DNA from: Candidatus Poribacteria bacterium
GTDB lineage: Bacteria > Poribacteria > WGA-4E > WGA-3G
NCBI GenBank assembly: GCA_022825665.1
Contig: JAJDWI010000037.1
Location: forward strand, 1 to 34,512
Direction: 5' to 3'
Length of the DNA stretch: 34,512 nucleotides
Shown: positions 1 to 34,512 of the stretch, one piece after another
Layout of the letters: the number at the start of each line of letters is the position of its first letter
Numbering within the stretch: position 1 is the stretch's first letter
Notes under the pieces: model-generated
The model's database searches: none
Told to the model about the DNA's origin: nothing
The model's input: only the letters and a program-made list of their open reading frames with translations
Program-made: the position numbers and the translations under genes

Positions 1-132
1 TGTAGCAGTTGTGGACATAAGAAAAAAGAACTACTGCTATCAGAAAGAATGTATCATTGCGGTGTCTGTCAATATCAGAAAGACAGGGATGTCAACGCTG
101 CAATAAACCTTAGACACCTCGCTGTCGGATAG
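1..132 (+). CDS. tnpB: TnpB (IS200/IS605 OrfB) RNA-guided nuclease, C-terminal fragment
   Basis: The frame is open from base 1, so the 5' part lies outside the window. The 43 visible residues hold a zinc ribbon (CSSC at 1-4, CGVC at 20-23) followed by a DRDVNAAINL motif. That is the third RuvC-like motif of TnpB, with its catalytic Asp at fragment residue 30. TnpB proteins are RNA-guided DNA endonucleases carried by IS200/IS605/IS1341-type elements. The frame hits TAG at 130-132 just after the motif. It then continues in the same frame to TAG at 253-255 with a tail (..LNACGVQVRP..) that looks like the usual TnpB C-terminal extension, so the first stop may be a tail-truncating mutation. The catalytic core is unaffected. 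Confidence 0.9.
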   Translation, partial: CSSCGHKKKELLLSERMYHCGVCQYQKDRDVNAAINLRHLAVG

Positions 133-272
133 ACAGAGAGATTAAACGCCTGTGGAGTCCAAGTAAGACCTCAAGTAGTTCGGGAAGGAGGCACGAGAGA
201 CGGAAGCAGGAATCACACAGGAGAGTTGTATGCTAAAAGAAGCACACGGCTTTAGCCGTCGTGAGTATCACA
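133..272 (+). ncRNA. Putative omega-RNA / right end of the tnpB element
   Basis: In IS605-family elements the tnpB 3' end and adjacent right end are transcribed as the guide-bearing omega-RNA. This stretch lies between the tnpB stop and the next gene. It ends with a perfect hairpin at 246-259 (ACGGC, loop TTTA, GCCGT), the kind of subterminal palindrome TnpA-type transposases recognise. The exact end of the element is not proven. I place it near 270-272, after the GAGTATCA that follows the hairpin, by analogy with related right ends. Bases just beyond this point would form the natural guide. Confidence 0.55.
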
Positions 273-1373
273 ACCGGTAAGGTTGCTATCTTCACCCAGG
301 CACACACCCCGTTAGAGTTTCGTGAATATCCTATTCCATCTGTAACAGCTGAAGACATGTTAGTGCGGATTCGGATGGCGAATATCTGCGGTTCCGATTT
401 ACATTTTTGGCGAGGTCACGGTCCCAAAATAGCAAGCGGTATTCCACAAGTACTCGGGCACGAAATGATCGGTACCATTGAAGCAAAGGGAAGAAATGTA
501 CAGGTTGACAGTATTGGGCAATCACTCACTGAAGGGGACCGGATTGTTTATTCCTATTTTAAGCCGTGTCAACGTTGTTGGGTGTGTCTTAATGGGAAAC
601 CCGGTTGTCCAAACCGTTACCGAGATTGGCTTGGTGTCTCCAGTGAACAATCTCCACACTTCCACGGTGCGTACGGCGAGTACTACTACATGAAGGCAGG
701 ACATTGGGTTTTCAAAGTGCCTGATGAATTGCCGGATGCACTTGTATCCCCAATCAATTGCGCGCTATCGGAAGTTATCTACGGACTTAATCAGATCGGT
801 ATCACGCTTGGAGATACAGTAGTTATCCAAGGCGCAGGTGGACTCGGATTATATGCGACTGCCGTGGCAAGGGAGATGGGAGCAGGGAAAATCATTGTGC
901 TTGATAGGCTTCCGACACGACTTACGCTTGCGAAGGAATTTGGTGCAGATTACACGCTCAATGTAGATGAACTTGATATGAAGGAACGGGTTGATTTCGT
1001 TCTTGATCATACGAGTGGTATCGGTGCTGATCTTGTCGCAGAATTTGTGGGTTCTCCGCGCGTGCTTGCTGAGGGTATTGAAATGCTTCGGTGGGGTGGT
1101 CGTTACCTCTGGATTGGTAACATCAATCTCGGATTTCCAACCGAAATTGACCCTGGTAATATTGTACGGTGTAGCAAAACTATCCGAGGTGTGATTGTTT
1201 ATGAACCGTGGGTAATTCCGCGTGCGCTTGATTTTCTTAGTCGCACACGGGACAAATATCCGTTCCACAAAATCATCTCCGATACCTTCCCGTTTGAAGA
1301 TATTAACGATGCTTTCTCTTATGCTGATAAGGGTTCCGCCATCCGAGTCGGATTGGAATTTGAAAACAACTAA
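261..1373 (+). CDS. Zinc-dependent MDR-family alcohol/polyol dehydrogenase
   Basis: A 370-aa medium-chain dehydrogenase with a GroES-like N-terminal domain and a Rossmann domain. Catalytic-zinc residues Cys43 and His67-Glu68 (GHE) are present, as is a structural-zinc Cys cluster at 103, 106, 109 and 116. The nucleotide-binding GAGGLGL motif lies near residue 191. Asp215 at the end of the second Rossmann strand favours NAD over NADP. Substrate is not determinable; threonine/sorbitol/butanediol-type dehydrogenases are closest in style. The only start upstream of the conserved KVAIFTQ strand is GTG 261, which lies inside the right end of the upstream tnpB element. The first four or so residues are therefore probably IS-derived, and the original start codon appears lost. 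hemW follows after 7 bp. Confidence 0.88.
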   Translation: MSITTGKVAIFTQAHTPLEFREYPIPSVTAEDMLVRIRMANICGSDLHFWRGHGPKIASGIPQVLGHEMIGTIEAKGRNVQVDSIGQSLTEGDRIVYSYFKPCQRCWVCLNGKPGCPNRYRDWLGVSSEQSPHFHGAYGEYYYMKAGHWVFKVPDELPDALVSPINCALSEVIYGLNQIGITLGDTVVIQGAGGLGLYATAVAREMGAGKIIVLDRLPTRLTLAKEFGADYTLNVDELDMKERVDFVLDHTSGIGADLVAEFVGSPRVLAEGIEMLRWGGRYLWIGNINLGFPTEIDPGNIVRCSKTIRGVIVYEPWVIPRALDFLSRTRDKYPFHKIISDTFPFEDINDAFSYADKGSAIRVGLEFENN

Positions 1374-1380
1374 TATTGAG

Positions 1381-2505
1381 ATGCCTTCTTCCCTCTATAT
1401 CCACATTCCTTTTTGCGCTACGAAGTGTTACTATTGTGCTTTCAACACTTATTCTTTCCAAAAGGAACAAGCGAAAGTCTACTTAGACGCACTCCAATTG
1501 GAGATGGCACTTTATGCACCGAAAACCTCTCCCCTAAATACAATTTTTGTCGGTGGTGGCACCCCATCTATCCTTTCTGCTAACGCCTTAGATAAGTTGT
1601 TTGCTGACATACAGAAACATTTTCGGATATGTTCCAATGCTGAAATAACTGTGGAATGTAATCCGGGTACCGTTGATAGTGAAAAACTCAATGTGATGAG
1701 GAATGCTGGTGTAGACCGACTCAGTTTTGGTTTACAAGCAATGCAGGATGAGACGTTACGGCAATTAGGCAGAATCCACACCGTTGATGAATTTCTCCAG
1801 AGTTATCTTTTAGCACGTGAACACGGTTTTGACAACATCAACATTGATCTAATTTTTGCACTACCAAAGCAAACGATGGATGCATGGCAGCATACCTTAA
1901 ATGAAACAATTTCACTTGAACCTGAACATATCTCTGCCTATAATCTCGTGATGGAGGAATCAACACCGTTTTATGACTGGTGGAAATCTGGTGAACTCGT
2001 TCTCCCCTCTGAAGACACCGAAGCAGGTATGTTTCAGTGGACTATTGAAACGCTTATCTCACACGGATATACGCATTATGAAATCTGTAATTACGCTAAA
2101 CCGAATCGAGAAGTTAAACATAATCTTGTTTATTGGAATAATCAGGAATATGTCGGTTTAGGGGTTGGTGCGTGCGGGTATATTGGTGGTGTCCGTTATA
2201 CCAATATCCGAGGCATTCCAGACTATATTGAAGCACTCAGTAAACATAACAAGCCAATATCTGAGACGGAACACTTAACTGGGAATGCTGAAAAAGCGGA
2301 AACTCTTATGTTGGCACTTCGTAAACGGGAAGGTATCTGTTTAGAAGAATATGAACAGCGTTTCGGTGAGAAACTTGATGTCGCGTTTGGGGATACTCTC
2401 AAAAAGTGGATTGATTTAGAGTTGTTAGAGCGAAACGAGACACATCTCCGTCTCACGCGGCGCGGACTGTTTTTAGCGAATGAGGTTTTTGTGGAATTGA
2501 TGTGA
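1381..2505 (+). CDS. hemW: HemW-type radical SAM heme chaperone
   Basis: A 374-aa radical SAM protein. The CxxxCxxC cluster motif is at Cys12, Cys16 and Cys19, with GGGTPS near residues 58-63. A HemN_C-like winged C-terminal region follows. HemW proteins bind heme and hand it to apoproteins. They resemble HemN (oxygen-independent coproporphyrinogen III oxidase) but lack its N-terminal extension. The short N-terminus here (MPSSLYIHIPFC) fits HemW, not HemN. I chose ATG 1381 because the family starts a few residues before YIHIPFC; the frame is open further upstream but overlaps the dehydrogenase. It is probably co-transcribed with that gene. It ends in TGA, showing that UGA is a normal stop in this genome. 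Confidence 0.93.
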   Translation: MPSSLYIHIPFCATKCYYCAFNTYSFQKEQAKVYLDALQLEMALYAPKTSPLNTIFVGGGTPSILSANALDKLFADIQKHFRICSNAEITVECNPGTVDSEKLNVMRNAGVDRLSFGLQAMQDETLRQLGRIHTVDEFLQSYLLAREHGFDNINIDLIFALPKQTMDAWQHTLNETISLEPEHISAYNLVMEESTPFYDWWKSGELVLPSEDTEAGMFQWTIETLISHGYTHYEICNYAKPNREVKHNLVYWNNQEYVGLGVGACGYIGGVRYTNIRGIPDYIEALSKHNKPISETEHLTGNAEKAETLMLALRKREGICLEEYEQRFGEKLDVAFGDTLKKWIDLELLERNETHLRLTRRGLFLANEVFVELM

Positions 2506-2530
2506 GGGTTTCTTGCGCTTTGTCTGAACC

Positions 2531-2572
2531 AGGATTTTCAGGATTACAGGATTTTCAGGATTATAGGATTTT
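2531..2572 (+). repeat. 17-bp tandem repeat, about 2.5 copies
   Basis: Unit AGGATTTTCAGGATTAC at 2531-2547, a second copy at 2548-2564 with the last base changed to T, and a partial third copy at 2565-2572. The unit is itself two near-copies of AGGATT. It lies between hemW and the next gene. The flank TCTGAACCA recurs at 27836-27844 before a degenerate version, so this looks like a dispersed intergenic repeat. No gene lies in 2506-2711. Confidence 0.85.
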
Positions 2573-2624
2573 GTTTGTCAGAATCACGGATTATGCCAAT
2601 TACATATAAATACTTGATTTTTTT

Positions 2625-2652
2625 TTGACTTACGATGTCAATCTGTTATCAT
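2625..2652 (+). promoter_or_regulatory. Probable sigma-70-type promoter for the 2712 gene
   Basis: TTGACT (2625-2630), 16-bp spacer, TATCAT (2647-2652), about 60 bp ahead of the start codon. It was judged by eye against the bacterial consensus. Confidence 0.5.
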
Positions 2653-2711
2653 ATTCTACAACACTGATACTTCACTACATTATTGAACTGCAATACTGAT
2701 TAAGAGAGGTT

Positions 2712-3230
2712 ATGTATATGAAATTACGTTTTCCTGAATCTAAGATCCAGCATTGGGCAGACCGAAACGAACCTTGGGGGAGGATTGCCAAACTTGAAAC
2801 TGAATTCTTGACACTCAGACCTAAAATTCAAAAAAGATCATACCTTAAGAAAGATGAATTACAAAAAATAGCATATTGGAAATCACCAAGGACTTCTGGA
2901 TACATTCAATATAACGATGCAGATTACATCAGAGATATTACATACTGTGCATTTACTGCTACAAATGAGAGGACAAGAATCCGAGTCCTGAGTTGTTTAG
3001 ATGGTGTTGGACTGCCATCTGCTTCTGCAATACTCCACCTGTTTCACAAAGATGATTATCCAATATATGATTTTCGTGCTTTATGGTCTATCGGGGAACA
3101 AAATGACGATTATTCATTTTCATTCTGGTGGGATTATGTTGAATTTTGCAGAGATGTTGCTAACCGAAACAAAGTAGATATGCGAACTTTGGATAAAGCA
3201 CTCTGGCAGTATTCTAAGGAAAACCAATAG
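2712..3230 (+). CDS. Small HhH-GPD-like hypothetical protein
   Basis: 172 aa, preceded by GAGAGG about 3 bp before ATG 2712; the better-spaced in-frame ATG at 2718 is also possible. The centre has a helix-hairpin-helix-like segment (LDGVG at 96-100, then ASAIL) followed by YPIYDFRAL with Asp120. That order (LxGVGxxxAxxIL, about 15 residues, then an Asp) is seen in HhH-GPD DNA glycosylases such as OGG/AGOG. I see no iron-sulfur Cys cluster, and a catalytic Lys in the hairpin is not evident. The protein is also shorter than typical glycosylases. Function is therefore uncertain: it could bind DNA or act on a damaged base. It appears to have its own promoter. Confidence 0.6.
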   Translation: MYMKLRFPESKIQHWADRNEPWGRIAKLETEFLTLRPKIQKRSYLKKDELQKIAYWKSPRTSGYIQYNDADYIRDITYCAFTATNERTRIRVLSCLDGVGLPSASAILHLFHKDDYPIYDFRALWSIGEQNDDYSFSFWWDYVEFCRDVANRNKVDMRTLDKALWQYSKENQ

Positions 3231-3266
3231 ACATAAACGTGTTGAGTACACTATAAAACTTGTTAG

Positions 3267-3650
3267 TTAAATCGCAGTAGCAACATCACTTTCCTTATAA
3301 TCGGGGTTCACCCATTTTAGCATATCTGTTGTGTACTCAGGTTCGTCTTCACCGTATGCTCGTGCAAGCATCTGCATAGAGAGTGCATGCCAAGTATCAC
3401 GTTCCTCAATCTCTTGTTCTAATTCATACTTCTCAATTAGTGCTCCAACGACTTCCATTAATGAAGCCAACGGGTGATTTTCACTTTTACCGATGAGAGT
3501 TTTTAACTCGTCCCGTAGTGTAGTAAGTTGATGATAATCAGACTCCGTATGCGGGACGAATACAATAGAAGCGAGTGCAGGCCATTTATCTTGAGCAGTT
3601 TGTATTTCAATACCGATGTTAACTCCTTTTAGTTCCCTAAAATTGTCCAA
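3267..3650 (-). CDS. Antitoxin-like hypothetical protein (HigA-like helical segment, no HTH)
   Basis: 127 aa from a TTG start at 3650; AAGAG precedes it, and TATAAT lies about 10 bp upstream on the minus strand (3661-3666). Residues of roughly 30-80 (ESDYHQL.., ENHPLASLMEVVGALIEKYE) resemble the N-terminal helical region of HigA-family antitoxins, but the expected helix-turn-helix is missing. The last 45 residues (ARAYGEDEPEYT..) look like the tail of another class of small antitoxins. No HigB-like toxin is adjacent. An AAGGAG further in (3624-3629) could support a shorter product from a non-AUG start. I am moderately sure it is a gene and unsure of its role. Confidence 0.6.
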   Translation of the reverse strand: MDNFRELKGVNIGIEIQTAQDKWPALASIVFVPHTESDYHQLTTLRDELKTLIGKSENHPLASLMEVVGALIEKYELEQEIEERDTWHALSMQMLARAYGEDEPEYTTDMLKWVNPDYKESDVATAI

Positions 3651-3725
3651 CTCAATACTCTTATTATAGCATATTTCTGATGAAAACTCATCTTAATTCC
3701 ATCTGTTGTTTTATATATTTCACCC

Positions 3726-3754
3726 TTGACACAACCCCTAATTTCTGACAAAAT
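3726..3754 (+). promoter_or_regulatory. Probable promoter for the redoxin gene, possibly giving a leaderless mRNA
   Basis: TTGACA (3726-3731), 17-bp spacer, CAAAAT (3749-3754). Transcription would start about 7 bp later, almost exactly at ATG 3761. No Shine-Dalgarno is visible before that ATG. Confidence 0.5.
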
Positions 3755-3760
3755 AACCCC

Positions 3761-4273
3761 ATGCCACGCAAAAACAAGATACTCAACATCGGTGATACTG
3801 CGCCTCTATTTTCACTACCGTCACATCGACGGCAGACTGTGTCTCTTGCCACTTACAAAGACGATCAACACGTGATTTTGACCTTTTTCAGAGGGACATG
3901 GTGACCAAACAGTCGCCGTCAGTTGGCTGCAGTGCAGGAACATGCTGATGATTACGCAAATTATAACGCGACACCGATTGCTATTGCAGGACAGTGGCCC
4001 CGAGAACTACGAGGGTTCGCTGAACGAAACGGAATTATGTTTCCGTTACTGGTAGACAAAGATCGGAGTGTTATCAAGAGTTATGGTGTATATCATTGGC
4101 TCAGTTTTGAGGCATACAATATCGCCAGACCAGCAACCTTTATCATTGACAAACAAGGTATTGTTAGGTATATGTATATTGGGACACATCAGTTCGATTT
4201 GGTTGATCATACTGAGGTAATTGAATGCTTGAAGACAGTTGACATCTCCAAAAATGATTTTGAATTGCAGTAA
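3761..4273 (+). CDS. AhpC/TSA-type redoxin with in-frame TGA at the active site: candidate selenoprotein
   Basis: Reading from ATG 3761 gives a thioredoxin-fold redoxin: IGDTAPLFSLPS, VILTFFRGTW, then TGA at codon 48 (3902-3904), then PNSRRQLAAVQ and a conserved remainder to TAA 4273, 170 residues in all. Cysteine homologues of this subfamily read RGTWCPNCRRQL, so the TGA replaces the peroxidatic Cys. The second Cys is Ser, and the only other Cys is 156. A stem-loop at 3918-3949 with its small apical loop (AGT, 3931-3933) about 26 nt after the TGA fits a bacterial SECIS. Likely role: one-Sec peroxide or disulfide reductase in the cytoplasm, as no signal peptide is present. Alternatives are a nonsense pseudogene or leaky stop, but full conservation on both sides argues against decay. 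SelA/B/C/D are not in this window. Confidence 0.75.
3918..3949 (+). promoter_or_regulatory. Candidate bacterial SECIS stem-loop
   Basis: Outer stem GTCAG (3918-3922) with CTGAT (3945-3949), inner pairs TT/AA, and apical stem CTGC (3927-3930) with GCAG (3934-3937) closing a loop AGT that contains the GU expected for SelB contact. It starts 13 nt after the TGA codon, inside the coding sequence, as bacterial SECIS elements do. The fold was drawn by hand; energy not computed. Confidence 0.5.
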
Positions 4274-4287
4274 ATTTGTGGTATACT
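4260..4287 (+). promoter_or_regulatory. Possible promoter of the rib operon
   Basis: TTGAAT (4260-4265), 16-bp spacer, TATACT (4282-4287), overlapping the end of the redoxin gene. No FMN riboswitch can be recognised in the 46 bp before ribD. Confidence 0.4.
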
Positions 4288-4319
4288 TATATGCAAAGCA
4301 TTGTAGTTGATACACTGCT

Positions 4320-5423
4320 ATGAACAAGACTCACATAGCATTTATGGACCGCGCATTAAATTTGGCTGAACGTGGAAAAGGACGCACAAGTCCTAATCCA
4401 CTTGTCGGTGCAGTAATTGTTAATGCTGGAAAGATTGTAGGTGAAGGTTACCATCAGAAAGCAGGTGAACCGCACGCAGAAGTCCATGCCTTGCGCGCAG
4501 CTGGCGAGGAAGCGAAGGGTGGGACTCTGTACGTAAATCTTGAGCCGTGTTGCCATTGGGGACGGACACCGCCTTGTACTGACGCAATCATTCAAGCTGG
4601 GATAGCACAAGTTTACACCGCACATAGGGACCCCAATCCAAAGATGGCGGGAAAAGGCATTCAGCAATTAAAAGAAGCAGGTATAACAGTTAACGTAGGA
4701 GTTTCTGAAGCAGACGCAATTAAACTAAATGAGACTTATATGAAACATGTGAAAACTGGATATCCATTTGTTATATTGAAAACAGCGATGAGTCTTGATG
4801 GAAAAATCGCGACATCTACAGGAGAATCACAGTGGATTACGTCCGAAGCATCACGTCAAAAAGCACATGAATTACGCGATGAAGTAGATGCCGTACTCGT
4901 TGGAATCGGAACTATTTTTAATGATAATCCTGATTTAACGACAAGATTGCCAAACAAAAAAGGAAAAGACGCAACTCGGATTGTTTTGGATTCGCACGGA
5001 AGAACACCTTCAACAGCAAAGATTTTCAATCCAGAAAGCGATGCGGGTGTCATTATTGCTGTTACACCGCAAGCAACTTCCAATAATATCGCTCTTTTGA
5101 AAATAGCGGATGCAGAAGTTATAGTTATACCTGCTAATGAAGGACAGGTCTGTTTTAAGACCTTGATGGAAACATTAGGGGAACGTGGCATCACAAGTGT
5201 TTTGGTAGAGGGTGGTGGAAGGGTCAATTCAAGTGCCCTTGCCTCTGGTGTTGTGGATAAGGTGATGTGTTTTGTGGCACCCAAATTTATCGGAGGACAT
5301 GAGGCACCAGGTGTATTTGATGGTAAAGGTATCGAACATTTGATTGACGCACCTGAATTGGAACGGGTCACAATCACTCAACTTGATCGTGACATATTGA
5401 TTGAAGGGTATTTCGAGAAATAA
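4320..5423 (+). CDS. ribD: Bifunctional riboflavin deaminase/reductase RibD
   Basis: 367 aa, the usual RibD length. The N-terminal cytidine-deaminase-like domain carries zinc ligands His52 and Glu54 (HAE), Cys77 and Cys86 (PCC..PPC). It deaminates the diaminohydroxyphosphoribosylaminopyrimidine made by GTP cyclohydrolase II. The C-terminal NADPH-dependent reductase domain starts near residue 148 (LKTAMSLDGKIAT) and reduces the ribosyl side chain. Start ATG 4320 is chosen; ATG 4344 (MDRALNLAERG) is a credible alternative that matches many homologues. The stop overlaps the ribE start by one base, so translational coupling is likely. First gene of a ribD-ribE-ribBA-ribH operon. Confidence 0.96.
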   Translation: MNKTHIAFMDRALNLAERGKGRTSPNPLVGAVIVNAGKIVGEGYHQKAGEPHAEVHALRAAGEEAKGGTLYVNLEPCCHWGRTPPCTDAIIQAGIAQVYTAHRDPNPKMAGKGIQQLKEAGITVNVGVSEADAIKLNETYMKHVKTGYPFVILKTAMSLDGKIATSTGESQWITSEASRQKAHELRDEVDAVLVGIGTIFNDNPDLTTRLPNKKGKDATRIVLDSHGRTPSTAKIFNPESDAGVIIAVTPQATSNNIALLKIADAEVIVIPANEGQVCFKTLMETLGERGITSVLVEGGGRVNSSALASGVVDKVMCFVAPKFIGGHEAPGVFDGKGIEHLIDAPELERVTITQLDRDILIEGYFEK

Positions 5424-6067
5424 TGTTTACCGGAATCATTGAAGAAATTGGAACGATTGCTGAAGTACATCCGAAATCCAGTGGTGTAACTGTTAAAATA
5501 AGTGCTGAAACGGTATTGGAAGATATCAAAGTAGGTGATAGCATCGCGGTTGACGGTCCATGTCTGACAGTACGAGAACTTGAGCAGGATGGATTCGTCG
5601 CCGATATTAGTGAAGAGACATGTCGCAGAACTACCTTACGTTCATGCAAAGTCGGTACCTGTGTGAATCTGGAACGTTCCCTACGATTGGGTGATAGACT
5701 TGGCGGACACTTGGTGTTAGGTCATGTGGATGAAATTGCCACTATCAGCGGATGGAAACAGGAAGGTTCTTCTTCAATTATGCAGGTAACAGTAAGTCCA
5801 AAAGTGAAACCCTACATTGCATATAAAGGCTCAATTGCTGTTGATGGTGTGAGTTTAACCATTGCAAACGTGTTTGATAATAAATTTGAAGTTGCACTTA
5901 TTCCACACACTTTAGAAGTTACGACCCTCGGAGGAAAGCGTAACGGCAATACTGTGAACATTGAAGTTGATGTGATGGCACGTTATATTGAAACGCTCAT
6001 GCAAAACCAGATACCACCATCGCAGACGCTTGATTTAGAATTCTTACAAAAACATGGATACGGATAA
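5423..6067 (+). CDS. ribE: Riboflavin synthase alpha subunit RibE
   Basis: 214 aa, the normal length. It starts with the hallmark MFTGIIEEIG and consists of two homologous lumazine-binding beta-barrel repeats, roughly residues 1-90 and 97-190. It dismutates two 6,7-dimethyl-8-ribityllumazine molecules into riboflavin and the pyrimidine that returns to RibH. The ATG shares its A with the last base of the ribD stop (TAATG). Product of the last step of the pathway encoded by this operon. Confidence 0.96.
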   Translation: MFTGIIEEIGTIAEVHPKSSGVTVKISAETVLEDIKVGDSIAVDGPCLTVRELEQDGFVADISEETCRRTTLRSCKVGTCVNLERSLRLGDRLGGHLVLGHVDEIATISGWKQEGSSSIMQVTVSPKVKPYIAYKGSIAVDGVSLTIANVFDNKFEVALIPHTLEVTTLGGKRNGNTVNIEVDVMARYIETLMQNQIPPSQTLDLEFLQKHGYG

Positions 6068-6090
6068 AGAACGGAAGTGAAACATAAATC

Positions 6091-7308
6091 ATGAAATTTA
6101 GCACCATTCCTGAAGCATTATCGGCTATTAAAGCTGGTGAGATGATCATCGTTGTTGACGAACCTGACCGTGAAAACGAGGGTGATCTCATCATGGCTGC
6201 GGAAAAGGTGACGGCAGAGTCCATCAACTTTATGGCGAAACACGGACGCGGATTAATTTGTCTTCCCACCTGTACGGAACGGCTCGTGGAACTCCAACTT
6301 AATCCCATGGTCGTTGACAATACTGCTCAGATGCAGACTGCATTTACCGTGACAATTGATGCCAAGGAAGTCACCACTGGGATATCTGCCCAAGAACGCG
6401 CGTATACCATTCAGAAATTTGTTGATAAAGACGCTGTACCATCCGATTTCGTGAGACCGGGACATATCTTCCCATTAGAAGCAAAACCGGGGGGTGTGCT
6501 TCGTCGAGCAGGACATACGGAAGCAACGGTGGATTTAGCACGGCTTGCAGGATTATACCCTGCTGGTGTTCTGTGTGAAGTTCTCAACGATGATGGGACT
6601 ATGGCACGTGTCCCCGAATTATTTGAATTCGCAAAACAACACGACCTCAAAATTATAACTATCTCTGACCTTATCGCATATCGCAGAAGAACTGAAACTT
6701 TGATTAAACAGGTTTCAACCGCATCCATCCCAACCATTCACGGTGAGTTCAAACTCCACGCTTATGAAAGCAATGTTGATGGCGAACCAACACCGGGTGA
6801 GCCAACAGATACACATGTTGCATTAACTAAGGGCAAAATTGCCGATGGTGGTCCTATGTTAGTGCGTGTACATTCGCAATGCTTGACAGGCGATGTATTT
6901 GGTTCACTACGTTGTGATTGTGGAGAGCAACTCCAAATCGCACTGCAAAACATTGAAAAAGAGGGACGTGGTGTACTGCTGTATATGCGTCAAGAAGGTA
7001 GAGGCATGGGACTCAAAGATAAAATTCGAGCGTATCATCTACAAGATAACGAAGGATTAGACACCGTTGAAGCGAACGAACGTCTCGGGTTTCCACCAGA
7101 TTTACGCGATTACGGTATTGGGGCACAGATTCTCGTTGATTTAGGGGTGGAAAAAATGCGACTGATGACAAACAACCCACATAAAGTCAAGGGATTGTCG
7201 GGCTATGGATTAGAAATCGTGGAGCAAATTCCCTTGCAAACAACGCCGAATCCATATAATCAACGTTATCTACAGACGAAGCGAACGAAACTTGGACACC
7301 TCCTCTAA
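6091..7308 (+). CDS. ribBA: Bifunctional DHBP synthase / GTP cyclohydrolase II RibBA
   Basis: 405 aa in two domains. Residues 1-200 are 3,4-dihydroxy-2-butanone-4-phosphate synthase, with the acidic [10 protein letters not shown] loop and RAGHTEA motif; it converts ribulose-5-phosphate to the four-carbon unit. Residues of about 207-405 are GTP cyclohydrolase II. Its zinc cysteines are Cys264, Cys275 and Cys277 ([17 protein letters not shown]), and RQEGRGMGL is the active-site loop. With both domains this one protein supplies both precursors of the pathway. ATG 6091 lies 23 bp after ribE, with GGAAGTGA upstream as a weak ribosome site. Confidence 0.96.
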
Positions 7309-7342
7309 ACATACATCCCAATTTTTTGTAGGAAAATTTACT

Positions 7343-7822
7343 ATGCCAAACGTATATGAAGGCAACCTAAATTGTAACGGTCTTAAATTCGGTATCATTG
7401 TCAGTCGCTTTAACAGTTTTATCACCACAAAACTTTTAGATGGTGCATTGGATGCAATTAAACGTCACGGTGGAGACTTAGATGATGTAGATGTTGTATG
7501 GGTTCCCGGTGCTTTTGAAACACCAAGTATCGCTAAACAACTTGCTGAAAGTGAACGATACGATGTGCTTATCTGTATCGGTGCGGTAATTCGTGGTGCT
7601 ACTCCTCACTTTGATTACGTTGCAGGTGAAAGTGCTAAAGGTATTGCCCAAGTTTCACTGCAAACCGGTATTCCGATTATCAACGGAATTATCACCACAG
7701 ATACGATTGAGCAAGCGATTGAACGTGCAGGTACAAAAGCAGGAAATAAAGGTGCTGAAGCAGCCGTAACCGCAATTGAAATGGCAAACCTGCGGAAGCA
7801 ACTTGAGACGTTATCAAGTTAA
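7343..7822 (+). CDS. ribH: 6,7-dimethyl-8-ribityllumazine synthase RibH
   Basis: 159 aa from ATG 7343. This start is preferred over the upstream in-frame ATG 7292, which overlaps ribBA, because it follows a TAGGA ribosome site and gives the usual length. Recognisable blocks are [20 protein letters not shown] and [14 protein letters not shown], with the conserved active-site His at 89. The enzyme condenses the RibD product with the four-carbon phosphate from RibBA and normally assembles into pentamers or icosahedral capsids. Last gene of the rib operon; the order matches the Bacillus subtilis operon. Confidence 0.95.
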
Positions 7823-7991
7823 TTTGGAATGAGTGAGTAAACAAACGCGTTTCCGTTGACAACATTGTCTTTCAACTCAGACACAATTACATTGAACAAG
7901 ATAGGACGAGAGTGTTATGGAGAAAACGTTATCTCATCATAATTTTACTGAAAACTCTCAAATTTTTATGTAAAAAATAAAGAAAATTGAC

Positions 7992-9146
7992 ATGAGGAAG
8001 AAAAGAATCATCACATTCGTATATGTGTTAGCGATTGTTGCTTTGACTGTCGGACTTTTCAATTGTAAAACGTCTGACAACAAAGGGAATCAAGTGACGA
8101 ATGAAGATGTTTCCATCGGTGTTGTCGTGGCACTGACAGGGCAACACGCCGAACCGTATGGGTTTCCAATGCAGCGCGGTTTTGAATTGGCACGAGAAGA
8201 GCTTAACAACCGCGGTGATGTAAAGTTTACATTTATCACTGTGGATGATCAGAGTACTCCAGAAGGGGCGAAGGAAGCTGTACAGCACTTAGTGGATCAA
8301 GGTGTCCCTGCTATAGTCGGACTTGCTATCTCGACGCACCTTAAAGTAGCTGCTCCGATTGCGCAGGAAAACAGCGTTATCGCTTTCAGTTCGGTTTCCT
8401 CCGCTGCAGGTTTGAGTGGGATCGGGAATTTTATCTTTCGCACCAGTCTCGCCACAAATATAAGCATTCCCAGTGGTTTGATGGCGACTCAGGAGAGACT
8501 TGGGTATAAAAAAGTGTCAACGATATATGATGAGATTGATGTCTACTCCAAAAATAGTAATGAAGTGCTAAAGGTAGCACTTGAGGCAAGCGGAGTTAAG
8601 ATTCTAACCATGGAAACCTTCCAAACTGGCGATATCGATTTTTCTCAGCAACTAACCAATATAATGGCGGTAAAACCTGACGCACTCTTTGTCTCTGCAC
8701 TTTCACAAGAAATAGCACAGATTATCACGCAAATATCCGAAGTAGGTGTTCCCAACAGTATTGACATTATTGTTCCTGATTTAACTATGAATGAAGTCCA
8801 AAAGGCTAGCGATGCAGCCGAAGGGGTAATAGGTTTTATTGGATGGTCTAGTACATCTGACGCACCTGGAAACCAAACCTTCGTTCGGAATTATCAGGCG
8901 AAATATGGTATTCAACCTGAACCGTGGGCGGCACAGTCGTATGCAACGCTTTATGTGCTCGCTAATGCAATTAAGATGGCGCAATCGACAGATCCGAACA
9001 TCATTCGGGACGCACTTGCACAAACGACAGATTTTCCTACAATTTTAGGTAAGTTAGGCAATTTCTCTTTCAATCCTGACGGAGACGCACTGTATGACCA
9101 GATCATAATGGTCGTCAAGGACGGAGAACTTCAGTTCTTTGAATAA
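7992..9146 (+). CDS. Branched-chain amino acid/amide-type ABC transporter substrate-binding lipoprotein
   Basis: 384 aa. A hydrophobic signal segment (residues 6-23) ends at Cys25 in LFNC. This is a probable lipobox although Asn at -1 is atypical. The mature part is a periplasmic-binding-protein type I fold of the LivJ/receptor family ligand-binding kind: IGVVVALTGQHAEPYG, ELNNRGDVKFTFITVDDQSTPEGA, VPAIVGLAISTHLKVAAPIA. It would bind a small ligand outside the cytoplasmic membrane; ligand unknown. No LivH/M/F/G transporter genes are nearby, so it is an orphan binding protein in this window. 169 bp of non-coding sequence precede it. Confidence 0.9.
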   Translation: MRKKRIITFVYVLAIVALTVGLFNCKTSDNKGNQVTNEDVSIGVVVALTGQHAEPYGFPMQRGFELAREELNNRGDVKFTFITVDDQSTPEGAKEAVQHLVDQGVPAIVGLAISTHLKVAAPIAQENSVIAFSSVSSAAGLSGIGNFIFRTSLATNISIPSGLMATQERLGYKKVSTIYDEIDVYSKNSNEVLKVALEASGVKILTMETFQTGDIDFSQQLTNIMAVKPDALFVSALSQEIAQIITQISEVGVPNSIDIIVPDLTMNEVQKASDAAEGVIGFIGWSSTSDAPGNQTFVRNYQAKYGIQPEPWAAQSYATLYVLANAIKMAQSTDPNIIRDALAQTTDFPTILGKLGNFSFNPDGDALYDQIIMVVKDGELQFFE

Positions 9147-9295
9147 TCTCATTATAGTAGAATCCAAAAATATGTAGACACATGGTATATACGGTTTTCT
9201 AACGCACTTTGTAGCACAAACTGAATGAAGATTAAGTAATTAAATCGGTAATTTTATTATGCATATCCCAACGAAATCGGAGCAATAAAACATAA

Positions 9296-9898
9296 ATGAT
9301 TGCAATAATAGATTACAAAGCAGGAAACCTTACAAGTGTTGCCCGTGCTTTGGACCATCTCGGCTATGAGAACCAGATTACTGATAATACAGAGACTATT
9401 CTCGCTGCAGAACGCGTGATATTCCCAGGAGTCGGTGCTGCAAAAGCCACCATGGGAAATCTGCAGAAACGATCACTTGACGAGGTTCTCATCAAATTTT
9501 ATGAGTCTGGCAAACCGATGTTAGGCATCTGTATCGGCATCCAAATCCTGTTTGAACACAGTGAGGAGGAGGATACAGACTGTCTTGGGTTGTTTCCCGG
9601 ACACGTGAAAAAGTATCCTGCTCATAATGGACTCAAAGTGCCTCAGATTGGATGGAACGAAGTACATCAAGTTCAGCAGCATAAGATCTTTGATGGGGTT
9701 CCCAATCCTGCTCACTTTTATTTCGTCAATTCCTATTATCCTGTGCCAAAGATGGTGGATACTATCATTGGAAAAACAACTTACGGTCTTGAGTTCTGTA
9801 GTGCAATTGCACACAACAATCTCATCGCAACACAATTTCATTTGGAAAAAAGCGGACGTGTCGGATTAAAAATGTTGGCGAATTTCTTAAAATTGTAA
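9296..9898 (+). CDS. hisH: Imidazole glycerol phosphate synthase glutamine amidotransferase subunit HisH
   Basis: 200 aa, a class I glutamine amidotransferase. It starts with MIAIIDYKAGNLTSV. The nucleophile Cys79 sits in GICIGIQ, and His182 and Glu184 complete the triad. Together with HisF it forms the histidine-pathway step that makes imidazole glycerol phosphate and AICAR by supplying ammonia from glutamine. The His-Glu pair reads FHLEKS, where the family usually has FHPEKS. No hisF or other his gene is adjacent, so it is isolated from its pathway. It sits 57 bp before the histidine kinase and could be co-transcribed with it. Confidence 0.93.
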   Translation: MIAIIDYKAGNLTSVARALDHLGYENQITDNTETILAAERVIFPGVGAAKATMGNLQKRSLDEVLIKFYESGKPMLGICIGIQILFEHSEEEDTDCLGLFPGHVKKYPAHNGLKVPQIGWNEVHQVQQHKIFDGVPNPAHFYFVNSYYPVPKMVDTIIGKTTYGLEFCSAIAHNNLIATQFHLEKSGRVGLKMLANFLKL

Positions 9899-9955
9899 CA
9901 GCGTCGAACCATTTGTGGCAGCAATCATAACCTTTGAACGGCACGCAGGCATCTC

Positions 9956-11509
9956 ATGAAAACTCTATTTTTAGCACTCGGTGTGCTATGTGCCAATTTC
10001 ATTATATATGTATCGGGTGCGTCTCAGTACTATTTTACAGTTTCACACCTTTATTACGGTGTGATGTTGGTAGCCGCCATATACGAAAGTTCTCGGAACC
10101 AGAACATACTTATTGGATTGACAACAGCTGCCAATTGGGTGTATGCGTTGCAGTACCCAAAACAGATAGAGAGTTTTGCAGTAGCATTTCTATATCCCAT
10201 TATAGCGTCTATTTTTGTTAGGACGATTCGTCAACTGCGGATTCAGCGTTTGGATCGTGTGAAAGAAATTGATAAGGTCAGTAGCGAAAAGACGACCTTA
10301 GAAAAAAGGGTACGCGACCTAATTATCGTTTCTGAGGTGAGCCAAGCAGCAAATGCTGCGCTTGAACTTGAAGAACTCTTTCATCGTATTATTGAAATCC
10401 TATCTGAACGTCTTGGAATCTATCGTGGTACCTTGAACCTATATGAAAATGGACAAGTGGTGAAAACAGTTAATGCGATTTTAGGACTAACAGCGGCAGA
10501 ACAGAAACGTGGCACTGACCATCAGATCGAGGAAATTGAGAAAGAAGTTTTAGCAGAGGGGAAAGCAAAAGGCGTTCCACAATACCGTATTCCTCGTCCT
10601 TCTGTAAAACTTTTTTCACCTGAACGGGTTGAATCCAAAGATAACATTGCATTTTGGGTGATACCTATCTTTGTAGAGGAACGGGTCATCGGGACTTTGA
10701 TTATTGACAAAGCAAAAGATGAACTTTCCGCCGCCGAAGACGAACAGGTATTAACAATCATTGCGTCAATCATCGCGCAACGGGTCAAAATCAAGCAGAC
10801 AATTGATGCATTGGTTCAGTCAGAACGTTTGGCAGCACTCGGTAAATTGGTGACGACAATAGCACACGAAGTCCGAAATCCACTCGGGAGTATCCGATTG
10901 GCAACGCAACTTCTCAGTGAACCTACAGATAGATTCGCACCACTGCCCAAAGATGAACAGGCAGAAATTGACGAGTATACCTCAATTATAATCAAAGAAG
11001 TGGATCGGCTTAACCGTTCTATTGAACAGTTACTCGCTTTCGGTAAACCTGCAATAGCAGATGCCGAACTCTGCAAAATTGACAAATTGCTGGATAATTG
11101 TCTGGCAACATATCAACCGGAATTAGATCGACATAATATTGATGTCGTACGGGATTATGCGGAATGTCCATCTGTGAATATTAATCAGGATGGAATTACA
11201 CAAGTTATTTTTAATCTATTTTCAAACGCGATTGAAGCGATGGAAACAGGCGGGACGTTAACAATACAGACATACTCACAAAAAGAATCTAAAACCGTAA
11301 ATATTCGTATACAAGACACAGGTCCTGGTATTGCCCCTAACGAGTTACCACATCTTTTTGATGCTTTCTACACAACAAAACAGAAGGGAACAGGGCTTGG
11401 ACTTTACATTAGTCAAAAAATTTTATCACTACACGAAGGAAGTGTTGAAGTTGATGCTAATCTATCAACCGGTACCGCTTTTACTATATCGCTTCCCAGT
11501 GCACATTAG
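9956..11509 (+). CDS. Membrane-anchored GAF sensor histidine kinase (NtrB/AtoS type)
   Basis: 517 aa. The first 85 residues are hydrophobic, with probably three or four membrane helices. A coiled-coil linker (about 85-115) and a GAF-like sensor domain (about 115-270) follow. The dimerisation/phosphoacceptor domain has His304 in IAHEVRNPLGSIR, and the ATPase domain at about 400-515 has NLFSNAIEAM, QDTGPGIAP and GTGLGLYIS. It would autophosphorylate His304 and pass the phosphate to the response regulator encoded 55 bp downstream. The signal is unknown. The fused GAF suggests a small cytoplasmic ligand and the membrane part may only anchor. Confidence 0.93.
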   Translation: MKTLFLALGVLCANFIIYVSGASQYYFTVSHLYYGVMLVAAIYESSRNQNILIGLTTAANWVYALQYPKQIESFAVAFLYPIIASIFVRTIRQLRIQRLDRVKEIDKVSSEKTTLEKRVRDLIIVSEVSQAANAALELEELFHRIIEILSERLGIYRGTLNLYENGQVVKTVNAILGLTAAEQKRGTDHQIEEIEKEVLAEGKAKGVPQYRIPRPSVKLFSPERVESKDNIAFWVIPIFVEERVIGTLIIDKAKDELSAAEDEQVLTIIASIIAQRVKIKQTIDALVQSERLAALGKLVTTIAHEVRNPLGSIRLATQLLSEPTDRFAPLPKDEQAEIDEYTSIIIKEVDRLNRSIEQLLAFGKPAIADAELCKIDKLLDNCLATYQPELDRHNIDVVRDYAECPSVNINQDGITQVIFNLFSNAIEAMETGGTLTIQTYSQKESKTVNIRIQDTGPGIAPNELPHLFDAFYTTKQKGTGLGLYISQKILSLHEGSVEVDANLSTGTAFTISLPSAH

Positions 11510-11564
11510 TTTTGATATTCGCCAATATAATTAATGACCTAATAACCAAAGGCAAACACAAATT

Positions 11565-12998
11565 ATGTCCTATTCAGTCCTAATTGCCGATGATGACCAC
11601 AGTCTACGTTCCGTTTTAAGTGCTGCGCTTAATAAGGCAGGATATGACACAGTCAAAGCACGAAATGGGAAAGAGGTTATTGATTGTGTTCAGAATAATG
11701 AGTTTGATGTCATTCTGCTGGACATCTTCTTAGGAGATGCCGATGGATTAGAATTGATAGAATCTATTCAGGAACTGAATCCATCTGCAGCAATTATTGT
11801 TGTCACTGGACATGGAACAACACAAACCGCGATTGAAGCTGCGAAACGACAGGCATATAGTTACCTCACGAAACCTGTAGACCGGACCGAATTGCTTGAT
11901 CTGGTAGATCGTGCAGCATCAGCAGCAAGTATTACAAAAAAGGAAACAGAAATCGGTGTAACACAAACCGCACAGCCCATTGATGGACAGGACAAAATAG
12001 TAGGACAGAGTCCTGCTATGCAAGCAGTTTATCAGATAATTGGCCGTGGCGCGGTCAGTGACGAAACCGTGCTCATTATGGGGGAGAGTGGTACTGGCAA
12101 AGAATTGGTCGCTAAGCTGATTCATGAAAATAGCCCGCGCAGCGATAACCCGTTTGTGGTGGTTGATTGTAGTGCTATCCCCTCAACTCTAATTGAAAGC
12201 ACACTTTTCGGTCATGTCAAAGGGGCGTTCACTGATGCACATACTGATCGCAAGGGGAAGTTCGAACAGGCTGATAGTGGAACTATTTTTCTTGATGAAG
12301 TCGGAGAATTGCCTATTGATGTGCAGATGAAATTGTTACGCGTCCTCCAAGAACGAGAGATAGAACCGGTGGGTAGTAACGAAGCACAGCCTGTGAATGC
12401 ACGGATTATTGCTGCAACCAACCGACAATTGGATACAGCAATATCTCAAAAAACTTTTCGGGATGATCTTTACTACCGCCTGAATGTGATCACTATTGTG
12501 CTACCGCCTCTTAGAGAACGTAGGGAGGACATACCAGAGTTAATTGACCTTTTTACAAACCAATTTTCACAAGAATATCAACTTCCAAAGATCGGGATTT
12601 CATCTGATACAATAAAAAGACTAACAGAGTATGAATGGCCCGGAAATGTGCGTGAACTTGAAAACGCTATAAAACGTGCCCTTGTTATGTGTGCAGGACA
12701 GATGTTATTGGTAGAACATTTTTCTCAAATTTTTGATAAACCAGTTTCAGATGGTCCGATAGACCACCAAAATACTGACCAACAAGTCTATGCACTTCTT
12801 CAAGGACAGGTAACAAACTATCTGGAATCTGATTCGGATGCTGGACAATTATACGCAGAAATTCGTTCTGTTTTTGAAAAGCCTCTCTTTGAAATTGTCC
12901 TAAAACATACAGAGGGTAATCGCAGTAAAGCATCAGAGATTTTGGGGATTAATCGAAACACTCTGCACACCAAGTTAAACGAGTATAATATCAAATAA
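11565..12998 (+). CDS. NtrC-family sigma-54-dependent response regulator
   Basis: 477 aa in the classical three-domain order. The receiver (1-120) has Asp9-Asp11 acidic pocket, phosphoacceptor Asp53 and Lys in YLTKPVD. The AAA+ domain has Walker A GESGTGKE at 173-180 and the sigma-54-contacting GAFTDA loop at 220-225. A Fis-type helix-turn-helix lies in the last 40 residues (ASEILGINRNTLHTKL). It should activate sigma-54 promoters when phosphorylated by the upstream kinase. The two EutN-like genes start 43 bp after its stop, making them and the genes after them candidate targets or operon partners. I could not recognise a -24/-12 promoter in the short gaps. Confidence 0.95.
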   Translation: MSYSVLIADDDHSLRSVLSAALNKAGYDTVKARNGKEVIDCVQNNEFDVILLDIFLGDADGLELIESIQELNPSAAIIVVTGHGTTQTAIEAAKRQAYSYLTKPVDRTELLDLVDRAASAASITKKETEIGVTQTAQPIDGQDKIVGQSPAMQAVYQIIGRGAVSDETVLIMGESGTGKELVAKLIHENSPRSDNPFVVVDCSAIPSTLIESTLFGHVKGAFTDAHTDRKGKFEQADSGTIFLDEVGELPIDVQMKLLRVLQEREIEPVGSNEAQPVNARIIAATNRQLDTAISQKTFRDDLYYRLNVITIVLPPLRERREDIPELIDLFTNQFSQEYQLPKIGISSDTIKRLTEYEWPGNVRELENAIKRALVMCAGQMLLVEHFSQIFDKPVSDGPIDHQNTDQQVYALLQGQVTNYLESDSDAGQLYAEIRSVFEKPLFEIVLKHTEGNRSKASEILGINRNTLHTKLNEYNIK

Positions 12999-13041
12999 TA
13001 TTTTTAGATTTTATGAATTAAATGAAATTGAGATAATACTA

Positions 13042-13317
13042 ATGGATATAGGAAAAATTATTGGAACCGTAGTAGCAACACGAAAAGATCCGAGTTTGGA
13101 AGGCACACGTCTTCTCATCGTACAACCCTTGGATGAAACACACACACCTATTTCCGAACCTCTCGTCGCTGTGGATACATTACAAGACGCTGGAGAAGGT
13201 GAAATCGTCTATATGGTTACCGGTGGTGATGCAGTGGGAGTAGTGCCTGGGAAACGGATGCCTGTGGATGTAGCGATCGTTGGTCTTGTGGATTCTGTCT
13301 CGCTTCTTGAACAATAG
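13042..13317 (+). CDS. EutN/CcmL bacterial microcompartment vertex protein (first copy)
   Basis: 91 aa, the full length of the family. The N-terminal IGKIIGTVVATRKDPSLEG and LLIVQPLD segments and the GEGEIVYMVTG turn are the typical EutN/CcmL beta-barrel signature. Such proteins form pentamers that cap the vertices of microcompartment shells. A second copy follows 45 bp downstream. No BMC hexamer shell gene, aldehyde dehydrogenase or encapsulated enzyme is visible nearby. Shell function would need hexamers from elsewhere in the genome, or the pentamer may have another use. Confidence 0.9.
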   Translation: MDIGKIIGTVVATRKDPSLEGTRLLIVQPLDETHTPISEPLVAVDTLQDAGEGEIVYMVTGGDAVGVVPGKRMPVDVAIVGLVDSVSLLEQ

Positions 13318-13362
13318 AATTAGTTAAACGTCATCCTAACGCCTTGTGAGATAAATAATATT

Positions 13363-13650
13363 ATGTACTTAGCGAAAGTTATTGGTAAAGTCGTTTCAGT
13401 GCTTAAACATCCAGCGTATGAAAATAGAACATTACTACTTGTCCAACCGTTAAGTGTCCGATCAGAGCTTGTTCGTACACCAACGATCGCAGTTGATTAT
13501 GTGGGGGCAGGTGAAGGTGACACGGTAATCGTAGGAGCGGGTCCCGGCGTTGCACAAGAGGTCTTCGGTATAGAGAACGCACCTATCCGTGAACTCATTA
13601 TGGGTATTGTTGACCATTTTGATGTGGAATTTCTGGAGGAAACAGAATGA
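13363..13650 (+). CDS. EutN/CcmL bacterial microcompartment vertex protein (second copy)
   Basis: 95 aa. It has the same fold as the preceding gene (LAKVIGKVVSVLKHPAYENR, LLLVQPLS, GAGEGDTVIVGAGPG). The sequences have diverged well beyond a recent duplication, so the two may form distinct or mixed pentamers. Its stop overlaps the start of the following lipoprotein gene in an ATGA arrangement (ATG 13647, TGA 13648-13650), indicating translational coupling with a secreted protein, which is odd for a cytosolic shell component. Confidence 0.9.
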   Translation: MYLAKVIGKVVSVLKHPAYENRTLLLVQPLSVRSELVRTPTIAVDYVGAGEGDTVIVGAGPGVAQEVFGIENAPIRELIMGIVDHFDVEFLEETE

Positions 13651-14234
13651 GGTATTTACTAAGTATCTGTATACTTTTTATCTGTCTAAGTATCAACGGC
13701 TGTAGATTGGCTCAGGTTTTATCAACGCAGTATAGTGAGAATATTGCAAGTGTCAATTACGGTACAGAAGCAAACCACCCTGGTTTGAACGATGGCAACA
13801 TTGAAACTGTAGCAACTCTCCCCGCAACAAATGAACGCCACTTTATCATCAAATTTGCTGATGTACAACCGGTACGTAAAATCATCCTACACAACGGTAA
13901 CCTATTCCGATTTAAAATGTATTACTTAAATCCTGAAACAGATTCATGGGAAACTTTCGACTCCGTAATTCAGCGACGTGAACTTGATGGCAAACGCGCA
14001 CAAGCCATGTTCATTTTTGACAGATTGAACTTTCATACGCAGATGATCCGGATCACCGTGACCCGCACTGTAGACGATGTTGTTGTGAATAAACTTAAAA
14101 AGGAACCGGGAGACAAAGTAGTTGACCAACGAACATCTTTTGGCGACCAATACCTTCCACATTATAGGGTGGTGCGACCTTCAATTGCTCAAATCCGAGA
14201 AATTGAGGTATATCATCTTGCAAAAAATAAGTAA
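13647..14234 (+). CDS. Lipoprotein, possible galactose-binding/discoidin-like fold
   Basis: 195 aa. The signal peptide ends in a lipobox at INGC (Cys19). The mature part contains DGNIETVATLP and FIIKFADVQPVRKIILHNGN, a pattern of beta strands reminiscent of F5/8-type (discoidin) jelly rolls, where a variable DG-containing loop is followed by a hydrophobic 'vrkI.l' strand. I do not recognise a specific family. Translation is coupled to the preceding EutN-like gene by a 4-base overlap, and the giant C25 protease starts 33 bp downstream. It may be an outer-membrane or periplasmic partner of that protease. Confidence 0.75.
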   Translation: MRYLLSICILFICLSINGCRLAQVLSTQYSENIASVNYGTEANHPGLNDGNIETVATLPATNERHFIIKFADVQPVRKIILHNGNLFRFKMYYLNPETDSWETFDSVIQRRELDGKRAQAMFIFDRLNFHTQMIRITVTRTVDDVVVNKLKKEPGDKVVDQRTSFGDQYLPHYRVVRPSIAQIREIEVYHLAKNK

Positions 14235-14267
14235 CATAATTCCGATCCTATAAGTTCCCTCTAAATT

Positions 14268-17200
14268 ATGACTATGAATAAGAAACACATTACTACCTTC
14301 TTAACAGTTTTTTTGATCTATGTAATTATATTGTCATTTTCTGCTGTTACTTCAACGGATGCTGCGCCTATCGGTGAAATATCAACCAACATTGGTAAAG
14401 TGGAGTTGATAAGTGCTACCCAACAAGGAATAACGTTACAACTCACAATTCCGGAATCAGTTTTTGAGATCGAAACATTGGAACGTGATGGAAAACACTT
14501 TCAGACCCTTTCGTTCCCCGGATGCCGTTACATAAATGAATTAGGATTACCGAGGCTGCCTATACAAACCGCTTTGTTAGGAGTTCCATCCGATGTAACT
14601 TTTACTGTGCGAATTGTTGAAAGAAATGACTTTAGCACATATAAACTCCAACATACACTTGCAGATAAAAAGGTGGTTTTAGGACGACACAATTCTAATG
14701 GAATTGCGTTGAAACCAGAATCAAGGTCGGATTCATCTCAGGCGACTAACCGCTTTTTTCCGCAAAATCTTGCTAAAATCGGAAAAGCGGGGTGGATTAG
14801 AGAGAACCGTGTGCTTCCTATTCAACTGAATCCTGTTCAATATAACCCTGTGAGTGATGTCGTAAAACTCTACCATCAGCTTGTTGTTGAGGTGCAATTC
14901 GATAGATTAGGCAATGCACCTTCTGCACTTCAAGGATTTCCTCGTCAAGAATCTTTTGTATATGAGGAGATGTTTGGAAGTCTGCTAATCAATCCACAAG
15001 CTGCTAAACAGTGGCGTTCTCCCGCGATGAATGTTATCCGAGGAGATGGAACAGTCGGGCATATTTCACCTTTTTCTGTACCGAGTGCTCCTGCGATCAC
15101 CACACCGCGCTACAAAATATATATCCTTAATTCAGGTATGTATCACATAACAGCAAGTGATTTAGCAGCAGCTGGCGTTGATATAACAACCATTAAACCA
15201 TCTACACTGGCACTGTCTAACAAAGGAAAACAGATACCAATCTTTGTCCGGAATGCTGCAAACGGAAAGACAGTAGATGACACATCTGGATTTGATTCCG
15301 ATGGAGAAATAATCTTTTATGCCCAACGTCATAGTGGTGAAAAAACATATTTTGACCCATATACCGATCAGAACGTCTATTGGCTATCATGGAATGCGGG
15401 ACCTGGACTCAGGATGGAAACGACATTAATTTCCACAGAAATACCCGAACCTACTCTTGATGCATCAGGATTTCCAATAGAGGGACCAACGCTTTATCAA
15501 CCAAGGAACTTTCTAACCCGTGTTCATGTTGAAAGGGATAATCAGTTTCGTCGTTTTAAAAACTTTGGTTTGGAAGCAAACAGCGAGTTTGACGTGTTTG
15601 GGGATGGTATCCTTCAACGCGATTTCGGTATAAATGCCTTACCTGATTTACCAGATGACAGTTGGTTTTGGGCGCAGACAAGCGCAACAGAAATAAGGAG
15701 TTTTCCGTTTACGATCACGGGTGTGGCTGGAACCGGTCAAAAAGCAACAATGCGCGTCGCATTACACGGCAGATCAGAAGGTTCGCATTTTACAGAAATG
15801 TGGTTGAATAACGACATCGTCCTTGGAAGACCGCGGTGGACTGGAGATACGGAATATCTGTTTGTGAACCAACAAATCTCACAGTCTGCCCTCAAAAATG
15901 GTAGAAATACGTTGAGTGCTGTTAGTCCTGAAGACCATGTGTTGGATCTTGTCTTGATGAATTGGTTTGAAGTTGATTATTGGCGTACTTTTGAGGCAAA
16001 CTCAAATGTGCTATCTTTTTCAATTACATTACTACCTGATGATGTAACTGGTGAAGTAAACCCAAATTTTAGGGTTACCCTTAAAAACTTTACTGATCCC
16101 AATATAGAAATATACGGTGTTGATGGCACACGGTATGTTGGCTTAGCTCCAAAAGAAGATGAGGATATTCCGGGGATTTACGAAGTTATTTTTCAATCCA
16201 CACGGATTGGTGGTGTGCCACAGTACCGTCTTGGTGAATCGCTCAATCTTGATACATCTATTCAATATATCGCACTGACTCGTGGTAAATACCGAAAACC
16301 ACAAAAAATAATCAAAGATACCTCCTCTGATTTGCGCAGCCAACACAACGGCGCGGATTATATCATCATTACACATACAGATTTCATGAGAGATGTGCAG
16401 CCGCTTGCTGACTTTCGTAGCAAACAAGGATTGCGAACAAAAGTAGTGGATGTCCAAGATATATATGATGAATTTAATCACGGACTTATTAATCCGTATG
16501 CCCTCCGAGACTTCCTTAAGTATACTTACGAAAACTGGCAATCCCCTGCACCGACTTACGTGTTGTTAGTTGGAGACGCAAACCCAATAGACAAAACAAG
16601 TTTCGTGCCTACGATTCAGGTGCAAATCCCCGGTTACGGTTCATCTTCAAGTGACCACCAGTTCGTTACCTTTCGCGGTGATGACTCATTCCCCGACATG
16701 CTTATTGGAAGAGTGCCTGTTACAAATAGCGTTGACACGCGGATATTCGTTGAACGTGCCATAAAGTATGAAAGCACAGACCAAACAGGTCCTTGGCATA
16801 AACGCATATTAATGCTTGCAGGTTCAACAGAGGATTTTCATACGCAAACCGATTCCCTTGTTAAAAACAGTAAACTTACCCAAAAATACGAAACGAAATT
16901 AATATACGCACCTACTACAGTCGAAGATGATCTGCCCTTAGGTGAAGGCACAACCCCTGTCGGACGACAAGTGATTGATGGGTTTAACAATGGTGCCAGT
17001 ATTGTTAATTATGTTGGTCATGGTGCTGGTGGCAGATGGGCATCCAGTCGTATGATGGATTTAGAAGATCCGCATAAGAACTTAACGAATATTACTCAGC
17101 TGCCTTTTGTAATTAGCATGACTTGTTTTACCGGTGAATTTGACAGCAAAACAGGTTGTCTCGCGGAAGAATTTCTACGATCGGAAAGTGGTGGCGCAAT

Positions 17201-19517
17201 CGGAGTCATCGGAGGTACAAGTGTAGGACTATTATGGGAAGACCATATCCTCAATAGAGAGATATTCAAGGTGATTTTTAATGATAAAACTCCGCATCTC
17301 GGTGCTATACTTGCAGAGGCAAAGACGCAGTTTTTGCTCAATCTACCGGGGTACCTTGATTTAGCAGAAGTGTTTACCCTTTTCGGGGATCCCGCAACAC
17401 GATTAAGATTACCACATGCACAGATGCAGCTGCAGGTGGAAACAGATAAAGTCTTACATAGAGATGTTTTCAATGCAGGCACTTTATTATCTGTTTCTGG
17501 CACATTACCCAACCCCAATTTTAGTGGAGAGGTAGAGATAACAATTCTCCCGAACCCGACAGACAGAGAAAGTAAGAGGAATCGGGCAACCTTCGATTCA
17601 TCCTTTATAGATCCTGGTCGAGTTATGGATGTTACGCCACGTATGGAAACTGTGCCTGTAATGGATGGACAGTTCAAAGCGGAAGTTCAAATTCCATACA
17701 ACAGTGCATTTGATTCTTGGGATCTAAGAACTTATGCTTGGAATGCCGAAGAAGATGCGATTGGATACACGGCTTATACAACGTTAAATCGGTATATAAA
17801 TAATGTTCGGCTTGAACCATTTCCTGTCCCTTCTGATCAACCTGTCCATGTTTATGTTGATGTAGTCAATGTAAGCTCGATTGAAGACATAACATTATAT
17901 TGGAGTCAGTATCTAATAGAATCTCGGCGCGATGAGGCTGATCCAATACCTTTGGTACTACATGAAGGAACAACCTATAGAACTGAACAACCTATTCCCG
18001 CTCATATATCTGGCATACTGATTGATTATTATTTACTCGTCAAGACTAAGGATGGACGTATACTTCAAACAGAGGTCGTTACCTACACTGTGGGAGAGGC
18101 AGCAGACCTTACTGTTATAGAAGCCTCCATAGGTTGGGAAACAGATGCACCGTACCACCTTTCCGCCCATATCAAAAATCTTGGATCCATTAATGCTAAA
18201 AATGTTCCTATACGTTTTTTTCAAATGACAACAACTGCTGATTCGGAAACACAGGAAGTTACGCTTGAGATGCTTCAGAACGCAACACCAATCGGAAATG
18301 TAAAAATACTCCCGGAAATACCTGTTGATGGATTTGTTGTTGCGAGTGTGCCGTGGCAACCTGATCCCGGTACATATCTTGTCACGGTATATGTAGACTT
18401 GCCTTCAGAACAACAACCGGACGGAATTATTCCTGAACGGCGAGAGAGTAATAACAGCGCATCACAGGTATTTGTAAACAACCTTGTTTTCATCGCAACT
18501 GAGAACATTGACAAACCTATACAGAGTTTAGATGGTATGTTTCGTATTGCTATTCCACCGAGAAGTCTACAAACACACAATGCAATGACATTTGAAACGG
18601 AACCGTTGACCATCAAAAACCAACCTGATATCGCTCATGTTCCTATAACGAGCGAAGATGGCTATCCTACTGCCTACCGTCTTGAATTCAGCCAACAAAC
18701 CGAATTGATAGCAACTGCGACCTTTGTGAAGACTACAAGTGATGACTTTTATATTTATATGCTGGACGATGAAACAGGAAACTGGATTCGGATTGGGAAG
18801 CAGATAGATGATGGTGAAACAATCTCAGCAGAGGTGAAACTGCCGGGGGCATTCGCTTTGCTGTCGCATACTGATTCTAAACCACCTTCCGTGGAAGTAA
18901 ATGTTGAAAATCAAGGGTTCATTGATGGTGATTATATTTCCGAAACCCCTATTATCACTGCAAAAATTGAGGATGCCAACGGAATTGACACCCGTCCAGA
19001 GAGTATCATTCTTACTAAGAATGGCAATCGTGTTCCGCAGGATGAGTATGCAATATCCGCTTCTCCAGCCAGTAGCAATATTATTTTCATAACTTATTCA
19101 CCTATAAATGCTTTGGAGGCAGGTGAGTACCGCATACGATTGCAGGCACAAGATGCTAATGGAAATGTAGAAGATTCGACACTAACAGCAAAAGTCGCCG
19201 GTGGATTTGAGATTAAGAACATTGCTAACTTCCCTAATCCATTTCGTCCTGGACAAGGTGCTGGTAGGGGTACAGACTTTGCCTACTATCTCACGGGTGG
19301 GGCAGATAAAGTGAGTCTCAAAATTTATACACTCACTGGCAAACTTATCACAACTATTGATACGCTTGATGCGTCAATTTCTTACAACGAATACCATTTT
19401 GATGGTTTAGATGCCGACGGTGACCCACTTGCAAATGGAGTCTATATTTACAAATTCACTGCTACCAGAGGCGATACCCGTGTGCAAAAGGTTGGTAAGA
19501 TTGTTATTCTGAAGTAG
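14268..19517 (+). CDS. Giant secreted C25 (gingipain/PorU-like) cysteine protease with FlgD-like C-terminal domain
   Basis: 1749 aa. Signal peptide over residues 1-32 (cleavage near STDAA). A long N-terminal propeptide-like region holds beta-rich modules. The caspase-like C25 domain spans about 695-1050, with candidate catalytic His918 in NYVGHGAGG and Cys953 in SMTCFTGEF. Further beta domains follow, including a CARDB-like one near 1280-1400. The last 95 residues are a FlgD-Ig-like domain (NFPNPFRPGQG.., LKIYTLTGKLI, GVYIYKFTATR), the kind used as a C-terminal sorting domain by type IX secretion substrates. Likely an exported or surface protease; PorU-like sortase is an alternative role. ATG 14268 and ATG 14274 are both possible starts. 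Last gene of the run; it converges on the GNAT gene with a 2-bp gap. Confidence 0.9.
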   Translation: MTMNKKHITTFLTVFLIYVIILSFSAVTSTDAAPIGEISTNIGKVELISATQQGITLQLTIPESVFEIETLERDGKHFQTLSFPGCRYINELGLPRLPIQTALLGVPSDVTFTVRIVERNDFSTYKLQHTLADKKVVLGRHNSNGIALKPESRSDSSQATNRFFPQNLAKIGKAGWIRENRVLPIQLNPVQYNPVSDVVKLYHQLVVEVQFDRLGNAPSALQGFPRQESFVYEEMFGSLLINPQAAKQWRSPAMNVIRGDGTVGHISPFSVPSAPAITTPRYKIYILNSGMYHITASDLAAAGVDITTIKPSTLALSNKGKQIPIFVRNAANGKTVDDTSGFDSDGEIIFYAQRHSGEKTYFDPYTDQNVYWLSWNAGPGLRMETTLISTEIPEPTLDASGFPIEGPTLYQPRNFLTRVHVERDNQFRRFKNFGLEANSEFDVFGDGILQRDFGINALPDLPDDSWFWAQTSATEIRSFPFTITGVAGTGQKATMRVALHGRSEGSHFTEMWLNNDIVLGRPRWTGDTEYLFVNQQISQSALKNGRNTLSAVSPEDHVLDLVLMNWFEVDYWRTFEANSNVLSFSITLLPDDVTGEVNPNFRVTLKNFTDPNIEIYGVDGTRYVGLAPKEDEDIPGIYEVIFQSTRIGGVPQYRLGESLNLDTSIQYIALTRGKYRKPQKIIKDTSSDLRSQHNGADYIIITHTDFMRDVQPLADFRSKQGLRTKVVDVQDIYDEFNHGLINPYALRDFLKYTYENWQSPAPTYVLLVGDANPIDKTSFVPTIQVQIPGYGSSSSDHQFVTFRGDDSFPDMLIGRVPVTNSVDTRIFVERAIKYESTDQTGPWHKRILMLAGSTEDFHTQTDSLVKNSKLTQKYETKLIYAPTTVEDDLPLGEGTTPVGRQVIDGFNNGASIVNYVGHGAGGRWASSRMMDLEDPHKNLTNITQLPFVISMTCFTGEFDSKTGCLAEEFLRSESGGAIGVIGGTSVGLLWEDHILNREIFKVIFNDKTPHLGAILAEAKTQFLLNLPGYLDLAEVFTLFGDPATRLRLPHAQMQLQVETDKVLHRDVFNAGTLLSVSGTLPNPNFSGEVEITILPNPTDRESKRNRATFDSSFIDPGRVMDVTPRMETVPVMDGQFKAEVQIPYNSAFDSWDLRTYAWNAEEDAIGYTAYTTLNRYINNVRLEPFPVPSDQPVHVYVDVVNVSSIEDITLYWSQYLIESRRDEADPIPLVLHEGTTYRTEQPIPAHISGILIDYYLLVKTKDGRILQTEVVTYTVGEAADLTVIEASIGWETDAPYHLSAHIKNLGSINAKNVPIRFFQMTTTADSETQEVTLEMLQNATPIGNVKILPEIPVDGFVVASVPWQPDPGTYLVTVYVDLPSEQQPDGIIPERRESNNSASQVFVNNLVFIATENIDKPIQSLDGMFRIAIPPRSLQTHNAMTFETEPLTIKNQPDIAHVPITSEDGYPTAYRLEFSQQTELIATATFVKTTSDDFYIYMLDDETGNWIRIGKQIDDGETISAEVKLPGAFALLSHTDSKPPSVEVNVENQGFIDGDYISETPIITAKIEDANGIDTRPESIILTKNGNRVPQDEYAISASPASSNIIFITYSPINALEAGEYRIRLQAQDANGNVEDSTLTAKVAGGFEIKNIANFPNPFRPGQGAGRGTDFAYYLTGGADKVSLKIYTLTGKLITTIDTLDASISYNEYHFDGLDADGDPLANGVYIYKFTATRGDTRVQKVGKIVILK

Positions 19518-19519
19518 GT

Positions 19520-20500
19520 TTATGCCTCCCGTCCAAACACTAACACATCGTAATGTTGTCCCTTGTATTCAAATTGATTTTTGAACCTACCTTCACAGGA
19601 AAAACCTACTGCTTGTAAGACTTCTGCCTTCTTCTCTGCACCACTATCAACATAACACTGAACTTTCAGTTTGGGAAATTTCAACGCTGCAAGTAGATCG
19701 GGAACAGAATTGACAAAGTTAGGTTGAAAAAAGAGGTCAAGGAGTGCAATATTATCTTGCCACTGCTTATCCCTACATACCGTTGCCCAACCTACAATTG
19801 CCCCACCATTGGTAATCAACAGTTTCGCATCATCAAAGACGTCGTCTGTTTCCAAAGTGTGTTTAAAAGTCAGAAATCCACCCTCAAAATTCGTGGGTCC
19901 ATATACATTCCATATCAGGCTACGTAACGTGTCTGATCCCACGATGCCAGATAACGCTGTCAACTTTGGCCAATCGCGCCATTCTACAGATTTCGGATAG
20001 GCGGAAGCAGAAGTGAAGTAAGTTTTCTCAAAATCACCGTCCACATAATACTTCATAAACCCCGACTCCGGGAAAACACTCTCAAATCCAAAACTGTGGT
20101 AGATATGATATGGGTGACTATTGTATCCTGTTCCAAGGTAAAGTGCGCGCCCGTTCCGCTGTCTAAAATCTTCCATTTGATACGCCATTGTCCCTTTACA
20201 GGCACCTTTTCTACGTTGATCCGGTAATGTAAAGACATGACCTAAAATACCGATACCTTCATGTTCGACTGTCATGATGTTCGTGATAATTTTTCCATCA
20301 ATTTTTCCAACATAAAAACGGGTTTCCAATTCATCTAACCCTTCTGTAACGCACCTCTCAATATGCCATTTATAGTTACCCGGTTTATGTCCCAGAAATG
20401 TTTTTATTTCTTCAGCATACGATTCGTCAGGCACACTAATCACGCCAACTTCCATACATTCCCCGGTTTTCAGTTCAACATCATCTATTTTTACGTACAT
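19520..20500 (-). CDS. GNAT-family N-acetyltransferase
   Basis: 326 aa. The acetyl-CoA-binding motif A is at about residues 85-105 (GILGHVFTLPDQRRKGACKG), followed by the GNAT beta-bulge pattern (LYLGTGYNSHPYHIYHSFGF). The second half (about 190-326) looks like another, degenerate acetyltransferase-like domain, so this is probably a tandem-GNAT protein. Substrate unknown. It is on the minus strand, ends 2 bp from the protease gene in convergent orientation, and has a good promoter of its own at 20545-20573. Confidence 0.85.
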   Translation of the reverse strand: MYVKIDDVELKTGECMEVGVISVPDESYAEEIKTFLGHKPGNYKWHIERCVTEGLDELETRFYVGKIDGKIITNIMTVEHEGIGILGHVFTLPDQRRKGACKGTMAYQMEDFRQRNGRALYLGTGYNSHPYHIYHSFGFESVFPESGFMKYYVDGDFEKTYFTSASAYPKSVEWRDWPKLTALSGIVGSDTLRSLIWNVYGPTNFEGGFLTFKHTLETDDVFDDAKLLITNGGAIVGWATVCRDKQWQDNIALLDLFFQPNFVNSVPDLLAALKFPKLKVQCYVDSGAEKKAEVLQAVGFSCEGRFKNQFEYKGQHYDVLVFGREA

Positions 20501-20544
20501 TTCTACCTCACAATCCTTAAAAAAGTTGACAAATATTTTGTTAT

Positions 20545-20573
20545 ATCATATACTTAAAAAAATTGAGTGTCAA
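20545..20573 (-). promoter_or_regulatory. Sigma-70-type promoter for the GNAT gene
   Basis: On the minus strand: TTGACA (complement of 20568-20573), 17-bp spacer, TATGAT (complement of 20545-20550), about 45 bp before the start codon. Confidence 0.65.
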
Positions 20574-20633
20574 GAACAGACATCAATTTGATTACATAGG
20601 AATCTGCTTTTTTAAATTTAAAACGGAGTTGAA

Positions 20634-21053
20634 ATGGAAATAGAACAGACATTGATTCTGGTGAAACCAGACGGCGTTCAACGCGGGCTTATCGGAGAGA
20701 TCATCTCCCGCTATGAACGAAAAGGACTCAAACTTATTGGACTGAAAATGTTGCAATTCTCACGCATTAAGGCGGAGGAACTTTACGCGATCCATAAAGG
20801 GCAACCATTTTATGATAGGCTCATTGAATTCATGATCTCAGCCCCTATTGTTGCCTTTGTTGTTGAGGGTGCGAACGCGATTCAATTGGCGCGAATCATC
20901 AACGGAGCAACGGATCCGATTCAATCCGAACCGGGGAGTATTCGTGGAGATTATTCAACTAATATTACACGTAATCTTGTACACGCCTCGGATTGTCCGG
21001 AAAACGCTAAATACGAAATACCCATTCTGTTTTCACCAGAAGAACTCTGTTAA
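20634..21053 (+). CDS. ndk: Nucleoside diphosphate kinase
   Basis: 139 aa. It begins MEIEQTLILVKPDGVQRGLIGEII, as the family does. PGSIRGDYS and the phosphohistidine His117 are present. The enzyme transfers the gamma phosphate of ATP to nucleoside diphosphates through that His. The active-site string reads NLVHASD, where most members have N..HGSD; Ala for Gly is a small change. ACGGAG precedes ATG 20634. It is divergent from the GNAT gene, the two starts being 133 bp apart. Confidence 0.95.
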   Translation: MEIEQTLILVKPDGVQRGLIGEIISRYERKGLKLIGLKMLQFSRIKAEELYAIHKGQPFYDRLIEFMISAPIVAFVVEGANAIQLARIINGATDPIQSEPGSIRGDYSTNITRNLVHASDCPENAKYEIPILFSPEELC

Positions 21054-21258
21054 TAACGTTGAATTGTTATAAACAGAGAATTGTGTCCGTTAATTATTTC
21101 GAGTTTCAAAATTTATTTCTGTGAAGTGAGTATAAGGAGGTTACCTACAGCCTTAAAATATGGCAGATGTTGACTAAATTTACTCCCATAAGTGTTAGAC
21201 AGGGATCTTGGATTCGTCAAACTTTAATCTACAAATCAGCTAATTTAGGAGGTTACTA

Positions 21259-22068
21259 ATGAAAAGAGTTAATATGTTGAGAACATCTAATGGAGGTATT
21301 AGGAATTTTGCCCTCATTATGATGATTCTGTTTGTTGGTATCACGTTCAGTGTGTACGCTGCAAAAGAGGATTGCACAAACTTGGAAGGTGAAGGTGCTA
21401 AACCTATTAAAGAAGTAGCAAAAGATGACCCTGGCATACAAAATGACTACGATGAAGTTGTTGAAGAAGATGACCGTAAAGGTGTTGTGTATCTTGCTCT
21501 GATTGGTGGTAGCCAACCGAAAGCAAATGCGTGCGGACTTACGCCAAGTAATGATGCTGGTCAATGGACAGGTTGGGGTGGTCCCTTAAACTTTGACAAT
21601 GCAACAATTGGTGAAGGGGCAGCGACCCGAAATCATATTGTTATCGGTGGAATATATTTTGAACGTGGTATCGGGGCACATGCTATTGGCACTTTTGTAT
21701 ATGATTTAACTGGAGATAAATACCTCAAATTTGAGGCGTATGTCGGCATGTCCGATGAAAAAGATCCAGCCGATTGCGGCCACTGCGGTAGTAGTGATTT
21801 CATATTTACTATTGATGGAAAACAAGCATTCAAATCCGAGACACTTAAAGGGGCAGACGGTGGTGAAAATGTTGAAGCCTTAAAGGTTGAATTTGACATC
21901 CCTTCAAACGCCAAAGAACTTACAATCGTGATGGGAGATGGCGGCGATGGAATTGGCTGCGACCATTCAGCGATTGGAGATGCTAAACTTCTTACCGCAC
22001 AAGCACTCGCAGTTGAACCTGCTAACAAACTCCCTACAATTTGGGGACATTTGAAGGCAAGTTATTAA
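21259..22068 (+). CDS. Secreted NPCBM-domain protein (tandem copy 1)
   Basis: 269 aa. A strong AGGAGG sits 7 bp before ATG 21259. A signal peptide covers about residues 16-35 (VYAAKEDC). The body is an NPCBM (novel putative carbohydrate-binding module) beta-sandwich: NHIVIGGIYFERGIGAHA, TFVYDLTGDKYLKFEAYVGMSD, LTIVMGDGGDGIGCDH. NPCBM domains are usually attached to glycosidases; here it stands alone, so it may be a sugar-binding surface protein. Cys pairs (DCTNL, CGL, DCGHCGS, GCDH) could form disulfides. It ends in AVEPANKLPTIWGHLKASY, a tail kept in the next gene. Confidence 0.88.
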   Translation: MKRVNMLRTSNGGIRNFALIMMILFVGITFSVYAAKEDCTNLEGEGAKPIKEVAKDDPGIQNDYDEVVEEDDRKGVVYLALIGGSQPKANACGLTPSNDAGQWTGWGGPLNFDNATIGEGAATRNHIVIGGIYFERGIGAHAIGTFVYDLTGDKYLKFEAYVGMSDEKDPADCGHCGSSDFIFTIDGKQAFKSETLKGADGGENVEALKVEFDIPSNAKELTIVMGDGGDGIGCDHSAIGDAKLLTAQALAVEPANKLPTIWGHLKASY

Positions 22069-22128
22069 GACATTACATCTATGGATGGATGTTGTTATAT
22101 CTGTCTATTGTTATGGAGGTATATAACG

Positions 22129-22905
22129 TTGAAATTTAATATTATATTTGCTTTAAGCATTTTATTCCTTATAGGTCTCGTTATTGGTATTCACGCCGAC
22201 AAAAGTGACTGCACTAACCTTGATGGAGATGGTGCCAAGCCTATTCAAGAAGTAGGATCAGAAGATGTCGGTACCCAAAATGACTATGATATGGTCGTTG
22301 AAGAGGATACGCGTGATGGTGTCGTTTATCTCGCGTTAATTGGTGGAAGTCAACCGACACCAAACGGATGTGGTCTTATCCCAAAAAATCCAGCAGGTGA
22401 ATGGACTGGTTGGGGAGGTCCTCTCAACTTTGACAATGTTACTATCGGTGAAGGGGCAGCGACCCGTAACCATATCGTTATCGGTGGAACCTACTTCGAA
22501 CGCGGTATCGGTGCTCATTCCGTTGGCACTTTTGTTTATGATTTAACTGGTGGTGATTACGTCAGGTTTGAGGGATATGCTGGCATGTCTGATGAAAAAG
22601 ATCCAGGTGATTGTGGACATGGCGGTAGTAGTCATTTTGTCTTTTCAATTGATGGAACAGAAGTTGAAGTAACCGAAACCTTAACAGGCACTGCAGATGG
22701 CGAAAATGTTGATCCGTTGAAAGTTGAATTTGACATCCCTGAAAACGCCACAGAGCTTACAATTGTTATGGGGGATGGTGGTGATGGATTAGGATGTGAT
22801 CACTCAGCACTGGGTGATGCTAAACTTATCACTGCACAAGCAACGGCGGTTGAACCTGCCAACAAACTTTCCACAACTTGGGGAAGTTTGAAAGCACGTT
22901 ATTAG
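22129..22905 (+). CDS. Secreted NPCBM-domain protein (tandem copy 2)
   Basis: 258 aa from TTG 22129, chosen because GGAGG lies 9 bp upstream and the product then starts with a clean signal peptide (KFNIIFALSILFLIGLVIG, cleavage near IHA). The upstream in-frame ATG at 22081 would add 16 odd residues. Over most of its length it is a close copy of the preceding protein, sharing blocks such as TIGEGAATRNHIVIGG and FERGIGAH. It has lost one Cys (CGHGGS for CGHCGS). The tail AVEPANKLSTTWGSLKARY is retained. The two genes are a tandem duplication 60 bp apart, ending at a terminator. Confidence 0.88.
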   Translation: MKFNIIFALSILFLIGLVIGIHADKSDCTNLDGDGAKPIQEVGSEDVGTQNDYDMVVEEDTRDGVVYLALIGGSQPTPNGCGLIPKNPAGEWTGWGGPLNFDNVTIGEGAATRNHIVIGGTYFERGIGAHSVGTFVYDLTGGDYVRFEGYAGMSDEKDPGDCGHGGSSHFVFSIDGTEVEVTETLTGTADGENVDPLKVEFDIPENATELTIVMGDGGDGLGCDHSALGDAKLITAQATAVEPANKLSTTWGSLKARY

Positions 22906-22963
22906 GATTATTTGCAGATTTTCATATCTGTCTCTTTCTAAATCCTATAGATAAATCGTGTCT

Positions 22964-23013
22964 AAACCTGCTTTAGTCAAAACGCAACGCTTATTGGCTG
23001 AAGTAGGTTTTTT
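22964..23013 (+). terminator. Rho-independent terminator after the NPCBM pair
   Basis: 13-bp stem with two G-U pairs: AAACCTGCTTTAG (22964-22976) with CTGAAGTAGGTTT (22998-23010), 21-nt loop, then a run of six T (23008-23013). Confidence 0.75.
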
Positions 23014-23123
23014 GTTGCTATATGTTCTATCCTCCGATTCTAAACAATACTTGAAAACGATTGAAATACAAAACCTTGTGTGGTAAAATTACAAAAAGAC
23101 TTGTAATAAGAAGGAGTTCGCAA

Positions 23124-25793
23124 ATGCCCCAAACCTCTCACAATCTATTTAACACGCGCCAATCCATTGAAAGCGAAGGAGGAGAATGCAGCTACTATTC
23201 ACTTCCTGCCTTAGAAGAATCGGGTAAAGGTTCAATTCAAACCTTACCTATTAGTATTCGTATTCTACTTGAATCGTTATTACGGAATTACGACGGACAT
23301 CAAATTACCGAACAGGATGTTGTCAACTTAGCGAATTGGGATCCACACTCTCCCAAAGCTGCGGAAATTCCATTCAAACCAGCACGTGTAGTTGCACAGG
23401 ACTTCACTGGTGTGCCACTTGTTGTTGATATTGCTGCGATGCGCACTGCAGTCGCAGAACTTGGTGGCGATGCTCAAATGATTGAACCGCTCGTGCCTGT
23501 TGATTTGGTAATTGACCATTCTATCCAAGTTGATGCTTACGGCACAGAGAACGCTTTTCAGTTTAACACCCGCAGAGAGTTCGAACGCAACAAAGAACGT
23601 TATGAATTTCTAAAGTGGGGACAACAGGCGTTTGAAAAGTTCAATATCATTCCACCATCTATCGGAATCGTGCACCAGGTGAATTTGGAATATCTCGCAC
23701 AAGTTGTGATGACAGAAGAAGCGGTCGCTTATCCCGATACTGTTGTCGGTACAGATTCGCATACGACCATGATCAATGGACTTGGTATTGTCGGTTGGGG
23801 TGTTGGTGGCATTGAGGCAGAAGCTGCGATGTTGGGGCAACCAGTATATATCTTAACTCCAGAAGTACTTGGTGTTTATATGAAAGGTGAACTCCAAGAA
23901 GGTGTCACGGCAACTGACCTTGTGTTGACTGTAACACAACGACTCAGAGAGGCTTCTGTTGTCGGAAAATTCGTTGAATTCTTCGGTGAGGGTGTAGAAG
24001 CACTTTCATTACCTGACCGAGCGACACTTTCTAACATGTGTCCTGAATATGGCGCAACAATAGGATTTTTCCCACCCGATGCCGAAACGATGAATTACCT
24101 ACGTCTTACAGGACGCGATGAAGCACATGTTGATTTTGTAGAAGCATATCTAAAGGCACAAGGCTTGTTCGGTATTCCACGACTCGGAGATGTTGAATAC
24201 TCCGATGTACTGGAAATTGATCTGAACGACATTGAACCGAGCATCGCAGGACCGAAACGTCCGCAAGACAGAATCGCTTTATCAAATGTGAAAGAAACCT
24301 TTAACGAACTTCTCACGCGCCCTGTAGCAGAAGATGGTTTTGGTGTGACAGTTGAGGACAAAGGTAGTAAGATTACACACGGAGCTGTCGTTATCTCAGC
24401 GATTACCAGTTGCACAAATACAAGCAATCCATCTGTGATGATTGGTGCAGGGCTGCTTGCTAAAAAAGCAGTTGAGAAAGGTTTACGCGTACCCGACTAT
24501 GTTAAAACAAGTTTAGCACCAGGATCACGAGTCGTAACGGAGTATCTGCGGAACACAGGTTTATTGCCTTATTTAGAAAAGTTGGGATATAACGTGGTAG
24601 GTTATGGCTGCACGACCTGTATTGGTAACAGCGGTCCTCTCAATGAAGTCGTCCAGGAGGCAATTGATGCTGAAAATCTCGTAACTGCCAGCGTCCTAAG
24701 TGGAAATAGGAATTTTGAAGCCCGCGTCCATCCTGAAATTAAAGCCAATTTCCTTATGTCACCGCCACTTGTGGTTGCGTATGGACTCGCCGGACAGATT
24801 GATATTGACCTCGCTACAGAACCTATCGGACACAACGATTCGGGTGAAGCAGTCTACCTACGGGATATTTGGCCCACACGTAAAGAAATTGCTGATATGA
24901 TCGGTGCTGCTGTTGACCGAAGAACATTTAAGGAGATGTACGAATCTATTGGAAATCAAGCACCAGAATGGGAAGAACTTGCCGGTGCAACAGGTGTGCT
25001 TTATCCGTGGAACGAGAGAAGCACCTATATTCAGCACCCACCTTTCTTTGAAGGCTTTTCACGTGAACCTGCACCGATTGCTGATATTGTGGATGCACGG
25101 ATCCTTGGCATCTTTGGGGATTCCGTCACGACAGACCATATCTCTCCCGCAGGTGCGATAGCAGCAGCGAGTCCCGCGGGCAGCTATCTGCAGGAACGAG
25201 GTGTTGAAACGCGAGATTTCAATACTTATGGTGCCAGACGTGGTAACGACCGCGTGATGAGCCGTGGAACATTTGCTAACCGACGCGTCCGAAACTTGAT
25301 GACACCTGATATTGAAGGTGGATGGACACTTCAGTACCCTGAAGAAACACAGACGACTATCTACGAAGCAGCACTCCACTATAGTGAAAATGAAATTCCA
25401 ACCGTTATTTTTGCAGGACAGGATTACGGTATGGGAAGCTCAAGAGATTGGGCTGCAAAGGGACCTAAACTGCTGGGAGTAAAAGCCGTTGTCGTTGAAA
25501 GTTATGAGCGGATACACCGTAGCAATCTTATCGGCATGGGTATATTACCACTGCAGTTTATGGATGGGGAAAATGCACAGACACTCAACCTTGATGGAAG
25601 TGAAATCATCAGCATCACAGGCTTTGCCGATGACCTACAGCCAGGACAAACTGCAACCATGAAGATTTCTCGAACAAACGGTGAAACACAAACAACTAAA
25701 TTGCTAATCCGAATTGATTCACCTGTAGAGGTAGAATACTACAAAAATGGTGGCATTCTGGATTATGTAATTCGAAATTTCTTGGATGCGTAA
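23124..25793 (+). CDS. acnA: Aconitate hydratase A
   Basis: 889 aa, the standard AcnA/IRP length. [4Fe-4S] ligands are Cys430 (SCTNTSNPS), Cys496 and Cys499 ([12 protein letters not shown]). [17 protein letters not shown] and [16 protein letters not shown] are the substrate-binding blocks. It interconverts citrate and isocitrate in the TCA cycle. ATG 23124 is chosen because AAGGAG lies 7 bp upstream; the frame is open 21 codons further but those residues have no family counterpart. It is a single-gene unit after a terminator. Confidence 0.97.
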
Positions 25794-25881
25794 AAGGTAT
25801 GAGTATTCATTGAAACGCTTGTCGCCAATTTTAAACAGATGAAGTTTATATCAGCAAATACAGTTTGAAGGAAAAGAAGAT

Positions 25882-26304
25882 ATGCAATTTCAAACAAAAC
25901 TGATACTCTTATTCGTTTTAATACTTGTATCCTTTACCATGGGATGTGATCCGGAGTTCAAAAATCCATGCACTGGGTCTTGGATTTCAAGATGTGCTGC
26001 TAATACTGAAATCCTCATAATAGGTCCTTATAGAACAGATTGTGTAGGTGCGTTTGAACAGGATTGTTTTCTGGAATATAACGAGGAAAGTCAACGTTGG
26101 TTTTTTTTCTATGATGGTATAAAAGGATTTGACTTTGAACCCGGCTTTATCTATCGGTTGAAAGTCAGTCTTCATGAGTACGCTGTAGAATACCAAGATA
26201 TAGGAAAGTATGAGTATCGACTCATAGAGGTATTAAACAAGGAAGAGATGTCGGTTGATGAGAAGCCTCCGAGAAATCCACCAACAGAATGGATAGATCC
26301 TTAA
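25882..26304 (+). CDS. DUF4377-type lipoprotein
   Basis: 140 aa. A signal segment ends in the lipobox FTMGC (Cys22). The mature part shows the DUF4377 pattern: a short strand (ILIIGPYR), DCVG, QDCFLEY, a W..FYDGIKGFDFEPG core and an IYRLKV strand, then KYEYRLIEV. Two conserved Cys could be disulfide-bonded. Function of this domain is unknown; it occurs in small envelope lipoproteins, sometimes with META-domain proteins. GGAAAAGAAG precedes ATG 25882. It is convergent with the aldo/keto reductase, 7 bp apart. Confidence 0.75.
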   Translation: MQFQTKLILLFVLILVSFTMGCDPEFKNPCTGSWISRCAANTEILIIGPYRTDCVGAFEQDCFLEYNEESQRWFFFYDGIKGFDFEPGFIYRLKVSLHEYAVEYQDIGKYEYRLIEVLNKEEMSVDEKPPRNPPTEWIDP

Positions 26305-26311
26305 TGTGTCG

Positions 26312-27133
26312 TTACCTCCCATGAATTGATCGTAAATCTAACCGCGTATCTACAGCATCCGATACAGCGTTTGTCCAATCCACATCATCAGTACTTTGTA
26401 GACTCATCAAGGCGACGTTTACCATAGGGTTTGACAGAGAATAGTTAAGTAAAAAACTATCAACGTCAACATCCGCCATCTCGTTAGGAAAGCACTGTTT
26501 CATGAGATTTTGGAAGACATTACTTGTTGTGGATCGCATCAACACAATTCCCATGTCTTGTGCGACAGCATCAGGAATAACTCCTTTCCTGCCGAAGGTG
26601 TCACAGGTGCTTTGATACATCAGATTATAATGGATCTGCATCATATCAAGCTGCCCCGTTGCAATAAGTTGTTCGGCACCGCCAGAAGGTCCATCTGCAG
26701 AGAACCCGATAAACCTAACCTTCCCCTCCTCCTTCAGTTTGAGATATGTTTCTAACCCGCCACCGTTCAAAATCTGCTCTGTTTCTTCAGCATAAAACCA
26801 ACCACCATGGAATTGGAGCACATCTATATAATCAGTTCTAAGACGTTGTAAGCTGCCTTCCAAATCAGTTGCTATACCGTCTGGGTCATAGGCTTCTGTT
26901 TTTGTCGCGATGATACATTCGTCTCGTCGGTCTGCTATAGCTTTTCCGATAACTGTTTCGCTATAACCTCCTCCATAGTTAGGGGCAGTGTCAATGAAGT
27001 TCACACCGCAATCTATGGCGTAATGGATCATATTAATGAGTGCTTTTTCATCATGTTCAGGTCGAACCCGACCACCGCCGTAACCGATTTCGGAAACGTT
27101 GAGTCCTGTTTTACCGAGTGTGCGATACTGCAT
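26312..27133 (-). CDS. Aldo/keto reductase
   Basis: 273 aa, a TIM-barrel NADPH-dependent oxidoreductase of the bacterial AKR class. The tetrad is Asp48, Tyr53 (FIDTAPNYGGG), Lys78 (IIATKTE) and His109 (LQFHGG). It begins with the typical MQYRTLGKTGLNVSEIGYGG. The C-terminal NADP-phosphate-binding block is shorter than in classical AKRs, as in many genome-annotated 'aldo/keto reductase' or dehydrogenase-like members. Substrate unknown. AGGAG lies 11 bp before the start on the minus strand. Confidence 0.92.
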   Translation of the reverse strand: MQYRTLGKTGLNVSEIGYGGGRVRPEHDEKALINMIHYAIDCGVNFIDTAPNYGGGYSETVIGKAIADRRDECIIATKTEAYDPDGIATDLEGSLQRLRTDYIDVLQFHGGWFYAEETEQILNGGGLETYLKLKEEGKVRFIGFSADGPSGGAEQLIATGQLDMMQIHYNLMYQSTCDTFGRKGVIPDAVAQDMGIVLMRSTTSNVFQNLMKQCFPNEMADVDVDSFLLNYSLSNPMVNVALMSLQSTDDVDWTNAVSDAVDTRLDLRSIHGR

Positions 27134-27174
27134 AGTCCATTAATCTCCTTTGTAATTGAGGTATTCAGATGCCT

Positions 27175-27204
27175 ATACTATCACAGATCTCTGATAAAAT
27201 GCAA
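27175..27204 (-). promoter_or_regulatory. Possible promoter for the aldo/keto reductase
   Basis: Minus strand TTGCAT (complement of 27199-27204), 18-bp spacer, TAGTAT (complement of 27175-27180), about 40 bp before the start. Confidence 0.4.
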
Positions 27205-27286
27205 GAAGTTCTACACATAATTCTACGCCTCGGTCACAGGCATTCAATTGTCGATTTTTCTGTCTGAATCGCTGAAGGGACTGAAG

Positions 27287-27316
27287 ATGTTGAAGGAAAA
27301 GAACTTTTCCCAACAT
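27287..27316. repeat. Hairpin-forming inverted repeat
   Basis: ATGTTG (27287-27292) pairs with CAACAT (27311-27316). Inside it GGAAAAG (27295-27301) pairs with CTTTTCC (27304-27310), with a two-base AA bulge and a very short loop. 13 possible base pairs. Confidence 0.75.
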
Positions 27317-27501
27317 AGGGATCGGGTTTTCCTGTCAGATGTGCTAATGTGGAATATACGGATGAAGGGGAACCTCACCCGTACGATGTGTATGTGTTTA
27401 TGGTGCATTGGGTGCGTCTTTTTTGTCATGAATTTTGCGTAGGATTTGACGACGAATTCTTTGTGCTTTGCTTGTAAGGACATCGGTTTTTGCTTCTTCT
27501 A

Positions 27502-27545
27502 AAAACGTACACAAAAAGGGCGTTTTTCGTTTTCGTGTACGTTTT
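27502..27545. repeat. Perfect 11-bp inverted repeat
   Basis: AAAACGTACAC (27502-27512) and GTGTACGTTTT (27535-27545), 22-bp spacer that itself contains AAAAA..TTTTT. Confidence 0.85.
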
Positions 27546-27930
27546 GGTTTTGGGGGTTACGCCTGTCTGGGACTGGGTTTATCAGTGTGTACGAAACTTT
27601 TTGAAATTTTCTGTTTTGTACGTTTTTATTTGCTTGGTTATGATCGGTTTTGGGCGGATATTTGTTGGGTAACGGGTGTTGGTTTTTGTTGAGAATGTGG
27701 GGTGTAGTCGGTTTTTGTTTTTCATAGTGGTAGTATTATAACAGGTGGTGGGGAAGGAATGGAAGGGTTTGTGGATTTTGGAACAATATATTTCATGTAT
27801 GTTTGGGGTAGTTTTCAGATTTCAGTTTTTTGTTATCTGAACCAAGATTTGCAAGATTTCAGGATTGGAGTTTGGTGTATTGTATTCCGTTTCATAGGAA
27901 GACGAGATATTGTGGTGTTGTTGGTGAATG

Positions 27931-27952
27931 GCACAAACTGGAAAGTTTGTGC
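27931..27952. repeat. Perfect hairpin, probable dispersed palindromic repeat
   Basis: GCACAAACT (27931-27939), GGAA loop, AGTTTGTGC (27944-27952). The related string GTAGCACAAACT occurs at 9210-9221 before hisH, matching the reverse strand of this element (..AGTTTGTGCTAC), which suggests a repeat family. Confidence 0.8.
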
Positions 27953-28067
27953 TACGAAGAGAGATGCTGTGTTGTCCGCGTAATCCGGGATTCAAGCAGA
28001 AAGTGTTCGGGTTAGATACCTCCCTTACAAAGACAATTGAATACCTCTGACATCTCAGTAAATACAC

Positions 28068-28096
28068 TTGACAAACAGGTTAATATATGTTAAAAT
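28068..28096 (+). promoter_or_regulatory. Strong sigma-70-type promoter of the tRNA-tadA cluster
   Basis: Perfect TTGACA (28068-28073), 17-bp spacer, TAAAAT (28091-28096); start of transcription expected near 28103, 17 bp before the first tRNA. Confidence 0.8.
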
Positions 28097-28119
28097 TGAA
28101 TTTGTTAATTATCTAAAAT

Positions 28120-28204
28120 GGTGGGATGGCTGAGTGGACGAAGGCGGCGGTCTTGAAAACCGTTGTGGCGCAAGTCACCGTGGGTTCGAATCCTACTCCC
28201 ACCG
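28120..28204 (+). tRNA. tRNA-Ser(UGA)
   Basis: Acceptor GGTGGGA pairs with TCCCACC. The anticodon loop CTTGAAA gives anticodon TGA. A long variable arm, typical of tRNA-Ser, and TTCGAAT T-loop are present. Discriminator G, with CCA encoded at 28205-28207. It reads UCA and, with wobble modification, other UCN codons. It is not tRNA-Sec, whose anticodon would be TCA. Confidence 0.96.
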
Positions 28205-28212
28205 CCATATAT

Positions 28213-28297
28213 GGAGAGGTGCAGGAGTGGTTGAACTGGACTGCCTGCTAAGCAGTTATGGCGTAAGTCATCGTGGGTTCGAATCCCACCCTCTCCG
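28213..28297 (+). tRNA. tRNA-Ser(GCU)
   Basis: Acceptor GGAGAGG with CCTCTCC. Anticodon stem CTGC/GCAG with loop CTGCTAA, so anticodon GCT. Long variable arm, discriminator G. CCA is not encoded. Reads AGC and AGU. Confidence 0.95.
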
Positions 28298-28304
28298 TTT
28301 TTGA

Positions 28305-28340
28305 ACTTATAACCACCTACGTGATTGTGTAGTTATAAGT
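28305..28340. repeat. Inverted repeat between tRNA genes
   Basis: ACTTATAAC (28305-28313) and GTTATAAGT (28332-28340), perfect over 9 bp. An alternative pairing extends through CTAC/GTAG with a 4-base bulge. It may be a processing or termination structure in the tRNA transcript; no clean T-run follows. Confidence 0.7.
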
Positions 28341-28404
28341 CGGTTTTGGACGGAGTGAAATTCAACTATATCATATTTTCCTCCCCAAAATTTTGACACA
28401 ACAT

Positions 28405-28478
28405 GCGCCTGTAGCTCAGTGGATTAGAGCATCTGACTACGGATCAGAAGGCCGGGGGTTCGAATCCTCTCAGGCGCT
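28405..28478 (+). tRNA. tRNA-Arg(ACG)
   Basis: Acceptor GCGCCTG with CAGGCGC. Anticodon stem TCTGA/TCAGA with loop CTACGGA, so anticodon ACG. A34 is the position TadA converts to inosine to read CGU, CGC and CGA. CCA is not encoded; T-rich sequence follows directly. tadA begins 77 bp downstream. Confidence 0.95.
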
Positions 28479-28554
28479 TTTTTGACTCTTAAGGCATACG
28501 TTGTAAGCATTTAAGGGTCTGTGAATAAAAGCAACATCAAACACTGTTCCTGTT

Positions 28555-29013
28555 ATGCAAATTTTTGATAGTGATATCTTGTGGATGGAGCAGGCACTTG
28601 AATTGGCAAGGCAGGCAAGTGATATAGGTGAAGTTCCTGTCGGTGCGATAATTGTTAAAGATAATGCCAGTATAGCAGCAGCCCATAATCTTCGGGAGTT
28701 CTCTGGGAACCCAATCGCACACGCTGAGGTACTTGCCATACAGGAAGCATCGCAAAAACTTGGAAACTGGCGGTTGACAGATACCGTATTATATACAACT
28801 TTGGAACCGTGTCCGATGTGTGCTGGTGCGATAGTCTTGTCGCGTATACCAAAGGTTGTTTATGCTACTATGGATCCGAAAGCAGGTGCAGCTGGGACAC
28901 TTTACAATATCATCCAAGATGAACGTTTGAATCACCAAGTTGAGTTGGTGAGTGGTATTTGTGCTGAAGAGAGCAGCGAGTTGTTGAAATCGTATTTTAA
29001 GAACCTCCGTTAA
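28555..29013 (+). CDS. tadA: tRNA-specific adenosine deaminase TadA
   Basis: 152 aa, the normal length. The cytidine-deaminase-fold zinc site has His56, Glu58 (HAE), Cys86 and Cys89 (LEPCPMC). EVPVGAIIV and the sharp LSRIPKVVYA block are typical of TadA. It deaminates A34 of tRNA-Arg(ACG) to inosine. The gene for that substrate lies 77 bp upstream in the same orientation and probably the same transcript. No good Shine-Dalgarno precedes ATG 28555. It is flanked by tRNA-Ser genes and followed by SRP RNA, dnaX, ebfC and recR, as in Bacillus. Confidence 0.95.
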   Translation: MQIFDSDILWMEQALELARQASDIGEVPVGAIIVKDNASIAAAHNLREFSGNPIAHAEVLAIQEASQKLGNWRLTDTVLYTTLEPCPMCAGAIVLSRIPKVVYATMDPKAGAAGTLYNIIQDERLNHQVELVSGICAEESSELLKSYFKNLR

Positions 29014-29045
29014 AAGATTAGATACATTCAGTCGAAGGACAGTAG

Positions 29046-29130
29046 GGAGAGATGCAGGAGCGGTTGAACTGGACAGTCTCGAAAACTGTTGTGGCGCAAG
29101 TCACCGTGGGTTCGAATCCCACTCTCTCCG
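29046..29130 (+). tRNA. tRNA-Ser(CGA)
   Basis: Acceptor GGAGAGA with TCTCTCC. Anticodon loop CTCGAAA gives CGA. Variable arm nearly the same as in tRNA-Ser(UGA). Discriminator G, CCA encoded at 29131-29133. Reads UCG. Confidence 0.95.
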
Positions 29131-29196
29131 CCATTGTATGATTGCTATTAAAAGTATGGGTATTTATAAGACTTAATATGATGTCTCGGTTACATC

Positions 29197-29269
29197 GGGG
29201 CAGTAGCTCAGTCGGGAGAGCGCATCCCTCGCACGGATGAGGTCACGGGTTCAAATCCCGTCTGCTCCA
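29197..29269 (+). tRNA. tRNA-Ala(CGC)
   Basis: Acceptor GGGGCAG with CTGCTCC, including the G3-U70 wobble pair that defines alanine identity. Anticodon stem CATCC/GGATG with loop CTCGCAC, so anticodon CGC. Discriminator A, CCA not encoded. Reads GCG. Confidence 0.94.
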
Positions 29270-29285
29270 TATTGTTATACTTTCC

Positions 29286-29374
29286 GGAGAGATGCAGGAG
29301 TTGGTTGAACTGGCATGACTGGAAATCATGTGTGCTGTTTTGCAGTACCGTGGGTTCGAATCCCACTCTCTCCG
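29286..29374 (+). tRNA. tRNA-Ser(GGA)
   Basis: Acceptor GGAGAGA with TCTCTCC. Anticodon stem CATGA/TCATG with loop CTGGAAA, so anticodon GGA. Long variable arm, discriminator G, CCA encoded at 29375-29377. Reads UCC and UCU. Confidence 0.95.
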
Positions 29375-29460
29375 CCATATTTTGGAGCAAAGCCGGCAAA
29401 CGGATATTAACAACGTGTATCCAAGTCGGCATCCCTCACATCCGATAAAGAATGTAACGC

Positions 29461-29706
29461 CTTGGCTATGCTAGGTGGGGAGGTAGCGGTGCCCTGTATC
29501 TGCAATCCGCTATAGCAGAACTGAATTCCCTGTATGCGGCCTGTTTTTGTGGGGACTGTCCCAAGCACGTAGCGTTGATAGTTGGGTCTTGAGCAACGAG
29601 AACTTGTTGAACCCCGTCAGGTCTGGAAGGAAGCAGCGGCAGATAAGTTTTCTCGTGTGACGCAAGGTAGCCTGACTTGAGCCAACGACTTGGGCAACGC
29701 CCGGAA
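29461..29706 (+). ncRNA. ffs: Large bacterial signal recognition particle RNA (with Alu domain)
   Basis: The Ffh-binding domain IV is at about 29611-29640, with the GGAA tetraloop at 29625-29628 and the conserved asymmetric loop bases (GTCAGGTCTGGAAGGAAGCA). The 5' part (GCTAGGTGGGGAGGTAGCGG, then CCCTGTA..CTGCAATCCGCTATAGCAG) is the Alu-domain start of Bacillus/Thermus-type long SRP RNAs, so this is the long form, not the 4.5S type. Ends are approximate by a few bases. dnaX begins about 78 bp downstream, the Bacillus gene order. Confidence 0.92.
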
Positions 29707-29783
29707 AAGTTTGTCAAGTTTTGGGTGCATAGCCATTTATATTATGAACAAGGTAATATATTTATCTGCCTAAGGTTTCAAAC

Positions 29784-31529
29784 ATGTCTTATGAAGTTTT
29801 TGCACAGAAATGGAGACCTCAGTACTTTCAAGATGTTGTTGGACAGGCGCATGTAACCGCTACACTGCAGAACCAAATCCGGTCCGAACGTCTTGGGCAT
29901 GCATACCTATTTTGGGGACCAAGAGGCACTGGAAAGACAACAGTAGCACGTCTTTTTGCTAAAGCAGTCAACTGCTTGAATCCAACACAAGAAACCGACT
30001 TAGGTATAGTCAAGACTGGTGAGCCTTGTAACCAATGTGATGCTTGCAAGGAAATTACGCAAGGTTCATCTTTTGATGTCATAGAGATGGATGCCGCTTC
30101 CAACCGCGGTATTGACACGATCCGAGATCTTCGCGAAAACGTAAAACTATCACCCGCAGCCTATAAATACAAAATTTATATCATAGATGAAGTTCACATG
30201 CTTACGACAGAAGGTTTCAACGCGCTTCTCAAAACGTTGGAGGAACCACCAGCACATGTCATTTTCATCATGGCGACGACCGAACATTCCCAAATTCCAA
30301 AAACTATTGTCTCTCGTTGTCAAGATTTCGATTTTCGACATCTCATTCCTGAACAGATTACTTCCCGACTAAAACTTATTGCCGATGATGAAGGGATTTC
30401 GGCAGATAGTGAAGTGCTTTCGCTCATTGCCCGACAATCTGAAGGATGCCTTCGGGATGCGGAAAATCTACTTGAACGCTTGTTTTCATCTGTTGGCAAA
30501 GAATTGACGCTGGACAATGTTGAAGAAACACTCGGTCTAAGTTCAAGTAACCTTCTTCACGAACTTACAGAGGCAATAGCAGGACGAGACCTCGGCGTAG
30601 GTCTCGCTGCATTAAACCAACTATCTATACAAGGAATGGACTTAGCACAATGTCTTCACCAGCTCATCGCTCATTTTCGTGATTTGCGTCTACTTGCCAT
30701 TGATAACAACCTTGAAGACCTTGTGCAGAGTCCAAAATCTGAACTGTCAGACCTTAAAGAGAAAGCTGAACAAATTTCAGCGGAAAGGTTGTCTCGGATT
30801 ATCAAGATATTGATGCATACCAACCGAGAAATAAAAGAATACGGTTACGCGCAATTACATCTTGAGAGCGCGTTAATTCAAATTAATTCAATCAAAGAGA
30901 CAATCCAGCTTGACGAAATCGTCAACAAACTGATTGCGATAGAACAAAAGGTTGCTAATTCCGAAATGGAATCAGGAACCACTTCAACCTCTATACTTCC
31001 TATTATACCCAAAACCAAACTAACTGAATCTATTATGGATGTAGAGAGTCCTACGCTGTCTATGCAAGAATCTGAATCTGATAGAAGGACATCGGAAGCA
31101 GAAATAGGTAAGACTCAGCCAAAAACCTTGCGGAGTTTAGACGAGTTGTCCGAAATATGGGAAGAAGTGATGGCACAACTTAAGGAAACATCACCGCAAT
31201 TAGCTTTTGGCACATTTAGGGGAGCGAATCCAATTCAAGACGGTGAGGATCGTATTAAAATCGTGTGTGCGCATGATGCAAGCCTATCTTTTATTGATGA
31301 TGAAGCGAGGAAGAGCATCATCAATAAATTATCAGAGATAATCGGAAAACCTATTCAGATTGAACTTGTTAAAACAGAAGTGGACACACAAACAGATGAA
31401 ATTACTGAAGCACCTAAAAAAGAAGTAAAAACGACACCTATGATGCGTAAACGTCAAGCCGAAGAAGATGAACAGATACAACCCGTGCTTGACCTATTTG
31501 ACGCGAGTATTTTAGAAATACAAATTTAG
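29784..31529 (+). CDS. dnaX: DNA polymerase III subunit gamma/tau
   Basis: 581 aa. Clamp-loader AAA+ domain with Walker A GPRGTGKT at 45-52. The zinc module is Cys64, Cys82, Cys85 and Cys88. Walker B IIDEVHML and sensor ATTEHSQIPKTIVSRCQ follow. The collar domain runs to about 360, then a low-complexity linker (400-460) and a C-terminal tau-like domain. It loads the beta clamp and links polymerase to helicase. ATG 29784. An A6G run at 31416-31422 is near the very end and out of the E. coli-type phase, so it is not a gamma-producing frameshift site. Confidence 0.96.
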   Translation: MSYEVFAQKWRPQYFQDVVGQAHVTATLQNQIRSERLGHAYLFWGPRGTGKTTVARLFAKAVNCLNPTQETDLGIVKTGEPCNQCDACKEITQGSSFDVIEMDAASNRGIDTIRDLRENVKLSPAAYKYKIYIIDEVHMLTTEGFNALLKTLEEPPAHVIFIMATTEHSQIPKTIVSRCQDFDFRHLIPEQITSRLKLIADDEGISADSEVLSLIARQSEGCLRDAENLLERLFSSVGKELTLDNVEETLGLSSSNLLHELTEAIAGRDLGVGLAALNQLSIQGMDLAQCLHQLIAHFRDLRLLAIDNNLEDLVQSPKSELSDLKEKAEQISAERLSRIIKILMHTNREIKEYGYAQLHLESALIQINSIKETIQLDEIVNKLIAIEQKVANSEMESGTTSTSILPIIPKTKLTESIMDVESPTLSMQESESDRRTSEAEIGKTQPKTLRSLDELSEIWEEVMAQLKETSPQLAFGTFRGANPIQDGEDRIKIVCAHDASLSFIDDEARKSIINKLSEIIGKPIQIELVKTEVDTQTDEITEAPKKEVKTTPMMRKRQAEEDEQIQPVLDLFDASILEIQI

Positions 31530-31607
31530 TTTGTATACGATAAATATCTATTTATATTTAAGGAGATACTTCCAATTCTTTTTTGAGAGTTGGTGCATTT
31601 TATTATT

Positions 31608-31916
31608 ATGAAGATGAATGATTTGATGAAACAGGCACAGCAGATGCAAAAACGCATGCTCGAAATACGAGAAGAACTCGCTAGTCGGACGATAGAGGCA
31701 ACAGTCGGTGGCGGAATGGTTACAGCAGTCGTCAACGGGCAACAAGAACTTGTCTCTCTCCGTATTACACCAGAAGTCGTTGATCCAGATGACACCGAGA
31801 TGCTTGAAGATTTAGTCGTTGCTGCTGTGAATGAGGCATTGCAACAATCACAAGAACTGATGTCTGATGAGATGAGCAGACTCACCGGTAATCTCAAGAT
31901 TCCGGGACTTCCTTAA
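31608..31916 (+). CDS. ebfC: YbaB/EbfC family nucleoid-associated protein
   Basis: 102 aa from ATG 31608, chosen over upstream GTG 31590 because the family starts near MNDLMKQAQQMQKRM. An amphipathic N-terminal helix (ARTIEATVGGG-like strand follows) and VSLRITPEVVDPDDTEML match YbaB/EbfC. These proteins bind DNA as dimers of 'tweezer' shape. Located between dnaX and recR, its standard place in many phyla. Confidence 0.94.
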   Translation: MKMNDLMKQAQQMQKRMLEIREELASRTIEATVGGGMVTAVVNGQQELVSLRITPEVVDPDDTEMLEDLVVAAVNEALQQSQELMSDEMSRLTGNLKIPGLP

Positions 31917-31982
31917 CAGCAAAAATGGGCAGTGATTTGATCTCATATCTGCCCTAATATTCAACTGAAGTAGTAGGCAAAC

Positions 31983-32582
31983 ATGCAGGGCTATCCACTA
32001 CCGTTGGAGCGGCTTATATTGCAACTCCAAAAACTCCCAACGGTCGGTCCCAAAACAGCGCAACGTTTAGCTTTTTTTATGCTAACATTACCGGACTTAG
32101 AGACCAACCAAATTGCGGAAGCAATCTTGGAAGTTAAAAAAAACTTGTCAGATTGCAAGATATGTGGTACTATCACTGACATAAACCCGTGCCAGATATG
32201 TTCAAATCCAAGACGTGATCAACAGATAATCTGTGTTGTAGAACAACCCGACGATCTATGGGCGATTGAACGTACTGAAAGTCATAAAGGGTTATATCAT
32301 GTTCTCGGAGGTGTTTTGTCTCCATTAGATGGGGTCGGTCCGGATTCGCTGCGAATTGATACTCTTTTTAATCGAATTCACAATAATGCTGTCAAGGAGG
32401 TAATCCTTGCTACCAACTGGGATACGGAAGGGCAAGCTACTGCACTTTATCTTACACAGCAACTTGAACAGTTTCAAGTAACCGTTTCACGCATCGCCTA
32501 CGGTATTCCTGTTGGAGGAGATTTAGAATACATTGATGAACTAACCCTTGCGAAAGCTTTGGAAGGTAGACGGACAGTGTAA
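31983..32582 (+). CDS. recR: Recombination mediator protein RecR
   Basis: 199 aa, the standard length. N-terminal HhH (LQKLPTVGPKTAQRLAFF). The zinc finger has Cys58, Cys61, Cys70 and Cys73. The Toprim domain starts at ICVVEQPDDLWAIE, and the C-terminal Walker-like tail is AYGIPVGGDLEYIDELTLAKAL. With RecO/RecF it loads RecA on single-stranded gaps. It closes the tadA-SRP-dnaX-ebfC-recR block. Confidence 0.97.
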   Translation: MQGYPLPLERLILQLQKLPTVGPKTAQRLAFFMLTLPDLETNQIAEAILEVKKNLSDCKICGTITDINPCQICSNPRRDQQIICVVEQPDDLWAIERTESHKGLYHVLGGVLSPLDGVGPDSLRIDTLFNRIHNNAVKEVILATNWDTEGQATALYLTQQLEQFQVTVSRIAYGIPVGGDLEYIDELTLAKALEGRRTV

Positions 32583-32681
32583 GAATATTTTATAGAAATC
32601 CTTAACATAATCGGAAGTCAGATGAGATAGATTGAATGAATTCACTTTTATTTTATTCCTGATTTCCATATTTACTTTATA

Positions 32682-33641
32682 ATGACTAACACGTTGACGA
32701 TGAAAATCATACAATTCAGTGCTCTCATAATCATCTTGTATTGCGGCATATTCACAGGTGCATGTGCAGAACCAGCGAATCAACCCGATCAGAATGTACC
32801 TGTGGCATTTGACAGTAAACGAGCCTTTGATATTTTAAAGAAGCAGTGTGAGTTCGGTCCACGTCCACCCGGTTCAGAAGCACATCGGAAAACACGCGAT
32901 TATCTTTTTACGGAACTGAAGAAATATGCCGATTCTGTTACTCTTCAACCTTACACATCTGTAGTAGACACTGTTGACGATCCACCCCAGCGCAAAAAAC
33001 TCCACATGAACAACATCATTGCAGAATTTGGGGTTGGTCATGATGAAACCCTTCTCCTCGCTGCACATTGGGACACACGTCCGTGTGCTGACCAAGATCC
33101 GAAACTTGAAAATCAACGAGAACCGATAATCGGAGCAAATGATGGCGCATCAGGGGTAGCAGTATTGCTTGAGATTGCACGCATATTAAAACAGACACTG
33201 CCACCAAAACGGATTATCATTATTCTGTTTGATGGTGAGGATTATGGGAAAACAACTGATCAAATGTTCCTTGGATCCCGATACTTCGCAAAAAATATGG
33301 GAAAATGGAGACCTGACTACGGCATTCTGTTGGATATGATCGGTGATAAGGATTTGGAAATACCGAAAGAACAATTCTCATGGACAGCAAACCCGGAATT
33401 TATGGAAAGAATTTGGAAACGTGCAAATAAACTCGGATTAGCCCCATTTAAAGACAGAGCTGGTCCTGCAGTGATGGATGACCATGTGCCATTAATTAGA
33501 GCAGGTATTCCGATGGTCAATATTATTGATTTCGATTATCCGCACTGGCACACCCTTGAAGATACGGTGGACAAATGTAGTCCAAAGAGTTTGGAGATTG
33601 TCGGAAGATTGGTTGTCAGCATTATTTACGAAGGATTGTAG
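32682..33641 (+). CDS. M28-family metallopeptidase / glutaminyl-peptide cyclotransferase-like protein
   Basis: 319 aa. A signal segment lies near residues 7-27; Cys28 follows TGA, an imperfect lipobox. The single-domain M28 fold shows the two-metal set: His129 and Asp131 (AAHWDTRP), Asp154 (GANDGASG), Glu186 (DGEDYG), Asp218 (LLDMIGD) and His288/His290 (PHWHTLEDT). The strings FGPRPPGSEAH, IIDFDYPHWHT and DKCSPKSL are characteristic of bacterial glutaminyl-cyclase-like members. It would act on peptide N-termini in the periplasm or outside. ATG 32682 is listed; ATG 32700 (MKIIQFSALIII) gives a more standard signal peptide. Confidence 0.9.
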   Translation: MTNTLTMKIIQFSALIIILYCGIFTGACAEPANQPDQNVPVAFDSKRAFDILKKQCEFGPRPPGSEAHRKTRDYLFTELKKYADSVTLQPYTSVVDTVDDPPQRKKLHMNNIIAEFGVGHDETLLLAAHWDTRPCADQDPKLENQREPIIGANDGASGVAVLLEIARILKQTLPPKRIIIILFDGEDYGKTTDQMFLGSRYFAKNMGKWRPDYGILLDMIGDKDLEIPKEQFSWTANPEFMERIWKRANKLGLAPFKDRAGPAVMDDHVPLIRAGIPMVNIIDFDYPHWHTLEDTVDKCSPKSLEIVGRLVVSIIYEGL

Positions 33642-33719
33642 TATTGAAATGGGTGTAACTACTCAAGAATTGTGTCCAAAATGCATGGAATTTAGGTAAT
33701 AAGATGAAGGGAATTAACT

Positions 33720-33831
33720 GACAATCCCACTGCTTTAGCTGTGGGTCCAATAAAGGTTGGTATTTGGAGGTATTTGTCGTATAATTATAAGACTGATTCA
33801 GTGGTGGTCAGGTTCTTATCAGGAGTCAGGT
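33720..33831 (+). mobile_element. Left end of a second tnpB (IS200/IS605-type) element
   Basis: Subterminal hairpin at 33726-33745: CCCAC-T-GC, loop TTTA, GC-T-GTGGG, with one T-T mismatch. Its TTTA loop and flanking GC match the right-end hairpin at 246-259. The exact left boundary is not determined; it should lie a few bases before the hairpin. Confidence 0.65.
33757..33785 (+). promoter_or_regulatory. Possible tnpB promoter
   Basis: TTGGTA (33757-33762), 17-bp spacer, perfect TATAAT (33780-33785), 46 bp before the tnpB start, within the left end. Confidence 0.5.
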
Positions 33832-34512
33832 ATGGCATACAAAACACATAAAATCACATTAGAACCAACTATCAAGCAAAAGCATTGGTTTAGCGGTCAA
33901 TGCGGTTATGCGCGATTTGCATATAACCGAGCGTTAGCAGATTTTAAGACAGGCTTAGCTCAAGACACCTTCCAATCTTGGCAAACTCTCAACAATAACT
34001 TTAATAAAACAAAGAAAGGGTACGATTGGGTAAAACCACAGGATCAGCGTGCGGCGTTATATGCTATCAAAAATCTTGGTCAAGGTATTGCGAATTGGAT
34101 AGCTAAACGTGCGAAGTTTCCGAAGTTTAAAAAACGTGGTGTTAGAGATTCTTATACCACAGACGAACAATCTGTGCGAGTAGAAGGCAAGCGTATCAAG
34201 CTGCCCAAGGTTGGTTGGATCAAAATGCGTCAAGCCTTACGTTTTGTTGGAAATATTATCAAGGTGACAATCTCAAGGACAGCACATCGTTGGTTTGCCT
34301 CTATCACCGTGGCAACAGAGGACACCGAAGTCGTTGATAACTCAACGCACCCTGTTATCGGTATAGATGTGGGTATCAATACACTGGCAACCTTGAGTGA
34401 TGGGATGAAATATGATAATCCGAGACCCCTCAAACGTTATGAGAGAAAACTCAAGCGTGTCCAACGGAAACTAAGTCGGAAAGTGCTAAAATCTAAAAAC
34501 TGGTTCAAACAG
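33832..34512 (+). CDS. tnpB: TnpB (IS200/IS605 OrfB), N-terminal part, cut by window end
   Basis: 227 codons are open to the last base of the window. The N-terminal helix-turn-helix/WED-like region begins MAYKTHKITLEPTIKQKHWF and contains CGYARFAYNRAL. The region around KFPKFKKRGVRDSYTT is the usual basic segment. The first RuvC motif, VIGIDVGINTLATLSDG, has catalytic Asp179. The remaining RuvC motifs and zinc ribbon would follow outside the window. No tnpA (Y1 transposase) is seen upstream, so this is a TnpB-only (IS1341-like) element, possibly mobilised in trans. Confidence 0.93.
   Translation, partial: MAYKTHKITLEPTIKQKHWFSGQCGYARFAYNRALADFKTGLAQDTFQSWQTLNNNFNKTKKGYDWVKPQDQRAALYAIKNLGQGIANWIAKRAKFPKFKKRGVRDSYTTDEQSVRVEGKRIKLPKVGWIKMRQALRFVGNIIKVTISRTAHRWFASITVATEDTEVVDNSTHPVIGIDVGINTLATLSDGMKYDNPRPLKRYERKLKRVQRKLSRKVLKSKNWFKQ

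Follow-up and report, generated by a model that had tools for sequence, protein, structure and literature searches.

The window analysed here is 34,512 bp long and spans all of C27, a contig in the 4.5-Mb metagenome-assembled genome G000 of the sponge-associated Candidatus Poribacteria. It begins within a mobile element whose right end runs directly into a dehydrogenase gene, and raises the question of whether the element provides the start of that gene and, if so, whether this is particular to one locus. We find from the sequence that the element does supply the start codon and that the same arrangement recurs at many genes, and we consider it likely (a probability of about 0.78) that this tnpB-only element acts as a portable gene start that spares the genes it enters, with the translational component of this reading being inferred.

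The element end and the dehydrogenase start

The 3′ end of a tnpB gene occupies positions 1–132 of the forward strand (43 codons and a TAG stop at 130–132, with the rest lying beyond the contig edge), and its product matches Pfam Cas12f1-like_TNB (E 3.5e-10), with a zinc finger and the RuvC-III motif DRDVNAAINL. The right-end region that follows (133–271, forward strand) is the expected omega-RNA scaffold, and is common to other copies of the element as far as position 271. A gene of 370 codons coding for a zinc-type MDR dehydrogenase (Pfam ADH_N and ADH_zinc_N) starts inside the element and extends from 261 to 1373 on the forward strand. It is followed by a HemW-like radical SAM gene (1381–2505, forward strand; Pfam Radical_SAM and HemN_C) whose ATG is 7 nt past the dehydrogenase stop; the two genes are in the same order in G002, and the HemW-like gene is probably on the same element-led transcript, for which there are no expression data.

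The reading frame of the GTG at 261–263 is closed upstream by a TAA at 234–236, and the next in-frame ATG is at 357 (codon 33), so that, among the usual start codons, only GTG 261 retains the N-terminal strand; no alternative ATG, GTG or TTG start is available to the dehydrogenase. The first 272 bases of the window recur elsewhere in the same genome with different flanks, and in 31 related genomes 105 copies have ...GTGAGTATCAC in common, with a single substitution in a few of them, and diverge from the next base. Because these copies share sequence only up to that point, the element ends at 271, and GTG AGT ATC AC (261–271, forward strand) is element DNA, which provides residues M-S-I of the dehydrogenase and two bases of the Thr codon. 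Orthologs of the dehydrogenase are 75–95% identical across the order, and those without the element begin ATG AAA ACC GGT AAG in the relatives closest to G000, with ATG followed by AA/CA/AG-type codons (ATG AAA/AAT/CAA/AGA AC...) in the others. As the element-free orthologs begin in this way and other copies sit 3′ of TGAA, the ancestral site was ATGAA^AACCGG (the caret marks the junction), and the element inserted after ATGAA.

An earlier note on this sequence had proposed that a hairpin at 246–259 is followed by GTG 261 as the only start that includes the first strand of the protein, and that both the start codon and the first residues come from the element. At the level of sequence both claims held, and neither of two outcomes that would have refuted them was found: the element-free orthologs do not have the GTG-SIT start, and the element end does not map upstream of 261. 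We looked for the left flank of the window copy in G000 using the region upstream of the G002 ortholog and did not find it; the contig starts inside tnpB. The dehydrogenase has a dN/dS of 0.05 relative to its relatives, but the age of the insertion is unknown and this carries little weight.

A tnpB-only element inserting 3′ of TGAA

The left ends of the copies show that the element lies 3′ of TGAA, and reconstruction of the empty sites from orthologs indicates insertion without target-site duplication. There are subterminal hairpins at both ends, the right with a covarying pair (see below) and the left with a palindrome such as CCCAAGCATTTATGCTTGGG. Full-length copies retain the GIDVG, GIETL and DRDVNAA RuvC motifs as judged by eye. 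Y1 genes are present in 18 of 21 genomes including G000, and the two Y1 TnpA loci that were inspected lack the ends of this element. The element is likely to be a tnpB-only IS200/IS605-type element of Ca. Poribacteria. It resembles other tnpB-only members of this group (IS1341-like elements and relatives of ISDra2) in its intact TnpB RuvC and zinc finger motifs, its terminal hairpins, its insertion 3′ of a short fixed motif with no target duplication, and in a guide expected from the right-end flank. It departs from them in that the TGAA target overlaps start codons, the right end has an in-register GTG and (in the type A copies defined below) a Shine-Dalgarno sequence, and the insertions cluster at the starts of genes.

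For ISDra2, the ~16 nt adjoining the right end form the TnpB guide and the TAM corresponds to the insertion target (PMC8612924). By analogy, the first host bases of the window, AACCGGTAAGGTTGCTATCT (272–291, forward strand), are the predicted omega-RNA guide, with TnpB activity itself being inferred. This sequence is found once in its own genome, where the TGAA has been replaced by the element, and is matched perfectly next to TGAA at the empty sites in the sister species G002 and G010. The earlier proposal that the guide corresponds to the 5′ coding sequence of the dehydrogenase therefore holds at the level of sequence. Two other roles were considered and rejected. TnpB is not apparently a nuclease-dead TldR, as full-length copies retain all three catalytic motifs (D, E and D), although the TnpB of the window copy is only partly visible; and the guide was rejected as an antisense regulator of the mRNA because the two have the same sense. 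We note that many copies (e.g. L086, L090, L077, L079, L089, L004, L094 and L095) are internally deleted to ~290–650 nt with only the ends remaining, so that non-autonomous derivatives are common.

Start replacement recurs at many genes

Our survey of the 105 copies from 31 related genomes shows that the dehydrogenase is one case of a wider pattern, which the earlier note did not anticipate. Of the 105 copies, 38 have an open frame of 100 codons or more that starts at the GTG of the element, and the genes fused in this way include argG, tsaD, ubiX, panB, mnmG, ackA and potC-like genes; for most of the fused genes tested, the family profile starts within the first few codons. The left end is readable in 13 of the fused type A copies, and in all 13 its flank ends with a start codon (ATG in nine, TTG in three and GTG in one) followed by AA, in frame, and there is usually an in-frame stop close upstream. 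The 5 nt lost at a start site of the form NTG AA^ and the 11 nt gained (GTG AGT ATC AC) share the same phase, so that the frame is kept at any such site, and the in-frame position of GTG 261 is not a matter of luck at a single locus. That the in-frame join is set by the TGAA target together with the length of the right end was also missed by the earlier note, as was the Shine-Dalgarno sequence within that end. Junctions of the same type are present deep within long contigs of other genomes, one of which is a single 5.3-Mb chromosome.

Not all of the fusions are clear start replacements. The fused copies at pyrR, L066, L109 and L111 retain an ATG a few codons downstream, and ruvX is doubtful. 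In pyrR of G004 and G005 (L073 and L098) the insertion just upstream replaces the natural leader of an RNA-binding regulator, with the native ATG seemingly kept. The pyrR dN/dS of 0.084 is not counted as evidence for use of the GTG because an ATG is retained at codon 5.

Start fusions depend on the type of right end

Two types of right end can be distinguished. Type A has AGGAG or a close variant 35–40 nt before the GTG, and type B shares with it the final hairpin, the final 11 bases and the TGAA target but lacks a Shine-Dalgarno core at that position. After merging insertions common to two species, the GTG is joined in frame to a long gene in 33 of 62 independent type A insertions, compared with none of 31 type B insertions (Fisher p 3e-8). 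For comparison, of TGAA sites drawn at random from 340 kb of Poribacteria sequence, 12.1% give an in-frame frame of 100 codons and 3.2% are start-like. A conservative count that is restricted to clear replacements (24 of 62) remains far above this 3.2% background (p 5e-20). In genus g2, where most copies are otherwise of type B, the genomes G033 and G036 also contain type A fusions, and since type A copies in these two genomes behave like those in genus g1, genus is not the cause of the difference. When one genome per GTDB species was searched, all 46 stretches matching the type A right-end pattern were from Ca. Poribacteria. A third right-end subtype, GGAGGCACGAAATTGAGAAACAAGAAGCACACGTC, is present in L115 (G032) and L170 (G051); it is fused in both copies (2/2), too few to judge.

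tsaD and mnmG begin inside the element

Two single-copy genes are particularly informative. There is one true copy of tsaD per genome, and it begins inside the element in G004, G005 and G051. Element-free orthologs (n=28) begin with ATG or GTG, then AAA, AAG or AGA, and then the conserved ILGID codons, giving an empty site of NTGAA^AATACTTGG. The insertion is common to G004 and G005, with a remnant of ~200 nt that is nearly identical between these two species, and the dN/dS for tsaD between them is 0.068 over a dS of 0.23. As this purifying selection follows the shared insertion, tsaD has been working since then. An in-frame GTG 30 nt upstream in G004 and G005, just past AGGAG, could also be the start. 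The tsaD leader in these genomes (L097, G005:C91; L067, G004:C28) is a decayed element remnant common to two species, in which a TATAAT-like left-end box directly precedes the right-end Shine-Dalgarno sequence and GTG, forming a compact leader. In G051 (L170) a right end of a different subtype is at the same tsaD position, and the site has probably been hit twice.

The second example is mnmG, of which the genome of the window has a single copy, fused to the element (L092/L262, G000:C164, position 16840 downwards). It begins GTG AGT ATC AC^T ACT TAT, where relatives have ATG AAT ACC TAT, and the element's GTG is its sole start. Element-free orthologs start with ATG or GTG followed by AA(T/C), and the empty site is ATGAA^TAC(C/T)TAT. 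The suggestion in the earlier note that expression of the dehydrogenase may depend on the element is plausible and has not been shown; its support is indirect and rests on the purifying selection seen at other genes arranged in this way.

Putative translation and transcription signals

The right end carries an AGGAG at 219–223 (forward strand), a Shine-Dalgarno-like core that nearly all type A copies have and that type B lacks at this position. Shine-Dalgarno cores are in general use in these bacteria, with an AGGA core in 63 of 187 Poribacteria genes compared with 3 of 187 in a control stretch. In the window, 37 nt separate AGGAG from GTG 261, which is too far for direct use. However, a hairpin predicted by folding at 222–253 (forward strand) lies between the two and leaves 7 nt (254–260) before the GTG. 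The terminal hairpin ACGGCTTTAGCCGT (246–259, forward strand) is an alternative to the 3′ arm of the larger one, and when it is formed the effective spacing is similar. It has one covarying pair (G-C, C-G or A-T), which in one group of type A copies is replaced by an A-A mismatch. In phage T4 genes 38 and 25 a distant Shine-Dalgarno sequence is bridged by a hairpin (PMC3014915), and a similar arrangement here would shorten the effective spacing to ~5–9 nt. It counts against such a bridge that, for many right ends, pairing of GTGA with an upstream UCAC and part of AGGAG is predicted in the fold of minimum energy, and this would be an obstacle to initiation. Consensus folding of the raw right-end alignment with RNAalifold gave no clear structure because the loops differ in length, and an Rfam search found no family for this right end. 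Translational coupling through a GTGA overlap with an upstream reading frame was considered and rejected, as the frame ending in that TGA has a TAG at 253–255.

The left ends often have TTGACA and TATAAT separated by ~17 nt (a strict pattern is present in 8 of 15), and would add a sigma70-like promoter. A simple model is that the right end is a portable translation start, composed of AGGAG, a hairpin bridge and a GTG whose register relative to the NTGAA target is fixed, such that insertion at a start codon would replace the start and keep the gene expressed. Type A insertions at start sites would be harmless because the start is rebuilt, and would then be retained since the gene could not survive losing the right end. 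When each copy is compared with its closest counterpart in the same genome, start copies show slightly greater divergence than the rest (p 0.04), which fits retention and is weak evidence. In the absence of expression data, it is inferred that ribosomes initiate at the GTG, that the hairpin acts as a bridge, that the left end acts as a promoter and that the enrichment is caused by retention.

Alternative explanations

One alternative is that the enrichment reflects target preference and not selection, with A-rich sites near starts being favoured by transposition into single-stranded, unstructured DNA and the in-frame GTG a by-product. In its favour, TGAA directly overlaps NTG-AA start sites. 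However, type B copies have the same TGAA target and last 11 bases and yield no start fusions (0/31), and the somewhat greater divergence of the start copies is what retention predicts. We regard this explanation as unlikely, although a direct targeting bias of type A remains possible.

A second alternative, also improbable, is that the real start is a Shine-Dalgarno-proximal GTG or TTG 30–36 nt upstream, such that the element encodes an N-terminal extension. An in-frame codon of this kind at a good spacing from AGGAG is present in many of the fused copies of G004, G005, G033 and G036. However, a TAA at -27 blocks this start in the window copy, mnmG, ubiX, panB, ruvX and others. In L104, L106, L163 and the G004 copies, the upstream GTG or TTG reads through the hairpin and would add an extension of 10–12 residues (...KKHTALAVVSIT).

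It is also conceivable that the fused genes are decaying or silent and that the frames opened by the GTG arise by chance; random TGAA sites do give 12% in-frame joins and there are no expression data. This is very unlikely, because the fused genes include single-copy tsaD and mnmG, the tsaD dN/dS is 0.07 after the shared insertion, and about 55% of type A insertions are in frame compared with the 12% expected. Finally, an assembly artefact joining a repeat to an unrelated gene, which might be suspected in that the window begins inside a multi-copy repeat in a metagenome-assembled genome, is all but excluded by the window copy's own variant bases in the right end (TTGTATGC), by a junction that combines the exact conserved element end with the ancestral codon position, and by the equivalent junctions deep inside long contigs elsewhere, including the 5.3-Mb chromosome.

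Relation to known systems

The preferred reading, a tnpB-only element serving as a portable gene start, has partial parallels. The T4 gene 38 and 25 leaders similarly have a distant Shine-Dalgarno sequence brought to working distance by a hairpin, but each is the fixed leader of one gene, whereas here a mobile element end serves many genes. At fucAO, IS5 activates its neighbor by means of a promoter (PMC11894529), and the element described here likewise would bring a promoter to a flanking gene, with the difference that it also supplies a putative ribosome-binding site, the start codon and the first residues. IStrons and other gene-sparing elements make insertion tolerable for the host gene; here there is no splicing, and the gene would be spared by replacement of its start. 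We found no earlier account of an insertion sequence whose end rebuilds start codons in the literature searched, the coverage of which was partial.

If this reading is correct, a mobile element can spare its host by replacing start codons and not by avoiding genes, would be hard to lose once essential genes depend on it, and would have one RNA segment acting both as the scaffold of the TnpB guide and as the site where ribosomes bind a host mRNA. A caution is that mobile-element DNA can form the start of genes in these genomes, and the copies provide a natural series of testable leaders. A bolder reading, for and against which the evidence is evenly poised, is that in one lineage of IS200/IS605-type elements the right end, as guide-RNA scaffold, has been turned into a complete portable gene start, with promoter, Shine-Dalgarno sequence, hairpin spacer and a GTG in register with a start-overlapping TGAA target, that can invade essential genes and become indispensable to them, and that remnants such as the 215-nt tsaD leader are domesticated gene starts.

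Two other features of the window are apart from the element. Six tRNA genes are clustered and followed by a large SRP RNA (28120–29732), and two adjacent paralogous genes (21259–22905) with ~75% DNA identity and a repeat spacing of 837 represent a tandem duplication.
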